Assembly: GCF_017583045.1 (NCBI RefSeq)
Contig: NZ_JAGFBF010000005.1
Span: forward strand, 496,001 to 560,000
Origin: Leucobacter tardus
GTDB taxonomy: Bacteria > Actinomycetota > Actinomycetes > Actinomycetales > Microbacteriaceae
Direction of reading: 5' to 3'
Length of the DNA: 64,000 nt
Below are positions 1 to 64,000 of this stretch, in pieces. Numbering within the stretch: the stretch's first letter is position 1; each line of letters begins with the position of its first letter. Below the pieces are notes generated by a model. That model did not search any database, was not told where the DNA came from, and worked only from the letters and a program-made list of their open reading frames with translations. The position numbers and the translations under genes were made by a program.

Positions 1-262
1 CGCTGTCATCGAGCGTCGGCGCCGGACGGCCCGGGGTGAGCGTGATCACCATCGCGTCGACGTCGGGAAGCTCGCTTGTGAGCGGGGCGCTCAGATCGGC
101 GGCGATCGGCGTGAAGGCGGGCGGCAGGGAACTCGGATCGCGCCGCAACGCGAAGACCCGGTCGCCGCGTTCGACGAGACGTTGCCCCAGCCGCGTCCCG
201 ACCTTCCCGGCGCCGACGAGCAACGTGCGCCGCGACCCCGGGACACCCGCCTGCTCGGTCAT
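1..262 (-). CDS. NAD(P)-binding Rossmann protein (5' part only)
   Basis: Only the first 87 codons are in the window; the gene runs off the left edge. The N-terminus has a dinucleotide-binding beta-alpha-beta unit (LLVGAGKVGTRLGQRL, about residues 14-29), then a stretch with ALRRDPSSLP and an acidic DADA-like loop. This resembles epimerase/reductase proteins of the NAD(P)-dependent SDR-like class. The ATG at 262 is the only sensible start. The gene runs in the same direction as the PadR-ABC1 pair upstream, about 85 bp after the kinase stop. The catalytic part lies outside the window, so the reaction cannot be named. Confidence 0.6.
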   Translation of the reverse strand, partial: MTEQAGVPGSRRTLLVGAGKVGTRLGQRLVERGDRVFALRRDPSSLPPAFTPIAADLSAPLTSELPDVDAMVITLTPGRPAPTLDDS

Positions 263-347
263 TGCTCCTGCTTCCTGCTGGTCCACCACGTGTCGATCAT
301 CCCAGACTGCGAGCGTCGAGGCCACGATCCCGGCCGTGTCGAGTCGG

Positions 348-2015
348 TCATCGCGGCGGGCGACCGAAGGCTCCTGCGAGCAGGGCGTGCAGCAGGAGCG
401 GCGCGGCTGCGACGCACATGACAGTGCCGATCACGGGGTACTCGGGCATCACGAGGATGCCCCCGACGAGCAGCGCCAGGAAGAGCACCGCCGAGATGAT
501 GCGGCGGCCGAGCTGCTCGAGCCGAGCGAGCCTGCGTTCCACGCTCGACGTGTCGAACACCAGGCGCCCCTGATCGACACTCGTGAGGAGCGCGTCCACC
601 CTACGGGGCAGTGCGGCCAACGTACCGAGCGTGGAGACCGCGTTCTCGGAGAACTCGCGAATGAGGTTGCCGCGCTCGTCTCGCAGGAGCTGAGACGCGT
701 ACGGCTCCACGGCGTCCCACAGATTGAAGGCCGGGTCGATCGAGGTGCAGACCCCCGAGGTGAGCGACATGGCACGGACGATGAGCAGGAAGTTCTCCGG
801 CAGCTGGAACGGGAGCGTGCGGATCACATCGCGGAACTCGAGCCCGAAATCCCGGAACTCCCGGGGGTCCACATCGCGCAGTTCGGCGAAGCCCATCCCG
901 CCGAAACGCGAGAAGAGCGCGGACATGGCGCGCTCGAGTTCACGCGTGTCCGCCGAGGGCAGGAGCACGCCGATATCCTCGACGGCCGCCACCACGCCGG
1001 TGCTATCGCGTGAGGCGACGGCGATCATCAATGCGCGCAGGCCACGACGAATCTCATCGGGAACGGACCCCATCATGCCGAAGTCGATGAAGGCGAGGGA
1101 CCACCCGCCCTCCGCGCGCGGCGCCACGAAGATATTGCCCGGATGCGGGTCGGCGTGGAAGTACCCGAAAGTGAACAGCTGGTCGAACATGACGTCCGCG
1201 AAGCACTGCGCGACCGCTTGAGGATCGATCCCCGCCGCGCGCAACGCGTCGACATCGGTGATCTTGATCGCGGTGACATCGGAGAGCGTGAGCACGCGTC
1301 GCGATGAGCGCTCCCACACGATCTCGGGCGTCGAGACCCGGTCGTCACCGTCGAAGAGCTGCGCGAATCGCTCGCCGTGCGCAGCCTCGGCGAGGTAGTC
1401 GATCTCCTCGAGGCTCGTCTGCGCGAACTCCTCGACCAGTTGCGGCGCGTCGACGCGGTCGGAGACGATGCGCACCCGCCGCAACCAGCCGCCCACGCGC
1501 CGCAGCGCGGCGAGATCGACGTCGACGATCGCATCGATCCCGGGACGTTGCACCTTCAGCACCACCGCCGAGAACCCGGTGTCATCGGCCAGTTCAGGGG
1601 CGAGGACCGCTCGGTGCGCCTGCCCCAGCGAGGCGGCGGCCACCGGCACCGCGTCGACATGCGCGAACGCCTCGTCCAGTCGGACACCGAGCTCGCGCTC
1701 GGCGAGCTCGCGGATCCGGTCGAACGGGACCGGCGGCACCTCGTCCTGCAGTCCTTCGAGTTCCGAGGTGATCTCGGGGGGTAGCACGTCGAGACGCGAC
1801 GAGAGGAACTGCCCGACCTTGATCATCAGCCCGCCGAGTTCGATCGCGAGCGCGTGGAAGCGCTCCGCGATCCGCTGCATCCGCCGCGCGCGCGTCCGTT
1901 CCGCGAGCCGTGCGAGGCCGAGCTTCGGCAGGGCGATCTCGTACCACCACGACTGTGCGAGATACCGGGCGGCGAACCGCAGGATGCGACGGTAGCGTCT
2001 CCGGTGTTCCGTCAC
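348..2015 (-). CDS. ABC1/UbiB-family atypical protein kinase
   Basis: A 555-residue ABC1 (AarF/UbiB, ADCK) protein. Hallmarks in order: KxGQ motif (KVGQ, residues 66-69), Ala-rich loop (VAAASLGQAH, about 125-134), ATP-site Lys (VVLK, 154), catalytic HADPHPGN (287-294) and metal-binding DFG (311-313). Two hydrophobic C-terminal segments (about 505-545) suggest membrane anchoring. The family supports quinone or lipid metabolism through ATP binding; the substrate here is unknown. The GTG start at 2015 lies 2 bp after the stop of the PadR gene, so the two are almost certainly co-transcribed and the regulator probably controls the kinase. The length is normal for bacterial members. Confidence 0.9.
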   Translation of the reverse strand: MTEHRRRYRRILRFAARYLAQSWWYEIALPKLGLARLAERTRARRMQRIAERFHALAIELGGLMIKVGQFLSSRLDVLPPEITSELEGLQDEVPPVPFDRIRELAERELGVRLDEAFAHVDAVPVAAASLGQAHRAVLAPELADDTGFSAVVLKVQRPGIDAIVDVDLAALRRVGGWLRRVRIVSDRVDAPQLVEEFAQTSLEEIDYLAEAAHGERFAQLFDGDDRVSTPEIVWERSSRRVLTLSDVTAIKITDVDALRAAGIDPQAVAQCFADVMFDQLFTFGYFHADPHPGNIFVAPRAEGGWSLAFIDFGMMGSVPDEIRRGLRALMIAVASRDSTGVVAAVEDIGVLLPSADTRELERAMSALFSRFGGMGFAELRDVDPREFRDFGLEFRDVIRTLPFQLPENFLLIVRAMSLTSGVCTSIDPAFNLWDAVEPYASQLLRDERGNLIREFSENAVSTLGTLAALPRRVDALLTSVDQGRLVFDTSSVERRLARLEQLGRRIISAVLFLALLVGGILVMPEYPVIGTVMCVAAAPLLLHALLAGAFGRPPR

Positions 2016-2017
2016 CG

Positions 2018-2551
2018 TCAGCTCTCGGCGAGCATCGCATAGAGCTTGCGCCGCGCCTCGGCGAGCACCTCGACCGCAGCGTCCACCTGCTCAGAGGTCC
2101 CGCTGCGCTGCACCTGTGCGGCGGCCTGCGCGAGGTCGTATCCCGCCCTCGGCAGTCGGCCCGCAGACGGCTTCTCCTTCGGCGCAGCGGAGTCCCACGG
2201 CGTTCGTTCGGCAGCCTCGGCCTCGGCGCGGCCCGCCTCCGTCAGGGTGTACGTCTTGCGTCCCCCGAGTTCTTCGGCGGTGATGAGTCCCTCGTCGGCC
2301 AGCAACTGCAACGTGGGATAGACCGATCCAGGACTCGGCTTCCAGGCGCCACCGCTGCGCTGCTCGATCTCGCGGATGATCTGATACCCGTGCATGGGGC
2401 GCTCTGCGAGGAGCGCCAGCACCGCAGCCCGCACCTCGCCCCGAGGCATGCGCGGCCCCGAGACCCGCTGCTCGAAACCGTGACGCAGGTTTTCCATGGC
2501 GTCCCAGAAGCCGGACTCGCCGAAACCACGCGATGGGAACTGACCGTTCAT
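2018..2551 (-). CDS. PadR-family transcriptional regulator
   Basis: A 177-residue PadR-type repressor. The winged helix spans about residues 37-110 and contains the typical HGYQIIREIEQRSGGAWKPS and GSVYPTLQLLADEGLI stretches; a C-terminal helical region (about 120-177) would dimerise. The ATG at 2551 is chosen because GGAGG lies 5-9 bp upstream and the PadR fold begins about 35 residues later; an in-frame extension further upstream has no family similarity. An inverted repeat at 2578-2597 is a candidate autoregulatory operator. The gene heads a two-gene unit with the ABC1 kinase. PadR proteins often repress membrane-stress or drug-response genes; the ligand here is unknown. Confidence 0.88.
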   Translation of the reverse strand: MNGQFPSRGFGESGFWDAMENLRHGFEQRVSGPRMPRGEVRAAVLALLAERPMHGYQIIREIEQRSGGAWKPSPGSVYPTLQLLADEGLITAEELGGRKTYTLTEAGRAEAEAAERTPWDSAAPKEKPSAGRLPRAGYDLAQAAAQVQRSGTSEQVDAAVEVLAEARRKLYAMLAES

Positions 2552-2577
2552 GAGGACCTCCAGAGGTTGTGTACGAA

Positions 2578-2597
2578 CGATACTCAGCAATATATCG
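2578..2597. promoter_or_regulatory. Candidate PadR operator (inverted repeat)
   Basis: CGATA and TATCG arms are separated by 10 bp, 26 bp upstream of the PadR start. AT-rich ATATATCG-like half-sites are common for PadR regulators, so autoregulation is plausible. The match rests on one short dyad. Confidence 0.35.
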
Positions 2598-2638
2598 CTC
2601 GCCAGGCGCCTCCGGAAGCCCATCACCCTGTGGGAACG

Positions 2639-2675
2639 CCGAGAGGGGCGCCGGAACATCCGACGCCCCTCTCGG
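2639..2675 (-). terminator. Hairpin terminator of the osmoprotectant operon
   Basis: Perfect 12-bp arms (CCGAGAGGGGCG / CGCCCCTCTCGG) with a 13-nt loop lie 15 bp beyond the stop of the binding-protein gene. No clear T-run follows, as is common in actinobacteria. Confidence 0.7.
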
Positions 2676-2690
2676 GCACTGCAGTGCCGA

Positions 2691-3620
2691 CTATGCCAGG
2701 TCGACCGACTCCAGCCAGTCGGTCGCGATCTGGCCGAGGTCGTCACCGGCGTTCACCCGCCCGTTCATCTCCATGAGGTCCTCGATCGTGAGCGCGGCCG
2801 TCACCTCGTTCAGCACGTCGACGACCTCGTCCGAGGCGCTGTCGGAGCTGATCAGCGGGATGATGTTCGCCGGCGGGAAGATGACCTCGTCATCCTCGAG
2901 CGCGACCAGGTCGTTCTCCGCGATCGCCGGATCACTGCTGAACAGCATCGCGACGTCGACCTGGCCGTTGACCACTGCGGAGAGCGAGAGCGGTCCGCCG
3001 CCGTCGAGGGTCTCGTACCGGTCGGAGAAGTCGATGCCGTACGACTCCTCGAGCGCCGGCAGACCGGTGTTGGGACGCGTCTTCCACTCGGGCGGCCCGG
3101 CGAGGGTGAAGGAGCCGTCATCGGCCGCAGCCAGGTCGGAGATCGTCTCAAGGCCGCCGTGCTCGTCGGAGAACTCCTGCGTCACGACGAGCGTGTTGGT
3201 GTTCTCGGCGCTCGCGGCGTCCAGAGCCATCAGCCCGTCGGGCAGCGTCTCCTCCAGCTGACCGGCGATGGCGTCACGATCCGTCGTGTCCGCCTCGGGG
3301 TCCAGCTCCTCCAGCAAGTAGCCGTTGTACTCGGGGATCAGGTCGATCGAACCGTCCTCGAGGGCGGTGATGTAGACCTCGCGGCTGCCGATGTTCAGCT
3401 GCTCCTGCACCTCCATGCCGGCACCGCTGAGCGCCTGCGAGTAGATGGTGGCCAGCAGCTGGCTCTCCGCGAAGTCGGCGGAACCGACCGTGATGGAACC
3501 GCCGGAACCCTCCGAGTCGCCCCCGTCGTTCGCGAGCGGATCGCCGCCGCCGCAGGCGGTCAGCCCGAAGAGCGCCGCGATGGCGATCCCGGCCGTCAGG
3601 CCCTTCATACGTGTGTTCAT
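2691..3620 (-). CDS. opuCC: Osmoprotectant ABC transporter, substrate-binding lipoprotein
   Basis: A 309-residue binding protein of the OpuAC/OpuCC (glycine betaine, choline, carnitine) type. It has a lipoprotein signal with lipobox GLTAC (Cys23), a Gly/Ser/Asp-rich linker, then the type-II periplasmic fold with ITVGSADFAESQLLA, IPEYNGYLLEEL and PEWKTRPNTGLPALE segments typical of the family. ATG 3620 overlaps the upstream permease stop by 4 bp (ATGA). The longer open frame upstream lies inside the permease gene and lacks a signal peptide, so it was rejected as a start. It captures osmolyte outside the membrane and delivers it to the two permeases. Last gene of the four-gene operon. Confidence 0.9.
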   Translation of the reverse strand: MNTRMKGLTAGIAIAALFGLTACGGGDPLANDGGDSEGSGGSITVGSADFAESQLLATIYSQALSGAGMEVQEQLNIGSREVYITALEDGSIDLIPEYNGYLLEELDPEADTTDRDAIAGQLEETLPDGLMALDAASAENTNTLVVTQEFSDEHGGLETISDLAAADDGSFTLAGPPEWKTRPNTGLPALEESYGIDFSDRYETLDGGGPLSLSAVVNGQVDVAMLFSSDPAIAENDLVALEDDEVIFPPANIIPLISSDSASDEVVDVLNEVTAALTIEDLMEMNGRVNAGDDLGQIATDWLESVDLA

Positions 3621-4321
3621 GAGTTTCTCCTTGTCGTGGTCGGAACACCGGGAGTGAGCCCCGGTGAGATGCTGATGCGCGCGACGAGTGCGAACACGCC
3701 CTCGAGCACGATGGCGAGAACGATGAGCAGAATCGCTCCGCCCGCCATCTCGGCGTAATTGTTGCCCGCACGGCCGTCGATGATGAATCTGCCGAGCCCC
3801 TGCAGCGACACGAACGCCGCGACGGTCGCCGTGGAGACGACCTGCAGCGTCGAGGCGCGGATCCCCGAGAGCGCGAGGGGAAGGGCGCACGGGAGCTCGA
3901 TCTTCCAGACGATCTGCCAGGTCGAGTACCCCATGCCGCGTGCCGCATCGATCGCGGAGCGGTCGATCGCACGGATGCCGCTCGCGACGCCGCTCAGGAT
4001 CGGCGGCACTGCGAGCAGCACGAGCACGATGAGCGCAGGAATCACGAACGCGAGTCGATTCGCCAGAATCGGGGCGAAGATCAGCACCAGCAGGATGAGC
4101 AGGCCGATCGTGGGCAGCGCACGCATCGCATTCACCGACCCCATGATGAGACTCTCGCCCTTGCCCGTGTGACCGATGAACACGCCGAGCGGGACCGCGA
4201 TCGCTGCAGCGACGAGCACCGTGACCGCGGAGTACCAGAGGTGGGTGACGGTCTGGAACGGGATCGAGCCGCTCCCCGACCAGTTCGCCGGGTCGGTGAG
4301 CCAGGAGAAGACGTCCATCAC
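3617..4321 (-). CDS. opuCD: Osmoprotectant ABC transporter permease (distal)
   Basis: A 234-residue MetI/OpuBB-type permease with five to six membrane helices and the inner-membrane coupling loop (AARGMGYSTWQIVWKIELP, near residues 125-145). It has an odd start choice: GTG at 4321 overlaps the previous stop as GTGA, and the next codon, ATG at 4318, would give a 1-bp TGATG overlap; the products differ by one residue. It pairs with the proximal permease to form the membrane channel of the importer. The family is confident; the exact osmolyte is not. Confidence 0.88.
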   Translation of the reverse strand: MMDVFSWLTDPANWSGSGSIPFQTVTHLWYSAVTVLVAAAIAVPLGVFIGHTGKGESLIMGSVNAMRALPTIGLLILLVLIFAPILANRLAFVIPALIVLVLLAVPPILSGVASGIRAIDRSAIDAARGMGYSTWQIVWKIELPCALPLALSGIRASTLQVVSTATVAAFVSLQGLGRFIIDGRAGNNYAEMAGGAILLIVLAIVLEGVFALVARISISPGLTPGVPTTTRRNS

Positions 4322-4965
4322 AGCGCTCCCTTCCGGGCCCAGGGTGTCAGGATGCGCCCCAGGAGGACGAGCAGACGGTCCAGCACGAGCGCGAGCAGGA
4401 GGCAGATCACCAGACCGGTGATGATGGGGACGAGCAGGTTGCGGGTGAACCCCAGCGTGAAGAGCGTGCCGAGCTGCTCCACGCCGATGATCGCCGCCAT
4501 GGTCGTGATCGAGATGTTCGTCACCACCACGACCCGCAGGCCGCTGAGAATGGCGGGCACCGCGATCGGCAGCTGCACTTTGAAGAGCGTTTCAGTGCGC
4601 TTGAACCCCATCCCCTCGGCCGCCTGCACCGATTCCGTCGGCACGGCGCCCAGTCCGTCCGCCACGACCCGGGTGAGCAGCGCGACACTGTAGATGACGA
4701 GCGCGACGACGACGTTGATCGGGTCGAGGATGCGGGTGCCGAGGAACTGCGGGAGCAGAATGAAGAGCGCGAGCGACGGCAGCGTGAAGAACAGACTGGT
4801 GCCGCCGACGATCGGGAGGTACGAGCGACGCCACTGGTGCGCGACGTACCCGAGCGGCACCGCGATCAGCAGACCGATCGCGGTCGGCAGGAGGGTCAGC
4901 CAGATGTGAGTGAGGGTCAGGCTCCAGATCTGGTTCGCATTCGAGACGACCCAGTCGAAGTTCAC
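4318..4965 (-). CDS. opuCB: Osmoprotectant ABC transporter permease (proximal)
   Basis: A 215-residue permease with about five membrane helices. The coupling-loop segment (AAEGMGFKRTETLFKVQLP, about residues 115-135) and the downstream SGLRVVVVTN helix are typical of OpuCB/OpuBB-type subunits. The GTG start at 4965 overlaps the ATPase stop by 4 bp (GTGA), which implies translational coupling. It is the second gene in the order ATPase-permease-permease-binding protein. It should form a heteromeric membrane domain with the 234-residue permease encoded next. Confidence 0.88.
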   Translation of the reverse strand: MNFDWVVSNANQIWSLTLTHIWLTLLPTAIGLLIAVPLGYVAHQWRRSYLPIVGGTSLFFTLPSLALFILLPQFLGTRILDPINVVVALVIYSVALLTRVVADGLGAVPTESVQAAEGMGFKRTETLFKVQLPIAVPAILSGLRVVVVTNISITTMAAIIGVEQLGTLFTLGFTRNLLVPIITGLVICLLLALVLDRLLVLLGRILTPWARKGAL

Positions 4966-6056
4966 CGCGCCGCTCGTTCCTCGCCGAGCGCGTCGACCGC
5001 TGATCTGATGACCTCGTCGAGGTGCACCGTGCCGGCGTAGGTTCCGTCGTCGTGCGCGAGGATCGCGGATCCTCCCGGGCTCGCGAGCGCCGCGTCGAGC
5101 AGCTCGCGCCGCGACCCGCTGTCGAGCGACACCGCTGTCGCCGTCTGAACATCGTCGGCGCGCGTGCGATCACTGACGCGCCCCGGCTGCACCCAGCCGA
5201 GGGGACGATGATCGTGATCGATCGCGACGATCCACGGTTCACCAGCAGGTGCCGACGGTTCGCCCAACGTGAACGTCGGCGTCTGCTGGGGATCGAGTCC
5301 GCGGATGGTCTCGAAACCAAGCGCGTGATACCCGCGCGACGCGCCCAGGAAGTCGGCGACGAAGCGGTTGGCGGGTCGAGCGAGGATCTCGGCCGGGCTC
5401 CCGCTCTGCGCGACGACGCCCCCCTCCGAGAACACGACGATCTGATCACCGAGACGGAGCGCCTCATCGATATCGTGGGTCACCATCAGGATCGTCTTGG
5501 CGAGATCGCCCTGGATGCGCAGGAACTCCTGCTGGAGCTGCTTCCTCACGATGGGGTCGACCGCGCTGAACGGCTCGTCCATGAGCATGTACGGCGGGTC
5601 GGCCGCCAGGGCGCGCGCGACGCCGACGCGCTGCTGCTGCCCGCCGGAGAGCTGCCACGGGTAGCGCTTCGCGTACGTCTCGTCGAGTCCCACGAGCGTG
5701 AGCAGTTCCTGGGCGCGACGCCGCGCCTCGCCGCGCTTCACGCCGTTCAAGTAGGGGACGGCGCAGATGTTGTCGACGACCGTCTGGTGCGGGAACAGGC
5801 CGGCGTTCTGAATGACATACCCGATGCGGCGCCGCATCTGGATGCGATCGATCTCACCGCTGTCCTCGCCTCCGAGCAGGATCTTGCCGCGCGTCGGTTC
5901 GATGAGGCGGTTCACCATGCGCAGCGTCGTGGTCTTGCCGCAGCCCGACGGACCGACGAGTACGGTGATCTTCCCTGTCGGCGCGGTGATGGAGAGGTCG
6001 TCGACCGCGGTGGTGCCATCGTCGTACACCTTGGTGACATCAGAGAATTCGATCAT
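4962..6056 (-). CDS. opuCA: Osmoprotectant ABC transporter ATPase
   Basis: A 364-residue ATPase of the OpuCA/ProV class that drives osmolyte import. Walker A GPSGCGKTT (35-43), Q-loop (VIQNAGLFPHQTV), signature LSGGQ (136-140), Walker B MLMDEP (157-162) and switch His194 are all intact. The C-terminal 120 residues carry what looks like a degenerate CBS region (for example AILAHDDGTYAGTVHLDEVI); CBS modules in this family sense ionic strength or nucleotides, so activity may be gated by osmotic state. First gene of the operon, ATG 6056. No strong ribosome-binding site is visible upstream. Confidence 0.92.
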   Translation of the reverse strand: MIEFSDVTKVYDDGTTAVDDLSITAPTGKITVLVGPSGCGKTTTLRMVNRLIEPTRGKILLGGEDSGEIDRIQMRRRIGYVIQNAGLFPHQTVVDNICAVPYLNGVKRGEARRRAQELLTLVGLDETYAKRYPWQLSGGQQQRVGVARALAADPPYMLMDEPFSAVDPIVRKQLQQEFLRIQGDLAKTILMVTHDIDEALRLGDQIVVFSEGGVVAQSGSPAEILARPANRFVADFLGASRGYHALGFETIRGLDPQQTPTFTLGEPSAPAGEPWIVAIDHDHRPLGWVQPGRVSDRTRADDVQTATAVSLDSGSRRELLDAALASPGGSAILAHDDGTYAGTVHLDEVIRSAVDALGEERAAR

Positions 6057-6168
6057 GGCGTGGTGACTGCGAAGTCGTCCGTTCGTGAAGAGTGACGGGG
6101 GCGTACAACTAGGTCGGGAAGAATGGTGAGCACTAACGCTAGCGAGCCAGCGGTCGCATCTCCACCGA

Positions 6169-6186
6169 TTCGCGGCGTTCCGCGAA
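6169..6186. other. Perfect 7-bp stem hairpin in intergenic region
   Basis: TTCGCGG and CCGCGAA arms enclose a 4-nt CGTT loop in the middle of the divergent intergenic region. It could be a leader attenuator for the osmoprotectant operon or an operator. There is no T-run on either side, so a plain terminator is not the obvious reading. Confidence 0.35.
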
Positions 6187-6426
6187 ATTCTCCCGTTTCC
6201 TCACGCTCGCCCGCGCGGGCGCGAGAGCGCGTCGGTCTCAGCCGCGGTATTCCCGCGCATCGCATACGGTGATTGGGTTTCTCCCCGGCCCGGGTGACCC
6301 GCACCGGAGGGCCGCGATGCACTGCAGGGCGTAATCAGTAACGAACGCGTAAAGATTAGGTGTGAGCAGCCCCCTTGACAGCTTCGAGCCGAACCGTCAG
6401 TGCGGCTGATCCTCCGCTGCACCAGC

Positions 6427-6454
6427 TTGCATTATTTTCGTCAAGCACAGATAA
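6427..6454. promoter_or_regulatory. Candidate operator shared with the YheO-like regulator gene
   Basis: An AT-rich element with an ATTAT/ATAAT dyad around a CAAGCAC core, 33 bp before the kinase start. It aligns with the element at 10031-10058, which precedes the regulator gene, at 20 of 28 positions without gaps. The two sites bracket the cluster, as expected for a regulon controlled by the YheO/DauR-like protein encoded inside it. Confidence 0.55.
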
Positions 6455-6486
6455 TTTGAGTTCACACGAACGAATCGAGGTGGCAG

Positions 6487-7437
6487 GTGCGAGGACGCGA
6501 TCCCGAGACGACACGACCGATCGATGTCCTCTGCATCGGTGAAACGATGGCTCTCGTGGTGCCCGCCGCCGCTGAGCCCGTCGAGAACGCGACGGACTTC
6601 CGCCTCGAGGTGGGGGGCGCCGAATCGAACGTCGCATGCCACCTCGCTGCGGCGGGCCACCGAGCCGAGTGGTTCAGCGCTCTCGGCGACGATGCGCTCG
6701 GGCGCCGCACGCTCGCGCGGGTCGCCGAGCACGGGGTCGCCACCGGCCGGGTGCGCCTGCATCCGCACGCGCCGACGGGACTCTATGTCAAGGATCCCGG
6801 CGCCGGAGTGACGTATTACCGACGGGGTTCTGCGGCGTCGCTTCTCTCCCCCGAGCACCTCACGGGCATCGACTGGGGTGCGGTCCGGATCCTGCATCTC
6901 TCCGGAATCACGCCTGCGCTGTCCGACTCGTGCCGCGCACTCGTCGACGCCGCCATCGATGCGGCCCGGGCCGCGGGCACCACCGTCAGCTTCGACGTGA
7001 ATGATCGCCCGGCACTGTGGCCGGACCGCGCCAGCGCTGCCGAGGTGATCCGCGACATCGCGAACCTCGCCGACATCGTGCTGGTCGGTCGGGACGAGGC
7101 CGAAGCACTCTGGAGCGCCGCCACCGCAGAAGAGATTCGAACGCTCTTCCCGAATACCCCGCACCTCATCGTCAAGGACGCCGACATCGAAGCGGTCGAG
7201 TTCAGCGCAGCGGGCCGCTGCTCCGTACCCGCACTGCGCGTCGACGTCGTCGAATCCGTCGGAGCGGGCGACGCGTTCGCCGCCGGGTGGCTGCACGGCT
7301 TCCTCCGCGACGCATCGCCCGTCGACCGCATCGCGCACGGGCACGCCTTCGCCGCTCGCGCGCTCTCGAGCACCCGTGACGTGCCTGCGCACCGTGAGCA
7401 CGACACCCCGACCCCTATGGAAGGACCCGCACGATGA
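6487..7437 (+). CDS. kdgK: PfkB-family sugar kinase, probable 2-keto-3-deoxygluconate kinase
   Basis: A 316-residue ribokinase-like (PfkB) kinase. It opens with DVLCIGETMALV, has the substrate/lid motif GGAESNVACHLA (43-54), a DVNDRPALW segment typical of KDG kinases, and the anion-hole and catalytic motif GAGDAF (259-264, Asp262 as base). Predicted reaction: ATP-dependent 6-phosphorylation of 2-keto-3-deoxygluconate. GTG 6487 is chosen because GAGG lies 7 bp upstream and a later start would remove the first beta strand. The stop overlaps the KDPG aldolase start (ATGA), so kinase and aldolase form a direct two-step pair. Specificity is inferred from the motifs and from that neighbour. Confidence 0.85.
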   Translation: MRGRDPETTRPIDVLCIGETMALVVPAAAEPVENATDFRLEVGGAESNVACHLAAAGHRAEWFSALGDDALGRRTLARVAEHGVATGRVRLHPHAPTGLYVKDPGAGVTYYRRGSAASLLSPEHLTGIDWGAVRILHLSGITPALSDSCRALVDAAIDAARAAGTTVSFDVNDRPALWPDRASAAEVIRDIANLADIVLVGRDEAEALWSAATAEEIRTLFPNTPHLIVKDADIEAVEFSAAGRCSVPALRVDVVESVGAGDAFAAGWLHGFLRDASPVDRIAHGHAFAARALSSTRDVPAHREHDTPTPMEGPAR

Positions 7438-8054
7438 CCGACACCCCTTCAGCCAGCGACCAGTGGTTCGCAGCGGCATTCGCCCAGGCGCCCATCATGG
7501 CGATCCTGCGCGGCATGGGCGTGGAGCGCAGCCTCGAGCTCGCGCACGTCGCCTGGGATCTCGGAATCGACGCCGTGGAGGTGCCGATCCAGTCCGATGA
7601 GGATCGCGACTCCCTCGCGGCGGTGGTCGCGGCCGGTCGCGAGCGCGGAAAGCAGGTCGGCGCGGGAACGGTCGTCGACGACGCCACCGTACGTTTCGCC
7701 GCCGAAGCCGGCGCCGCCTTCACGGTGAGCCCGGGCTTCGACATCGACGTGGTCCGCGCGAGCGAAGCGGCGGGAATGCCCGCGCTCCCCGGCGTGGCGA
7801 CGGCGACCGAGGTGCAGCTCGCGCGCCTCGCCGGACTCCGCTGGCTCAAGGCCTTCCCCGCATCCGTCCTCGGCACGGACTGGTTCACCACCATGCGCGG
7901 GCCCTTCCCGGACGTGCACTTCATCGCCACGGGCGGGATGAACGCCCGCAACGCACCGCAGTTCTTGCACGCGGGTGTACGCGTGGTCGCAGTGGGTTCG
8001 GCCCTCGCCGACCCCGACGAGCTCGCGCGACTCGCCGAGGTGATGCCCCGATGA
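7434..8054 (+). CDS. KDPG/KHG aldolase-like protein
   Basis: A 206-residue class I aldolase of the Eda family. The Schiff-base Lys139 sits in the diagnostic LKAFPAS motif; ILRG (24-27), the general-acid Glu49 in AVEVP, GAGTVV (76-81) and the C-terminal ATGGM phosphate-binding loop are present. Predicted reaction: 2-keto-3-deoxy-6-phosphogluconate to pyruvate plus glyceraldehyde 3-phosphate. VEVP replaces the more usual VEVT, a small departure at the active-site strand. It is coupled by 4-bp overlaps to the kinase before it and the PLP enzyme after it. Confidence 0.88.
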   Translation: MTDTPSASDQWFAAAFAQAPIMAILRGMGVERSLELAHVAWDLGIDAVEVPIQSDEDRDSLAAVVAAGRERGKQVGAGTVVDDATVRFAAEAGAAFTVSPGFDIDVVRASEAAGMPALPGVATATEVQLARLAGLRWLKAFPASVLGTDWFTTMRGPFPDVHFIATGGMNARNAPQFLHAGVRVVAVGSALADPDELARLAEVMPR

Positions 8055-9271
8055 GCGCGCGCACCGTCACCCCGAACGACAAGTCGTTTCCGCTCGGCCT
8101 CGTCGGCCGCGAGATCGACCACCTCGGAGCACCACTCGCCGAGTTCTCCACGCCGATCTTCGTGCTCGAGGCGGACGCCGTGCAGCACAACCTCGACGCG
8201 ATGGCGTCGTGGACCGAGCGACGCGGCCTCGAACTCATGCCGCACGGCAAGACGACGATGTCCCCCGTGCTCTGGAACCGTCAACTGGCGGCGGGCGCGA
8301 CCGGCATCACCGTCGCGACCGGATGGCAGGCGGATGTCGCGCTGCGCGCCGGAGTGCCCACCGTGCAGATCGCGAACGCCTGCACCGATGCACACCTCCT
8401 CCTGCGCCTCACCGCGTGGCTCGACGCGCACGCGGATCAGGAACTCGTCTGCTGGGCGGATTCCGTCGCGACGATCGACCTCATGGAGCGCGTCCTGCCG
8501 GCCGAGTCCCGCATCGGGGTGCTGGTCGAGCTCGGCGCGAGCGGCGGCCGCACCGGTGCCCGGGACGAGGGCGACGCCGTGGCGATCGCCGAGCGCGTCG
8601 CCGCTTCCGACCGACTGACACTGCGCGGCGTCGCGGGGTACGAGGGGGCGCTCGCGCACGACCGCTCCCCCGCGGGGCTCGCGTCGGTCGGCGCGTACTG
8701 CGACCGTCTCGCCTCGCTCGTGGACCGGGTACGACCGCTCGTCAGCGGCACCCCCTGGGTGACGGCGGGCGGGAGCGCCTTCTTCGACCTGGTCGCCGAC
8801 AGCTTCTCCGCGGTCCCCGACGTGCGGGCGATCCTGCGCTCCGGCGCCTACCTCGTTCACGACAGCGGGTTCTATCGCGGCATCTCCCCCATCGATCGCT
8901 CCCGCGACACCGGAGACGATACCCCGCTCGTGCCCGCGATGTTCGGGTACGCCCGCGTGGTGTCGATCCCCGAGCCCGGGCTGGCACTGCTCGATGCCGG
9001 GAAGCGCGACATCCCGTTCGACGAGGGGCTTCCCGTCCCGGTCGGCGTCTCGGATGACCTCGGTGGGCACGCCAGGGGCCTCGAGGCGGAGATCACGGCG
9101 CTGAACGACCAGCACACCTTCCTGCGCTGGTCGGGCGCGGCACCGGTCAGGATCGGCGACGTCGTGAAGCTCGGACTCTCGCACCCCTGCACCGCGTTCG
9201 ACAAGTGGCGGCTCGTGCCGATCGTCGACGCTCACGGCGTCGTGACGGAGGCCGTCGAGACGTTCTTCTGA
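8051..9271 (+). CDS. Fold-type III PLP enzyme (D-threonine aldolase/D-serine dehydratase-like), probable aminosugar-acid deaminase
   Basis: A 406-residue protein with the alanine-racemase-like N-terminal barrel (PLP Lys67 in MPHGKTT) and the C-terminal metal-dependent D-serine dehydratase-like domain (LSHPCTAFDKW; His378 and Cys380 as metal ligands). Such enzymes eliminate ammonia from, or cleave, D-configured beta-hydroxy amino acids. Next to KDG kinase and KDPG aldolase, the expected substrate is 2-amino-2-deoxy-D-gluconate, giving 2-keto-3-deoxygluconate and ammonia. ATG 8051 overlaps the aldolase stop (ATGA). D-threonine aldolase or D-serine dehydratase activity cannot be excluded from sequence. 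Confidence 0.82.
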   Translation: MSARTVTPNDKSFPLGLVGREIDHLGAPLAEFSTPIFVLEADAVQHNLDAMASWTERRGLELMPHGKTTMSPVLWNRQLAAGATGITVATGWQADVALRAGVPTVQIANACTDAHLLLRLTAWLDAHADQELVCWADSVATIDLMERVLPAESRIGVLVELGASGGRTGARDEGDAVAIAERVAASDRLTLRGVAGYEGALAHDRSPAGLASVGAYCDRLASLVDRVRPLVSGTPWVTAGGSAFFDLVADSFSAVPDVRAILRSGAYLVHDSGFYRGISPIDRSRDTGDDTPLVPAMFGYARVVSIPEPGLALLDAGKRDIPFDEGLPVPVGVSDDLGGHARGLEAEITALNDQHTFLRWSGAAPVRIGDVVKLGLSHPCTAFDKWRLVPIVDAHGVVTEAVETFF

Positions 9272-9294
9272 GCGCGGGTCCGATGACGGCGCGT

Positions 9295-10014
9295 CTAGCC
9301 GCGTCGCACCTCGTCCAAGTAGCCGTAGACCGTCACACGGGACACCCCGAGTCGCGCCGATACCTTGTCGGCAGCCCGCTTGATGTGAAACGCACCGCGT
9401 GCTTCCAGCAGGCGCAGCACCTCTATGCGATCGGCCTTGCTCATGCCGGGAGCCGGTTTGCCGACCATGGCGATCGCCTCGGAGATCATGTCGTCGAGCA
9501 CGCTGGAGACATCGGGACCGACCAGTTCGTGCGGCACCGCGCTCACGGATGACTCCACCCCGGGAAGGAGCGTCGAGATCGCGTTCGCCGCGGTCTGCAT
9601 CGGAGTCAGGTCGAGGTTGATGCAGAAGGCGGCGATGATGCGCCCCTCGGGATTGCGGTAGTAGACCGACGAGCTGATGAGTTCGCGTCCATCCGAGGTG
9701 CGCCCGCGGTATCCGAAAGCGTTGTGATCGGCTTCGGGGTCGCGCAGCACTTCGACGCCGAGGTTCGTCGATGGACCGCCGACGCTTCTGCCGCTGACGT
9801 GACCGTTCACGATCGCGTGGACGGAGTGATCGAGGTCGCCGGCACTCAGGTCGTGCAGCACGATCTCGCAGTGATCGCCGACGACCCCGGCGATCGCGTG
9901 CATCACGGGCTCGAGGGTGCGACGGGCCTCATCGATGTCGGCGAAGGTGGTGTCGCTGTCGGGCATCAGGCTGGTCACGGGCACTCCGATCTCTGTGTCC
10001 GTCCATTCTGCCAT
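9295..10014 (-). CDS. YheO/DauR-like transcriptional regulator (PAS-type sensor plus HTH)
   Basis: A 239-residue regulator. The N-terminal two thirds form a YheO-like PAS domain (CEIVLHDLS, VYYRNPEGRIIAAFCINLDLT) that binds a small ligand. The C-terminus carries an HTH of the HTH_22 type (FHIKRAADKVSARLGVSRVT). Pseudomonas DauR, a relative, controls D-amino-acid catabolism, which suits a cluster acting on D-configured amino acids. ATG 10014 is taken because the conserved 28-bp motif lies 17 bp upstream; ATG 9966 is an alternative, and neither has a clear Shine-Dalgarno sequence. It points towards the PLP gene and away from the transporter. Confidence 0.82.
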   Translation of the reverse strand: MAEWTDTEIGVPVTSLMPDSDTTFADIDEARRTLEPVMHAIAGVVGDHCEIVLHDLSAGDLDHSVHAIVNGHVSGRSVGGPSTNLGVEVLRDPEADHNAFGYRGRTSDGRELISSSVYYRNPEGRIIAAFCINLDLTPMQTAANAISTLLPGVESSVSAVPHELVGPDVSSVLDDMISEAIAMVGKPAPGMSKADRIEVLRLLEARGAFHIKRAADKVSARLGVSRVTVYGYLDEVRRG

Positions 10015-10030
10015 GGCACGCGACACCAGT

Positions 10031-10058
10031 TTCCATAATTTCTGCCAAGCACGTAGAA
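10031..10058. promoter_or_regulatory. Candidate operator between regulator and MFS transporter
   Basis: An AT-rich element with TTTC/GAAA half-sites around a CCAAGCAC core. It matches the element at 6427-6454 at 20 of 28 positions and sits between the divergent regulator and transporter genes, so one bound protein could control both directions. Confidence 0.55.
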
Positions 10059-10164
10059 ACCCTGTCAATCTCATGCTACTTTTTCTCTGAACCGGTCGCT
10101 GCCGACCGGGACACACCCCTGAGTCAGTTCGGCCGCGCCGCAGCGGTCACCCGAGGAGGCCCCG

Positions 10165-10218
10165 GTGAACACCACACGAACACGCGTCGAGGTTCGGCGA
10201 GCGGAGATCCGCGCATGA
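10165..10218 (+). CDS. Possible 17-residue leader peptide coupled to the MFS gene
   Basis: A GTG at 10165 follows a strong GAGGAGG and opens a 17-codon frame with five arginines (MNTTRTRVEVRRAEIRA). Its stop overlaps the MFS start as ATGA. The frame differs from that of the transporter, so it is not an N-terminal extension. It may only improve translation of the transporter by coupling. There is no homology support. Confidence 0.3.
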   Translation: MNTTRTRVEVRRAEIRA

Positions 10219-11561
10219 GCGCGCCGCAGTCGACGGGCAAGCGTACCCCGCTCACGAAGCAGCAGAAGCGCGCGGTCGCCGGAGGCTCGATCGGCACGCT
10301 CATGGAGTACTTCGACTACTACCTCTACGGCCTCGCCGCCGCGGCGGTCTTCCCCGCCATCTTCTTCGCCTCGAACGACCCGTTCCTCGCGCAGATCTAC
10401 TCGTTCGGCACATTCGCCGTCGGGTTCTTCTTCCGCCCGCTCGGCGGCATCGTGTTCGGGTACATCGGCGATCGGATGGGACGCAAACCTGCGCTCCTCA
10501 TCACGGTGATCGGGATGGGCCTCACCACCGCGGCCATCGGCCTGATCCCGCCCGAGGCGATGATCGGCGCGACCGCCCCGATCCTGCTCATCGTGCTGCG
10601 CTCGTTCCAGGGCCTGTTCGTCGGCGGCGAGATGGGCGGCGCCGCCACGATCGTCGTCGAGCACGCACCGCCGAAGCGACGCGGACTCTTCGGCGCATTC
10701 CTCATCTCCGGAGCGGGAATCGCGAACCTCGCATCCGCGGGTGCCATGTCGGCGCTCGGCGCCGGACCCGAGTCCTTCTTCATGACGTGGGGGTGGCGCA
10801 TCCCGTTCTGGTTCGCGCTCGTCCTCGCCATCATCGCGATTCTGCTGCGGAGCAAGCTCGAGGAGTCCGACGAGTTCAAGTCGCACACGAAGACCCTGCA
10901 GGTGCAGGGCGTCAAGCCGAAATCACCGCTCGTCGAGGTGTTCCGCCACCCGAAGAACACGATCCTCGGAATCCTGATCGGCCTCCCCCAGTCGATCGCC
11001 GGGTACATCGTGCTCACCTACGGCCTCGCCTTCATCGTCTCGTCAGGCACTGCGGCACAGGTCGGGTTCATCGGCACCATGATCGTCGGATTCCTGCAGA
11101 TCTTCGTCGCTCCCGCCTACGGCGCACTCTCCGACAAACTTGGGCGTCGAACGGTCTACATCGCAGGCTGCATCGGCTTCGCGATTCTGATCTGGCCGAC
11201 GTTCCTGCTCTACGAGACCCACAACCAGTGGCTCATCTGGCTCGGCATGATCATCGGCTTCGTGATCCCCGGCGTCGCGATGCAGGGGACGCTCCACACG
11301 ATGCTCACGGAAATGTTCGATGTCGAGCAGCGCATCACCGGCGTGAACATCGGCTACCAGCTCTCGAACACCCTCGGCGGCGGTCTGGCGCCGCTCATCG
11401 CGACGGCGCTGGTCGGCTGGGCGAGCGGATCCTTCTGGCCCGTCGCCGTGTACGCCGGCGTGATCTGCCTCATCGGCGCGGTGACCACCGCGGCGGCGAC
11501 GATCCGCCCGGCCACCGAAGACGCGGGCCGCATCCACGAACTGAAGCTGGACAGCAAGTGA
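10215..11561 (+). CDS. MFS transporter, metabolite:H+ symporter (MHS) family
   Basis: A 448-residue, 12-helix major facilitator of the shikimate/proline/KgtP-like MHS family. It shows the family opening (GSIGTLMEYFDYYLYGLAAA, residues 29-48) and the loop 2-3 motif GYIGDRMGRKPAL. MHS members import organic acids and zwitterions with protons, which fits an acidic N-acylated amino sugar acid as cargo. The stop overlaps the GTG start of the deacylase gene (GTGA), tying uptake to the first catabolic step. It is transcribed divergently from the YheO-like regulator. The substrate assignment is inferred from context. Confidence 0.88.
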   Translation: MSAPQSTGKRTPLTKQQKRAVAGGSIGTLMEYFDYYLYGLAAAAVFPAIFFASNDPFLAQIYSFGTFAVGFFFRPLGGIVFGYIGDRMGRKPALLITVIGMGLTTAAIGLIPPEAMIGATAPILLIVLRSFQGLFVGGEMGGAATIVVEHAPPKRRGLFGAFLISGAGIANLASAGAMSALGAGPESFFMTWGWRIPFWFALVLAIIAILLRSKLEESDEFKSHTKTLQVQGVKPKSPLVEVFRHPKNTILGILIGLPQSIAGYIVLTYGLAFIVSSGTAAQVGFIGTMIVGFLQIFVAPAYGALSDKLGRRTVYIAGCIGFAILIWPTFLLYETHNQWLIWLGMIIGFVIPGVAMQGTLHTMLTEMFDVEQRITGVNIGYQLSNTLGGGLAPLIATALVGWASGSFWPVAVYAGVICLIGAVTTAAATIRPATEDAGRIHELKLDSK

Positions 11562-13153
11562 CGCGGGTCCTCATCAGCGGTGGGCTCGTCGTCGACGGCG
11601 AGTCCGCCGCCCCCGTGCGGGCCGATGTCCTCATCGAGGGCGACCGGATCGTCGCGGTCTCCGTGCAGCATCTGACCGTGGGCCCCGACGACACGGTCAT
11701 CGACGCCACCGATCGATTGGTGCTGCCGGGGTTCATCGACGCCCACGCGCACGCAGAGGGTGCCGTGTTCGATCCCGAGGTGCAGCTCGCACTGTTGCGG
11801 CAGGGCATCACCACCGTGATCGGCGGCCAGGACGGCGTCTCGTACGCCCCCGGCGACGGCCGCTACGCCTCCGAGTACTTCGCGGCGATCAACGGCCCGC
11901 ATCCGACGTACCGCGGAAGTCGCGTCGCCGACCTGCTGCGCACGTACGACGGCGAGATCCCCCTCGGCGTCGCCTACGTGGTCCCCGCCGGAACCGTCCG
12001 CCACGAGGTGATGGGAGCCGATCAGCGGCAGGCGACGCCCGATGAGCGCGCGCGAATGGTCACCCTGGTCCGCGAGGCGCTCGACGACGGCGCGGTCGGG
12101 CTCTCCACGGGCCTCGACTACGTGCCCGGCATCTTCGCCGATGCCGATGAGATCGCAGCGCTCTGCGCGCCCCTGGCGGACGCGGGACTCCCCTACGTCA
12201 CCCACATGCGCGGCGGGTACGAGGACAACGCCGAATTCGGTGTCGACGAGGTCGCGCGCATCGGTCGTGCAGCCGGGGTGCCGGTGCACATCTCCCACTT
12301 CCACACCCCTGCGGACGAGGCATGGCGCCTCATGGACCGGCTCGCGGCGGAGGGTGTGAGCGCCACCTTCGACGCGTACCCCTACACCCGCGGCTCCTCG
12401 ATCCTCGGCATGACGATGCTTCCGCCCGAGATGAACGCCGCTCCGGTCGCCGAGACCGTCGCCGCACTCGGGGACCCCGACGTACGGGAGCATCTGCGTC
12501 GCGACTGGTTCCCCCGCGTTGCGCGCAACCCGAGCCTCGGGCCGGAGTGGCCCGACCTCGTCACGCTCGCGCACACGGCCGCCGAGGACTGGGCATGGGC
12601 CCACGGCCGCACCCTCGCCGAGATCGGCGACGCTCGCGGCACCGATCCCATCGACGCCGCACTCGACGTCCTCGCCGCCGCACGCCTGAACGCGAACGTC
12701 GTCATGGCGGTGCGCAATCAGCGCCCCGTCGCCGATCTCGGACGCCTGATCGCGCACCCAGCGCACATCGGCGGATCCGACGGGATCTTCATCGGCGCGC
12801 ATCCGCATCCGCGGGCCAGGGGCACCTTCGCGACGTACCTCGCGACCTACGTCAGGGACCACGCCTACCTCGACTGGGCCGAAGCCGTCAGCCACCTCTC
12901 CACGCGCCCGGCGGACCGGTTCCAGCTGGGCGCTCGCGGTAGACTCCGACCCGGCAGCATCGCCGACATTGCGATCGTGGACCCCGAGCGCGTGCGCGAC
13001 ACCGCGACCTACGCGGAGCCGACGGAACTCGCCGTGGGCATCGATGACGTGCTCGTCGCCGGCCGCCCGGTGCTCATGAACGGACGGCTCACCGGAGCGC
13101 GACCGGGCGGCGGGATCCGAGCGGACGCGAGCCACCGGCGATCCCTGAACTGA
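11558..13153 (+). CDS. N-acyl-D-amino-acid deacylase-family amidohydrolase
   Basis: A 531-residue amidohydrolase of the D-aminoacylase family. It has metal-ligand DAHAH (His63, His65), THMRGG and ISHFH with the later metal His residues, and the GSDG segment carrying the catalytic Asp. The loop that holds a zinc-ligand Cys in classical D-aminoacylases (NCGFS) reads QDGVS here, so the metal site differs. Predicted role: removal of the N-acetyl group from a D-amino-acid-like substrate, most likely N-acetyl-D-glucosaminate given the neighbours. GTG 11558 overlaps the transporter stop by 4 bp. The same frame is open upstream inside the MFS gene, but that part has no family similarity. Confidence 0.87.
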   Translation: MTRVLISGGLVVDGESAAPVRADVLIEGDRIVAVSVQHLTVGPDDTVIDATDRLVLPGFIDAHAHAEGAVFDPEVQLALLRQGITTVIGGQDGVSYAPGDGRYASEYFAAINGPHPTYRGSRVADLLRTYDGEIPLGVAYVVPAGTVRHEVMGADQRQATPDERARMVTLVREALDDGAVGLSTGLDYVPGIFADADEIAALCAPLADAGLPYVTHMRGGYEDNAEFGVDEVARIGRAAGVPVHISHFHTPADEAWRLMDRLAAEGVSATFDAYPYTRGSSILGMTMLPPEMNAAPVAETVAALGDPDVREHLRRDWFPRVARNPSLGPEWPDLVTLAHTAAEDWAWAHGRTLAEIGDARGTDPIDAALDVLAAARLNANVVMAVRNQRPVADLGRLIAHPAHIGGSDGIFIGAHPHPRARGTFATYLATYVRDHAYLDWAEAVSHLSTRPADRFQLGARGRLRPGSIADIAIVDPERVRDTATYAEPTELAVGIDDVLVAGRPVLMNGRLTGARPGGGIRADASHRRSLN

Positions 13154-13196
13154 CGTGAACGACCATCACCACCACCACCATCGAGAGGGAGAACAC

Positions 13197-13583
13197 ATGA
13201 CCCACGTGACCAAGCAAGCCATTCAGACGAGCGACGCGCCCCAGCCGGCCGGCCCCTACAGTCAGGGGATCCTGAGCGGAGACCTGCTCTTCACCGCCGG
13301 TTTCGGCCCGCAGGACCCGCAGACGGGTGAGAAGGCCGACAACGTCGCCGATCAGACCCGTCAGACCCTCCGCAACGTGCAGGCGGTCCTCGCCCAGCAC
13401 GGTGCGACCCTCGACGACGCTCTCAAGGTGACGGTGCACCTGTCGGATCTCGCGAACTTCGACGAGTTCAACACAGCGTACCGCGAGTTCTTCTCGGAGC
13501 CGTACCCGGTGCGCACGACCGTCGGGTCGCAGCTCGCGAACATCCTGGTCGAGATCGACCTCGTCGCGCGCGTCAGCGCATAA
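13197..13583 (+). CDS. ridA: RidA-family enamine/imine deaminase
   Basis: A 128-residue RidA (YjgF/YER057c/UK114) protein with AGPYSQGI, LFTAGFGPQDP and the catalytic-Arg loop PVRTTVGSQL. RidA hydrolyses reactive 2-aminoacrylate-type enamines and imines released by PLP dehydratases, so it is a natural partner of the PLP enzyme in this cluster. ATG 13197 has GAGAGGGAG upstream and gives the normal family length. The same frame stays open back to GTG 13155 and would add MND, six histidines and REGEH; no ribosome-binding site precedes that GTG. It ends at a strong terminator shared with the convergent DUF1304 gene. Confidence 0.92.
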   Translation: MTHVTKQAIQTSDAPQPAGPYSQGILSGDLLFTAGFGPQDPQTGEKADNVADQTRQTLRNVQAVLAQHGATLDDALKVTVHLSDLANFDEFNTAYREFFSEPYPVRTTVGSQLANILVEIDLVARVSA

Positions 13584-13602
13584 GCCGAGGAATTCCGGCG
13601 AC

Positions 13603-13645
13603 CGAGCGCCCGGGTGATCCGCTGCACGCGGACCCCGGGCGCTCG
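13603..13645. terminator. Bidirectional terminator hairpin after ridA
   Basis: Perfect 12-bp arms (CGAGCGCCCGGG / CCCGGGCGCTCG) enclose a 19-nt loop between the convergent ridA and DUF1304 genes. It closes the sugar-acid cluster on the plus strand and probably serves the minus-strand pair too. Confidence 0.75.
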
Positions 13646-13652
13646 CGTACGA

Positions 13653-14039
13653 TCAGACGGCGATGCCGATCACGAGGGCGATGATCCCGAGCGCGGGAAC
13701 GACCCCTTGCTTCAACGCCGCACCGCGCTTCTCGGGGCTCGACAGCAGCAGGACGAGGCTCGCGGCGACCATCGACCCCGCGCCGACGAACACGAGCGCG
13801 GCGCCCACGGGAGCACTCCCGACGGCGAATGCGATGATCCCGACGAAGACCGTCACCGCGAGGAACAGGTTGTAGAACCCCTGGTTGAACGCCAGCTCGC
13901 GCGTGGCCTCGGCCTCGCTCTCGGAGGTGCCGAACGTCGCGCGGCCGCGCGGCGAGGTCCAGGCGAACGACTCGAGGAAGAAGATGTAGACGTGCACCAG
14001 GGCGGCAAGCCCCGTGAGCACCAGTCCGGCGATGATCAT
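13653..14039 (-). CDS. DUF1304 membrane protein
   Basis: A 128-residue protein with four predicted membrane helices and the DUF1304 features LAALVHVYIFFLESFAW and AFNQGFYNLFLA. The family function is unknown. ATG 14039 gives the usual family length. An upstream GTG at 14102 overlaps the amine-oxidase stop (GTGA) and would add 21 polar residues that do not look like family sequence, though coupling from that codon is possible. It follows the amine oxidase in the same direction. Confidence 0.8.
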   Translation of the reverse strand: MIIAGLVLTGLAALVHVYIFFLESFAWTSPRGRATFGTSESEAEATRELAFNQGFYNLFLAVTVFVGIIAFAVGSAPVGAALVFVGAGSMVAASLVLLLSSPEKRGAALKQGVVPALGIIALVIGIAV

Positions 14040-14098
14040 GAGCCCAGCATAGGCGTCCTTCCCCCGACGGATCCGGAGCCCAGAGTCGGATCGCTCGC

Positions 14099-15448
14099 TC
14101 ACTCCCAGAGCTCGGCGACGCGCACCGCCCGGCCGAGCACCCGTTCAGCGACCCGGTGCCCCGAGCAGAGCGCCCCGGTGACGGTGGCGGGGTCCTCCGC
14201 CCAGGTCGCCTCACCCGCGAGGTGCAGGGCGCCGGCGCCCAGCGGTTCCGCGAGGGTCTCGCGATCCTCCGTGCGCGCGCCGACGGACTTGTAGGCATAG
14301 GATCCCCGTGCGAACGGATCGTCCTGCCAGCGAGTGACGGTGATCGCGTCCGGATCCTCGACCGCGTCCCCGTAGATCTCGCGCAGCGCCTCCAGCACGG
14401 ACTCCTGGAGTTGCGCATCCGACCAGTCCCGAGTGGCGATGGCGCACGGCCCGGCCGCGAAGGTGAGCAGCGTCGGCGCGCCGTGCACCTCGGTGAGGTC
14501 GTACCAGGAGTGCCACCAGTCCGCCGCCGGCCCCTGGCGCCGGATCACCGAGACGTCACGGTCCCAGAACCGGCTGGGGAACTGCAGGAAGATCTTCTCG
14601 AACGCGTTCATCTCGAGACCCGCCAGTGCCGCGGCGTGCGTCTCGGGCAGCGGAGGCGCGAGAACGAAACCGTCCGATCGGAGCACGCCGACCGGCACGG
14701 TCGCGATCGCGCGCGCTGCCGAGACGTCGCCGTCATCGGTGTGCGCGATGACCCCGTCGGCGCCCCAGTCCACGCGTCGCACCGCGCGCGCGAGCCGGAC
14801 ATCGAGGCCCTTCACGAGGTGCTGTGCGAGTGCATCGTAGCCCAGTGGGAACACGACCTCGTCCCCCTCGATCGTGTCATCGTCGAGTCCGTGCGCGTCC
14901 AGCAGATCGGCGCTCACCCCGTACTGCTCCTCCGATCGATGGCGCACGAACTCGCGCACGCGCTCCGCACGATCCGCACCCCAGGCGAGCTCGCGCAGCG
15001 CCGCGTCCACGGCGTCGGCGTACGAGGCGCCATGCGCCGACGCGGCGATCGTTCTCGCGAGGACCACGTCGAACGACTGCACATCCGTGACGAATGCCTT
15101 GGTTGCGGACCTGTTGAGACGTTTGCCGCCCGGTCCGAAGTAGACCATCGGCCTGCCTCCCGGCTGGTAGCTTCCGACCGTGAACTCGACCGTCGGCATG
15201 CCGAACGCCTGTGCGGCGTCGGCGAGCGGGTTTCCGTCGACGCCGTGGATCCATGACGCCCCGAGATCCGTCGCCCGGCCGTGGGTGCGCTCCGTGTGGA
15301 CGCGTCCGCCGACGCGATCCCGAGCCTCGAGGACCACCACCCGCTGCCCCGCTCGGGCCAGGAGTCTCGCGGCGGTGAGTCCTGCGACCCCCGCCCCGAT
15401 GACGACGGTGTCGATCCGCTGCTCGTGCTCGTTCCCGGTGCGCGCCAT
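14099..15448 (-). CDS. Flavin-dependent monoamine/polyamine oxidase
   Basis: A 449-residue FAD amine oxidase. The N-terminal dinucleotide-binding motif [16 protein letters not shown] (about 15-30) is followed by [16 protein letters not shown], the substrate-domain segment LGASWIHG and the C-terminal FAD loop [20 protein letters not shown]. It is close in style to bacterial putrescine or plant-type polyamine oxidases, which oxidise primary or secondary amines to aldehydes with release of hydrogen peroxide. ATG 15448. It is divergent from the iron-uptake operon, with about 117 bp between the starts. The substrate is not predictable from sequence. Confidence 0.87.
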
Positions 15449-15489
15449 GCTTCAGCGTACCTCGGTACGCGCGTTCCGGTCGGATCCAC

Positions 15490-15526
15490 TTGAGCTTATC
15501 ATCCGATGTTAGTTAGGCTGCCCTTG
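15490..15526 (+). promoter_or_regulatory. Promoter and IdeR/DtxR-like iron box of the siderophore operon
   Basis: A -10-like TATCAT lies at 15497-15502. A 19-bp element at 15508-15526 has the IdeR/DtxR core TTAGGCT and matches the classical 19-bp consensus at 12 positions. It lies just upstream of a siderophore-uptake operon, exactly where an iron-dependent repressor should bind. Confidence 0.6.
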
Positions 15527-15565
15527 GTCACCGGATCGCCCGGTGCACTCGACGAAAAGGTGACG

Positions 15566-16501
15566 ATGTCCGCTGCTGCTCTCCGCCGTTCCCTCCTCGC
15601 TCCCGCCGCGATCGCCGTCGGCGCGCTTCTCCTCGCGGGGTGCAGCGGATCCGCTCCGGCATCGGGAGGCGCCGCGGACGACAGCGCCGAAACGCACGAG
15701 GTCGCACACGCGAGAGGCACCGCGTCCGTGCCCGTCGCTCCGGAGCGCGTCGTGACTCTCGAACCGCTGGAACTCGACACGGCGGTCGCGCTCGGCGTCA
15801 CTCCCGTCGGCACAGCGGTCGCGAGCAATGTCGCCGATGTGCCCGCGTACCTCGAGGTCTCCGGAGTGGAACCGGTCGGCACCGTCCCCGAACCCGACTT
15901 GGAGGCCATCGCCGCGCTCGAACCCGACCTGATCCTGGGCACCGAGTCCCGGCACTCCGCCCTCTACGACCAGCTCGACGCTATCGCCCCGACGGTGTTC
16001 ATCGAGAATCACGCCGATGCGTGGCGCGACAATGCGGCGGTCATCGGCGAGGCCCTCGGACAACCGGACGCCGTCGCGTCCCTGCTCGACGAGGTCGATG
16101 AGCGCTGCGCGACGATCGCCGAGACGCACGATGTGGAAGGCGAGACGGCGAACCTCATCCGACCCCGAGACGAGACCACGCTGAGCCTCTACGGACCCAC
16201 CTCGTTCGCGGGCAGCCTGCTGCAGTGCGCCGGTTACACGATCCCCGACCAGGTCTGGGAGGACGGCCTCCAGGCCGACATCTCACCCGAGAACATCGCA
16301 GACGCGCGCGCCGATGAGGTGTTCGTCACGACGGACGACGTCTCCGACGCGTCCACGGTCCCGAGCGCGATCACGCAGAACGACGACGCCTTCCCCGACG
16401 TCACACTGGTGGACACGAGCACGTGGGTCGCCGGCGTCGGCCCGAAGGGTGCGCACGCGGTGCTCGACGACATCGAGGCCTTCCTCGACGCGCGGCAGTG
16501 A
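15566..16501 (+). CDS. Iron-siderophore ABC transporter, substrate-binding lipoprotein
   Basis: A 311-residue FhuD/FepB-like class III binding protein. The signal peptide ends in lipobox LLAGC (Cys26). Two alpha/beta lobes follow, with PERVVTLEPLELDTAVALGV and LEAIAALEPDLILGTE typical of the fold. ATG 15566 is chosen because the signal peptide begins there; the frame is open 20 codons further upstream but runs through the iron box. It captures a ferric siderophore and docks on the two FecCD permeases. First gene of a five-gene operon, stop overlapping the next start (GTGA). No siderophore biosynthesis genes are nearby, so it may take up a foreign siderophore. Confidence 0.9.
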   Translation: MSAAALRRSLLAPAAIAVGALLLAGCSGSAPASGGAADDSAETHEVAHARGTASVPVAPERVVTLEPLELDTAVALGVTPVGTAVASNVADVPAYLEVSGVEPVGTVPEPDLEAIAALEPDLILGTESRHSALYDQLDAIAPTVFIENHADAWRDNAAVIGEALGQPDAVASLLDEVDERCATIAETHDVEGETANLIRPRDETTLSLYGPTSFAGSLLQCAGYTIPDQVWEDGLQADISPENIADARADEVFVTTDDVSDASTVPSAITQNDDAFPDVTLVDTSTWVAGVGPKGAHAVLDDIEAFLDARQ

Positions 16502-17577
16502 CCGCCGCTGCTGCTCCTGGCCTCGCTCCAGGCCCCGACGCGGCACCCGCTCCGGCCCGCGAGCGCGTGCCGCGTGCCGCGTCGGCCAGGCGTACGATGA
16601 TCGGCGCCGGCGCACTGCTGATCGCGCTGGTCGGTGCCGGTGCGCTCTCGCTCATGATCGGGGCGAACCCGCTCGGCTGGGACCAGGTGCGCGACGCCCT
16701 GCGGGGATCCGGCACGACGGAAACCGCCTACATCGTGCTTGATCTCCGGATCCCGCGGACCGTCGCCGCCGTCGTCGCCGGGGCGGCGCTCGGTGTCGCC
16801 GGCGCCCTCATCCAGGCGTTCACGCGCAACCCGCTCGCGGACCCGGGGATCCTCGGCGTCAACTCCGGGGCCGCGCTCGCGATCGCGCTCGGCGTCGCCG
16901 TCTTCGGTCTGCGCGACGCCTCCGCCTTCGTGTGGCCGGCGTTCGCGGGGGCGCTCTGCGTCACCGTCGCCGTGTATCTGATCGGTTCTTCCGGGCGCGG
17001 TGCCGCCGACCCGCTGCGCCTCACACTCGCGGGAGTCGCCCTCGGCGCCGTGTTCTCGGGCATCACGACGGGCATGACCCTCAGCGATCCCGACGCCTTC
17101 GACTCGATGCGCAGCTGGAACGCCGGATCCGTGCTCGGACGCGGATTGGAGGTCACCGGAACGGTCGCCCCCTTCATCGTGATCGGGCTCCTGCTCGCGT
17201 TCGTGCTCGCTCCCGGACTCAATGCGCTGGCGCTCGGGGACGATGTCGCGCGGGCCCAGGGCGCGCGGGTCCTCGGGATTCGATGGGGCGTGATCGCGGC
17301 CGTCACCCTGCTCGCGGGATCCGCCACCGCACTCGCGGGTCCCATCGCGTTCGTCGGCCTCATGGTGCCCCACATCGTGCGCTGGATCTTCGGCGTGGAC
17401 CAGCGCCTCATCATCGTGTTCTCCGCGCTTCTCGCCCCCGTGCTCGTGCTGCTCTCCGACATGCTGGGGCGCGTCATCATCGCGCCGGCCGAGGTGCCGG
17501 TGGGTATCGTCACGGCGTTCGTCGGCGCGCCGATCCTGATCGTGCTGGCGCGGCGCAGACGGGCGAGCGCGCTGTGA
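16498..17577 (+). CDS. Siderophore ABC transporter permease 1 (FecCD)
   Basis: A 359-residue BtuC/FecCD-type permease with about nine to ten membrane helices. It has the family signature GAALGVAGALIQAFTRNPLA (around residue 95) and AGPIAFVGLMVPHIVRW before the ATPase-contact loop. An Ala/Pro/Arg-rich 40-residue cytoplasmic N-terminus precedes the first helix. GTG 16498 overlaps the lipoprotein stop (GTGA); a longer frame upstream lies inside that gene. It forms half of the heteromeric channel for the ferric siderophore. Confidence 0.88.
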   Translation: MTAAAAPGLAPGPDAAPAPARERVPRAASARRTMIGAGALLIALVGAGALSLMIGANPLGWDQVRDALRGSGTTETAYIVLDLRIPRTVAAVVAGAALGVAGALIQAFTRNPLADPGILGVNSGAALAIALGVAVFGLRDASAFVWPAFAGALCVTVAVYLIGSSGRGAADPLRLTLAGVALGAVFSGITTGMTLSDPDAFDSMRSWNAGSVLGRGLEVTGTVAPFIVIGLLLAFVLAPGLNALALGDDVARAQGARVLGIRWGVIAAVTLLAGSATALAGPIAFVGLMVPHIVRWIFGVDQRLIIVFSALLAPVLVLLSDMLGRVIIAPAEVPVGIVTAFVGAPILIVLARRRRASAL

Positions 17578-18647
17578 GCGGCCTCCCCGTTCCCCACCTC
17601 GGCCACGGCCTCGACGTCGGCTACCGACGCTGCACGGTCCGCGTGGGCCGGGCCGTGTGGTCCTGGCGTCTCCGCAGCGTCGTGTGCGGCGTCGCGCTCG
17701 TGATCCTCATCGCCGCCGTCGCCGTGTGCTCCCTGGGTTTCGGAACGTACCCGGTCGCACCCGGCACCGTCATCGAGGTGCTGCGCGGCGGCGGCGACGC
17801 CATGGATCGCACCGTGGTCTGGGACTGGCGGTTGCCGCGCGCGATCGCGGCGATCTCGATGGGCGCCCTGCTCGCCATCGCCGGCGCACTATTCCAGACG
17901 GCGACCCGCAACCCGCTCGCGAGCCCCGATGTGCTCGGCCTCTCGAATGGAGCGTTCAGCGGAATGCTGCTCACGCTCGCCCTGGTGTCGGCGAGCTGGC
18001 AGGCGCGAACACTCGGGGCGCTCGCGGGCGGGGCACTGACCGCCGCACTCATCTGGGTACTGTCCGTCCGAGGCGGCATTCAGGGCTTCCGGCTCATCAT
18101 CGTGGGCATCGGGGTGTCGGCGATGTTCGCCTCGCTGAACACCTGGCTGCTGCTGCAGGTCGAACTCGAGACGGCGATGTTCGCCTCCGCGTGGGGCGCC
18201 GGATCGCTCAACGGAGTGACCGCCGGTCCCCTTGCGGGTGCGCTCGTCTGCGCCGCGCCATTCGTCGTGGGAGCGGCGATACTCGCCCCGCGTCTGCGGC
18301 AGCTCGACCTCGGCGACGACGTCGCGGCGGCGACCGGGGTGCGCGCGCACGTCGTGCGCACGCTGGCTCTGCTCTGCGGCGTCGCCCTCGTCTCCGCCGC
18401 GACCACGGTCGTCGGCCCGGTCGCGTTCATCGCGCTCGCGGCGCCGCAGATCGCTCGCCGGTGCGCCGCGACACCGCACCTCTCCCTCGCACTCTCGGCG
18501 CTCACGGGCGCCGTCCTGCTCGCCGCCTCGGACCTCGTCGCCCAGCATGTGCTGCCCGCCTCGCTGCCCGTCGGCGTCGTCACGGTGTCCGTCGGCGGCA
18601 CGTACCTCGTCCTCATGATCATTCTGGAGATCCGCCGCCGTGTCTGA
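17574..18647 (+). CDS. Siderophore ABC transporter permease 2 (FecCD)
   Basis: A 357-residue FecCD permease and partner of the preceding subunit. The signature GALLAIAGALFQTATRNPLA (about 105-124) and VVGPVAFIALAAPQIAR match the family. GTG 17574 overlaps the stop of permease 1 (GTGA). A cytoplasmic N-terminus of about 30 residues precedes the first helix. The open frame extends far upstream through permease 1, but only the part from 17574 resembles the family. The stop overlaps the ATPase start by 8 bp. Confidence 0.88.
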   Translation: MSGLPVPHLGHGLDVGYRRCTVRVGRAVWSWRLRSVVCGVALVILIAAVAVCSLGFGTYPVAPGTVIEVLRGGGDAMDRTVVWDWRLPRAIAAISMGALLAIAGALFQTATRNPLASPDVLGLSNGAFSGMLLTLALVSASWQARTLGALAGGALTAALIWVLSVRGGIQGFRLIIVGIGVSAMFASLNTWLLLQVELETAMFASAWGAGSLNGVTAGPLAGALVCAAPFVVGAAILAPRLRQLDLGDDVAAATGVRAHVVRTLALLCGVALVSAATTVVGPVAFIALAAPQIARRCAATPHLSLALSALTGAVLLAASDLVAQHVLPASLPVGVVTVSVGGTYLVLMIILEIRRRV

Positions 18648-19464
18648 CCTCACCCTCACCGACGGACCGCGCCTTTGGGCTGAGCGGCTCACCCTGACGT
18701 ACGACCGCACCGAGGTCATCGGCGACCTCTCGGTCGCGGTCCCTCCCGGTTCGTTCACCGTCATCATCGGCCCGAACGCCTGCGGCAAGTCGACGCTGCT
18801 GCGCGGGCTCTCGCGACTCATGACGCCTGCCCGCGGTTCCGTCGTGCTCGACGGGCGCGCGATCAGCGCCTACTCGGCGAAAGAGGTAGCCCGTCGTCTG
18901 GGCCTGCTGCCGCAGAGCGCGATCGCGCCCGACGGGATCACCGTCGCCGACCTCGTGTCGCGCGGACGGTTTCCGCATCAGCATCTCATTCGGCGCTGGA
19001 CCGATGCGGACGAGCAGGCGGTGATCGAAGCACTCGAGGCCACCGGAACGCGAGAGCTCTCCGCACGACCCGTCGACGCGCTCTCCGGCGGTCAGCGGCA
19101 GCGGGTCTGGGTGGCCATGGTGCTCGCCCAGCAGACGGACCTGCTCCTGCTCGACGAGCCAACGACCTTCCTCGATGTCACCCACCAGGTCGAACTCATG
19201 GAACTCTTCGCGTCGCTCAACGCGGCGGGACGCACCGTCGTCGCGGTGCTGCACGATCTCAACCAGGCCGCACGCTATGCGAGTCACGTGATCGCGATGC
19301 GCGACGGCAGTATCATCGCCGAGGGCCCTCCGTCCGAGGTCGTGACGAGCGACCGCGTGCGCGAGGTGTTCGGCCTCGACAACGTCGTCATTCCCGACCC
19401 CGTGACGGGAGGACCCCTGGTCGTCCCGCTCGGAGGAGTCTCGCACCGAGAGGAGCGATCATGA
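18640..19464 (+). CDS. Siderophore ABC transporter ATPase (FepC-like)
   Basis: A 274-residue ATPase of the FepC/FhuC class. Walker A GPNACGKST (44-52), Q-loop LLPQSA, signature [13 protein letters not shown] and Walker B LLLLDEPTTFLD are intact, and the switch His is in VLHDLNQA. The LDEPTTFLDVTHQVE segment is typical of iron-siderophore ATPases. The GTG start overlaps the permease 2 gene by 8 bp, and the stop overlaps the next start (ATGA). It powers ferric siderophore import at the inner face of the membrane. Confidence 0.92.
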   Translation: MSDLTLTDGPRLWAERLTLTYDRTEVIGDLSVAVPPGSFTVIIGPNACGKSTLLRGLSRLMTPARGSVVLDGRAISAYSAKEVARRLGLLPQSAIAPDGITVADLVSRGRFPHQHLIRRWTDADEQAVIEALEATGTRELSARPVDALSGGQRQRVWVAMVLAQQTDLLLLDEPTTFLDVTHQVELMELFASLNAAGRTVVAVLHDLNQAARYASHVIAMRDGSIIAEGPPSEVVTSDRVREVFGLDNVVIPDPVTGGPLVVPLGGVSHREERS

Positions 19465-20312
19465 CCACTCCACGTCCCTGGGCCTACAGCGCCTTCCGCG
19501 TCGAGGTGCGCGCCCGACGTCAGCTGAGCCCGCGGTTTCTCCGACTGACGTTCGGCGGGCCCGATCTGCGGCACTTCGCCCCCTGGGGCGCTGATCAACG
19601 GATCAAACTCTTCCTGCCGATGGCCGACGGCTCCGTCCCGGAGTTCGGCCTGCTCGACGATCCGACGCCGCACCCCTCCGAGTGGTACGCCAGGTGGCGC
19701 GCGCTGCCCGAGGACGCGCGCAACGTGCTGCGGACCTACACGCCCGCCGCGATCCGCCCGGAGGCCCGGGAGATCGACGTCGACTTCTTCCTGCACACCC
19801 CTGCAGGGCCCGCCTCCGCCTGGGCGATCGACGCCACGATCGGGGAATCACTCGTCCTGACCGGGCCCGACGTGCGCATGGGCTACACCGGGTACGGTCT
19901 GCACTGGAAGCCGGGTGACGCGCGACGCTTCCTCCTCGTGGCGGATGAGACGGCGTACCCGGCGGCGCGCAACATTCTGGCGACGCTCCCCGCCGACGCC
20001 GACATCGACCTGCTGATCGAGGTCGATGACGCGGCCGATGAAATCCTCTCCCGGTCGGCACCCGCAGGTGCGCGCGTCGCGGTGGCGCAGCGCGGCGCAC
20101 TCGAGGAGTCCGGTGTGGAACGAGCGGCGCGCGCGTGGACGGCTCGGAACGGGGCCCGTGCTGCCAAAGATCCGCGCTTCTTCGCCTGGATCGCCGGGGA
20201 GGCGGGGTCGACGACCCGGATCCGTCGCATGCTTACCGGTGAAGCGGGGATCCCGAAGGATCGCGTCGCGTTTCTCGGGTACTGGCGGACCGGTGGTGCG
20301 CTCGTCGACTGA
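19461..20312 (+). CDS. Siderophore-interacting protein (FAD-dependent ferric-siderophore reductase)
   Basis: A 283-residue SIP-family (ViuB/FscN-like) flavoprotein. The ferredoxin-reductase-like FAD domain carries LRTYTPAAIRPE (the usual RxYT FAD motif, about residues 90-101), then HTPAGPASAWA. The C-terminal SIP domain includes FLLVADETAYPAARNIL and FAWIAGEAG. These enzymes reduce Fe(III) in the imported complex and so release iron in the cytoplasm. ATG 19461 overlaps the ATPase stop, making it the last gene of the uptake operon and linking import to release. Confidence 0.9.
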   Translation: MTTPRPWAYSAFRVEVRARRQLSPRFLRLTFGGPDLRHFAPWGADQRIKLFLPMADGSVPEFGLLDDPTPHPSEWYARWRALPEDARNVLRTYTPAAIRPEAREIDVDFFLHTPAGPASAWAIDATIGESLVLTGPDVRMGYTGYGLHWKPGDARRFLLVADETAYPAARNILATLPADADIDLLIEVDDAADEILSRSAPAGARVAVAQRGALEESGVERAARAWTARNGARAAKDPRFFAWIAGEAGSTTRIRRMLTGEAGIPKDRVAFLGYWRTGGALVD

Positions 20313-20325
20313 GCCGCGTGCTCAG
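20309..20325. terminator. Short convergent hairpin
   Basis: CTGAGC and GCTCAG arms with a 5-nt loop cover the stop region between the siderophore operon (plus) and the TusA-like gene (minus). It is a weak bidirectional terminator candidate. Confidence 0.4.
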
Positions 20326-20549
20326 ACCTTCTGGACCGTGATCGACCACTCGGCCGGCCCACGCTTCACGAACTCCGTGACCGGGTATCCGTTCTCCGCC
20401 GCCCACTGCGGCAACGAGTCCGTGGCCTGGGTGCAATCGAAGTCGATGACGAGTTCATCGCCGACCGGGATCTCGGCGATGGCGCGCCTCGCCTCCACGA
20501 GCGGGAAGGGGCAGACCTGGCCGACGGTTTCGAGAACGTGCTTGGTCAT
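20322..20549 (-). CDS. TusA-family sulfurtransferase (YeeD-like)
   Basis: A 75-residue TusA-fold protein with the active-site motif CPFP (Cys13-Pro-Phe-Pro) that carries persulfide sulfur, then PLVEARRAIAEIPVGDELVIDFDC. Paired with a YeeE-type transporter it should accept sulfur from imported thiosulfate, as YeeD does. It lies 86 bp downstream of the YeeE gene, same strand. A good AGGAA precedes ATG 20549. Small but complete for the family. Confidence 0.88.
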   Translation of the reverse strand: MTKHVLETVGQVCPFPLVEARRAIAEIPVGDELVIDFDCTQATDSLPQWAAENGYPVTEFVKRGPAEWSITVQKV

Positions 20550-20587
20550 GGTGCGAGTTCCTTTCGGGTCGTGCGGATGAACGTGCG

Positions 20588-20646
20588 GTTCAGTGCGCGG
20601 TAGAGCATGTGTTCAGTTCGCGGTTGAGCGGGTGTTCAGCGCGTGG
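20588..20646. repeat. Three imperfect tandem copies of a 23-bp unit
   Basis: GTTCAG recurs at 20588, 20611 and 20634, exactly 23 bp apart. It is followed by CGCGGT and GAGC in the first two copies and by a decayed CGTGGC in the third, which overlaps the yeeE stop codon. The copies fill most of the gap between yeeE and the TusA-like gene and look like local duplications of the gene end. Confidence 0.6.
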
Positions 20647-21727
20647 CGGACGCGGGCGCCGGGCTCGCGGACGCCGGGCTGACGACGGGGCGTGCGCTGC
20701 CGCCCGCGCGCTGGTGGTTCATGATGAAGATGCGCGTGGCGACGCCGGTACCGAGGATCATGCAGACGAGCGCGGTCCAACCCTGGAAGCTGAACGTCGC
20801 GGTGTTCACCATGGCGTTGCCGATGGTGCACCCACCGGCCCAGGCGGCACCCCACCCCATGAGGGTTCCGCCGACGATTGACCGTACCGCGGTGCGAGCG
20901 TCGGGCACGCGGATCTTGAACTCGCCCGACGTCTTCGCGGCGATGAAGGAGCCGATGAGGAGCCCGAGGACGAGCATGACGCCCCAGTCCACGAGTTGCA
21001 GGTCGCCATTGCCCAGGAACACCCCGATGTTCGCCGAGGGCCCGGTGATGCCGAGCCCCGATTCCCGGCCGGTCGCCCACGAGAGTGGCCATGCCGCGAT
21101 CGCGATGAGTCCGATGATGACCGCCGTGACGAAGGGGTGCCAGGCTTTCTCGGTCAGCACATGGGCGATGCCCGTCTTCGACGCCGGAAGCCGGACCTTG
21201 GTCACGCGCCGCTCCCGTGCGAGGTGTCGCATGACAGCGATGCCCACGCCGACGACGAGCAGGAGTACGAGGATCCAGGGGTTCACACCGAGCGTCTCGT
21301 GGAAGCTGCCGTTCGTCGCTTCGACGGACCGCACGGCTTCGGTGGTTCCCGCGAGTGGCCCGAAACGAAACGCGGCCGCCCCGGCGATGTAGAAGATGAG
21401 AGCGAGCCAGGATCCGACGAGTCCCTCGCCGGCGCGGTAGTAGGTGCCGGTGGCGCAGCCGCCCGCGAGGACGATGGCGAACCCGAAGATGAATCCGCCG
21501 AGGATCGTCCCGAGCCACGGGAAGGTTCCGCTTTGCAGGGAGATCGCGCCGAAGAGGTCGAGCGCGAAGACGCCGACCGACTGCACGGCGACCACCACCA
21601 TGAACGCGGTGAGCCAGCGGGTGCTGCGCAGCGTGAAGATGTCGCGGAACGCGCCGGTGACGCAGAATCGTCCGCGCTGGAAGACGAAGCCGAGCACGGT
21701 TCCGAGGAGCAGGCCGGTGAGAATCAT
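20636..21727 (-). CDS. yeeE: YeeE/YedE-family (TsuA-like) thiosulfate/sulfur transporter
   Basis: A 363-residue integral membrane protein with about nine to ten helices and two sulfur-transport repeats. The conserved cysteines that pass sulfur anions are present in RGRFCVTGAFRD, LAGGCATGTYYRAGEG and AGGCTIGNAMVNTATFS. Family role: import of thiosulfate or related sulfur species for use with a TusA-like partner, encoded next. ATG 21727 is preferred; TTG 21739, four codons upstream, is possible. The C-terminus ends in an Ala/Ser/Pro-rich tail of low complexity just before the 23-bp repeats. Confidence 0.9.
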   Translation of the reverse strand: MILTGLLLGTVLGFVFQRGRFCVTGAFRDIFTLRSTRWLTAFMVVVAVQSVGVFALDLFGAISLQSGTFPWLGTILGGFIFGFAIVLAGGCATGTYYRAGEGLVGSWLALIFYIAGAAAFRFGPLAGTTEAVRSVEATNGSFHETLGVNPWILVLLLVVGVGIAVMRHLARERRVTKVRLPASKTGIAHVLTEKAWHPFVTAVIIGLIAIAAWPLSWATGRESGLGITGPSANIGVFLGNGDLQLVDWGVMLVLGLLIGSFIAAKTSGEFKIRVPDARTAVRSIVGGTLMGWGAAWAGGCTIGNAMVNTATFSFQGWTALVCMILGTGVATRIFIMNHQRAGGSARPVVSPASASPAPASATR

Positions 21728-21826
21728 CACGCCAGGCAATCATCCGACGACACCGAACCTCAACCAATGTGACCCATTGTTACAGCGAATGAATCGAGTC
21801 CGGGTCGGGAAGGGGTGCGATCCGGG

Positions 21827-23383
21827 TCAGAACGGGTGGCGCGGGACTCCACCCGGCCCCCGCGCGCGCTCGGCGCCTCGGTCGGACCTATGAGGCTCGG
21901 CTGATTCCCCTGTCCACTTGAATCTCACGCGACTTGCGGGTCGATCCCGGTAGGTGCGTCCCGTCGGGCTGGTCCAGTCGAGGTCTCCCCCGGGGCGCTG
22001 CTCCACGCGCCACGGAGAGTGATGCTTCAGTGTGTGATGCCAGCGGCACAGGTGCGCGAGATTGTCGGTCGCGGTGGGTCCACCGAGTGCCGCGTCGATC
22101 GTATGGTCGAGGTCGCACGCCACGGCCGGGATGCGGCACCCCGGAAACCGGCAGTGCTGATCGCGTGCAGCCAGTCTGCGACGCATCCGCTCGGACGGGC
22201 GATACCGATCAACCTCGAGCACGTTCCCATTCGACTCGTCGATCGCCAGGATGTCCCAGTGCTCGGTGATCGCCGCGAACCAGTGCGCACTCTCGGTGTC
22301 GATCACCCCGTGCCCGGCGAGCATCGCGGCGTCCGCGTTCTCGAGTGAGCCGGCGGCGCTCCGCTCTCCGCGAGCGCGGAGCAACGTCGAAACGGGAACC
22401 GTGACTTGCACCTTGGCCCGGAACGGCGGTTCTGCGTTCGCAAGCGCGTGGCCGGGATCCGTGTGGGTGACGACGTCGACGAGCGCATCTGCGCGACGCT
22501 GGTCCATCGTGCGAGAGTCGGGGGCGTCGCTCGCGCCGGAACCTCCGTTCGCGCCGGCTTCCCCGTTTGCCTGACACTCGAGCGCGCACTGAGTGAGTCG
22601 GGCGTGCACGAGCTTCGCGTCGCGCGCCGAGAGCACGGCTTGCAGCAGTGCCATGCCGTCGGCGAGCGGAGCCACGGACACTCGACGCTCCTCAAGAGCT
22701 TCGCGATGGCGCTCATCGATGGTTCGATCGGCGAATCTCTCGGCGAGTTGCGCGACGAAGGGCCTCACCCGATTGACCGACTCGGACTCGGCGAACTCCA
22801 GCGCCTGAACCGCGTACCGTGCGCGCTTCACCTCATCGCGCACGATCACCCCCGCCTCGCAGATGGCGACCGCTCTGGCCCGATCGATACGTCCGTGCGC
22901 GAGTGCGTCGTGCACCCCATGGAAGTCACGCACGAGACTCACCGCCTGTGCAACGTGCCGTTCGACCGTGCGGTCACTCACCTGGATCGCGGCACCGAGT
23001 TCGGCGTTGGCGGCGCGATGCGCGATCGCACGCTCACTGCCGTTCGGCATCTTCGCGGCTTCCGCCTCAGCCAAGCGGCTCGCCCACTCGAAGAGCGCCG
23101 CCTCTTCGGCGTCGAGGCGATTCCGGGCGGCACGGACCGCTTGCAACTCTTCCACCAGCTGACCGAGCGCCGCCTGCGCCGTTTCGCACGAGAACGGGAG
23201 GTAGGACGCACTGCCGGGACGCGCTCGCGCCACGAGCTCGATCGTCTCGAGTGAATCGGTCATCGCGGTCGACGCATCGAGCGCACTCGGATCACCCGAA
23301 CGTACAGACTTAGTCGATTCGTCACGCTCGATCTGCGCGCCGTGGCGAGCGACTCGAGGGGGCGAATCGAGGTGTTGCTGCAT
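21827..23383 (-). CDS. DUF222 and HNH-endonuclease protein (13E12 repeat type)
   Basis: A 518-residue member of the multicopy actinobacterial 13E12/DUF222 family. A helical DUF222 region (about 60-330) is followed by a C-terminal HNH zinc-finger nuclease (about 405-455) with CRFPGCRIPAVACDLDHTID, DNLAHLC and RWHH. The CxxC, DH and final HH of the HNH site are intact, so the nuclease could be active. Its biological role is unsettled; copies scatter through actinobacterial genomes. ATG 23383 is the longest start; ATG 23263 is an alternative close to where the family similarity begins. Confidence 0.87.
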   Translation of the reverse strand: MQQHLDSPPRVARHGAQIERDESTKSVRSGDPSALDASTAMTDSLETIELVARARPGSASYLPFSCETAQAALGQLVEELQAVRAARNRLDAEEAALFEWASRLAEAEAAKMPNGSERAIAHRAANAELGAAIQVSDRTVERHVAQAVSLVRDFHGVHDALAHGRIDRARAVAICEAGVIVRDEVKRARYAVQALEFAESESVNRVRPFVAQLAERFADRTIDERHREALEERRVSVAPLADGMALLQAVLSARDAKLVHARLTQCALECQANGEAGANGGSGASDAPDSRTMDQRRADALVDVVTHTDPGHALANAEPPFRAKVQVTVPVSTLLRARGERSAAGSLENADAAMLAGHGVIDTESAHWFAAITEHWDILAIDESNGNVLEVDRYRPSERMRRRLAARDQHCRFPGCRIPAVACDLDHTIDAALGGPTATDNLAHLCRWHHTLKHHSPWRVEQRPGGDLDWTSPTGRTYRDRPASRVRFKWTGESAEPHRSDRGAERARGPGGVPRHPF

Positions 23384-23565
23384 GCCTCAATGATCTCACA
23401 TCTCGAATCTCTGTTCGAGTGATTTCGAGAAGTTCCACGCCTGTTACTTCACTTCTTCCGAGACGGCGCCACCGGAATCGGTATCCCCGCGATCGACGGC
23501 ATCTTCCTCTAGATACTCGTTGCGCGGGGCTGGCCACGGCGGCGCCGCAGGCTTACGATACCCGC

Positions 23566-24120
23566 ATGCGCCCCCTCAGGTACTCCATCAACGTGACGCT
23601 GGACGGGTGCGTCGACCACACCGCGATCGAGCCAAACACCGACATGCACGAGCACGCAGAGGCGACGATCGCTCGCGCCGACGCGTTGCTCTTCGGCCGG
23701 GTGACCTACCAGTTGATGGAGCGCGCGTGGCGCCCGCCCGCATCAGATACGATGCCCGGTTGGACGCAACCGTTCGCACGCACCATCGATCGCGCGCGGA
23801 AGCACGTGGTCTCGAACACGCTCGACGGTGTCGACTGGAACGCCAGCCTCATCTCGGGCGACGAGTCCCACATCATCAATGCGGTCCGCGCACTGAAAGC
23901 CGAACCGGGTAACGGCATCTACGTGGGCGGCGTCACCCTGCCGACGCTCCTCGCCGCTGCCGGTCTCATCGACGAGTTCGAGTTCATCGTCCACCCGCGC
24001 CTCGCCGGGCACGGGCCGACGCTGTTCGCGGGCCTGCCCGAGCCACTGGATCTCGAGCCCACCGACCGCACCGCGTTCACCTCGGGTGCGGTCGCGACCC
24101 GATACGTGCCGCGACGCTGA
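23566..24120 (+). CDS. Dihydrofolate-reductase-fold (RibD C-terminal-like) reductase
   Basis: A 184-residue protein of the YyaP/YwjB-like RibD_C family: RYSINVTLDGCVDH at the start, ALLFGRVTYQLME (about 45-57), KHVVSNTLDGVDW, GIYVGGVTLPTLLAAAGLIDE and FIVHPRLAGHGPTLF. It has the NADPH-binding DHFR fold but lacks a deaminase domain and any riboflavin operon context, so the substrate is unknown. ATG 23566 is chosen; the frame upstream is open but shows no similarity. It ends at a hairpin shared with the convergent CMD gene. Confidence 0.85.
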   Translation: MRPLRYSINVTLDGCVDHTAIEPNTDMHEHAEATIARADALLFGRVTYQLMERAWRPPASDTMPGWTQPFARTIDRARKHVVSNTLDGVDWNASLISGDESHIINAVRALKAEPGNGIYVGGVTLPTLLAAAGLIDEFEFIVHPRLAGHGPTLFAGLPEPLDLEPTDRTAFTSGAVATRYVPRR

Positions 24121-24136
24121 GGGCGCGAACGCGCCC
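24121..24136. terminator. Compact convergent hairpin
   Basis: GGGCGC and GCGCCC arms with a 4-nt loop fill the 15-bp gap between two convergent stop codons. A bidirectional terminator is likely, though there is no T-run. Confidence 0.5.
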
Positions 24137-25503
24137 TAGACGCTCGGCTCCCCCAGTGACAGCATGAGCCGGTTCGCCCAGTTGAAGAATGACCCGGCCT
24201 GGATCGCGTCGAGCTGAGACAGTTCATCGAGCCCGGCATCGCGCAGCGCGTCGAGGTGCGCCGCACCGAACCGGATCGGTGTCGCCGTCAGCGCGACGGT
24301 CGCGTCGATGACCGCGTCGAGTCGGGTCGAGACACGTGCCGAGACCCCCTCGTCGAGCACGCGTTGCACGTCGTCCCACGCAAGACCGTTCTCGCTTGCG
24401 GCGCGCGCGTGCACGGACGCGCAGAACACGCACCCGTTGAACCGCGACGCCGCGGCTGCGGCGAGCTCGCGCTCAGCGCGCGGCAGGCCCGCATCGGGGT
24501 TGTGGAAGATGTCGAGGTCGGTCAGCGTGCGCTCGCGCAGCGCCTCGGGATCCCGGGCCAGCAGACGGAAGTACGGCATGTGCACGCGGTCGCGCTCGAC
24601 CAGTGCTGCGTAGTGCCGCTCCGTGAAATCCGCAGCGGGCAGGGGCTCGATCCACGACTTCCAGCCGAGTTGATCCTGCGTGAACCGCGGCGGCTCATGC
24701 ACGCTCGGAGCGGCCGGCAGTGTTTCGGTGGCGTGCTCGGGAAGCGTCGTCACGGATCCGCCGGCGGCGGCGACCCGCGCTTCGGCGGCACGCGCGACTG
24801 AGCCGGCGAGCTCGGCCAGCGCCTCCGAGCGGCCCGGCTCCAGCGCCACTCCCGGCGCGACGACCGAGCCGCGTACGGCACCGAGGCCGTGCACGACGCG
24901 CAACTGGAACGTGAGGAACGAGATGAGCTGGGAAATGGTGACGACCCCGGTCGTGCTCCATCCGGCGTCGAGGAGCGTCCCCAGCGCTCCACGACTCCCG
25001 TCACGGGGATGCAGGACCAGGAGGTGCGCGTGCTCGAGCGCAGCCGCGAGCCGGTCGCCGAGCGCGTACGCGGCGTCGACCGACGACACGCGGTACTCCG
25101 GCCCCGTCGTACTCTCCGACACGTTCTCGGCACGGAACGCGCCGAACGGCCCCTGACCCGAGGCGCGCGCCGCTTCAGCGACGATGAACGGCTCGAGCGC
25201 CTCGCCGGCGCCCGCTCCGAGATCGCGTCCGGTCTCGCGCAGCAGCGCCCCGTAGAAGGCGATCGCCGCCTCCTGCTCGTGCAAGCGCGCGACGAAGAGC
25301 GCGACGGCAGCGCGCTCGGCGAGCGAGACCTGAGTGACATCGTCGGGCACGAAGAATGCGGCAAACGATCCCTGAGCGTGCTCACGAGCATCATGACGGC
25401 GTCGACGTGCCGCATCGAGCGCATCACCCCCGCTGATATCGGCCAGGGCGTCGATGATGTCGGCGGTCGTGGTGCCGGCCGGTGCGGCGTCCGTGCTGGT
25501 CAT
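24136..25503 (-). CDS. Fused CMD-domain / alkylhydroperoxidase-domain protein (Avi_7170 + Avi_7169 type)
   Basis: A 455-residue protein that joins two modules usually made as separate proteins. The N-terminal half (about 10-250) is a carboxymuconolactone-decarboxylase-like domain without a CxxC pair. The C-terminal half (about 285-455) is an AhpD-like domain with Cys358-x-x-Cys361 and His365 in GCVFCASVH, the peroxidase/thiol redox motif. An Ala/Pro-rich linker joins them. In other bacteria these two proteins accompany dipeptide-type ABC importers and a luciferase-like monooxygenase. Here it follows the importer genes 45 bp after the ATPase stop. The substrate is unknown. Confidence 0.8.
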   Translation of the reverse strand: MTSTDAAPAGTTTADIIDALADISGGDALDAARRRRHDAREHAQGSFAAFFVPDDVTQVSLAERAAVALFVARLHEQEAAIAFYGALLRETGRDLGAGAGEALEPFIVAEAARASGQGPFGAFRAENVSESTTGPEYRVSSVDAAYALGDRLAAALEHAHLLVLHPRDGSRGALGTLLDAGWSTTGVVTISQLISFLTFQLRVVHGLGAVRGSVVAPGVALEPGRSEALAELAGSVARAAEARVAAAGGSVTTLPEHATETLPAAPSVHEPPRFTQDQLGWKSWIEPLPAADFTERHYAALVERDRVHMPYFRLLARDPEALRERTLTDLDIFHNPDAGLPRAERELAAAAASRFNGCVFCASVHARAASENGLAWDDVQRVLDEGVSARVSTRLDAVIDATVALTATPIRFGAAHLDALRDAGLDELSQLDAIQAGSFFNWANRLMLSLGEPSV

Positions 25504-25548
25504 GTCGTACTCCTTGTCGGTGAACGGTTCGTGCGGAGGCTCGAGCGC

Positions 25549-27240
25549 TCAGATGATCCAGTTTCCCGAGGCCAGTGAGCGTCCGGGGATGGCGTCGATG
25601 AGTCGCTGCGTGTACGGGTGCGCGGCCGCGGTGAAGACCTGCTCGGTCACGCCGTGCTCGACCTGCTGGCCGCGCTGCAGCACGGACACGGTGTCGGAGA
25701 TCTGGCGCACCACCGCGAGATCGTGCGAGATGAACACGTAGGTGAGTCCGAGCTCGGACTGCAGGTCGGCGAGCAGGCGGAGGATCTGCGCCTGCACCGT
25801 CACATCGAGCGCCGAGACGGCCTCATCGAGGACGACGAGCTCGGGCTCGATGATCAGCGCACGAGCGATCGCGATGCGCTGGCGCTGCCCGCCGGACAGC
25901 TCGCGCGGACGCCGGTGCGCGTAGTCGACCGGCAGGGCCACGCGATCGAGCACCTCGGCGACGCGCGACGAACGCTCGCTCCGCGACCCGATGCCGAAGT
26001 TGCGGAGCGGCTCGGCGAGCGCCTGACCCAAGGTCTGGCGCGGGTCGAGCGAACCGTACGGGTTCTGATAGACCATCTGCGTCTGCCCTCGGAACTCGCG
26101 GAGCTGACGACCGCGCAGACCGGTCACCTCGAGGTCATCGACCCGGATCGATCCCGCTGTCGGACGGGCGAAACCGGCGATCGCGCGTCCGGTCGTCGTC
26201 TTGCCCGATCCCGACTCCCCGACGATCGCGTGCGTCGTTCCGCGCGGCACCACGAACGAGACGTCGTCGACCGCCACGAACGGATCGGAGCCGCGACCGA
26301 ACTCCTGACGCAGGCCACGGACCTCGAGCAGCGGCGCGGAACCCGGGAGCGCAGGAGCAGACGCGGCGGGAGACTCGGGCGTCCGGCTCGACGCGCGGTC
26401 TCGCACCGTCGTCTGCGCGAACGACGGCGCGTCCTGCATGAGCTGCCGGGTGTAGGTCGACTCGGGGCGCGCCAGCACCCGGGCGCTCGGCCCGCTCTCC
26501 TGCACCTCGCCGTCGCGCATGACCACGACCGAGTCGGCACGGTCGGCGGCGACCGCGAGGTCGTGGGTGATGAAGAGGATGCTGGTGCCCGTCTCCTCCC
26601 GCAGACGGTCGAGCAGGTCGAGCACGGTGCGCTGCACCGTTACATCGAGCGCCGACGTGGGCTCGTCGGCGATGATGAGCTCGGGACTGTTCGCGATGGC
26701 CGCCGCGATGAGCACGCGCTGGCGCATGCCGCCCGAGAACTCATGAGGGTACTGCTTCGCTCGCGTGATCGGATTGTCGATGCCGACCTGCTCGAGCAGC
26801 GCATGCACCCGATCGCGCACCTCGTCGCGGCTCGGACGACCGTGGATGCGCAGGGACTCGCTGATCGACTTGCCGACCGACTGGACGGGGTTCAGCGAGT
26901 TGCCCGGATCCTGAGGAATCAGGCCGATGCAGAGTCCCCGGAGATCGCGCCAGCGACGCTCGGGCAGTCCGACGAGCTCGGTGGTGCCAAGGCGTCGCTC
27001 GTTGAGGGTGATGCTTCCCCGGGGGATGACGCCGTTCGCGGCGAGCAGGCCGATCGCGGACTGCGCGATCGTGGTCTTGCCCGATCCCGATTCACCGACG
27101 ACCGCCGTCACTTCACCCGGTGCGACGTCGAAGCTCACCCCGCGCACGGCGTCGACGAGGCCGCGCCCCGTGCGGTACTGGACCGCGAGGTCGCGGATGC
27201 TGAGGAGCGGCGTGGATGCTCCGGTGGTGCCGGCGTTCAT
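25549..27240 (-). CDS. Dipeptide/nickel-type ABC transporter, double ATPase
   Basis: A 563-residue protein holding two complete ATPases of the DppD/DppF (OppD/OppF) type. The first has Walker [10 protein letters not shown] (49-57), signature FSGGMRQRV and Walker [10 protein letters not shown]. The second, starting about residue 305, has a second [22 protein letters not shown] and LDEAVSALD, where Ala replaces the common Pro-Thr. A Pro/Ala/Ser-rich linker separates them. ATG 27240 overlaps the permease stop (ATGA). It energises import of peptides or similar small molecules, which the neighbouring redox proteins would then process. Confidence 0.9.
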
Positions 27241-28121
27241 CGCGTGCCTCCGTTGCGGGTGTCCGATCCGATGGCCTGGCTCAGGCGGTTCGTGGAGAGC
27301 ACGATGCACACCACGACCAGGCCGGGGAGCGTCGTCAGCCACCACGCGGTCGCGACGTAATTGCGCCCCTCGGCGATGAGCAGCCCCCACTCGGGCGTGG
27401 GCGGCGGGGCACCGTAGCCGAGGAATCCGAGGGTCGAGATCTGCAGGATCGCGGATCCGAGCTGCAGCGCCGCGAGGGCGATCACCGGTGTGAGCGAGTT
27501 CGGCAGCACGTGACGGCCGAGCACGGACCAGAACGTCCCGCCCGACCCGTACGCCGCCTCGACGTACTCACTGGCGCGCACGCTCACGACCTGGGATCGC
27601 GAGAGACGCGCGAAGACCGCGACCGAGGTCACTCCGACGGCGATCGCCGCGTTGGCGGTGCCGAAGCCGAGCAGAATCACGATGCTCAGGGAGAGCAGCA
27701 GCGTCGGGATCGCGAGCAGCACGTCGACGAACCGCATGAGTGCCTCGTCGATACCGCCGCCGACCGCTCCGGCGATCACGCCGATGAGCGAACCGAACAC
27801 CAGGCCGACGAGCACGGCGAGCAGCGCAGCCGAGATCGACTCGGATGCCCCGTAGACCACGCGAGCGTACAGATCGCGACCCGTCGCGTCGGTGCCGAAC
27901 CAGAACTGTCCGCTCGGACCCTGCAGTGCGGGACCGACGGTCTCGGTCGGGCTCATCGAGGTGAAGAGGCCCGGGGCGACCGCCCAGAGCAGCGCCACGA
28001 CGAGGATCAGCAGCGGCACGAGCACGCCGGACCGCCGCACCGCGCGCCAGATGCGCAGCAGACGCGATTCGCCACGGTCACCCGCGTCGCGCGGCTCTCG
28101 GGTGAGATCGACGGCGGTCAT
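27237..28121 (-). CDS. Dipeptide-type ABC transporter permease (DppC-like)
   Basis: A 294-residue permease with an N-terminal cytoplasmic region and six membrane helices. The DppC/OppC features are the N-terminal FGTDATGRDLYARVVYGA (around residue 75), the coupling loop YVEAAYGSGGTFWSVLGRHVLP and the C-terminal PEWGLLIAEGRNYVATAWW. ATG 28121 overlaps the stop of the DppB-like gene (ATGA), and its own stop overlaps the ATPase start. It forms the channel with the 351-residue permease. Confidence 0.9.
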   Translation of the reverse strand: MTAVDLTREPRDAGDRGESRLLRIWRAVRRSGVLVPLLILVVALLWAVAPGLFTSMSPTETVGPALQGPSGQFWFGTDATGRDLYARVVYGASESISAALLAVLVGLVFGSLIGVIAGAVGGGIDEALMRFVDVLLAIPTLLLSLSIVILLGFGTANAAIAVGVTSVAVFARLSRSQVVSVRASEYVEAAYGSGGTFWSVLGRHVLPNSLTPVIALAALQLGSAILQISTLGFLGYGAPPPTPEWGLLIAEGRNYVATAWWLTTLPGLVVVCIVLSTNRLSQAIGSDTRNGGTR

Positions 28122-29173
28122 CGGGGGTCCTCCTCGGGACTCGTCCGGTGGTCCGCACCGTCGGCGGAAGCGTGCTCGGTCAGCGACGTCGCCTCCGCCG
28201 CGGTGGCGATGACGGGGACCGCGGATCCGGATCCCCTGCCGCCGCGCTGACGCAGGCGGGCGTCGAGCACCGGGTACAGCAGGTCGACGATGAGGTTGAT
28301 GGTCACGAACATGACCGTCGCGATGACGACCACCGCGAGCAGGACCGGCGTATCGCGGTTCGCGACCGCTTGGGCGGTGAGGTTGCCGACGCCCGTGCGA
28401 CCGAACACGGCCTCGGTGACGATCGCGCCGCCGATCAGTTCGCCAAAGAGCAGGCCGGCCATCGTCATCACCGGCAGCAGCGCGTTCGGCGCGACGTTGC
28501 GCCAGAGCAACCAGCTGGTGCTCGCTCCCCTGGCTCGGGCGACCGCGACGAACGGTTGCTCGCGCACCTCGTCGATGCTGCGCAGGAAGACCTGCGCGAG
28601 CGGCGCCGCGATCGGCACCATGAGCGTGAGCGCCGGGAGAACCAGCGACTCGGCCTCACTCGCACCGATGACGGGGATCAACCCGAGCTGGAACGAGATG
28701 ACCTGGATGAGCATGATGCCGACCCAGAACACCGGGAGCGAGATGAAGAACGGCGGGATGTTGCGGAACAGTCGGCGCAGCCACACGCCCTTGCCGTAGC
28801 TCGCGGTGAAGGCGATCACGACGGCGAGGAACACCGAGCCGACCAGTGCCACCGCCGCCAGCGTGAGGCTCGAGGGCAGCGACTCGGCGAGCAGATCGGA
28901 GACCTTCGCACCGCTCTGCACGGAGTAGCCGAAATCCCCGCGCACGAACGCCCAGATCGAGTCGAGATACCGGAGCACGAGCGGGCGGTCGACCCCGTAC
29001 GACGCACGGATCTCGGCGATCTGCTCGTTCGTGAGCCCCAGTTCGGGCGCCCCGTACCGCGCCAAGATCGCGTCGCCGGGCAGCGCCGCGAGCAGGATGT
29101 ACGCAGCCGTGTAGGCCAGGAACAGTACGAGGACTGCCTGGCCCACACGTCGCAACAAGGCGAGTGGACTCAC
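28118..29173 (-). CDS. Dipeptide-type ABC transporter permease (DppB-like)
   Basis: A 351-residue permease with six helices. It shows the DppB/OppB pattern: early periplasmic domain PGDAILARYGAPELG, FGYSVQSGAKVSDLL, coupling loop FVAVARARGASTSWLLWRNV and EAVFGRTGVGNLTAQAV. A hydrophilic C-terminal tail of about 40 residues is longer than usual. GTG 29173 overlaps the binding-protein stop (GTGA). Second gene of the operon. Confidence 0.9.
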   Translation of the reverse strand: MSPLALLRRVGQAVLVLFLAYTAAYILLAALPGDAILARYGAPELGLTNEQIAEIRASYGVDRPLVLRYLDSIWAFVRGDFGYSVQSGAKVSDLLAESLPSSLTLAAVALVGSVFLAVVIAFTASYGKGVWLRRLFRNIPPFFISLPVFWVGIMLIQVISFQLGLIPVIGASEAESLVLPALTLMVPIAAPLAQVFLRSIDEVREQPFVAVARARGASTSWLLWRNVAPNALLPVMTMAGLLFGELIGGAIVTEAVFGRTGVGNLTAQAVANRDTPVLLAVVVIATVMFVTINLIVDLLYPVLDARLRQRGGRGSGSAVPVIATAAEATSLTEHASADGADHRTSPEEDPR

Positions 29174-30801
29174 TGCGCGAGGGTGACTTCGTAGAACGAC
29201 GGACGACCGATCGACTCGGTCATGAAGCCCTGCACCTCGCTGCGCAGTCCGAACACCTGGGGCTCCTCGAAGAGCGGAAGCACGTACGCCTGATCCGTGA
29301 GACGCTGCTGCGCCGCGGCGGATGCCGCTTCGCGCTCCTCGGTCGTCGGCACCGAGGCGATCTCGGCGAGCTGGTCGTCGAGTTCCTGATCGAAGATCTC
29401 ATCGGTGTCGGGGTTCAGATTGACGAGCGCGTTGCGGTTGCCCGAGAAGTACTGCGACTTGAGCACGTCGAAGTCGGCGCGACCGACCATGGAGTGGAAC
29501 ACCTGGATCGTGTCGAGACTGCGCTGCGCTTCATCCTGGGCCACCTGGTCGCCCGGGAAGATCTCCACGCCGATGCCGACCTCGGCCAGCTGCTCCTGGA
29601 TGAGCGTCACGACCTCCTTCGAGCGGGGCTGCGGCAGCGCCTCGTTGAAGGTGAGGACGAGACGTTCGCCGTCCTTCTCTCGGATGCCGTCCGATCCCGT
29701 CTCCCAACCGGCATCATCGAGCAGTTCGTTGGCACGGTCGGGATCGTACGCGTACGCCGACGAGGTGTCGGTGTACCCGAGAGCGGTCTTCGCGAGGACG
29801 CCCGTCGCGAGCGGGTAGCTGTCGGTGAACAGCGTGTCGATGATCTCCTGCCGGTCGACGCCGGCAATGATCGCCTGACGCACCTTGATGTCCTGCAGTA
29901 GCGGGTGGCCGAAGCGGAGGTTCAGGCCGTTGTTCACACCGTTGGTCGCCGCGGCGACGAGCTCGAGGCCGTCGGCGTCGAATTGCCCTTCATCCGGGGC
30001 GGGGATCGTCCGCGCGATGTCGGCCTGACCCGAGGTCACGGTGCCGACGCGCACGCTCGCCTCACCCGCGACGATGAAGTCGACGCCGTCGATCTGGGCC
30101 GCGCCCTGGTGCTCGCGCGTCGGCGGCGCCCAGTCGTAGTCCTCGCGCGTGGTGAGGTTGAGCTCGCTGCCGATCTCCTCATCGGCGACCACGAACGGTC
30201 CCGATCCGATGATCTCCGCGGCGTTGCCCGGGCCGAACTCCTCGCTCGTGCGGTCGAGGGTGTCGTTCGAGACGAGGCCGGAGTTGATCGTCGAGACCGC
30301 CTGCGCGAAGCCCGGAGACGAGTCGTTGAAGGTGAACTTCACGGTGCGCTCGTCGATGACCTCGCCGCGGTCGTAGTTGTTGATCGCCTCCGACACCGGC
30401 AGCGCGCGATCGGGATCGCCCTTACCGAACAGGTCGAAGTTCTTCACGACGTTCTCCGCGTCGAGCGGCGTCCCGTCGGAGTAGGTGACGCCCTCGCGCA
30501 GCGTGAAGGTGTACTCCGTCGCGTCCTCGTTCACCTCGGGCAGCTCCTCGGCGATCCAGGGCTCGAGCTCGAGGGTCTCCGGGTTCTGGTAGAGCAGCCG
30601 GTCCGTGATCTGGTTGATCACGCCGCCGTTGGGGTAGAACCCGCCGGCCGGCGGGTACAGCGTGATCCAGGTCTGCGGCTCGAGGTAGGTCAGGGTACCG
30701 TCCTCGCCGTCACCCTCCGAGCCGCCGCCCCCCGAGCACCCGGTGAGCGCGATCGCTGTCGCCGCAATGGCACCGATCCAGGCAAGCCGGCGTTTCTTCA
30801 T
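29170..30801 (-). CDS. Dipeptide-type ABC transporter, family 5 substrate-binding lipoprotein
   Basis: A 543-residue SBP_bac_5 protein. Signal peptide and lipobox ALTGC (Cys22) are followed by a Gly/Asp-rich linker, then YTFTLREGVTYSDGTPLDAE and FNDSSPGFA. ATG 30801 is chosen because it follows GAGGAG and begins the signal peptide. It captures a peptide, opine, sulfur compound or similar substrate outside the cell. First gene of the importer, with a divergent FAD protein upstream. In related clusters this transporter type accompanies flavin monooxygenases; none is in the window. Confidence 0.9.
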   Translation of the reverse strand: MKKRRLAWIGAIAATAIALTGCSGGGGSEGDGEDGTLTYLEPQTWITLYPPAGGFYPNGGVINQITDRLLYQNPETLELEPWIAEELPEVNEDATEYTFTLREGVTYSDGTPLDAENVVKNFDLFGKGDPDRALPVSEAINNYDRGEVIDERTVKFTFNDSSPGFAQAVSTINSGLVSNDTLDRTSEEFGPGNAAEIIGSGPFVVADEEIGSELNLTTREDYDWAPPTREHQGAAQIDGVDFIVAGEASVRVGTVTSGQADIARTIPAPDEGQFDADGLELVAAATNGVNNGLNLRFGHPLLQDIKVRQAIIAGVDRQEIIDTLFTDSYPLATGVLAKTALGYTDTSSAYAYDPDRANELLDDAGWETGSDGIREKDGERLVLTFNEALPQPRSKEVVTLIQEQLAEVGIGVEIFPGDQVAQDEAQRSLDTIQVFHSMVGRADFDVLKSQYFSGNRNALVNLNPDTDEIFDQELDDQLAEIASVPTTEEREAASAAAQQRLTDQAYVLPLFEEPQVFGLRSEVQGFMTESIGRPSFYEVTLAQ

Positions 30802-30852
30802 GGGGTTCTCCTCGGTAGGCGCTGCGTGCGTTCCAGATGCACTCAGGATATT

Positions 30853-30869
30853 CTTATACCTCGCATAAG
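30853..30869. promoter_or_regulatory. Palindromic site between importer and FAD-protein genes
   Basis: CTTAT and ATAAG arms are separated by 7 bp within the 181-bp divergent region. The only AT-rich stretch there coincides with it. It may be an operator or contain a -10 for one direction. No regulator gene lies adjacent. Confidence 0.4.
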
Positions 30870-30982
30870 GCTTTGTGAAATCCTGTGCGTCATACGGCTT
30901 CACACCCGCCCATCCTCACCGGGAGCGTCACATTCAGTCTTCAGACTTCACCCCTGCCTCCTCTTCGGCCTATAACGGAGAG

Positions 30983-33076
30983 ATGCTCGCTGCACCTCGA
31001 CCCGCGATCGCGCTGATCGGCGCCGGACCTCGCGGCGCGTCACTCATCGAGCGGATCGGTGCCAACGCCCCGGCGGACGCGACATTCGATCTCCACGTGG
31101 TCGACGACGCCCCGGACGGCGCGGGTGCGATCTGGCGCACCGACCAGACGCGCGAACTCTGCATGAACACGCTCTCCGATGCCGTGACGCTCTTCACGGA
31201 ACCGTCGAGCACGGTGACGGGCCCGGTCGTGGAGGGCCCCACGCTGTACGAGTGGAGCCTGCTCGCGCTGCACGACGCCTTCCCCTCCCCCGCGTCGGCC
31301 GCTGTCGTCGCGGAGATTCCCGAGGTGCGGGCGCACGCGTTCCACGCCTTCCCGGTGCGCGCCGGTCTCGCCGCCGACTACCGCACCGAGCTCGAGACCA
31401 CGCGCCCGGAATCGCACCCGAGTCGCGCACTCTACGGCGAATACCTCGCGTGGTGCTACGACCGGGCGGTGTCGCACCTGCCCGCGGGCGTGCACCTCGT
31501 CCGGCACCGGACGCGCGCGGTCGGCATCGAGCGGACGAACGCCCGGTCCGACCGGACGCGCGAACGGATCGCCCTCGCCGACGGGCGTCACGTCGACGTC
31601 GACACCGTGATCCTCGCCACCGGCTGGATGCCCCGCACCGAGACACCGATCGAGGCGGTCTTCTCGCGGACGATCGTCGACCGTCCCGAGCTCACCTGGG
31701 TGCGGCCCGCAAGTCCCGTGGACCAGGATCTCTCCGGGGTAGGAGCGGGTGAGCACGTCATCATCCGCGGCCTCGGCATGGGGTTCTTCGACACGATGTC
31801 GCTGCTCACGATCGAGCGGGGCGGCCGGTTCGTTCCGGATCCGGACGCCGCCTCCGGCCTGCGCTACATCGCCTCGGGCGCCGAGCCGGTGCTCCACGCG
31901 ACATCGCACCGCGGCGTGCCGTTCCGCGCCAAGACGCTGTACGGCTCACTCCCACCCGCGCCCGAGCAGCGCTTCCTGCGCGGCGAGGACTGGGCGGCAC
32001 GCCGGCGTCCGATCGACTTCAACCGCGAGGTCTGGCCGCGGATCGTGGCCGATGCGTACCTCGACCACGCCACCGTGCTGCACCGCACCCGACCCGAGGC
32101 GTTCGACGGCGTAGCCCTCGACGAGGTGCGCACCGCGATCGAGCAGGCGCTCGCCGAGCTGCTGGGAACTGAGGACGCTGGCGAGCGCCTCCGCGCGGGC
32201 AACGACCTCGCGGCCACCGCGATGCGCATCGAGGACGCCGTCGCGGTGTATCTCGCGGATCCCGCCGATCGTTTCGGTTTGCCGGGCGAGATGCAGCCCG
32301 TGCACGAGGAATTCGACTCGCCCGCCGCATTCGACGCCTGGGTCGCGGCGCGCACCGCCGCCGACCTGCGTGAGGCCGAACTCGGCTGGGACAGCGCCGT
32401 GAAAGCCGGCCTCTGGTCGATCAGCGCGGCACGCGGCGCCGCCGGGGCCATCGGCGCGAACGGCGGGTTCGACGCCGAGTCGCGGCGCACCGGGTTCGCC
32501 ACGCTCATGTCGGTGGGCGGCATGGCCGGATCGGGCCCGCCCGCGTTCCGCAATCGGCAGCTGCTCGCGCTCGTCGACGCCGGACTCGTGCACTTCATCG
32601 GACCGCGCGCGCAGGTCGAGGTCGACGAGTCCGGCTTCCGCGCGGAGTCGCTCGCGGTTTCGGGTTCGGCGCTGCACACTCGCGTGCTCATCGACGCGTG
32701 GATGCACTTCCACGACCTGTCGGAGACGGCCGACTCGCTCGCCGCTGGCCTGCTCGCGTCGGGCCGGGCTCGGGTCTTCACTGTGGCGATGCGCGAGAGC
32801 GATGCCGTGATCCCGACCGGCGGCTTCGCCATCGACCCGGAGACGGGTCTACTCATCGGGGCGGACGGCGATCGGGACGCGGCGATCCACGTCGCCGGGA
32901 TCCCGATCGACGAGCAACTGCACGGCATGATCATCAGCCCGATGCCCGGCACCGACCCGCCGATGCTCCGCGAGACCGATCGCGTCGCGCGGAGTGCGCT
33001 GCGCATCGCCGCGGCCGCACACGAGGATGCCGGTGCGCCGGCTCCGAACGATCTCGAAGGAGCCCTCCATGCCTGA
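30983..33076 (+). CDS. FAD/NAD(P)-binding protein, large oxidoreductase-like
   Basis: A 697-residue protein starting with an FAD_NAD_binding motif (ALIGAGPRGASLIERI, about residues 9-24), followed by LHVVDDAPDGAGAIWRTDQT and a second nucleotide-binding stretch (VDVDTVILATGWMPR, about 205-219). The C-terminal third has the SVGGMAGSGPPAFRNRQLLA and GTDPPMLRETDRVAR segments of this family. ATG 30983 follows CGGAGAG; the frame upstream is open but not protein-like. It probably works with the CMD/AhpD fusion and the ABC importer encoded divergently, since the same set recurs in other genomes. The exact reaction is unknown. Confidence 0.8.
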   Translation: MLAAPRPAIALIGAGPRGASLIERIGANAPADATFDLHVVDDAPDGAGAIWRTDQTRELCMNTLSDAVTLFTEPSSTVTGPVVEGPTLYEWSLLALHDAFPSPASAAVVAEIPEVRAHAFHAFPVRAGLAADYRTELETTRPESHPSRALYGEYLAWCYDRAVSHLPAGVHLVRHRTRAVGIERTNARSDRTRERIALADGRHVDVDTVILATGWMPRTETPIEAVFSRTIVDRPELTWVRPASPVDQDLSGVGAGEHVIIRGLGMGFFDTMSLLTIERGGRFVPDPDAASGLRYIASGAEPVLHATSHRGVPFRAKTLYGSLPPAPEQRFLRGEDWAARRRPIDFNREVWPRIVADAYLDHATVLHRTRPEAFDGVALDEVRTAIEQALAELLGTEDAGERLRAGNDLAATAMRIEDAVAVYLADPADRFGLPGEMQPVHEEFDSPAAFDAWVAARTAADLREAELGWDSAVKAGLWSISAARGAAGAIGANGGFDAESRRTGFATLMSVGGMAGSGPPAFRNRQLLALVDAGLVHFIGPRAQVEVDESGFRAESLAVSGSALHTRVLIDAWMHFHDLSETADSLAAGLLASGRARVFTVAMRESDAVIPTGGFAIDPETGLLIGADGDRDAAIHVAGIPIDEQLHGMIISPMPGTDPPMLRETDRVARSALRIAAAAHEDAGAPAPNDLEGALHA

Positions 33077-33767
33077 CGCCCGACCCGTCGCACTCGTGAC
33101 CGGAGCCTCCAGCGGTATGGGCCGCGAGATCGCGCGCGACCTCGCGCGCACGCACCGCGTGATCGCCCTGGGTCGGAACGCGGAGCGTCTCGACGCTGTC
33201 GCGCAGGAGACCGGCGCGGAGACCTGGCAGCTCGACGTGAGCACCGACGAGGCCGAGATCGGCACGCGCATCGGGGCCCTGCATCGGCTCGACGTGCTGG
33301 TGCACGCCGCGGCGGTCGCACCGAAGCGCTCCGTCGCCGAGGCGAGTGCGGACGACTGGAACCGCACCCTCGCCGTGAACGTCACGGCACCCTCGGTGCT
33401 GACCCGGCACGCACTGCCCCTCCTCCGCGCCTCCGTTGGGACCGTCGTCTTCATCGGTTCGGGTGCGGGAACGCGACCCGTGCCGGGAAGCGTCGTCTAC
33501 GCCGCCTCGAAGCACGCGCTGAGAGCCGTCGCCGACGTGCTGCGCATCGACGAGGAGCCGCACCGCGTGCGCGTGGCGACCGTCGCACCGGGCCAGACCG
33601 ACACCGACATGCTCCGCAGCATGATTCCCGAGGATCAGTACCAGCCGGAGCGCTACATCCAGCCCGCGTCGGTGGCGGCGACCGTCCGCTTCGTGATCGA
33701 CGCCCCTGCCGACGTGCACCTCACCGATGTCGCCGTGCGGCCGCGGCAGGAGATCGCTCGAATCTGA
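33069..33767 (+). CDS. Short-chain dehydrogenase/reductase
   Basis: A 232-residue classical SDR: cofactor loop TGASSGMGREIA (TGxxxGxG, about 11-22), NxxG-like region LVHAAAVAP and catalytic YAASK (Tyr and Lys with a Ser upstream in FIGSGAG). It oxidises or reduces an alcohol/carbonyl using NAD(P). ATG 33069 has GGAG upstream and overlaps the FAD-protein gene by 8 bp, so the two are made together and may act on the same metabolite. Its own stop overlaps the next start by 1 bp. Confidence 0.87.
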   Translation: MPDARPVALVTGASSGMGREIARDLARTHRVIALGRNAERLDAVAQETGAETWQLDVSTDEAEIGTRIGALHRLDVLVHAAAVAPKRSVAEASADDWNRTLAVNVTAPSVLTRHALPLLRASVGTVVFIGSGAGTRPVPGSVVYAASKHALRAVADVLRIDEEPHRVRVATVAPGQTDTDMLRSMIPEDQYQPERYIQPASVAATVRFVIDAPADVHLTDVAVRPRQEIARI

Positions 33768-34690
33768 TGGCGATCCTCATCGACCCGCCCGCGTGGCCCG
33801 CGCACGGCACGCTCTGGAGCCACCTCGTCTCCGACCGCGACTACGCCGAACTGCACGCGTTCGCCGCGCGTCTCGCGGTGCCCCGCCGCAGCTTCGACCT
33901 CGACCACTACGACGTTCCCGCTGCGCGCTACGACGATGCGATCGCGCTCGGCGCTCAGGCGGTCACCGCGAAAGAGGTCGTGCATCGGCTGCGCGACTCG
34001 GGTCTGCGGGTGCGCCAAGTCGATAAGCCAAAGCTCGCACCCGTGCGGCGCCGCGCGTACCTGCGCGACGCGTGGGCCGATCTCGGCGCGGACCTCGGAC
34101 TCGCGAGTGCGGCGTGGATCGCGCTCGGGGATGACCTCATCGAGCGCTGGAACGAGGTGCATCGCGCCTATCACGACGAGCGGCACCTCGAAGACGTGCT
34201 GCTCGCGCTCAACCACCTCGGCGTGCGCGGGGAACGGATCTCCCCGATCACGCTGCTCGCGGCCTGGTTCCACGACGCCGTCTACCGGGGCACCGCCGCC
34301 GATGAGCAGGAGTCGGCAGCATTCGCGACCCGGGCACTCACCGCGGTCGCCGCGCCGGCAGACCTCGTCACCGCGGTGGCAGAGCACATCGTCGCCACGA
34401 CACCGGGTCACGAGGTGACGGCACCCGTTCCGTCCCTCATCCATCTGCTCGACGCCGACCTGTCGATCTTCGCCGCCTCGTCGGAGCGCTATGTGGCATA
34501 CACGACGGCGGTGCGGCAGGAGTACGCGCACGTCGCCGACGCCGCCTTCGCGAGTGGACGCCGGGCCATCCTGACCCAGTATCTCGCCGAGCCGAACATC
34601 TACCGGAGCCCCGCTGCGCAGCAGCTGTGGGAGGCGCGGGCGCGGGTCAACCTGCGCACTGAGGTCGAGGAACTCGCACGCACCCTCTGA
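33767..34690 (+). CDS. DUF4031 domain fused to an HD-type predicted phosphohydrolase
   Basis: A 307-residue two-module protein. Residues 1-85 match DUF4031 (MAILIDPPAWPAHGTLWSHL, FDLDHYDVP). Residues about 110-300 form a helical HD-like domain with YHDERHLEDVL (His136), WFHD (His168-Asp169) and LLDADLSIF (Asp229), a plausible divalent-metal site. Substrates are unknown for both modules; HD proteins often cleave nucleotides or phosphoesters. The start overlaps the SDR stop (TGATG), but the tie may be incidental because DUF4031 genes are usually housekeeping neighbours. Confidence 0.8.
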   Translation: MAILIDPPAWPAHGTLWSHLVSDRDYAELHAFAARLAVPRRSFDLDHYDVPAARYDDAIALGAQAVTAKEVVHRLRDSGLRVRQVDKPKLAPVRRRAYLRDAWADLGADLGLASAAWIALGDDLIERWNEVHRAYHDERHLEDVLLALNHLGVRGERISPITLLAAWFHDAVYRGTAADEQESAAFATRALTAVAAPADLVTAVAEHIVATTPGHEVTAPVPSLIHLLDADLSIFAASSERYVAYTTAVRQEYAHVADAAFASGRRAILTQYLAEPNIYRSPAAQQLWEARARVNLRTEVEELARTL

Positions 34691-34756
34691 TCACGATCCC
34701 CTCTCGACTCAAATCTCGCCGGGCGTGCCCCGTTTCGCGTCCGATACGTTTCTGAG

Positions 34757-35401
34757 ATGGAGACACGCACGGGCACCATCGGACTCATGTTCAGCGCGGC
34801 AATCATCGCCGCGCTCCTCTCCGGGTGCGCCCCGGAACCCGAGCCCGCGGCATCGCCGACACCCGACCCCACGGTCGAGGAACCTGCGAGCTCACCCACG
34901 CCCACGCCGACCGACGCGTCGGATGTGACCGAGTCCCCTGATCGCTCGATCCCCGCCTGCGAGGAGCTCATCGGACCTGAATTCGCCGCCGAGTACCTCG
35001 GTGAGGACTGGTCCGCCGTCGAATCGCCCGAGGATGTCCGCGAGCGCTTCGTCTCCGAATTCGGCCCGGTCACCGTGGCAACGTTCGACGACACGGAGAG
35101 CCACCGGTGGTGCACCACGCTGAAGTCTGATGGATCGGAGTTCGGTTCGGTGTTCATCGGCGTCCTGCCGAGCGAGTCACGTGATCAGCTGATCGCGGAA
35201 CTCCGTGATTCCGTGTTCAACGAACTTCCGGACGAGGACATGATCGCCTTCGGCGTCCCCCCGCAGGGATCCATGCCGCTCGGAGACTCGCGACTCTGGC
35301 AAGCATTCATCGGCGATGCCTGGGCCGTCTCACTCAACGACGTTCCGGGCCGGGAAGCGGTCGCTCAGCTGCGTGACCTCCGCCCCGAGTTGACCGAGTA
35401 G
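34757..35401 (+). CDS. Hypothetical lipoprotein
   Basis: A 214-residue protein of unknown function. The signal peptide ends in lipobox LLSGC (Cys24), followed by a Pro/Thr/Ser/Glu-rich linker (about 25-65) that would hold the domain off the membrane, then an acidic alpha/beta domain with two Cys (ACEEL and HRWCTT) that may form a disulfide. I do not recognise a family. ATG 34757 is the only start giving the signal peptide. It precedes the SixA-like gene by 33 bp. Confidence 0.75.
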   Translation: METRTGTIGLMFSAAIIAALLSGCAPEPEPAASPTPDPTVEEPASSPTPTPTDASDVTESPDRSIPACEELIGPEFAAEYLGEDWSAVESPEDVRERFVSEFGPVTVATFDDTESHRWCTTLKSDGSEFGSVFIGVLPSESRDQLIAELRDSVFNELPDEDMIAFGVPPQGSMPLGDSRLWQAFIGDAWAVSLNDVPGREAVAQLRDLRPELTE

Positions 35402-35434
35402 CGTGGCACCGTTCGAGACTCGAAGGAGCAGACC

Positions 35435-35920
35435 ATGCCAGAGCTGGTACTGGTGCGTCACGGCAAGTCGGACTGGGGCGACCCCGGTCTGGCCGATCAC
35501 GAGCGCACACTGAACGACCGGGGGCGCGGCGATGCGCCCCGCATGGCCGCGCGCCTCGCCGGGTCGGGCGTCGGGATCGAGCGGCTCCTGTCGAGCACCG
35601 CCGTACGCGCCCGCACCACCGCCGAGATCTTCGGCGAAACGCTCGGCCTCGCGCCGGAACTCGATCCCGACCTGTATCTTGCGACGGCTGAGACGCTGAT
35701 GGCGACCGCGGCCGCCTGTGGGGCCGAGTCCGTGATGGTCGTGGCGCACGATCCCGGACTCTCCGAGCTCGCCTCCAGATGCTCAGGCGGCGCCATCGAC
35801 CACATGCCGGCCTGTGCCGTCGCGCGTTTCACCTGGCGCGCCGGTTCTTGGGCTGACGCCTCCGGGCGGGCCGCCGACGAGTGGTCCCTCGACACGCCCC
35901 GTTCAGCCTCGGGCCGGTGA
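35435..35920 (+). CDS. SixA-like histidine phosphatase
   Basis: A 161-residue histidine-phosphatase-superfamily protein: phospho-acceptor motif RHG (Arg8-His9-Gly10), LSSTAVRARTTAEIF with a second active-site Arg, and MVVAHDPGLSELA with the second catalytic His. The short length fits SixA, a phosphohistidine phosphatase, rather than phosphoglycerate mutase. GGAG precedes ATG 35435. Its last 18 bp overlap the end of the convergent P450 fusion gene. Confidence 0.87.
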   Translation: MPELVLVRHGKSDWGDPGLADHERTLNDRGRGDAPRMAARLAGSGVGIERLLSSTAVRARTTAEIFGETLGLAPELDPDLYLATAETLMATAAACGAESVMVVAHDPGLSELASRCSGGAIDHMPACAVARFTWRAGSWADASGRAADEWSLDTPRSASGR

Positions 35921-38869
35921 CGGCAGCGCCGCGCACACCCCCGTCGCCCAGTCGCGAGCAGCTTCGGTCGCGGGAATCGGGCCGCCCGCGTCGTGCCGCC
36001 CGTACTCCCCGATCTGACGGGCGCCGCACGCGCGCAGCGCCTCGGTGATGAGTTCACTGCCACGCGAATAGGTGCGATCGTAGCTCCGATCCCCCATGCC
36101 GAACACCGCGAACCGGAGTTCCGACAGGTCAGGTCGTTCCGCGAGCAGCTGCGCGACGAACGGTCGGGCGGATGTCGGCACCTCCCCGTCGCCGTAGGTT
36201 GCGCATACGAGGAGGTACAGGCGGTCAGGATCGAGGTCATCGATGCCCGTCTCGCCGAGGTCGCGCACCTCGACGTCGGTGTCGTCGCTGAAAAGCTGAC
36301 GCAGATCTTCCGCAACGAGTTCCGCTCCGCCCGACTCGGTGCCGAACAGCACAGTCGTGCCGATGCCGGGGTCGAGCGCCTCGCCGTCGGCGCTGGGCAG
36401 CGGCGGCAGCTCCAGGGTTGCGTCCGCGGCGGCCTCCAACTGCGCCGCGCGGCTCCGGAGCTTCGACCGCTCACGACCGGGGGCCGCCGTCAGGCGTTCG
36501 CGCAGGTCGATGCGCCGCCACCCCTCGAAGTCGATCTCGGTTTCGAGCGCCGGCAGTCCCGGAGCCGTCGTCGTGACCGCACCCGACCGCAGGTCGGCGA
36601 CGACCTTCTGCGCGAGTTCCCTGGCATCGGTGCGCTGATCGGGGATGGTCCCGCGCGGGCCGCGTCGCAACCAGCCCGCCGTGTACAGCCCCGCCGCGAT
36701 CCTCCCATCAGGGTGCGCCCCCGGCTGCAGTTCGCGCGCGGCGTCGACGTCACCCGCGAAGCCGATCGCGGTGATGACGTCGTCGGCCGGGAGCAGCTCC
36801 TCACCGTCAGCGCCGCGCACCTCGACCGCTGTGACGGCGTCGGTGCCCGCGCCTGTTCCCATGATCACCGCGGGTGTCGCACCGAACCACCAGTGGATCG
36901 TGACGCGGGACTCGGGGAGATCGGACTCGGCCAACGCCCGCACGGCGTCGATACGGGCATCTCGGCCGTCGTCCGGGAGAGCGCCCGCGCCGTGCACGCG
37001 GTGCGCCACCCCCGACAGCCCGGCGAGCTCACGCACCATCACCGGATCGAACTTCGCGTCCGCCGGGGCACTCCGACCGAGCAAGTGAATCGTCCGCACC
37101 CGTTCGGTGAAGCGGTGGTGCGCAGCGTCATCGATATCTGATCCGACGAAGCCGGCCGCGTCGCGAGCGATGATGCGCGCGAGGTCCATGGCGACGTTGC
37201 CGTGCCCGACGACGACGACGCGCTCGCCGAGTGGTTCCGGCTCAGGTGCGTCCGGGTACCCGTTCAGGAAGCGGGTCACCTCACCCGCGCCTCGCACACG
37301 ACCCCGTTCCGCACCGGGAATCTGGAGCTGCGCGTCGGCATGCAGTCCGGTCGCGAGTACGACGACGTCGTACGCGTCTTCCAGTTCGCGCAGGGTGACG
37401 TCCGTTCCGAGGCGAACATTGCCGCGGAATCGCACGCCCTCAGCACTGAACAGCCGATCGAACTGGCGGGCGACCGCCTTGGTGCCCTGGTGGTCGGCGG
37501 CGACGCCGTAGCGGACCAGCCCGTAGGGGGTCGGAAGCTCGTCGAACACTTCGATGGGCGCTTCGGGGAACGTGCGCTTGAGCGCTTGCGCTGAAAAGCA
37601 CCCGGACGGCCCCGACCCGACCACCGCGATGCGTGGGGCAGGCGACGTCTGCCCTGTCGGCTCTCCAATGGGTGTCGAGCGACGCCCCGTCCACGTGATC
37701 GGCAGCTTCGTCATGCCGCGGAACACCCAGCCGCCGATCTCGGGCGGATCCTCATCGATGAGCGCGAGACCCTCCAGTGACGAGAACAGGAGCGGCAGCG
37801 CGACCTCCGCGACCTCGGCGCGTGCCGCCCAGGCCCCCAGGCACACGTGCACGCCCTTGCCGAACGCGAGGTGCGGTTTCGCTTCTCGGCGCACATCGAA
37901 GCGATCCGGCTCGTCCCACACCTGCTCATCCCGGTTCGCCGACAGGATGCAGATGCCGAGTCGTGCACCGGCGGGCAACCGAACGCCGGCAAGTACGGTG
38001 TCGTGCTTCACCTGGCGCGAGTACAGCCCGATGGGGGCGACCCAGCGGATCGTCTCGTCGAACGCCGCGTTCCAGAGCGCCGGATCGGTTTCGACCGCCG
38101 CTCGCTGCTCCGGGTGCGAGAGCAAGCCCCACGCGGCAACGCCCAGGGCGTCCCTGGGTTCGTTGAGGCCGCCGCCGATCGTCATCTTGACGTTGGCCCG
38201 GATCCGCTCCAACGGCATCCGGTAGTCCGGAATCTGCAGCAGCTGCGACAGCAGCGACTCGTTGGGGTTGGCTGCGTGCCAGGCGAGCATCTCGTCGAGG
38301 GCGACATCGACCTCGTCGAACGATTGCTTGCCGAGTGCCCACACCTCGGGATCATCGGCGTAGTTGCCGGTCGCATCGATCATGGTCTGCGACCACCGCT
38401 GCAGGTCCTCCTGGGTCGCGTTGTGGAGGCCGATGAGCTCGCGCAGGCTCTCCGCCGCGAAGGGGGCGGCGAAGTCCCAGACGAGGTCGGCTCCGGGGCC
38501 CTTCACGATGAGCTCATCAAGATACCGCTCGGCGTTGCGCTGGAACTTCGCCTTCCAGACGCGCTGCACGGCCCCGGGGCGCAGCGCGGGCTGCCAGGCC
38601 TTGCGCTCGAGGTAGTGCTCCGGGTCATCGCGCCGAAGCATCGAGTGACCCATCGCCCGAATCTGCAGCGAGTCCTCCTCGTCGGCCGAGTAGACCACTT
38701 GGTCGAGCTCAGTCGCGTGCACCGCGGCGTACGAAGTCACCAGATACCGGTTGACGCTCGGCACCCAGTGCACTCCTCCCTCGGCGCGGAGACGCTCGTA
38801 GATCGGGAACGGATCCCGGTACAGATCGGGGATCGTGACCCAGTCGGCGATCGGTGCTTCGGTACTCAT
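35903..38869 (-). CDS. Self-contained cytochrome P450 - ferredoxin/adrenodoxin-reductase - flavodoxin triple fusion
   Basis: A 988-residue protein. Residues 1-395 are a P450: I-helix GGGLNEPRDA instead of the usual AGxDTT, ExxR (Glu272/Arg275) and heme loop FGKGVHVCLG (Cys343). Residues about 410-770 are an adrenodoxin-reductase/FprA-type module: FAD loop VVGSGPSG, PTPYGLVRYGVAADH, NADPH loop VVVGHGNVAMD. Residues about 838-985 are an FMN flavodoxin: LFGTESGGAE, CATYGDGEVPTS, VFGMGDRSYD. Predicted path: NADPH-FAD-FMN-heme in one chain. ATG 38869 follows GAGGA; GTG 38884 would add five residues. It is divergent from a LysR gene. The substrate is unknown. Confidence 0.92.
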   Translation of the reverse strand: MSTEAPIADWVTIPDLYRDPFPIYERLRAEGGVHWVPSVNRYLVTSYAAVHATELDQVVYSADEEDSLQIRAMGHSMLRRDDPEHYLERKAWQPALRPGAVQRVWKAKFQRNAERYLDELIVKGPGADLVWDFAAPFAAESLRELIGLHNATQEDLQRWSQTMIDATGNYADDPEVWALGKQSFDEVDVALDEMLAWHAANPNESLLSQLLQIPDYRMPLERIRANVKMTIGGGLNEPRDALGVAAWGLLSHPEQRAAVETDPALWNAAFDETIRWVAPIGLYSRQVKHDTVLAGVRLPAGARLGICILSANRDEQVWDEPDRFDVRREAKPHLAFGKGVHVCLGAWAARAEVAEVALPLLFSSLEGLALIDEDPPEIGGWVFRGMTKLPITWTGRRSTPIGEPTGQTSPAPRIAVVGSGPSGCFSAQALKRTFPEAPIEVFDELPTPYGLVRYGVAADHQGTKAVARQFDRLFSAEGVRFRGNVRLGTDVTLRELEDAYDVVVLATGLHADAQLQIPGAERGRVRGAGEVTRFLNGYPDAPEPEPLGERVVVVGHGNVAMDLARIIARDAAGFVGSDIDDAAHHRFTERVRTIHLLGRSAPADAKFDPVMVRELAGLSGVAHRVHGAGALPDDGRDARIDAVRALAESDLPESRVTIHWWFGATPAVIMGTGAGTDAVTAVEVRGADGEELLPADDVITAIGFAGDVDAARELQPGAHPDGRIAAGLYTAGWLRRGPRGTIPDQRTDARELAQKVVADLRSGAVTTTAPGLPALETEIDFEGWRRIDLRERLTAAPGRERSKLRSRAAQLEAAADATLELPPLPSADGEALDPGIGTTVLFGTESGGAELVAEDLRQLFSDDTDVEVRDLGETGIDDLDPDRLYLLVCATYGDGEVPTSARPFVAQLLAERPDLSELRFAVFGMGDRSYDRTYSRGSELITEALRACGARQIGEYGRHDAGGPIPATEAARDWATGVCAALPSPARG

Positions 38870-38871
38870 CG

Positions 38872-38961
38872 TAGTCGTCCTCACAACTTCATCGGTGTTG
38901 CTTCGAGTATGGAGCGGCGCGAACAGTTACGAAAGCGGAATTAGTCGTAGTACTTCATCGG
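38872..38961. promoter_or_regulatory. Direct repeats in the P450-LysR divergent promoter
   Basis: ACTTCATCGG occurs at 38886-38895 and 38952-38961, each preceded by TAGTCGT (38872-38878 and 38942-38948) with spacers of 7 and 3 bp. The copies flank the 112-bp divergent region and are candidate binding sites for the adjacent LysR regulator. Confidence 0.45.
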
Positions 38962-38981
38962 AAATACCGGATAATGGGACG

Positions 38982-39905
38982 ATGAGCATCGCCGCCCGGG
39001 TCGTTCCCGCATTCACCCTGAAGCAGCTGGCCTACCTCGTCGCCGCTGTCGAGGTCGGGACCATCACGGGGGCCGCCACCCGGCTCAACGTGTCCTCCTC
39101 GGCACTCTCCGACGCGATCACCGAACTCGAGTCGGCGATCCAGGAACAGCTGTGCATCCGCCGGCGCGCCCACGGACTCACGCTGACCCCGAGCGGCGAA
39201 CGCATCGTGGCGCACGCGAGGCGCGTGCTCGCCGAAGCCGATGAACTCACTCGTGCCGTCGGCGGCACCGACACGCTCTCGGGGCCGATCGTGATCGGCT
39301 GCTACCCGACCCTCGCGCCGATCGTGCTGCCGCGCCTCCTCCGCGAGTTCGGTGCCCAGCACCCGCAGGTCGATCTCACGATCCGAGAGGCGACGCAGGA
39401 CCAGCTCGCCGAGGACATCGCCGCCGGACGAGTCGACGTCGCATTCGTCTACGACATGCTCGTGCCGGCCGAGACCGAGCGGGTGCAGCTGGCTGCGTTT
39501 CCCGCGCACGTGGTACTGGCCGCCGACCACGCGCTCGCCGACCGCGACACGGTGCGGCTGACAGACCTTGTCGACGACGATCTCATCCTCCTCGACGCTC
39601 CCCCGTCGAGCGAGCACACCCTCTCGGTGTTCGACGCGCAGGGGCTCACTCCACGCGTGCGACACCGTACCTCGAGCTACGAAGTGGTCCGCACGCTCGT
39701 CGCCCGCGGGCTCGGCTACGGGATCCTCGTCTCGCGGGTGACGAACCCGCGCAGTTACGAAGGCCTTCCGCTCGTCGTGAAGCCCATCGATCCCCCGGTC
39801 GCACCGGTGGCGATCGATATGATCTGGGCTCCGAACCGCCCGGTCCCCGCACGCACCCGAGCACTCATCGGGTTCGCGCGAGGACTGGACTGGGGCGCGG
39901 CTTAG
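38982..39905 (+). CDS. LysR-family transcriptional regulator
   Basis: A 307-residue LysR regulator. The N-terminal winged helix (TLKQLAYLVAAVEVGTITGA, ATRLNVSSSALSDAITELE) is followed by a type-II periplasmic-fold effector domain (IVIGCYPTLAPIVLPRLL, VDVAFVYDM). ATG 38982 is chosen because the HTH begins 12 residues later; the open frame further upstream crosses the promoter region. LysR genes usually control the divergent neighbour, here the P450 fusion, through sites between them. The stop overlaps that of the aldehyde dehydrogenase on the other strand. Confidence 0.9.
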   Translation: MSIAARVVPAFTLKQLAYLVAAVEVGTITGAATRLNVSSSALSDAITELESAIQEQLCIRRRAHGLTLTPSGERIVAHARRVLAEADELTRAVGGTDTLSGPIVIGCYPTLAPIVLPRLLREFGAQHPQVDLTIREATQDQLAEDIAAGRVDVAFVYDMLVPAETERVQLAAFPAHVVLAADHALADRDTVRLTDLVDDDLILLDAPPSSEHTLSVFDAQGLTPRVRHRTSSYEVVRTLVARGLGYGILVSRVTNPRSYEGLPLVVKPIDPPVAPVAIDMIWAPNRPVPARTRALIGFARGLDWGAA

Positions 39906-41350
39906 ACCGTGATCACCTTCGGCGCCGCCACCGACTTCAGGCCGTGCGCGCCGAACTCGAGGCCGTACCCCGACGCCTTGACTCCCCCGAACGGCACCAT
40001 GGGGTTGAGCGTGCCGTGCTGGTTGATCCAGACGGTGCCGGCCTCCAAGCGGTCGGCGACACGACGGGCTTCGGCGGGATCGCCCCACACCGACGCGCCG
40101 AGCCCCTGGGCGGATGCGTTCGCGCGTGCCACCGCGTCGTCGAGATCGGTGTAGCGGATCACCGGGATGACGGGGCCGAACTGCTCCTGCTCGACGAGGT
40201 CGGCGCCGTCGCTGATGTCGGTCACGATGGTGGTGCGGTAGAAGCGCGGTCCGAGCTCGGGCGCCGCCTCGCCGCCGGTGACGACGGTCGCGCCGCGTTG
40301 CCGCGCATCGTCGACGAGCCGGCTGACGATGTCGAACTGCTGCGGGGTCGTCAGCGGGCCGAGCAGGTTCTCCTCATCAGCACCGGGCCCCATCGGGATC
40401 GACTCGGCCAGAGAAGCCAGCGCGGCCACCACCTCGTCGTGGACCGACTCGTGGACGTAGAGCCGCTTCAGGGCGGCGCAGGTCTGCCCGGTGTTGATGA
40501 AGATGCCCCAGAAGAGCGCTTCGCCGATCTCCGAAGCGTTCGCGCCGGGGAGTACGATGCCCGGGTCGTTGCCGCCGAGCTCCAGAGTCAGGCGCGCGAG
40601 GTTGTCGGCGGAGCTCCGCACGATCTCGCGCCCCGTCTCGGTGGAGCCGGTGAACATGACCTTGTCGATGCGGGGGTGCCCGGCGATCCGCGCACCGACC
40701 TCTCGGTTGCCCGACACGACGGTCAACACGCCGTCCGGGAGATGACGGTTCATGAGCTCGACGACCGCGAGCACACTCAGCGGCGTCGAGCTGCTCGGCT
40801 TCACGACCACCGCGTTCCCCATGCGCAGGGACGGTGCGATCTGCCAGATGCCGATGAGTGCCGGCCAGTTCCACGGACCGATTGCGGCGACCACGCCGAG
40901 CGGCACGTAGTGGAGCTCGGACCGGGTGCCCTCGGCCTCGAACAGCAGCTCGGGTTCGATGATGGTGTCTGCGGCGTTCCGCACCCACACGGCGCACCCG
41001 GCGGCTTCGAAGCGCGCCCCCGCGCCGTTCAGGGGTTTGCCCTGCTCGCTCGCGATGATGCGGGCGAGCTCCTCGGCGTGGGCGTCGATCTCGTCTGCGG
41101 CGAGGTGGAGGATGCGCGAGCGCTCCTCGTGGCCGAGCGCGGCCCAGCCGGTCTGCGCCGCACGAGCGGCGTCGACCGCCGCGTCGAGATCGACGATCGT
41201 GTGGACCGGGGCGTACCCGATCGTCTCACCGGTCGCGGCGTCCGGGATCGCCCGGCCCTGTTCGGGGTCGACGGTGATGGCGTCGAGCAGTGGGCTGCTC
41301 GATGGCGCCGCGGTGGGTGCTGCTGTGGTCGGTGATTCTGTGTTCGTCAT
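39902..41350 (-). CDS. NAD(P)-dependent aldehyde dehydrogenase
   Basis: A 482-residue ALDH-superfamily enzyme with PWNWPALIGIWQIAPSL, KPSSSTP (cofactor), FTGSTETG, general base Glu in LELGGNDPG and nucleophile Cys in NTGQTCAALKR. It oxidises an aldehyde to the acid. ATG 41350 has AGGAA upstream; an upstream in-frame start lacks one. A 20-residue Ala/Thr/Pro-rich N-terminus precedes the fold. It is the last gene of the TRAP operon, 51 bp after the binding-protein stop, and convergent with LysR. The substrate is probably made from the imported acid or amide. Confidence 0.9.
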   Translation of the reverse strand: MTNTESPTTAAPTAAPSSSPLLDAITVDPEQGRAIPDAATGETIGYAPVHTIVDLDAAVDAARAAQTGWAALGHEERSRILHLAADEIDAHAEELARIIASEQGKPLNGAGARFEAAGCAVWVRNAADTIIEPELLFEAEGTRSELHYVPLGVVAAIGPWNWPALIGIWQIAPSLRMGNAVVVKPSSSTPLSVLAVVELMNRHLPDGVLTVVSGNREVGARIAGHPRIDKVMFTGSTETGREIVRSSADNLARLTLELGGNDPGIVLPGANASEIGEALFWGIFINTGQTCAALKRLYVHESVHDEVVAALASLAESIPMGPGADEENLLGPLTTPQQFDIVSRLVDDARQRGATVVTGGEAAPELGPRFYRTTIVTDISDGADLVEQEQFGPVIPVIRYTDLDDAVARANASAQGLGASVWGDPAEARRVADRLEAGTVWINQHGTLNPMVPFGGVKASGYGLEFGAHGLKSVAAPKVITV

Positions 41351-41401
41351 GACAATGGTTCCTGATCCTCTGGTCTCGGGTACGGGGCGCGCCAACGCGG
41401 C

Positions 41402-42547
41402 TCAGCGGTCGGCGAACGAGGACACGCAGGCGACGGTGGCGTCGTCGTATGCGACATCGTCGTAGGTCTCAAGCCCGGCCTTGTACTCGTCGAGCACCCC
41501 TTGCGCGTCGTCGAGACCCTGCTCGGTGGCGAGATCGACCCACATCTGCTCACCGGTGTCGCCGAGAGAGTCGCGCCACTCGGCGGTCTGCTCCTCGTCC
41601 CACGCCTTGAGCGAGCGCACGGTCGGCGCCTCGAGCATCTGCTCGCACTGACCCGCCGCGACCTCGTTGAACGCGGCGATCCCCTCGCCTGTGTTGAGCT
41701 CCTCGGTCACGCGGTCGAGCGCCTCGCGCAGGTCGTCTGGCAGATCCTCGTAGGCTCCGGCGTTCACCCACATGCCGAACGTGGAGTACTGCCCCACGCC
41801 CGGGTCGGTCCACTCGGGCAGCAGCTCCATCAGTCCGTAGTTCACGGGGAAGTCGATGGCGCCGCCGATCGCGGAGACGACTCCGCGCTCGACCGACTCG
41901 TAAGTCTCTGGGGCGGTGACCGCCACGATGTTCGCCCCCTCGTCGCCGATCGCCTGCTGGATGATCGGGCCCGAGACACGCACCTGCGCGCCTTGGAACT
42001 GGTCGGTGCTCGTGATCGCATCGTGTCCGCCGAGGAGGAAGCGCCCCACTGGCCAGGTGGCGACGTGGTGCAGCCCGTTGCGCTCCATGATCTCCTGTGC
42101 CGGCGCATAGTTCTGGTGCAGATCGTAGATGGACTGCATTGCCGCCTGCGCGTTCTGGCTCAGGAACGGGATGCTCACCATACTCGTGGACGGGAAGTAC
42201 TGCGGCGTGTAGTCGGGCACCGTCACCCCGATCTGCGCGCGTCCGTCGCGCACGCAGTCGGCGACCTCGGGCGCCTTGCACAGCGACTCGGTGGCGGTCC
42301 GCTCGAAAGAGAGACGGCCGTCGGTCTCCTCCTCCACGCGGTCCATGAACCAGTCCTGCACGGCGGCGTTCGGGGTGTCTGCCTGCGCACCCGTGACGAG
42401 CGTCCAGGTGACGGTTTCGCCCTCACCTGATCCTGACGAATTGTTGATACCGGCGCAGCCGGTGAGTGCCAGGCCGGCGACGGCGACGACGGCGAGTCCG
42501 CTCGTGCGGAGGCCGCCGCGAGTCCGGCGATGAGATGTCGAGAACAT
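41402..42547 (-). CDS. dctP: TRAP transporter, DctP-type substrate-binding lipoprotein
   Basis: A 381-residue TRAP-family solute receptor. Signal peptide with lipobox ALTGC (Cys31), polar linker, then the DctP fold with QIGVTVPDYTPQYFPSTSM, the selectivity-Arg stretch FQGAQVRVSGPIIQQ and VVSAIGGAIDFPVNYGL. TRAP receptors bind organic acids and depend on a conserved Arg for the carboxylate; QVRVSGP supplies it here. ATG 42547 follows AAAGGA; the frame upstream lacks a signal. It is tethered as a lipoprotein, as expected in a Gram-positive cell. It delivers cargo to DctQM encoded upstream. Confidence 0.9.
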   Translation of the reverse strand: MFSTSHRRTRGGLRTSGLAVVAVAGLALTGCAGINNSSGSGEGETVTWTLVTGAQADTPNAAVQDWFMDRVEEETDGRLSFERTATESLCKAPEVADCVRDGRAQIGVTVPDYTPQYFPSTSMVSIPFLSQNAQAAMQSIYDLHQNYAPAQEIMERNGLHHVATWPVGRFLLGGHDAITSTDQFQGAQVRVSGPIIQQAIGDEGANIVAVTAPETYESVERGVVSAIGGAIDFPVNYGLMELLPEWTDPGVGQYSTFGMWVNAGAYEDLPDDLREALDRVTEELNTGEGIAAFNEVAAGQCEQMLEAPTVRSLKAWDEEQTAEWRDSLGDTGEQMWVDLATEQGLDDAQGVLDEYKAGLETYDDVAYDDATVACVSSFADR

Positions 42548-42691
42548 CGTTGTCCTTTCTGATGATTCACCTCGGCGTCGAGGCGTCTGATTCTGATTGT
42601 TCTGCAGCCTCACGGCCACGTGGTTGGTGAAGGGCGCACGTCGGTCAGCAGTTCGCGCACGCCCCGGGGCTATTCGGTGGCACGCCCCCGG

Positions 42692-44170
42692 CTATCCCGC
42701 TCCCTGCGCCACGAGTGACGGCAGGAAGAGTGTGATGGCGGGGAAGAAGAACAGGATCGCCGAGACCACGAGGTCCATGAGCATGAGCGGCAGGACCCCC
42801 TTGAACACGGTCTCGGTGCGCACCCCGGTCGCCCCGGCGACCACGAAGCAGGTCATACCGACGGGTGGTGTGACCATGCCGATCGCGGTCAGCTTCACGA
42901 TCATGAGGCCGAGCCAGATCCCGTTGAAGCCGAGCTCCATCGCGATCGGGTAGATGATCGGGATCGTGATGATGAGCACCGAGATCTCGTCGAGCGCCGT
43001 GCCGAGCGGGAGCAGGAAGAGCAGCAGCAGACCGATCGTCAGCAATGGAGGCACGTCGAGTCCCGCCACCCACGTCGTGACGGTATCCGGAACGTGCGCC
43101 GCGATGAGGAACGTCGAGAATACCGTCGACCCGACCAGGATCATGAACACCATCGACGTCGTCTGCGCGGTGTCGAGGAGAGCGCCCTTCACGTTGCTCC
43201 AGATGGTGCTGAGCCCGTCGCGTCGGAATTCCCAGATCAGGATCACCAGGGCGACGAACGCGGCGATAGCGGCCGATTCGGTCGAGGTGAAAATACCCGA
43301 GAACATCCCTCCCAGGATGATCAGGAAGATGAGCGAGAGGCGCATCAAGCCGCGCCATGGCAGCGTCCGCAGCGTGCGCCCGTAGACCTGCTGGACCGCT
43401 TCCGTGTTCGGGGTGCCTGCGGGCAGCGGCGCGGCGCTCCCCTCGCCGATGTCGATCGATCCGGTGGTGCGCGTGCCGACGCGGCTCGACCCGCCTGCGC
43501 GAGTAGCCGCGGAGGCGTGGGCCTCGGAGACGGTCTCGGCGAGTGTCGATTCGGGGCGTACGATCTGCCGATGCCCCATGACGAGGATGAAGACGATATA
43601 CCCCAGCGCGGAGAGGAACCCCGGAATGATTCCCGCGGCAAGGATCTGCGCCACCGATTCCCCCGTCATGATGGCGTAGAGCACGAGAAACGTACTCGGA
43701 GGGATCACGACGCCGAGCGTACCGGCGATTGCCACGATCCCCGTTGCGAGCGCGGCCGGGTACCCGTACGCCCGCATCTGCCCGACGGAGAGCTTCGACA
43801 TCGTGGCCGCGGTGCCGATACTCGAGCCGGAAACTGCGGAGAAGCCGGCGCAGGCCATGACCGTTGCGACTCCCAGACCGCCGGGGAACCGGCTGACCAT
43901 GTGGTTCGCGACGGCGAAGACGTGCTCGGCGATCTTCGCACGCATGGCGAACATCCCCATGAGGATGAACATCGGAATGATGGTGAGCGAGAAGCTGGCG
44001 GTCGCACTGAACGGCACCGAGCCCATCACGTTCGAGGCGTAGTCGGTGCCCTGGAGGATTCCGAGTCCGAGTGCGCCCGAGAGCGCGAGCGACAGCGCCA
44101 CCGGCATCCGCATCATCAGGAGAACGAGGAGCAGAACAACGATAGTGAGGACGATTATCGTGAGGAGCAT
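42692..44170 (-). CDS. dctM: TRAP transporter large permease subunit
   Basis: A 492-residue DctM with about 12 membrane segments (MRMPVALSLALSGALGLGI, GGLGVATVMACAGFSAVSGS). It is longer than most DctM proteins (about 425-440) because of a hydrophilic Ala/Ser/Thr/Gly-rich stretch at about residues 200-273 in the middle of the protein; no family domain is visible in the insert. It uses the sodium or proton gradient to import the bound substrate. ATG 44170. About 40 bp separate it from dctQ. Confidence 0.9.
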   Translation of the reverse strand: MLLTIIVLTIVVLLLVLLMMRMPVALSLALSGALGLGILQGTDYASNVMGSVPFSATASFSLTIIPMFILMGMFAMRAKIAEHVFAVANHMVSRFPGGLGVATVMACAGFSAVSGSSIGTAATMSKLSVGQMRAYGYPAALATGIVAIAGTLGVVIPPSTFLVLYAIMTGESVAQILAAGIIPGFLSALGYIVFILVMGHRQIVRPESTLAETVSEAHASAATRAGGSSRVGTRTTGSIDIGEGSAAPLPAGTPNTEAVQQVYGRTLRTLPWRGLMRLSLIFLIILGGMFSGIFTSTESAAIAAFVALVILIWEFRRDGLSTIWSNVKGALLDTAQTTSMVFMILVGSTVFSTFLIAAHVPDTVTTWVAGLDVPPLLTIGLLLLFLLPLGTALDEISVLIITIPIIYPIAMELGFNGIWLGLMIVKLTAIGMVTPPVGMTCFVVAGATGVRTETVFKGVLPLMLMDLVVSAILFFFPAITLFLPSLVAQGAG

Positions 44171-44209
44171 GGGAACCCTCCGGGTGACGGGGCGAGCAGA
44201 GACCGGGTG

Positions 44210-44785
44210 TCAGGCATCGAGCACCGCCTCGGTCGCTTCGCCGTACGGGGTGCGGCCCCGCAGCGCGCGGACGAGGTTGACGATCGCGACGACCGTCCAG
44301 AGCACGACCCCGACGGCGATGATCCAGCGCATCGGCCAGATCGGCCACTGCACCAGACCGAACCGGGTCTCGCTCGCGCTGGTCGACTGGGCGGCGCGCA
44401 CGAAGAGGGCGACGGACATCCACGCGAGGATCCCCGCGCTCAGCGCCCAGACGAGCGTCGAGACGGCGCGGGCGGATCGCGGCGAGAGCCGATCGGTGAC
44501 GATGCTTACGGCGACGTGACCGCCCTGGATCGACGTCCAGGCGAGCCCGAGGAAGACGGAGGTGACGAGCGCCGTCTCCGCGATTTCGATCATGCCCGGC
44601 AGGCTCGACCGAGTGATCCAGCGAACGAGCACATCGGCGACGGTCGCGAGCATGAGCACCACGAGGCTGCCCGCGGCGATGACGCCGAGCGCAGCACTGC
44701 ACTTCTGGAGCACACGGTCGAATGTCGAACGGGCTGTCGTGTTCGGGGATGCCGCGGTCGACACCTCAGCGACGGGCTGGGTCAT
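44210..44785 (-). CDS. dctQ: TRAP transporter small permease subunit
   Basis: A 191-residue DctQ protein with four predicted membrane helices (GVIAAGSLVVLMLATVADVL; GMIEIAETALVTSVFLGLAW; STLVWALSAGILAW; the last around WIIAVGVVLWTVVAIV). An N-terminal polar segment of about 30 residues precedes helix 1. ATG 44785 overlaps the end of the dehydrogenase gene by 20 bp; the upstream extension of the frame has no DctQ similarity. It associates with DctM. Confidence 0.87.
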   Translation of the reverse strand: MTQPVAEVSTAASPNTTARSTFDRVLQKCSAALGVIAAGSLVVLMLATVADVLVRWITRSSLPGMIEIAETALVTSVFLGLAWTSIQGGHVAVSIVTDRLSPRSARAVSTLVWALSAGILAWMSVALFVRAAQSTSASETRFGLVQWPIWPMRWIIAVGVVLWTVVAIVNLVRALRGRTPYGEATEAVLDA

Positions 44786-45692
44786 GGCGCACACCCTCTT
44801 CCGACCGCTCCCGCCAGAACTCGACGGCCCGAGTGTGATCAACGTTCCCGAGCGCCTCGAGCGCCTCGCCCATCGCGCCGGTCACGGCATCGCATACCGG
44901 AGAGGGGCGGCCGGCGGCGCGCTGCACACTCTGCGCCACCCGGACGTCCTTCGTGAAGAGCGGGAGCGCGAATCCGCTCGCGTATTGTCCGCCGACAATG
45001 TGGTCAGGCAGCACGTGGGTGGTGACGAAGCTCTGACCCGTCGACGCGTTGAAGACATCGACCATGACGCCGGCGTCGAGGCCGAAGTCGGCGCCCGCGA
45101 TGAGGGCCTCGGCAGCCGCCGTGAACGCGGCAGCGGCGACGAAGTTGTTGAGTGCCTTCATCGCGTGGCCGGTGCCGAGCCTGCCGGTACGGAAGATCTG
45201 CGCACTCATGGTCTCAATGACCGGGATCGCTCTCTCCGCGGCGGTGTCGTCGTCGGTACCGAGCATGATCGCGAGTGTGCCGGCGATGGCGCGCTCACGA
45301 GCGCCGGAGACAGGAGCATCGACCATGGCGTAGCCCGCATCGCGGAGCCGTGCACCCGTCTCGGTGGTCTCGGAGGGGTCGGATGAACTCATGTCGACGA
45401 ATACGGTGCCGGGTGCGGCCGGTATGCGCGGTGCGCCCGCGTCATCGAGGAGGGCGCTGCGGACGATGGCGCTCGTCGGCAGCATGGTGACGATGATGTC
45501 GCGGTCCGCCAGATCGGCGATGTCCGGGACGGGCCGTGCGCCGATCCGCTCGGCGGCCGCAGTCGTCTGCTCGGTGTTCGCATCGAAGACGGTGAGGTCG
45601 TACGCGTCGGAGGCGGCGATGTGCTTCGCCATCGGCTCCCCCATGGTGCCGAGCCCGATGAATCCGACTCGGATACGGGCGGTGTCACGCAC
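44766..45692 (-). CDS. NAD-dependent beta-hydroxyacid (3-hydroxyisobutyrate-type) dehydrogenase
   Basis: A 308-residue protein: Rossmann motif GFIGLGTMGEPMAKHIA (about 10-26), substrate loop DAPVSGARERAIAGTLAIM and catalytic Lys in GTGHAMKALNNF, all typical of the 3-hydroxyisobutyrate, tartronate-semialdehyde and related dehydrogenases. It interconverts a beta-hydroxyacid and a semialdehyde, which suits the aldehyde dehydrogenase in the same operon. GTG 45692 has GGGGAGG 6 bp upstream and overlaps the CMD gene by 8 bp; a TTG six codons earlier is less likely. Confidence 0.87.
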   Translation of the reverse strand: MRDTARIRVGFIGLGTMGEPMAKHIAASDAYDLTVFDANTEQTTAAAERIGARPVPDIADLADRDIIVTMLPTSAIVRSALLDDAGAPRIPAAPGTVFVDMSSSDPSETTETGARLRDAGYAMVDAPVSGARERAIAGTLAIMLGTDDDTAAERAIPVIETMSAQIFRTGRLGTGHAMKALNNFVAAAAFTAAAEALIAGADFGLDAGVMVDVFNASTGQSFVTTHVLPDHIVGGQYASGFALPLFTKDVRVAQSVQRAAGRPSPVCDAVTGAMGEALEALGNVDHTRAVEFWRERSEEGVRHDPARR

Positions 45693-46098
45693 GATCGGCC
45701 TCCCCGTCAAGGTCGAGCGAGACGCCGCGCTCCGCGAAGACCTCCTCGAGCGCCCGCAGTCCCTCGACGGCGGCGGGAATCCCGCAGTACAGGATCGAGT
45801 GCACCGCGATTTCGCGCAGTTCGACCGGCGTCACCCCGTTGGCGAGTGCGCCACGCGCGTGGATGCGGAGCTCATGCGTGCTGCCGAGGGCGATGAGCAT
45901 CGCGAAGGTGATGCGGCTGCGCTCCTGGAGTACGAGTCCATCGCGCTGCCAGATGTCACCGAAGCAGGTTCGAGTGACGAACTCCTGCAGCTTGTGATTG
46001 AGGTCAGTGGTGTGCTCGACCTGGTTCTCGGCGCCATCCGGCCCGAACATGTCGCGTCGCTGCCGCAGACCGGTCTCGTACAGGTCGTCAGTGATCAA
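45685..46098 (-). CDS. Carboxymuconolactone decarboxylase-like protein
   Basis: A 137-residue CMD (PcaC-like) protein with DMFGPDGAENQVEHTTDLNH, ERSRITFAMLIALGSTHELR, HARGALANGVTPVELREIAV and HSILYCGIPAAVEGL. It lacks the CxxC of AhpD, so a decarboxylase or isomerase-type role is more likely than a peroxidase. The TTG start at 46098 is chosen because AGGAGG stands just upstream; an upstream ATG would add 41 residues from the promoter region. It is the first gene of the TRAP operon, divergent from AraC, and marks the operon as catabolic for a carboxylic acid. Confidence 0.8.
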   Translation of the reverse strand: MITDDLYETGLRQRRDMFGPDGAENQVEHTTDLNHKLQEFVTRTCFGDIWQRDGLVLQERSRITFAMLIALGSTHELRIHARGALANGVTPVELREIAVHSILYCGIPAAVEGLRALEEVFAERGVSLDLDGEADRA

Positions 46099-46277
46099 GA
46101 TCTCCTCCTTCGCAGATGGGCACGGCGAGTGCGCCCGCTGCTCAGTCTGCCGGAGGGGTCGATGTCCCGACTTGTGCGTCCCCGCAGTGCAGGTGGCAGT
46201 TCGCGCAATCGGCCGGAACACCCTCTATCCTGAGTCGTGTCGGACGAAGAGGTTCATCATCGCGAGGAGGCGAACGA

Positions 46278-47228
46278 ATGTCGGAGCAGAGTCCCGGGCG
46301 CTCAGTGGAGTCAGTCGAATCCGTGGGGTTCGAGGAGTGGGTGAGACTCGTCGGCAACCGCTTCGTGCCGCTCACGCTCGCCACGGGTGATCCGGAGACC
46401 TTCACCGGTACCCTGCGCAGCCGCACGATCGGCGGCATCTGCGTCACGGACATCCGCGCGTCGTCGCACAGTGTGCATCGTCTCTCCCGCGCGATCCACC
46501 GGGATCAGAGCGACCATCTCAAACTGAGCCTGCAGCTCGAGGGTACGGGCATGGTCATGCAGGACGGTCGGAGCGCGCACCTCAACCCGGGCGACGCCGC
46601 CATCTACGACACCTCCCGGCCATACACGCTGGAGTACGACGGGGCCATGCGTTCCCTCGTCATGCTGTTCCCGCATGAGATGCTCGGGCTCTCGGCGAGC
46701 ATGATCCACACCGTGACCGCTCAACGTCTTGCGGGCGACGAGGGTATCGGCCGCATGATCTGCCCGTTCATGCAGCACATGGCCGAGAACCTGGACCAGC
46801 TCGAGGGCGCGAACGGTGCACGGATCATGCACAGCGCGTTCGAACTCATCACAGCGCTGCTCTCCGCCGAGCTGCAGAGAGATCCCGCGCACGAGCAGCA
46901 GGGCGTGGCCTTCGAATCGGTCCGCATGTACATCGATACACACCTCCCCGACCCGCGCCTCAGCACCGATGCCATTGCCCGCGCCCACTACATCTCGACG
47001 CGGCAGCTGCAGTACCTGTTTCAGGAAGAGGGGCTCACCGTCGCCGGGTACATTCGATCGCAGCGCCTTGAGCGGAGTCGAATCGCGCTCGAGGACCCGG
47101 CTCTGCATGAGCGCACCGTGCTGCGAATCGCGCAGTCTGTCGGGTTCACCGATCTCAGCCACTTCAGCAAGCTCTTCAAGGCGACCTACGGGCGCACGCC
47201 GCGCGAGCACCGGGGGACGCGCGTCTGA
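46278..47228 (+). CDS. AraC-family transcriptional regulator
   Basis: A 316-residue activator. The N-terminal AraC-binding-like domain (about 20-190: SGTDI-like sensing region with HLKLSLQLEGTGMVMQDGR and LNPGDAAIYDTSRPYTLEYD) precedes a C-terminal double HTH (about 215-316: LSTDAIARAHYISTRQLQYL, LRIAQSVGFTDLSHFSKLFK). ATG 46278 follows GAGGAGG. It is divergent from the TRAP operon across a 179-bp gap, so it most likely activates that operon when its substrate is present. Confidence 0.88.
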   Translation: MSEQSPGRSVESVESVGFEEWVRLVGNRFVPLTLATGDPETFTGTLRSRTIGGICVTDIRASSHSVHRLSRAIHRDQSDHLKLSLQLEGTGMVMQDGRSAHLNPGDAAIYDTSRPYTLEYDGAMRSLVMLFPHEMLGLSASMIHTVTAQRLAGDEGIGRMICPFMQHMAENLDQLEGANGARIMHSAFELITALLSAELQRDPAHEQQGVAFESVRMYIDTHLPDPRLSTDAIARAHYISTRQLQYLFQEEGLTVAGYIRSQRLERSRIALEDPALHERTVLRIAQSVGFTDLSHFSKLFKATYGRTPREHRGTRV

Positions 47229-47254
47229 TCCGACGATCCCCCCGGTGCGCCCGC

Positions 47255-48040
47255 TCACACGAGTTCGGGACGCCTGATGCTCTCTGCTCCGCCGTCGATG
47301 AAGATCACCTGTCCGGTCACGTAGAGGTTGTCGGGGCTCGTGAGCCACGCGAGCAGGTTCGCGACGGCACCGGGATCTGCCGCGGGACCGCCGAACGGCG
47401 CGGGCGCTCCGGCGTCGAGCGCGGCGCGCCCTTCCTCAGTCTCGAGAGCGGCGGCGGTCATCGGGGTGAGGATCACCCCCGGGGCAACCGCGTTGAGTGA
47501 AATACCCGCCCGCGCCCACTCGTCAGTCGCAGCGTGCGCTCGGACCCAACGGGCGATCGCGAGCTTCGACGTGGTGTAGAGCACGCTCGATCCCGTTGCA
47601 TTGGCAGTGGCTCCCAGCGAGTCCGCATAGTCGAGGGCCGTGGCTTCGTCTCCGCTCTCGATGTGGCGCAGCAGGTCGTCGTTCACGTCTTCGAGTGCGG
47701 CGAGGGACGCGACGACGACGGCGCGCGGTGCCGGGGAGGCCGCGAGCAAGGGGCGGAGGCCTTCGAGCGTCGCGACCGCACCGAAGTAGTTCACGCCGAC
47801 GGTGACCGGGGCGGGGACGACGAGTCCCGCGATCGCGAGTACGCCGTCCACGACACCACCGCTGAGTTCCGTCGCCTGCGCGACGAGCGCCTCGCGGCCT
47901 TCAGCGGTCGTCAGATCGACCTCGATGTCGGCGTCGCGGAGGTCGACCCCGATGACGCGGTGACCGTCTGCGCGCAGCTTCTCGGCGGTGATCTTCCCGA
48001 TGCCGGATGCGGTGCCGGTCACGACGTAGGTGCGGCTCAT
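47255..48040 (-). CDS. SDR, 3-alpha-hydroxysteroid dehydrogenase/carbonyl reductase-like
   Basis: A 261-residue SDR. The cofactor loop TGTASGIGK (8-16), the early DADIEVDLTTAEGR stretch and catalytic Tyr155-x-x-x-Lys159 (LYTTSK) place it near the bacterial 3-alpha-HSD/carbonyl reductase group, which often lacks a central helix pair. It should reduce ketones or oxidise alcohols with NAD(P). ATG 48040 overlaps the TetR stop (ATGA) and follows AAAGGA. Co-transcription with TetR, plus a palindrome upstream, suggests control by its own substrate. Confidence 0.88.
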   Translation of the reverse strand: MSRTYVVTGTASGIGKITAEKLRADGHRVIGVDLRDADIEVDLTTAEGREALVAQATELSGGVVDGVLAIAGLVVPAPVTVGVNYFGAVATLEGLRPLLAASPAPRAVVVASLAALEDVNDDLLRHIESGDEATALDYADSLGATANATGSSVLYTTSKLAIARWVRAHAATDEWARAGISLNAVAPGVILTPMTAAALETEEGRAALDAGAPAPFGGPAADPGAVANLLAWLTSPDNLYVTGQVIFIDGGAESIRRPELV

Positions 48041-48624
48041 GATGGATTCCTTTCGTCTGGGCTGTCGTCGGCGATCAGCCACGCGGGAAGCAGCGCCAGG
48101 AGTTGCTGCTGCAGGTATTCGGGGTCGGGAGGGTCATCGGCGAGCAACCACGCGGCGATGACTGCGAGGGTGCCTCCCGCCAGATGGTCGGCGGCCATGC
48201 GGTGATCGATATGCGCCGGGGCGAGGAGGCGGATCGTGCCGAGCGCCTGCTCGGCGAAGGCGGACTGCACCGCTCGCATCGCCGTCGCGCTCGCCCGGCT
48301 GCCGAGCACACCCGCGTACAGCGCCCGCCTCCGGGAGAACTCGGTGACCAACCGTCGAGTCGCCACTGCAGCCGCGCTCCTGGCGCGATCGCTCTGGCGC
48401 ATCTCGAGATCTTCGGCTTCGATCGCCGCGAACGCTTCGGAGAGGATCGCCACCGCGAGCGCGTCCAGATCGCGGTACTGGGCATAGAACGTGGATCGGC
48501 TGATACCCGCCGCATCAGCCAGAGCCGGGACCGTGACTTCGGCACCCCGCAGGCTCAGCGACTCGACCGCAGTCGCGATCGCCGCCCGGGTGCGAGCAGG
48601 GCGCGGGTCGTCGGCACGAGGCAT
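48037..48624 (-). CDS. TetR-family transcriptional regulator
   Basis: A 195-residue TetR repressor. N-terminal HTH (about 12-60) with ALADAAGISRSTFYAQYRDL; the C-terminal ligand pocket is helical and unlike any specific subfamily I can name. It is first in a two-gene unit with the SDR (ATGA overlap). A nearly perfect 24-bp palindrome begins 17 bp upstream of ATG 48624 and is the obvious operator, implying autoregulation and SDR induction by a ligand. Confidence 0.9.
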   Translation of the reverse strand: MPRADDPRPARTRAAIATAVESLSLRGAEVTVPALADAAGISRSTFYAQYRDLDALAVAILSEAFAAIEAEDLEMRQSDRARSAAAVATRRLVTEFSRRRALYAGVLGSRASATAMRAVQSAFAEQALGTIRLLAPAHIDHRMAADHLAGGTLAVIAAWLLADDPPDPEYLQQQLLALLPAWLIADDSPDERNPS

Positions 48625-48641
48625 GATCTGATCCTACGCGA

Positions 48642-48665
48642 TTTTCCGGACAGGTGTACGGAAAA
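48642..48665. promoter_or_regulatory. TetR operator palindrome
   Basis: Arms TTTTCCGGACA and TGTACGGAAAA flank a GG centre; only one of eleven base pairs fails to match. It sits immediately upstream of the TetR-SDR unit. The GGACA/TGT half-sites are typical of TetR binding sites. Confidence 0.75.
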
Positions 48666-48690
48666 AAGATGGTTTGCGTGACTCCGACGG

Positions 48691-49467
48691 TCAGCGCGGC
48701 GGCGCGGTTCGGTGCACGGTCACGCCCGCGGCGCGCAGCTCGGTGACCGTCGGGTGGTCATCCTGCGCATCGGTGACGACGACGTCGATGTCGTGAGTGT
48801 CGACCACGTTGATGAGCTGCACCCTGGCGAGCTTGCTCTGATCGACGACGGCGATGACCTGATCGGCCGCTCGGGCGGCGTACCGCTTCACCGCGCCCTC
48901 TTCGCGGTGGTACTCGGAGGCCCCCCGCTGCGCGTCCACACCCGCGACGCCCATCAGGTACACATCGCAGTTGTAGCGCAGGAACGCGTCTTCCGCCTCA
49001 GACCCGATCAGTGAGAGCTCGCCCGGCCGGAGTCGACCTCCGGTCACGAGGACGGTGGTGTCCGGCTCGTCGACGAGTTCGAGCGCCGCGAGCACGCTCG
49101 GCGTGACCACCGTGAGTCCGAGCTTCCTGCCGCGAATCTCCCTGGCGACCGCGAGGATGGTGCTGCCGCTGTCGAGGATCACGGTCTGCCTCGGCTTCAA
49201 CAGGCTCACCGCGATGGCGGCGAGGTGACTCTTCTCCTCGGCCGCCGCGGCCGCGCGTGCGTGGAATGAGGGCTCCGTCGATTTGCCTCCGGTGAAGATC
49301 GCCCCGCCCATCACCTTGCGCAGGACCCCGTCCTCCTCCAGCACGTCGAGGTCGCGGCGCACCGTCATCTCCGACACACCGAATTCCTCGGCGAGGTCGA
49401 CGAGGGACACCTCGCCCCGGTGGAGCAGCATCTCTCCGATCCGCTCACGGCGTGCATTCGCGTTCAT
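48691..49467 (-). CDS. DeoR-family sugar-operon regulator
   Basis: A 258-residue DeoR repressor: N-terminal HTH (about 5-55: GEVSLVDLAEEFGVSEMTVR, RDLDVLEEDG) and a DeoR sensor domain resembling a phosphosugar isomerase fold (TVILDSGSTILAVAREI, VYLMGVAGVDAQRGAS). Such repressors respond to a phosphorylated sugar intermediate. ATG 49467. It is the last gene of the minus-strand sugar operon, 48 bp after the DhaK-DhaL stop, and should repress that operon when the kinase product is absent. Confidence 0.9.
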   Translation of the reverse strand: MNANARRERIGEMLLHRGEVSLVDLAEEFGVSEMTVRRDLDVLEEDGVLRKVMGGAIFTGGKSTEPSFHARAAAAAEEKSHLAAIAVSLLKPRQTVILDSGSTILAVAREIRGRKLGLTVVTPSVLAALELVDEPDTTVLVTGGRLRPGELSLIGSEAEDAFLRYNCDVYLMGVAGVDAQRGASEYHREEGAVKRYAARAADQVIAVVDQSKLARVQLINVVDTHDIDVVVTDAQDDHPTVTELRAAGVTVHRTAPPR

Positions 49468-49515
49468 GCTGTCGAGCCTAGATCCTCACTGTTGAAAACT
49501 CACATCTTTGATCGA

Positions 49516-51213
49516 TCAGCTCTGGGCCGGGCCCGCGAGGTCGGCGCCGATCTCGTCGACGAACCGTTGCACCGCCACCGAACCGGGATCCCGCTGGCCG
49601 ATGGACCGCTCCTGCTGCCAGGCGGCGCGTCCGCGACGCGACTGCCACTGCGCCGTCTCCTCGACCGCATCAGCCGCGACGCGCTGCAGCTCGTCCGCGC
49701 CTGATCCGGATTCGATCGCCGCGCTGACCCGATCCAGGACGTCGAGCAGGGTCTTGTCGCCCAACCGCGCTCCCCCGCGCTCGGCGATCTGCGCGGCGAC
49801 GGCGCGGAGCAGCGGGGCGGCCTGCGTCGCCGTGGCGTGGGTGCCCGGTTCGAGGGTCTCCGCCGCGCTCATGACGCCGGCGCCGACCAGTGCGGCGAAC
49901 GTCGACGGGTTCGCCGACGAGAACGCGAGTCCAGCGGCACGCAGGACGCTGCGCGCGTCCGCCGCCTCCGGCAGTGCGGTCAACGCCTCGGCCGCCGCAC
50001 GGCTTCCCTCGGCCACCGTGATGCCGAGGTCCCCGTCGCCGAGCGCCGCATCGAGGTCGCGCAGTTCCTCGCGGTGCCCGGCCATGCGCGGCAGTGCCGT
50101 GACCAGTGCTGCGCGCAGTGCGCTCGGCCCGTCGGCGAGCACCGCGTCCACGGCGACCGGCGCGTCGAGAACCGTGGCGGCATCGGCGGACGGTGCGGTC
50201 GTCACCGGCGCGTCCCCCTGCCGGAAGAAGGGTGAGCCCGCGGGCGCGTGGAGCAATTCGGCGAGTTCGTCGTCGACCGCCATGATGGACACGGAGGCGC
50301 CGGCCATCTCGAGGCTCGTCACGTATTCGCCGACGAGTCGATACGCGATCTCCACTCCGCGCTCCTCGAGTACGCGGTGCACGCGCCGGTAGATGACGTA
50401 CAGCTCCTCGAGGGGGGTGGCGCCCAGGCCGTTCACGAGCACGGCGACCCGCGACCCGGCCGTCAGGTCGATCTCCTGTTCGATCTCGGCGATGAACCGG
50501 TCGGTGATGCGGTCTGCGCTCTCCAACGGTCCGCGATGGGTGCCGCGTTCCCCGTGGATCCCCACGCCGATCTCCATCTCGCCGTCGTCGAGCGCGAAGG
50601 TCGGCTCCCCCGCCGCCGGCAGGATCGTCGGCGACAGGCCGACCCCCATGGTGCGTGTGGCAGCGACCGCCTTGCGCGCGACGCGCTCGACCTCGTCGAG
50701 CGACGCACCCTGCTCGGCGCAGGCGCCCGCCGCCTTGTAGACGAGCACGAGACCCGCGACGCCGCGTCGCGTCTCGGCCTGATCCGCCGGGGCCGACTGG
50801 AGGTCGTCGGTGCCGAGCACGGTGCGCACCTCGATCCCCTCGCTCGCGCAGAGCTCGCCCGCGATGTCGAAGTTCACGACGTCTCCGCCGTAGTTGCCGT
50901 AGAGGTACAGCAGTCCCGCACCCGAGTCCACCGCCCGCGAGGCGGCGTGGATCTGCGCGGCACTGGGCGACGAGAAGACGTTGCCCACCGCGACCGCGGA
51001 GCAGAGGCCGCGGCCGACGTAGCCGAGGAAGAACGGGAGGTGACCCGATCCTCCGCCGGTGACGATGCCGACGCGCCCCGAACCCTGCACATCGGTTCGG
51101 GCGAGCGCGCGACGGTCGGCCGTGACCGCCCGCAGCTCATCGGGGTGCGCGAGCAGAATCCCATCGAGCACCTCGTCGACGAACGTGTCGGCCGCGTTGA
51201 TGATCTTGCGCAT
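49516..51213 (-). CDS. Fused DhaK-DhaL dihydroxyacetone/ketose kinase
   Basis: A 565-residue single-chain ATP-dependent kinase. The DhaK domain (about 1-325) has GIVTGGGSGHLPFFLGYVG, NYGGDVVNFD and EIGVGIHGERGTHRG, whose His matches the substrate-linking His of DhaK. The DhaL domain (about 375-565) has the metal-binding DAALGDGDLGITVAEG, where Leu replaces the usual His or Thr of GDGDxG. Family substrates include dihydroxyacetone, glyceraldehyde and erythrulose. ATG 51213, 9 bp after the M29 peptidase gene. In this operon a short ketose from the FGGY pathway may be the true substrate. Confidence 0.87.
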   Translation of the reverse strand: MRKIINAADTFVDEVLDGILLAHPDELRAVTADRRALARTDVQGSGRVGIVTGGGSGHLPFFLGYVGRGLCSAVAVGNVFSSPSAAQIHAASRAVDSGAGLLYLYGNYGGDVVNFDIAGELCASEGIEVRTVLGTDDLQSAPADQAETRRGVAGLVLVYKAAGACAEQGASLDEVERVARKAVAATRTMGVGLSPTILPAAGEPTFALDDGEMEIGVGIHGERGTHRGPLESADRITDRFIAEIEQEIDLTAGSRVAVLVNGLGATPLEELYVIYRRVHRVLEERGVEIAYRLVGEYVTSLEMAGASVSIMAVDDELAELLHAPAGSPFFRQGDAPVTTAPSADAATVLDAPVAVDAVLADGPSALRAALVTALPRMAGHREELRDLDAALGDGDLGITVAEGSRAAAEALTALPEAADARSVLRAAGLAFSSANPSTFAALVGAGVMSAAETLEPGTHATATQAAPLLRAVAAQIAERGGARLGDKTLLDVLDRVSAAIESGSGADELQRVAADAVEETAQWQSRRGRAAWQQERSIGQRDPGSVAVQRFVDEIGADLAGPAQS

Positions 51214-51222
51214 GGTGCTCCT

Positions 51223-52296
51223 TCAGTGTTCCCGACCCGAGAGGATCGGCGCGATGGTCTCGCCGTCGATCAGCGTGAGGTCGTCGGCTTCGAGACGGCC
51301 GGTTCGCCGCAGGTCTTTGATGATGTCCCAGTGGATCGTGGACTCGTTCGTACCCCCGCACTCGGGGTACGAGCGCCCGAGCGCGATGTGCACGGTGCCG
51401 AGGATCTTCTCGTCGATGAGCAGATCGCCCGTCATCGTGCGCACGTGGGGGTTCGTGCCGATGCCGAGTTCGCCGACGCGACGCGCACCGGGCGCGTCGA
51501 GCATGCGGCCCACGAACTCCGCACCCCTGGTCGCCGCAGCGTCGACGACCTTGCCACCGGCGAACGTCAGGCGCAGGTCCGCGATCTCGGTGCCCGCGAA
51601 CCAGAAGCTCCCCGGAAACGCGATGTGCCCGTCCACACCGTCATCGTGCGGGGCGGTCGCCACCTCTCCGTCGGGGAGGTTCGCATCGCCCGCGAAGGGA
51701 ACCCACGTGCGCCCGGCGCAGCGGAGCGTCAGGTCGGTGTCGCGATCGACGATGCGCACCGTTTCGACATCGTTCAGGCGTGTGCAGAGCCGGTCGAGGT
51801 GCCGGCGGTGCGCCGCCCAGTCGGCCAGCGTCCCGGCGAAGAACTCGGATTCGAGCTGCGCCAACGGCACTCCGATGAGATCGGCCCACTCCGGGCTCGG
51901 GATGCGCACCAGGGTCCATCGAGTTCCCTGCCAGCGGGCCGTGGAGACCACGCCCTTCCCTTCGCGCTGCCATCCCAGTCGTGTCCCGTCGAGGTCGGCG
52001 GCCGGCGCCTCCATGCCGCGGAACGAGACGTGCACGTCCGCCCACTGCATCGAGGCGAGCTCCATCGGCGCCGGAGCGCGCAGCGTCTCGGGGTCCGCGA
52101 AGGCGAGTGCCGAGCGGTCGTACCGCTCTTCGACGAGCTGCACCTGGGGCATTCCGCCGCGACGGTAGACCTCGTCGACGAACTCGGCGACCGCATCGAG
52201 CACCGATGCCGAGGTCGCGAAGATGCTGACCCGGGTTCCTGTACCCACCTCGTTCACCTCGGCGAGGTGGTGGGCGAGCTCGCGCCATCGACTCAT
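51223..52296 (-). CDS. M29-family (AmpS/T-type) metallopeptidase
   Basis: A 357-residue protein resembling the M29 aminopeptidases. The C-terminal half carries the likely metal ligands: GELGIGTNP with its Glu, DEKILGTVHIALGRSYPE (Glu and His) and NESTIHWDIIKDLR (His and Asp). The N-terminal domain matches the family's oligomerisation part. Known members cleave N-terminal residues with two metal ions. ATG 52296 overlaps the FGGY kinase stop (ATGA), so it belongs firmly to the sugar operon; why is unclear. It may cleave an amide or amino-acid conjugate of the sugar. Confidence 0.8.
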   Translation of the reverse strand: MSRWRELAHHLAEVNEVGTGTRVSIFATSASVLDAVAEFVDEVYRRGGMPQVQLVEERYDRSALAFADPETLRAPAPMELASMQWADVHVSFRGMEAPAADLDGTRLGWQREGKGVVSTARWQGTRWTLVRIPSPEWADLIGVPLAQLESEFFAGTLADWAAHRRHLDRLCTRLNDVETVRIVDRDTDLTLRCAGRTWVPFAGDANLPDGEVATAPHDDGVDGHIAFPGSFWFAGTEIADLRLTFAGGKVVDAAATRGAEFVGRMLDAPGARRVGELGIGTNPHVRTMTGDLLIDEKILGTVHIALGRSYPECGGTNESTIHWDIIKDLRRTGRLEADDLTLIDGETIAPILSGREH

Positions 52297-53801
52297 GCGG
52301 TCTGGTCCTCTCTCATCGTTCGCAGCGCCCGATAGGCGGCGAGGAAGGTGCGGTGCTGCGCTCGCGTCTGCTGCGCCTCGGGGTCGTCGGCCGCTCGGGC
52401 GCGCACGACCTCGCGCTGGCGCACCCAGCCCGCGGCGTCCGTTTCCGTGAGCGCCCCGACGCCGATACCGGCGAGCATGGCGTCCCCGAAAGCGGCCCCG
52501 AGTGTTTCGGGGACGAGGAGGTCGACGCCGCTGACATCGCTCGCCACCCCCGTGATGATCTCGTTGCGCGTGCCCCCGCCGACGGCGGAGACCCGTGGCC
52601 GGGTCGCACTGGCGTCCGCGAAGGTCTGCAGCGCGAGTCCGAGGGAGTGCCCGACGCCCTCGGAGACGGCGCGCGCCAGCTCGGCGCGACCGGTGGACAG
52701 GCTCAGACCGAGGAACGCGCCCCGGGCGTCCGGGTCGTGGAACGGCGTCCGCTCGCCGCTGAAGTGCGGCAGGTGGATCACGCCTCCCGCACCGGGTCGA
52801 GCCGATCGGGCGAGCGCCATGAGCTCCGCGAACAGGGCCGGATCCCCCGCCGACTCGTCGAGGCCGAGCTGTTCGGCGATCCACCGGGTCGCCGTTCCCG
52901 CCGTCGAGGTGCCTCCCGCGAGCACATACCTGCCCGGAAGCACCCAGGGCGCCGACCACAGGCGCGGGTCGGACACGGGCCGATCGCACACCCGGATCAG
53001 GAACCCGCTCGATCCGATCATGAGCATCAGGTCGTCGGTCTCGATCACGGCGGAGCCGATCGCCTCGGCAGGTGCGTCGGTGGTGCCGACGGTGACCGGC
53101 AGGCCGACCGGGAGCCCGGTGAGCGCGGCGGCCTCAGGCGTGACCCCGCCCGCGATCTCCGACGACCAGCCCAGCTCGGGCAGCTTCTCCGGGGGCACCA
53201 GTGATTCGAGCCCTTCAGTGTTCCACCGCAGCTCGGACAGGTCGTAGAACGGGTGCGCATAACCCGCGGTGGCGTGGTCCATGATGACGCGCCCGGTGAG
53301 GCGCGCGACGAGGAAGCTCTGGCTCGTCAGGTACCAGCGCGTGCGCGCGGCGATCTCGGGCTCCTGGCGCTCGACCCATCGCATCTTCGGGCCGGACGAC
53401 TGGCTCGTCAGCACGTTGCCTGAGCGTCGCAGGATCTCGTCGTGACCGAGCAGCTGCTCGATCTCCGCGATCTCCTCAGTCGCCCGGGTGTCGACCCCGT
53501 ACAGGATCGCCGGCCTGAGCGGCCGCAGCTCGGCGTCCACGGGCAGCACGCACGGGCCGATGGCGCTGCACCCGAATCCGATCAGTTCATCATCGGCGTG
53601 CACCTGCGCGGTCAGCTCACGCGTCACGGCGACGAGGTCGGCCCACCACACCGTCTCGGCGTCGTGCTCGACCCAGCCCGGCTTCGGCGTGCTCACCCCG
53701 TGGCGACGGCGCGCCTCCGCGCGGACAACGCCCGCCGCGTCGACGAGCACTCCCTTCGTCTCGTAGGTGCCGATGTCGACCCCGATGAGCAGCCGCGACA
53801 T
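52293..53801 (-). CDS. FGGY-family carbohydrate kinase
   Basis: A 502-residue FGGY kinase similar to xylulokinase and its relatives. N-domain: phosphate loop GVDIGTYETKGVLVD (8-22), W-E-type substrate stretch KPGWVEHD. C-domain: TGLPVGLPVTVGTTDAPAEA and the ATP loop VSAVGGGTRNEI. It phosphorylates a sugar or polyol. ATG 53801 follows AAAGGG; 1 bp separates it from the permease stop. Substrate specificity cannot be read from the motifs alone. It supplies the phosphosugar that the operon's other enzymes and DeoR would see. Confidence 0.88.
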   Translation of the reverse strand: MSRLLIGVDIGTYETKGVLVDAAGVVRAEARRRHGVSTPKPGWVEHDAETVWWADLVAVTRELTAQVHADDELIGFGCSAIGPCVLPVDAELRPLRPAILYGVDTRATEEIAEIEQLLGHDEILRRSGNVLTSQSSGPKMRWVERQEPEIAARTRWYLTSQSFLVARLTGRVIMDHATAGYAHPFYDLSELRWNTEGLESLVPPEKLPELGWSSEIAGGVTPEAAALTGLPVGLPVTVGTTDAPAEAIGSAVIETDDLMLMIGSSGFLIRVCDRPVSDPRLWSAPWVLPGRYVLAGGTSTAGTATRWIAEQLGLDESAGDPALFAELMALARSARPGAGGVIHLPHFSGERTPFHDPDARGAFLGLSLSTGRAELARAVSEGVGHSLGLALQTFADASATRPRVSAVGGGTRNEIITGVASDVSGVDLLVPETLGAAFGDAMLAGIGVGALTETDAAGWVRQREVVRARAADDPEAQQTRAQHRTFLAAYRALRTMREDQTA

Positions 53802-53802
53802 G

Positions 53803-54888
53803 TCACGCCCTTTCGTCGGCCGGGGCGTGATCCGCGACCGCGACGGCACGGGTCTGGGTGTCGGGCACCTTGCGCCTCCAGCGCTTGATGCGCACCTGGT
53901 CGAAGACCATGACCGCGATCAGGATCACCCCCTGTGCGATGGCGTATTCGTAGGCGGAGAGCCGGAGCGAGGTGAAGCCGGACTGGACGACCTGCAGCAC
54001 GAGCGTCGCGAGCACCACACCGGTGACGGTGGCGTAGCCGCCCGCCGGGTTCGTTCCGCCGAGCACGGCGATCACGATGACGAGCAGCACGTACGAGGCG
54101 CCGTAGTCGGCGCTCGCGGTGGGGTTCCTGGCGAGGATCAGCAGCCCGGCGAAGCTGCCGAGCAGACCGGTCGTGAGGTAGGTCCCGTAGAGCACGCTCG
54201 CGCTGCGGATGCCCGAGTACTTCGCCGCCACGACGTTCGCCCCCTGCAGCATGATGCTCTTGCCGAACGGCGTCTTGCTGAGCATCGCACCGACGAGCAC
54301 GGCGATGAGCACGAAGACGATGAACAGCATCGGGATCGTCGCGACGGTGGACGTGCCGAGCGCGCTCAGCACCTCGGGAGCGCCGTAGAGCGTCGATCCG
54401 CCGGTCCACACGATGGCGATGCCGTTGTACATCTGCATCGTCGCGAGCGTTGCGAGGATCGGCGCGATGCCGACCGTCGAGATGAGGAAGGCGTTCACCG
54501 CTCCCCCGGCGACGCCCACGAGGATTCCGAGCAGGATGATGAGGGGCGCGAGCGCCTCCGCCTGGGACGGGTCGTTCGCCGCGACGGCGGAATAGACGGT
54601 GCTCACCGTGATGGCGGTGAAGTTCGCGATGGCGACGAGCGAGAGATCGATGCCGCCCGTGAGCATGGCGAGCGCCATGGCCACCGCGAGCACCCCGATC
54701 TCGGGAGAGGCGACCATCATGTTCTGGATGTTGATGGGGTTCAGGAAGACGTCGCCGCGCAGCACTCCGAAGAACGAGATCGCGATGATGAGCAGCAGCA
54801 CCATGCGGCCGATGCCGCGTTCGAGGTGGATGCGGCCGAGTACGCCCCGGAATGACCGGTCGACGTCACTGTTCAGCTGGGCGAGCAT
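53803..54888 (-). CDS. Sugar ABC transporter permease (RbsC-like, second)
   Basis: A 361-residue BPD_transp_2 (RbsC/XylH/LsrC-type) permease with about ten helices: GILVGVAGGAVNAFLISTVG, LATLATMQMYNGIAIV and IVIAVLGGTNPAGGYATVTG are hallmarks. ATG 54888 lies 3 bp after the other permease stop. It forms a heteromeric channel with that protein. A 25-residue hydrophilic C-terminus follows the last helix. Confidence 0.9.
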   Translation of the reverse strand: MLAQLNSDVDRSFRGVLGRIHLERGIGRMVLLLIIAISFFGVLRGDVFLNPINIQNMMVASPEIGVLAVAMALAMLTGGIDLSLVAIANFTAITVSTVYSAVAANDPSQAEALAPLIILLGILVGVAGGAVNAFLISTVGIAPILATLATMQMYNGIAIVWTGGSTLYGAPEVLSALGTSTVATIPMLFIVFVLIAVLVGAMLSKTPFGKSIMLQGANVVAAKYSGIRSASVLYGTYLTTGLLGSFAGLLILARNPTASADYGASYVLLVIVIAVLGGTNPAGGYATVTGVVLATLVLQVVQSGFTSLRLSAYEYAIAQGVILIAVMVFDQVRIKRWRRKVPDTQTRAVAVADHAPADERA

Positions 54889-54891
54889 GGG

Positions 54892-55938
54892 TCACTCCTT
54901 CTCCGTGTCGAGCACGAACGTGCGTTTCGCAGCGCGCTTGGCCATCACCGCTTGGACGCCGACGCCCACCGCGAGCAGCAGGCCGACGGAGGCACGCTGC
55001 CAGGCGGTCGGCACGCCCATGAGGATGAGGCTGTTGTTGATGATCTGCACGAGCAGCACGCCGAGGACCGTGCCGATGACGCTGCCGCGTCCGCCGAAGA
55101 TCGACGCGCCGCCAAGCACGACGGCGGCGATCACATCGAGTTCGGTGCCGACGAGATCCTGCGGGTTCGCGCTGCGCCCGAGAACGACGTGGATGAGGCC
55201 GCCGACCGCGGCGATCGCCCCGGCGAGCACGTAGAGCGTCACCTGGAACCGCATGACCGGGAACCCCGCGCGCCGAGCGCTCTCCGTGTCTCCGCCGATG
55301 GCGTACAGTCCGCGACCGAACATCGTCTTGCTGAGCAGCAGCCAGACGCCGACCACGAGCAGGGCGACCGGCACGATGAGGAGCGGGAGGTTGGCGCGGG
55401 GCGACTCGATGGCGATGAGGTTCGCGGTCGAGTACGGGGCGACGCTGGCGGGCAGACCGGCGATGTAGGTCGAACCGACGTACGCCAGCAGGGCGCCTTT
55501 GAAGATACCCTGCGTCGCGAGTGTCACGATCAGCGTCGGCAGTTTGAATCGCGCGATTACCGCCCCGTTCACGAGCCCCAGCGTCGCACCGATCACGATC
55601 GCGATCACGAGTACGCCGATGACGCCGGGATCGATGCCGCCGCGTTGCGACAGCGAGATCGTCGTGTACGCGGCGAAGATCGCGATCGCCGGGAACGAGA
55701 CGTCGATGCCTCCCGAGATGATGATGAGCAGCACCGCGAGCGCGAACACCGTCGGCACGAGCGCGGAGCGCAGGATCGAGAACAGGGTGTGCACCGAGAA
55801 GAAATCGGGGTTCACGAGGCTCATCACCAGGACGAGGAGCGCGATGATGCCCACGAGCACCCACTCGCTGGTCGTGCGGAACGTTTTCGGACGATTCGCC
55901 CGCGATCGGGACGTCGGCGTCTGGGTCAGCGCGGTCAT
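54892..55938 (-). CDS. Sugar ABC transporter permease (RbsC-like, first)
   Basis: A 348-residue BPD_transp_2 permease with about ten helices: [35 protein letters not shown] and [20 protein letters not shown] match RbsC/LsrC-like subunits. Two different permeases in one operon recall Lsr and rhamnose-type importers (two permeases plus one fused ATPase). ATG 55938 overlaps the ATPase stop (ATGA). Confidence 0.9.
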
Positions 55939-57449
55939 GCCGCCATCACCTCCTGGATGTGCTGCGGTTCGATCTGGTCGCCGACCACTTCGGCGACGAT
56001 CCGGCCTCGGCGGATGACGAGCACCCGGTGGCAGATGGACACGAGTTCGGGAACGTCGTCGGAGATCATGATGACGCCGGTGCCGTCACGCGCGACGGCG
56101 CGCAGAATCGACAGGATCTCCTCCTTCGACCCGACGTCGACGCCGACCGTGGGGCCGTTCAGGATCAGCACGCGGGGGTGCGTGTCGAGCCATTTGGCGA
56201 GCACGACCCGCTGCGCGTTGCCGCCGGATAGGGACCGGACCGGCGCCTCGACGTTCGGCGCTTTGATGCGGAGCCGTCCGAAGAGATCGGCGACGGTCGC
56301 GCCGATGCGGCGTCCGCTCAGGAAGATCTTGGCTCGAGTGTGCGTCCACAGCGAGCTCGCGACCATGTTGTCGGAGATGGGCTTGTCGAGGAAGAGCCCC
56401 TGGGTCAGTCGATCCTCGGGCACATAGCCGAACCCGGCCTTGACCGCACCGGGAATGCTCCCCGGCGCCACCGTCGATCCGTCGAGCTTCACCGATCCCG
56501 TATCGGCTTTCAGCACGCCGAAGAGCGCCTCGGCGATCTCACCGCGCCCCGAGCCGAGCAGGCCGGTGATGCCGAGCACTTCCCCCGGCCTGAGGTCGAA
56601 CGTGATGTCGGCGAAGGCGCCCGCGAGCGAGAGCTGTTCGACCTCGAGGATCGGCGCCTGGTCGGGATCGACCTCGACCACGTTGCGCGAACTGTCGACC
56701 GCGCGCCCCGTCATCGCCTCCGTGAGCGATTCGACATCGAACTCGGTCGCGGGCCCCGTCGCCACGAGCCTGCCGCTGCGCAGCACCGTGACGTCTTGCG
56801 ACACCGCCAGCACCTCTTCGAGTTTGTGGCTCACGAACACGAGCGCGACGCCGCGATCCTGCAGCCGTCGCACGAGGCCGAAGAGCCGCTCGACCTCGGT
56901 GTGGGTGAGCGCCGTCGTGGGCTCGTCCATGAAGATGACGCGCGCGTCTTGCACGAGGGCGCGGCAGATGGCGGTGAGCTGCCGATCGGCGACCGAGAGG
57001 CCGCCCACCTCGGCGTCGAGGTCGAGACGCAAGCCCAGCTCGTCGACGATGCGCTCGGCCTCTGGCCGGAGGCGTTTCGCACGATAGAGGCGACTGCGCG
57101 CGGCGATCGCGGCGGGCAGCATGATGTTCTCGGCGACGGAGAGGTTCGGGAAGAGCGAGAAATCCTGGTAGATGACCTGGATCCCGGCGCGGAGCGCCTG
57201 AGTCGGCGTCATCTTCGTCACGACTTCGCCGTCGATGCGGATCTCGCCCGAGTCCGGTGCCTCGACGCCGCTGATGATCTTGATGAGCGTGGACTTGCCG
57301 CACCCGTTCTCACCGGCGAGACAGTGCACCCGCCCCGGCTGGAGCTCGATGCCGACGCCGTCAAGCGCGACGACGCCGCCGAACGTCTTCCTGATCCCTG
57401 TCACTTCGAGCACCGGAGCGCTCGGCGCGGAAACGCTGTCCGCTGTCAT
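55935..57449 (-). CDS. Sugar ABC transporter double ATPase (RbsA-like)
   Basis: A 504-residue tandem ATPase. The first domain has Walker [10 protein letters not shown] (46-54), signature LSVADRQL and Walker [10 protein letters not shown]. The second has the degenerate Walker [10 protein letters not shown], signature [15 protein letters not shown] and [16 protein letters not shown], where LNGP replaces the expected LDEP; a changed Walker B in the second site is worth noting. ATG 57449. It powers uptake by the two RbsC-like permeases. Confidence 0.9.
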
Positions 57450-57529
57450 CTTCTCTCCATCCCCTGTCGGGTGTCCGGGTACGCGTGCGGCGGTGCGGCG
57501 TCTGCACCGCACCGCCGCAGCGGCGAGCC

Positions 57530-58564
57530 TCAGAAGTCGTACTCGTCCACGTTGTCGGCGTCGACAATGACCGCCGCGTCTCCGACGAACACGTTGTCGG
57601 TGCCGTCGAGCGGCTGCAGCGAGTCGTAGCCTTCGATGCCGAGGTCCGTGCCCGCGGTGATCTCCTCACCCGACACGAGGAGCTCGGCGATCTTCAGCTG
57701 CGCCTTGCCGGCGAGCGCCGGATCCCAGAAGAAGATCTTGTCGATCGAGCCGTCTTCGATGTACTGCTTCGCGACGGAGGGGATGCTGGTGCCCATCACG
57801 CACACCTGATCCTCGAGGCCGGCCTCCTGCACGGCGCGCGCGGCTCCTGCGACATCGGTGCCCGCCGAGCCCTGGATGCCCTTGAGGTCGGGGTGCTTCG
57901 CGAGGAGCTCCTTCGAGCGCTCGTAGGCGACGTTCTCGTCCTCCTTCGACTCCACGGGATCCTCAACCCGCGTCATGTCGGGGAACTCGGCCTCCTGCTG
58001 GTCGAGCGCACCGCCGACCCACTCCATGTGCGTCTTCGCGGTGAGGCCGCCGACGAACTGGACGTACTCGCCTTCGCCCTCCATGCACTCGCCGAGGTTG
58101 TCCATGATCTGCGATCCGTACGAGGCGTTGTCGAAGGCCTCGATGTCGATGTCGGCGTTCTCAATGCCGGCAGCCTCGTGGGCCACGACCACGATGCCCT
58201 GATCGCGCGCCTGACCGAGAACGTTCTCGAGCGCCTCCGGCGAGTTCGGCACCACCGTGATGGCGTCGGGAGCCTGCGCGATCATGTCTTGGACGATCTG
58301 GATCTGCTTCTCCGGGCTCGCATCGTCGGCGCCCTCCTGGCGCACGTCGAAGCCCGTCTCTTCGGCGTACTCGTTGACACCGACCTCCATGCGATCGAAC
58401 CAGCCGACGCCCGAGACCTTCACCACCGTGACCATCGAGAGGTCATCGCCGCTCGACTCGCCCTCGGAGCCACCGCCACCCGAGCCGCCGACCTGTCCGC
58501 AGCCGGTCAGTGCCAGCATTGCCACAGCGCCGACTCCGACGCCCTGCATGAGCTTCCGCTTCAT
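57530..58564 (-). CDS. Sugar ABC transporter binding lipoprotein (RhaS/LsrB-like)
   Basis: A 344-residue class B sugar-binding protein. Signal peptide with lipobox ALTGC (Cys22), Gly/Ser-rich linker, then the Peripla_BP_4 fold with VGVNEYAEETGFDVRQEGAD, VTVVPNSPEALENVLGQARD and IQGSAGTDVAGAARAVQEAG. The Asp/Asn-rich interface is close in style to rhamnose or AI-2 receptors, but no Lsr enzymes are present. ATG 58564 has GAGGGAG upstream. First gene of the minus-strand operon, with the promoter in the 299-bp divergent region. Confidence 0.88.
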   Translation of the reverse strand: MKRKLMQGVGVGAVAMLALTGCGQVGGSGGGGSEGESSGDDLSMVTVVKVSGVGWFDRMEVGVNEYAEETGFDVRQEGADDASPEKQIQIVQDMIAQAPDAITVVPNSPEALENVLGQARDQGIVVVAHEAAGIENADIDIEAFDNASYGSQIMDNLGECMEGEGEYVQFVGGLTAKTHMEWVGGALDQQEAEFPDMTRVEDPVESKEDENVAYERSKELLAKHPDLKGIQGSAGTDVAGAARAVQEAGLEDQVCVMGTSIPSVAKQYIEDGSIDKIFFWDPALAGKAQLKIAELLVSGEEITAGTDLGIEGYDSLQPLDGTDNVFVGDAAVIVDADNVDEYDF

Positions 58565-58599
58565 TTCACACACACTCCCTCGTGTCACTTTTCCTCACA

Positions 58600-58616
58600 C
58601 TCACCGCTAGAGTGAG
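58600..58616. promoter_or_regulatory. Palindrome near the binding-protein promoter
   Basis: CTCAC and GTGAG arms with a 7-bp spacer lie 36 bp upstream of the binding-protein start, inside a wider TTTTCC...GAAAA-flanked element. Candidate DeoR or GntR operator. Confidence 0.4.
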
Positions 58617-58669
58617 AAAACCTCTCGCTGATGATGAGAATAAGTAAAGGGTATCGCGGGTGCTGACGT

Positions 58670-58732
58670 CAATATGTTTCTCGCGCGTCGTCGAGAAACT
58701 CGCGCACAAAGCTGCGCTTTGGAGCAATATGT
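58670..58732. promoter_or_regulatory. Palindrome and direct repeats in the divergent sugar promoter
   Basis: Perfect 8-bp arms GTTTCTCG and CGAGAAAC (58676-58699) with an 8-bp spacer. CAATATGT occurs at 58670-58677 and again at 58725-58732. The cluster sits midway between the binding-protein and BtpA starts and is a good candidate for the site that co-regulates both directions. Confidence 0.5.
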
Positions 58733-58863
58733 CGCTCTGGACCGCGGATGACCGCGGAGTGCGAGATCCGAACACGGTGGAGGCGCCCACCACCCCAATG
58801 TTCGCATTTCACAGCTTTCATGGCATCATGATGTGAGGAATTATCACTTCTGAAAGGATCGAC

Positions 58864-59679
58864 ATGGCGAGTTGGCTCAAGGACGCGTTCGACAACCCGA
58901 AACCCGTGATCGCAATGCTGCACCTCTCGGCGTTGCCGGGAGACACGCTCTACGACAGCGCGGCCGGAATGCGTGCGATCGTCGAGCGTGCGCGGCGCGA
59001 ACTGCACGCGCTGCAGGAGGGCGGCGTCGACGGTGTGCTGATCTCCAACGAGTTCAGCCTCCCCTACCTCACGCAGACGGAACCGATCACCGCGATCTCG
59101 ATGGCACGCATCATCGGTGAGCTCGTCGACGAGATCGAAATCCCCTACGGCGTGAACGTGCTGTGGGACGGCCGCGCCTCGATCGACCTCGCGATGGCGA
59201 CCGGCGCGCAGTACGTGCGCGAGATCTTCACGGGCGTCTACGCCAGCGACTTCGGACTGTGGAACACCAATGTCGGCGAGGTCGCACGGCACCGGCACCG
59301 CATCGGCGCCGATCACGTGAAGCTCTTCTTCAACATCGTGCCCGAATCGGCGACCTACCTCGCTGAGCGCGACCTCGAGTCGCTCACCCGGTCGACGGTG
59401 TTCGCGACGCTCCCCGATGCGCTCTGCGTGTCGGGACTCACGGCCGGTGCCCCGACCGACACCCAGACGCTTGCGATCGCGAAGTCCGCCGCGGGCGACG
59501 TTCCCGTTTTCGTCAACACCGGTGTGCGCTCCCACAACATCGCCGAGCAGCTCTCGATCGCCGACGGCGCCATCGTCGGTACCACGTTCAAGAAGGACGG
59601 CGTCTTCGAGAACGAGGTCGACGCCGCCCGGGTCACCGAGCTCATCACCGCAGCGCAGGAGTTCCGCCGCTCGCTCTGA
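58864..59679 (+). CDS. BtpA/SgcQ-family TIM-barrel protein
   Basis: A 271-residue BtpA-family protein: PKPVIAMLHLSALPGDTLYD at the start, GVDGVLISNEFSLPYL, YGVNVLWDGRASIDLAMATG, REIFTGVYASDFGLWNTN, SGLTAGAPTD and FVNTGVRSHNIAEQLSIADG. SgcQ, a relative, sits in a sugar-PTS operon in E. coli; cyanobacterial BtpA affects photosystem I. No reaction is established for the family; a sugar-phosphate aldolase or isomerase would fit the barrel. AAAGGA precedes ATG 58864. It is divergent from the sugar operon and ends at a strong terminator. Confidence 0.87.
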   Translation: MASWLKDAFDNPKPVIAMLHLSALPGDTLYDSAAGMRAIVERARRELHALQEGGVDGVLISNEFSLPYLTQTEPITAISMARIIGELVDEIEIPYGVNVLWDGRASIDLAMATGAQYVREIFTGVYASDFGLWNTNVGEVARHRHRIGADHVKLFFNIVPESATYLAERDLESLTRSTVFATLPDALCVSGLTAGAPTDTQTLAIAKSAAGDVPVFVNTGVRSHNIAEQLSIADGAIVGTTFKKDGVFENEVDAARVTELITAAQEFRRSL

Positions 59680-59697
59680 ACCTCACCTAGACCGCCC

Positions 59698-59741
59698 CAG
59701 GGGACGCATCGCGGATCATCCGCGGCCGGATGCGTCCCCTG
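59698..59741 (+). terminator. Two-tier terminator after btpA
   Basis: Perfect 13-bp outer arms (CAGGGGACGCATC / GATGCGTCCCCTG) contain an inner GCGGAT-C-ATCCGC hairpin (59711-59723). A short T-rich run (TGTTTCT) follows. This is the strongest terminator in the window and separates btpA from the GntR unit. Confidence 0.85.
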
Positions 59742-59806
59742 AGGTGTTTCTCGGGGTCGAATTCGCGTGCACGCCGAATCTCCGCGACAAATGATTCAAT
59801 GAGCAC

Positions 59807-60583
59807 ATGCGAAGCATCGGCGAGGGACTCTTCTCCCACGGCTTAGGAGGACTCGTCTCCGGCGATTCCGGCGACCTCGGTGGTCTCGCGAACAGCGTTG
59901 TGCGTCACATCGAGCTCTCGTTGACGGTCGGGCTCCTGCACGACGGCGAGAAGCTGCCCCCGGAGGCCCGCTTAGCCGACCAGCTCGGCGTCTCCACCAT
60001 CACCCTGCGGCAAGCCCTCGCGACGCTCCGTGACCGCGGCATCATCGAGACGCGTCGCGGGCGCAGCGGTGGCAGTTACATCAGAGACAGTCAGAGCGTG
60101 AACGCGACCCAAGCGGAACGCACGCTCCGCGCGATGAGCTCCGACGAGCTCCGAGATCTCGGTGACCTCTTTTCGGCGATCGTCAGCCGGTCGGCGTGGC
60201 TCGGCGCTTTCCGCGCCTCACCGAGCGAAACGCATCGACTCCAGCGGATCCTTCACGCGCTCGAGGCTGCCGATCACGCGAATGGTCGGCGACGCGCCTA
60301 CTGCCGACTGCACATCGAGATCGCTGTGGCGGCGCAATCCCCTCGTCTCGCGCAGGCCACCACGCAACTCCTCGGTGAGATCGCCGCGCCACTGTGGAAC
60401 TCGCAGGTGTCCGTGCTCGAGGTCGACACCGCGGGGTACGGATCGCTGCTCGCGGCTATCGAGCGTCGCGATGCGGCGAGCGCCCGTGACACCGCCCACC
60501 GTCTGGTGGAGTCCGAGAGCCGCGCCCTCATCGAACAGCACCTGCGTCTGATGAGCGCACCGAGCACGGAGGTGCCGTCGTGA
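59807..60583 (+). CDS. GntR/FadR-family regulator
   Basis: A 258-residue GntR-family protein. The N-terminal winged helix (about 28-92) includes LPPEARLADQLGVSTITLRQ and RDRGIIETRRGRSGGSYI; the C-terminal all-helical FCD-type domain (about 110-250) should bind an acid or sugar-acid effector. ATG 59807 is taken; no strong ribosome-binding site is visible. Its stop overlaps the Cache-domain gene start (GTGA), so regulator and sensor are made together and probably act as a pair. Confidence 0.85.
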   Translation: MRSIGEGLFSHGLGGLVSGDSGDLGGLANSVVRHIELSLTVGLLHDGEKLPPEARLADQLGVSTITLRQALATLRDRGIIETRRGRSGGSYIRDSQSVNATQAERTLRAMSSDELRDLGDLFSAIVSRSAWLGAFRASPSETHRLQRILHALEAADHANGRRRAYCRLHIEIAVAAQSPRLAQATTQLLGEIAAPLWNSQVSVLEVDTAGYGSLLAAIERRDAASARDTAHRLVESESRALIEQHLRLMSAPSTEVPS

Positions 60584-61311
60584 GCGCATCGGTCGACGAG
60601 TTGGAGACGATCGCGAACGCTCTGTCCGAGCGGCTCGCAGCGATCACCAGCGAGTTGGTGCTCCTCACCGATCACGTGACGACGCTGATTCGCGATGTGC
60701 ATCACCGAAGCACCGGCGTGGTGCGCGCCGATCTCACACAGCTCAGCGGGTTTCTGCGGGGCGCTCTCCGTGATTCGGCAGCGATGATGGACGGGATCGG
60801 GATCGCCACGGCGACCGGGTACCTGCAGGATTCGGAGCACTGGCTCGAGTGGTGGAGGCGGGGCCCACGCGGACGGGTCGAGTTCGTGGTCCACAGTCTG
60901 AACCCTGAACAAGACGTGTTCTACGACTACGAGTCGCGCCCCTGGTTCGCCCGCCCAATCAGCGAACGGCGCACCATCGTCACGGGCCCCTACGTCGACA
61001 TGGGCGGCACCAACGCCTACACGCTGACGATCGCGGTGCCCATCGAGGTCGCCGGCCGGATCGTCGGGGTCGCCGGCGCCGACGTCATCGCCTCTCGGTT
61101 CGAGCGGTATCTCGTCCGCGGCCAGCACCCCGGGCCCCTTCCGCTCCCGCGTGTGCTCGTCAACGGAGCGGGCCGCGTGATCGCCTCCACTTCCGCCGAG
61201 CATCCTCCGGGCACGCTCTTCCCGGAGACCACACTCGACATCGCCGCGTCGACCGCAGTGGCGCACGGTGCACCCCCGGAGGATCCGTGGCGACTCCTTC
61301 ACCTCCGCTAA
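60580..61311 (+). CDS. Soluble Cache (PDC) sensor-domain protein
   Basis: A 243-residue protein with a helical N-terminus (about 1-60) followed by a PDC/Cache-like fold: QDVFYDYESRPWFARPISER, TIVTGPYVDMGGTNAYTLTI, AVPIEVAGRIVGVAGADVIA, VNGAGRVIAST. Cache domains normally sit outside the membrane in receptors; here there is no signal peptide or membrane helix. A cytoplasmic ligand sensor that modulates the GntR partner is the simplest reading. GTG 60580 overlaps the GntR stop by 4 bp. Confidence 0.75.
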   Translation: MSASVDELETIANALSERLAAITSELVLLTDHVTTLIRDVHHRSTGVVRADLTQLSGFLRGALRDSAAMMDGIGIATATGYLQDSEHWLEWWRRGPRGRVEFVVHSLNPEQDVFYDYESRPWFARPISERRTIVTGPYVDMGGTNAYTLTIAVPIEVAGRIVGVAGADVIASRFERYLVRGQHPGPLPLPRVLVNGAGRVIASTSAEHPPGTLFPETTLDIAASTAVAHGAPPEDPWRLLHLR

Positions 61312-61339
61312 AAGATTTAAAAACACTTTATTGATCTTT
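61311..61339. promoter_or_regulatory. AT-rich inverted repeat before the aldehyde dehydrogenase
   Basis: AAAGAT and ATCTTT arms enclose a 17-bp AT-rich stretch (TTTAAAAACAC...), very unlike the surrounding GC-rich DNA. It probably contains the promoter and an operator of the dehydrogenase-oxidase pair; it begins at the stop of the Cache gene. Confidence 0.5.
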
Positions 61340-61424
61340 GGCGCCGGGGTTGCTGAGGTAGGGATCAGGCCATCGACGATGACGGCCCGCCCCGAATCGG
61401 GCGCACCCGCACAGGAGGAGCACC

Positions 61425-62915
61425 ATGTCCCGCAGGACACCCGCCATTCGCCGCCCCCACTCCCCGCTTCCCGCACCGAACCTGCCGCCTTTCGGGCATT
61501 TCATCGACGGAGCATTCTCCGCCGGATCCGGCACCGAGACTCTGAGCGTCGAGAACCCTGCGACGCAGACGGTCGTCACCGAAGTCGTCGCGGGCACGTC
61601 GGCAGACGTGGACGCCGCGGTCACAGCCGCACGCCACGCACTTCCGGCGTGGGCTGCGACGACCCCGAAGCACCGGTCCGACATGCTCCTCCGGATTGCC
61701 GACACCATCGAGGCACACCACGAGACGCTCGAACAGCTCGAAGCCGCGAACACCGGCAAGCCGGACCCCGTGTCTGCCGACGACATCGCAAGCGCCATCG
61801 ATACCTTCCGGTTCTCCGCGGGAGCCGCGCGCACCCTGACGTCACTTGCCGCAGGTGACTACGCCGAAGGTCACACATCGATGATCCTGCGCGAGCCCGT
61901 CGGCGTGATCGGCGTCATCACTCCGTGGAACTACCCCCTGCTGATGGCAGCGTGGAAGATCGCCCCGATCCTCGCCGCGGGCAACACGCTCGTGCTGAAG
62001 CCGTCGGAGGATACGCCGCTCACCACGCTCAAGCTCGCCGAACTCATCGCGGAGATCCTGCCAGCAGGAGTCTTCAACGTCGTCACCGGCACCGGATCCG
62101 TTGTCGGCCAGGCGATCTCCGAGCATCCCGGTGTCGACCTCGTCGCACTCACCGGCAGCGTGGGCAGCGGCCACAAGGTCGCCGCAGCAGCCGCAACGAC
62201 GCTGAAGCGCGTCCACCTCGAACTCGGCGGCAAAGCGCCCGTCGTCGTGTTCGACGATGCCGACCTCGAAGCCGTCGCTCAGGGCGTGCGGAACGCGGGC
62301 TTCTGGAACTCGGGGCAGGAGTGCGGCGCCGCGTGCCGGGTCCTCGTCCACGAGTCGGTCGCCGACGAACTGACGGAGTTGCTCGTGCGCGAGGTCGCCG
62401 ACATGACCCTCGGCGGGCCGGGAACCGGAGACGACACCGAGATCGGTCCGATGATCTCTCGCAACCACTTCCGGCGTGTGCAGGAGGTCCTGCGTCGGGT
62501 CGCCGACGAGGGCCTCGACATCGCCATCGGCGGTTCCGCCGTCGCCGAAACCGGGTACTTCATCGAACCCACGGTGGTCACCAACGTCCCCGCGGGATCC
62601 TGGATCACCCAGCACGAAGTGTTCGGACCCGTCATCTCGGTCGAAACGTTCTCCACGAGCGAGGAGGCCGTCGAACGCGCCAACGAGACGCCGTACGGGC
62701 TCGCCGCTTCGGTGTGGACGCGAGACGCCGCGCGATCCCTCACCGTGCCCCGCCAACTCGACTTCGGCACCGTCTGGGTGAACTCGCACCTCACGCTCGC
62801 CTGCGAGGTGCCCTGGGGCGGCTTCAAGGGTTCCGGCTACGGCCGCGACCTCTCGCTCTACTCCCTCGAAGACTTCTCCCGCACCAAGCACGTCATGATG
62901 CACCACGGATCCTGA
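61425..62915 (+). CDS. Aldehyde dehydrogenase (aminobutyraldehyde/betaine-aldehyde type)
   Basis: A 496-residue ALDH. Motifs: TPWNYPLLMAAWKIAPILAA (cofactor entry), KPSEDTPLT, LTGSVGSG, base Glu in HLELGGKAP and nucleophile Cys in NSGQECGAACR. It resembles gamma-aminobutyraldehyde dehydrogenases, which are promiscuous. AGGAGGAG precedes ATG 61425. It lies 25 bp before the flavin oxidase, so the pair may oxidise a polyol or lactol stepwise to an acid. Confidence 0.9.
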   Translation: MSRRTPAIRRPHSPLPAPNLPPFGHFIDGAFSAGSGTETLSVENPATQTVVTEVVAGTSADVDAAVTAARHALPAWAATTPKHRSDMLLRIADTIEAHHETLEQLEAANTGKPDPVSADDIASAIDTFRFSAGAARTLTSLAAGDYAEGHTSMILREPVGVIGVITPWNYPLLMAAWKIAPILAAGNTLVLKPSEDTPLTTLKLAELIAEILPAGVFNVVTGTGSVVGQAISEHPGVDLVALTGSVGSGHKVAAAAATTLKRVHLELGGKAPVVVFDDADLEAVAQGVRNAGFWNSGQECGAACRVLVHESVADELTELLVREVADMTLGGPGTGDDTEIGPMISRNHFRRVQEVLRRVADEGLDIAIGGSAVAETGYFIEPTVVTNVPAGSWITQHEVFGPVISVETFSTSEEAVERANETPYGLAASVWTRDAARSLTVPRQLDFGTVWVNSHLTLACEVPWGGFKGSGYGRDLSLYSLEDFSRTKHVMMHHGS

Positions 62916-62940
62916 CCTCTTCAGCGTTGAAGGAACAGCC

Positions 62941-64000
62941 ATGAACAGCACCCACTCGGCCGGACCGGCCGCACCGTTCGACACCCACAAGCCCTGGACC
63001 AACTGGGGCGGCAACCAGACCGCGACCCCGGCCTACACCGTTCACCCCCGCACCGACGATGAAGTCGTCGACACAGTGCGCTTCGCGATTCGCGAGGGCC
63101 TGCAGGTGCGCGTCGTCGGCGCCGGCCACTCATTCACTCCCGTCGTGCAGACCGGCGGGATCCTGCTCGACCTCTCGGCCATCACCGGAATCACCGGCGT
63201 CGATACCGCGCGACGCCGGGTGCGCTTGCGCGGCGGCACCGCGATCCACCAGATCGGCGATCCGCTCTGGGAGCACGGCCTCGCCCTCGTGAACCAGGGT
63301 GACATCGACAAGCAGTCGATCTCGGGCGCGATTGCCACCGGCACCCACGGGTCGGGCAAAGATCTCGGAAGCTTCTCTTCGGCACTGCGCTGGGTGCGGC
63401 TCGTCGACGGCCGCGGCGACATCGTGGAGATCGGCGAGGATCGTCTGCACGAGCTCCGCGCGGCGCAGACCGCCATCGGCACCCTCGGCGTCTTTCTCGA
63501 AGTCGAGCTGCAGGTGGTCGACCGGTACTACCTGCAGGAGCAGATCACCTACCCGACATGGGCGGAGACGAAGGCCACGTGGGACAAGGACATTGCCGAG
63601 AACCGGCACTACTCGTTCCTCTGGTGCCAGGCGGAAGAATCTGCTGCACTCTACGAACTGCCGACGCCCGCCGGCGAAGCGATGTCGGGGCGCAGCTACA
63701 CCAAGCGCTACAACGCGATCGACATGGACCCTGACGAGCGCGGCGTCGACCACACCGAAGGTCAACGGCGGGATCGCTCGTACCGCATCTACCCCGGCGG
63801 CTTCATGCTCCCCTTCCACGAGCTCGAGTACTACGTGCCCGCGGAACGCGGCCTGGAGGCCATCGAGCAGCTGCAGGATCTCATCCTGCACACTCACACC
63901 GACCAGAAGTACCCGATCGAGACACGCTGGGTGAAACAAGACGAGGGGTATATCTCGCCGTTCAGCCACCGCGACACCATGGTGCTCTCCGTCTCGGGCG
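62941..64000 (+). CDS. FAD-linked aldonolactone/alditol oxidase (3' end missing)
   Basis: The first 353 residues of a VAO-type flavoprotein; the gene continues past the right edge. The PCMH FAD domain contains RVVGAGHSFTPV, whose His is the usual site of covalent FAD attachment in gulonolactone and alditol oxidases, and GAIATGTHGSG. The second domain has the D-arabinono-lactone-oxidase pattern (FLWCQAEESAALYELPTPAG, FMLPFHELEYYVPAERGLEA). It oxidises an aldonolactone or a terminal CH-OH, with oxygen or another acceptor. It follows the aldehyde dehydrogenase gene. Confidence 0.87.
   Translation, partial: MNSTHSAGPAAPFDTHKPWTNWGGNQTATPAYTVHPRTDDEVVDTVRFAIREGLQVRVVGAGHSFTPVVQTGGILLDLSAITGITGVDTARRRVRLRGGTAIHQIGDPLWEHGLALVNQGDIDKQSISGAIATGTHGSGKDLGSFSSALRWVRLVDGRGDIVEIGEDRLHELRAAQTAIGTLGVFLEVELQVVDRYYLQEQITYPTWAETKATWDKDIAENRHYSFLWCQAEESAALYELPTPAGEAMSGRSYTKRYNAIDMDPDERGVDHTEGQRRDRSYRIYPGGFMLPFHELEYYVPAERGLEAIEQLQDLILHTHTDQKYPIETRWVKQDEGYISPFSHRDTMVLSVSG

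Follow-up and report, generated by a model that had tools for sequence, protein, structure and literature searches.

A single gene in Leucobacter tardus encodes a P450 heme domain, a FAD reductase module of the adrenodoxin reductase kind and a flavodoxin, in this order, in one polypeptide of 988 residues. It lies in the window analysed here, the whole stretch of 64,000 nucleotides taken from contig NZ_JAGFBF010000005.1. A single reading frame spans the three cofactor modules, and their motifs are intact, which is the architecture of a self-sufficient P450, and the three-module chain is a retained fusion. We lean slightly towards regarding it as an undescribed natural class of self-sufficient P450, made once by a ferredoxin-to-flavodoxin swap followed by fusion, retained in several families of actinobacteria and perhaps using NADH. 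With rather more confidence, we read it as a self-sufficient aryl O-demethylase P450 of the CYP1232A type that arose from a partner swap and then fusion.

Modules of the fused chain

The features of the gene and of its surroundings are the following, in window coordinates:

35903..38869, minus strand: P450 - FAD reductase - flavodoxin fusion, ORF of 988 codons (ATG at 38869, stop at 35903-35905; 60 distinct one-frame homologues)
37685..38869, minus strand: P450 heme domain, residues 1-395, CYP1232A-like (6g71, CYP1232A24, 560.7 bits)
38156..38161, minus strand: Glu237-Pro238 in the I-helix motif GGGLNEPRD (both invariant in 21/21 aligned sequences)
37841..37843, minus strand: Cys343 in HLAFGKGVHVCLG, the proximal heme-thiolate ligand, a role established for P450s (invariant in 21/21 aligned sequences)
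37643..37684, minus strand: linker 1, residues 396-409 (both its length and its sequence vary; length spread estimated)
36425..37642, minus strand: FAD/NAD(P)H reductase module of adrenodoxin reductase/FprA type, residues 410-815 (GSGPSG and GHGNVA motifs)
37070..37075, minus strand: Arg599-Ser600, opposite Arg197-Arg198 of adrenodoxin reductase (sequence alignment)
36365..36424, minus strand: linker 2, residues 816-835 (boundaries estimated)
35906..36364, minus strand: flavodoxin (FMN) module of cindoxin/MioC type, residues 836-988 (cindoxin 4oxx, 6.9e-24; PF00258)
38870..38981, no strand: divergent intergenic region of 112 bases (ribosome-site-like GAGGAC before the P450 ATG)
38982..39905, plus strand: divergent LysR-type regulator (Pfam; start placed by us inside the ORF)
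39902..41395, minus strand: aldehyde dehydrogenase, possibly of the same pathway (Pfam Aldedh)
41402..45710, minus strand: TRAP transporter DctP/DctM/DctQ and a 3-hydroxyisobutyrate-dehydrogenase-like gene, possibly of the same pathway (Pfam)

The Pfam models match the chain in the order P450, Pyr_redox_2 and Flavodoxin_1, each above its own curated cut-off, and these are the only matches in a scan at 0.001. This order and the nearest relatives of the modules bear out the first-pass annotation, which had described heme, adrenodoxin reductase/XplB-like FAD and flavodoxin modules in one chain, with the heme first and the flavodoxin last; its coordinates (35903-38869, 988 residues) are exact, and the gene is now assigned to the minus strand. 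The AlphaFold model of the full chain has a pTM of 0.55, with uncertain module arrangement and no reliable interdomain contact, and its pLDDT falls below 50 at residues 398-408 in the region of linker 1.

The nearest solved relative of the heme domain is CYP1232A24 (PDB 6g71), with 61% identity in a comparison with the predicted model, and the next-nearest solved structures include the O-demethylases SyoA and GcoA. Membership of a CYP subfamily corresponds to more than 55% identity to a named member, a value that the heme part exceeds for CYP1232A; the name 'CYP1232' was not found in the literature searched. The I-helix motif retains the acid (Glu237) and has Pro at the position of the usual Thr. 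The whole GGGLNEPRD motif is common to the fusion and CYP1232A24, and the Glu-Pro pair is also present in GcoA and SyoA. CYP1232A24, from the papaverine pathway of an Arthrobacter, is said to have been reported by Klenk in 2019 to O-demethylate methoxylated phenylacetates, and its solved chain consists of a heme domain of 405 residues, whereas the fusion has 988 residues and three modules. The papaverine-pathway cluster is proposed, according to PMC9687028, to have two P450s, a flavodoxin and a flavodoxin reductase; if these partners are separate genes, as the wording of that review suggests, CYP1232A24 would be the unfused form. A locus near-identical to that of CYP1232A24 itself was not found in 395 genomes of one family, where the top identity is 63%. 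The locus is probably contained in CVLG01000001-3, the ENA record of the papaverine strain of PMC4440947, which is presumably the strain concerned.

By sequence, the FAD module is closest, among solved proteins, to adrenodoxin reductase (1cjc, 2.3e-44) and FprA (1lqt, 4.8e-40). The module had been taken at first as NADPH-binding; this preference is not established, because Arg197-Arg198 of adrenodoxin reductase aligns with Arg599-Ser600, and Arg-Ser is found at this position in 47 of 47 fused rows. Since the Arg-Arg pair of the FprA and adrenodoxin reductase relatives is Arg-Ser, the fusion may use NADH. Another match to the FAD module, with 38% identity over residues 397-621, is found elsewhere in the genome of the window. 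For the FMN module, cindoxin 4oxx is the best solved relative by sequence.

Conservation and origin of the fusion

The domain order whose recurrence the first pass had proposed to look for is found in full-length homologues, as 79 loci encode 60 distinct proteins with all three modules in one frame, which rules out that the fusion came about by a frame accident, by chance or by faulty assembly. Duplicate or fragment loci were removed ahead of counting, 17 in one round and 18 before the LysR count given below. In one of the 60 (L104) a stop cuts the flavodoxin part. Comparisons with five relatives, taken from 16 full-length ones, show purifying selection on each of the three modules, with dN/dS of 0.05-0.11 for heme, 0.12-0.22 for FAD and 0.10-0.30 for FMN; linker 1 has values of 0.48-0.73, computable in three of the five comparisons.

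The fused proteins group together in the tree of heme domains. CYP1232A24, added in a tree that left out 21 fused rows and far P450s, joins the fused group at 99/99, and the branch that excludes it is weak (89/49). A single origin of the fusion is supported, not proven. In the trees of the flavin modules, which keep 24 of the 47 fused rows, the FAD module is nearer to Microbacteriaceae FAD genes located beside other P450s than to XplB (support 85, weak); for the FMN module, Microbacteriaceae flavodoxin genes located beside other P450s are likewise nearer than XplA (support 97).

At the gene level, the ferredoxin reductase of the sister lineage is absent beside the fusion: a separate ferredoxin reductase is near all 17 distinct unfused relatives, three of which (L039, L118 and L119) supplied the query sequences, and near none of the 35 fused loci, out of 60, that have 4.5 kb on both sides. 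At one fused locus outside this count, which fails the flank rule (L069), the ferredoxin reductase of a paralogue adjoins the fusion. The three proteins also occur as separate neighbouring genes, in the order P450-FAD-flavodoxin on a Rhodococcus plasmid and FAD-flavodoxin-P450 on a Klebsiella plasmid. These arrangements are consistent with a route in which a P450 lineage that normally works with a separate ferredoxin and ferredoxin reductase would have acquired a flavodoxin together with the reductase that serves it; the P450, flavodoxin and reductase genes would have fused as the last step.

Proposed function and competing readings

We infer the electron path, the coenzyme and the substrate of the fusion as follows. 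NAD(P)H would reduce the adrenodoxin-reductase-like FAD module by hydride transfer, and FAD would hand on its electrons one at a time to the flavodoxin at the C-terminus. The FMN module would then swing back to the heme domain at the N-terminus, approach its proximal face and reduce the heme two times in each turnover. The heme domain would hydroxylate the methoxy carbon of methoxylated phenylacetates, such as homovanillate, 3,4-dimethoxyphenylacetate and near kin, releasing formaldehyde and homoprotocatechuate for meta-cleavage. On this reading the enzyme is probably an aryl O-demethylase that supplies the breakdown of homoprotocatechuate. Genes similar to HpaD, HpaE and HpaG are located within 8 kb of the fusion in three of the 60 distinct fusions (L025, L033 and L166), and L025 also has HpaI- and HpaH-like genes under the cut-off. 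With a flank rule of 6.5 kb on both sides, which keeps 33 of 60 fused loci, homoprotocatechuate genes are near the fusion in 2 of 33, with a chance P of ~0.03 that uses a rough 0.8% rate chosen by us. In the genome of the window, HpaD and HpaE are above cut-off elsewhere, HpaD at ~158 kb from the fusion. This presence says little, because HpaD is above cut-off in 48 of 54 congeneric genomes, and co-occurrence within the genus was dropped as support for the substrate.

It is possible, on a more tentative footing, that the protein is a self-sufficient P450 acting on another substrate, for example one imported by the TRAP transporter and finished by the aldehyde dehydrogenase. The neighbours in the window (LysR, aldehyde dehydrogenase, TRAP transporter and 3-hydroxyisobutyrate-dehydrogenase-like gene) point in this direction, and the set recurs beside the fusion in L034, L074 and L078; L079 shares the aldehyde dehydrogenase and the transporter, the latter cut at the end, while its 3-hydroxyisobutyrate-dehydrogenase-like gene would be beyond the available stretch. 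Neighbourhoods of the fusion differ among lineages, and 26 of the 55 loci that were mapped, both fused and unfused ones, carry a cluster of transporters (c2); in four of its members the MFS metabolite/H+ symporter type is matched under its cut-off or with no cut-off applied. The purine-rich GAGGAC precedes the fusion ATG. A divergent LysR is present at 39 of 46 fused loci examined and a LysR anywhere nearby at 42 of 46. Against another substrate stand the 61% identity of the heme domain to CYP1232A24 and the homoprotocatechuate genes close to three fusions, and we keep the aryl O-demethylase as the preferred reading.

A chain that lacks self-sufficiency in vivo, with slow flavin modules, or modules serving other proteins, and electrons supplied by housekeeping ferredoxins, is improbable. 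The model without reliable interdomain contact and the other FAD-module match in the genome would agree with this; however, the flavin motifs are retained, the FAD and FMN modules are under purifying selection and the sister-type ferredoxin reductase is near 0 of 35 fused loci examined.

The chain had also been proposed to combine the XplA and XplB functions. The two comparison genes, on two plasmids, are recorded as FAD-dependent oxidoreductase and cytochrome P450, and we presume them to be the XplB and XplA of these RDX-degrading strains. The FAD module shares 43% identity with the presumed XplB, and the FMN module 40% with the flavodoxin of the presumed XplA, but the heme domain is 61% identical to CYP1232A24 against 26% to the presumed XplA, and the trees place both flavin modules nearer to the Microbacteriaceae genes, so the proposal is not supported. 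A reductive enzyme in which the fused flavins drive denitration or dehalogenation and not oxygenation is very improbable. In its favour, XplA is described in PMC8081977 as having lost the Asp/Glu-Thr motif, and the fusion has Pro at the Thr position; against it, Glu237 is kept in a GGGLNEPRD motif shared with CYP1232A24, with Glu-Pro also in GcoA and SyoA; an XplA-like function was rejected on heme identity and this motif.

Relation to known P450 systems and significance

The review PMC11173547 lists ten P450 classes, and the order of the fusion, heme first and flavodoxin last, is unlike all ten as given there. No description of a heme - adrenodoxin-reductase-type FAD - flavodoxin architecture was found in the literature searched, which omits most subscription journals. 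XplA (class VI) has its flavodoxin N-terminal to the P450 and a separate reductase, whereas the fusion has a C-terminal flavodoxin and the reductase in the chain. P450cin, cindoxin and cindoxin reductase (class III) pass electrons from FAD to FMN to heme according to PMC9687028. This is the delivery order proposed for the fusion, with the same pairing of a FAD reductase and a flavodoxin, but the class III components are three separate proteins with a different P450.

P450BM3 (class VIII) and P450RhF/CYP116B (class VII) are natural one-chain P450s with a C-terminal reductase, as in the fusion. P450BM3, of order heme-FMN-FAD, has a CPR-type diflavin reductase, whereas the FAD module of the fusion is Pyr_redox_2, nearest to adrenodoxin reductase and FprA, and precedes the flavodoxin. 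Class VII has a phthalate-oxygenase-type reductase, with FMN and [2Fe-2S] according to PMC11173547, and no [2Fe-2S] domain was matched in the fusion chain. The guaiacol O-demethylase GcoAB also performs aromatic O-demethylation, but it is a two-protein system with the ferredoxin-FAD reductase GcoB, as described in PMC6021390, in contrast to the single chain of the fusion.

Single-chain P450s, of which there are few types, are valued as catalysts since they work without partner proteins. The fusion would extend these types by a further layout: its reductase is of the adrenodoxin reductase kind, and its electron carrier, placed last in the chain, would have to shuttle between two of the modules to which it is joined. 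The genes collected here give a hint of how the fusion arose as well, and this route is testable because the unfused ferredoxin lineage, flavodoxin pairs encoded separately and the 60 distinct fusions are known. If the proposed substrate is true, the enzyme may offer a compact tool for demethylating lignin-derived acids.

Modules and predicted structure of the fused P450

The three-module gene and its convergent neighbour occupy the following positions of the window:

35903-38869, minus strand: P450-FAD reductase-flavodoxin fusion, a single open frame of 988 residues (ATG at 38869, stop at 35903-35905)
35435-35920, plus strand: SixA-like histidine phosphatase gene, convergent to the fusion

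The 3' ends of the two genes overlap by 18 bases (35903-35920). The coordinates given by the first-pass annotation are borne out, and so is the order it had read in the chain, heme, FAD and flavodoxin, as the Pfam models P450, Pyr_redox_2 and Flavodoxin_1 follow one another in this order along the sequence, each exceeding its own cut-off. The closest solved sequence relative of residues 4-393 is 6g71, the heme domain titled CYP1232A24 from Arthrobacter sp.; those of the middle module are adrenodoxin reductase and FprA, and that of the C-terminal module is cindoxin. The predicted model agrees with the sequence matches of the first two modules: Foldseek places 6g71 first (61% identity), followed by FprA and adrenodoxin reductase (27-28%), and no flavodoxin structure is among the best 50 matches listed for the full chain. 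The full-chain model has a mean pLDDT of 78.4 and a pTM of only 0.55, so it does not fix the arrangement of the modules.

Distribution and conservation

A search for homologues with the same domain order, proposed in the first-pass annotation, finds the three modules in a single frame at 79 loci, representing 60 distinct proteins, one of which (L104) has its flavodoxin part cut by a stop. Named carriers are Leucobacter, Brevibacterium, Agrococcus, Microbacterium, Subtercola, Gulosibacter, [Zimmermannella] faecalis and a Micrococcaceae MAG. Sixteen of 54 genomes of the same genus have the entire chain in a single alignment and a single open frame, and four (G015, G032, G045, G048) align piecewise in frames of 1054-1428 codons, G015 and G048 being read as complete. 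The fusion is split by a frame change in genome G022 and cut by a contig end in G036. The family sample gives matches at 1e-120 in 21 of 398 genomes, 19 read as the fusion and two as heme only; among the 19 are G378, whose frame is broken, and G421, which contains a stop. Matches in the order sample (14/396 genomes) cover the entire chain in ten cases, four of them read as complete, and the heme part only in four, while the two matches at 1e-100 in the phylum sample (396 genomes) are the window itself and a heme-part match. The CYP1232A24 sequence has matches at 1e-140 in 56 of 395 genomes from a related family. The frame spans the fusion in 16 of these (15 read as complete, one truncated where its contig ends); the remaining 40 are taken as unfused from frame lengths, with G1203 (frame 813) unsure and G1259 alone read, which is heme only and has a ferredoxin and a reductase.

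The fusion is evolutionarily kept. Against five relatives, dN/dS is 0.05-0.11 for the heme module, 0.12-0.22 for FAD and 0.10-0.30 for FMN; for the short linker 1 it is 0.48-0.73 in the three comparisons where it is computable. In two fused-lineage genes (L075:8059-11476 and L036:9941-13055) the reading frame changes within or close to the heme-FAD linker, which may be either real fission or sequencing error, and the copy at L106 is broken inside the FAD module.

Redox partners and origin of the fusion

The 47 fused proteins of an 82-row heme tree, which count in two frame-split copies and the broken copy L106, lie on a single branch with SH-aLRT 99. When CYP1232A24 and more fusions are included (65 rows), the branch that separates the 44 fused rows from the rest has a support of only 89/49, whereas the grouping of CYP1232A24 with the fused heme rows is supported at 99/99. 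The modules of 24 fused rows form single groups both for FAD (98) and for FMN (91, not strong). The fused FAD group belongs to an open fork of weak support (85) that also holds Microbacteriaceae FAD genes adjoining a flavodoxin gene and Rhodobacterales pairs, and the fused FMN group is closest to Microbacteriaceae flavodoxins (97).

A class I type ferredoxin reductase is found within 4.5 kb at all 17 distinct loci of unfused relatives with sufficient flank, three of which supplied the query sequences, and at none of 35 fused loci with such flank; in an earlier, smaller set with ferredoxin and ferredoxin reductase both counted, the values are 13/13 and 0/25. In a genome of the window's genus (L069:9416-16698), where the fused gene fails the flank rule, a heme-only paralogue and its ferredoxin reductase stand side by side with a full fusion, so both electron systems coexist there. 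A Rhodococcus plasmid has separate adjoining genes in the order of the fusion. In the simplest reading, this P450 lineage would have changed its type of redox partner, and the fusion of the genes would have come afterwards.

Judging from the kind of parts, electrons should pass from NAD(P)H to FAD, FMN and then heme. Arg197-Arg198 of adrenodoxin reductase has a role in NADPH binding and aligns with Arg599-Ser600 of the window protein, so the NADPH specificity earlier attributed to the FAD module is not upheld, and either NADPH or NADH may be the coenzyme. Arg-Ser occupies this pair in 47/47 fused and 19/25 unfused rows, Arg-Arg being found in the five FprA-like Gordonia rows and Arg-Gly in one row.

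Other gene sets carry similar parts. At L063:8400-13145, and also at L064, L065, L071 and L072, a P450 about 25-28% identical to that of the window adjoins an unfused FAD reductase and flavodoxin; the L063 set includes a glutamine synthetase match (Gln-synt_C), and the corresponding genes at the other four loci fall in the same sequence cluster as that gene. Such a set may be a P450 system of three genes that includes a step of amide formation. In Rhodobacterales (L115:6553-9724, L053:8500-11625), FAD reductase and flavodoxin pairs lie downstream of an aldehyde dehydrogenase; the incomplete gene table has no annotated P450 around the L115 pair, which may therefore serve another enzyme.

Probable substrate and place among P450 systems

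CYP1232A24 reportedly catalyzes O-demethylation of methoxylated phenylacetates, and this activity, together with the gene context of some fusions, suggests the substrate. The homoprotocatechuate breakdown genes HpaD and HpaE, both over cut-off, and an HpaG-like gene lie within 8 kb of the fusion at L025 and L033. L025 also has HpaI- and HpaH-like matches that stay below cut-off, and near the fusion at L166 are close homologues of the HpaG-like, HpaE and HpaD genes (66%, 85% and 79% identical to those of the window genome). Such genes are near 3 of 60 distinct fusions, or 2 of 33 with full flanks (P of about 0.03, with the chance rate set roughly by us). In the window's own genome HpaD is about 158 kb away, and the genes near the fusion encode instead a LysR-type regulator, an aldehyde dehydrogenase and a TRAP transporter. 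Fused genes often have a divergent LysR gene as a neighbour (39/46 loci). We hold with moderate confidence, slightly reduced because the homoprotocatechuate genes are within 8 kb yet not directly adjacent, that the protein is a self-sufficient P450 which arose by partner exchange and then fusion, and a probable aryl O-demethylase for methoxylated phenylacetates.

The FAD module is 43% identical to a sequence that we take to be XplB and the FMN module 40% identical to the flavodoxin of the presumed XplA, names that the records themselves do not carry. The presumed XplA heme part is only 26% identical, and the earlier analogy with XplA function does not hold.

Among the ten P450 classes in the portion of a 2024 review considered here, none combines heme, this kind of FAD reductase and flavodoxin in a single chain: class III has the same partners, each a protein of its own, in class VI the flavodoxin is part of the P450 chain and the reductase is not, and classes VII and VIII have reductases of other kinds (PMC11173547). 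No prior description of the architecture was found in the open-licence PMC literature, and it may be described elsewhere. The fusion is a new variant among the known kinds of P450, conserved and testable.
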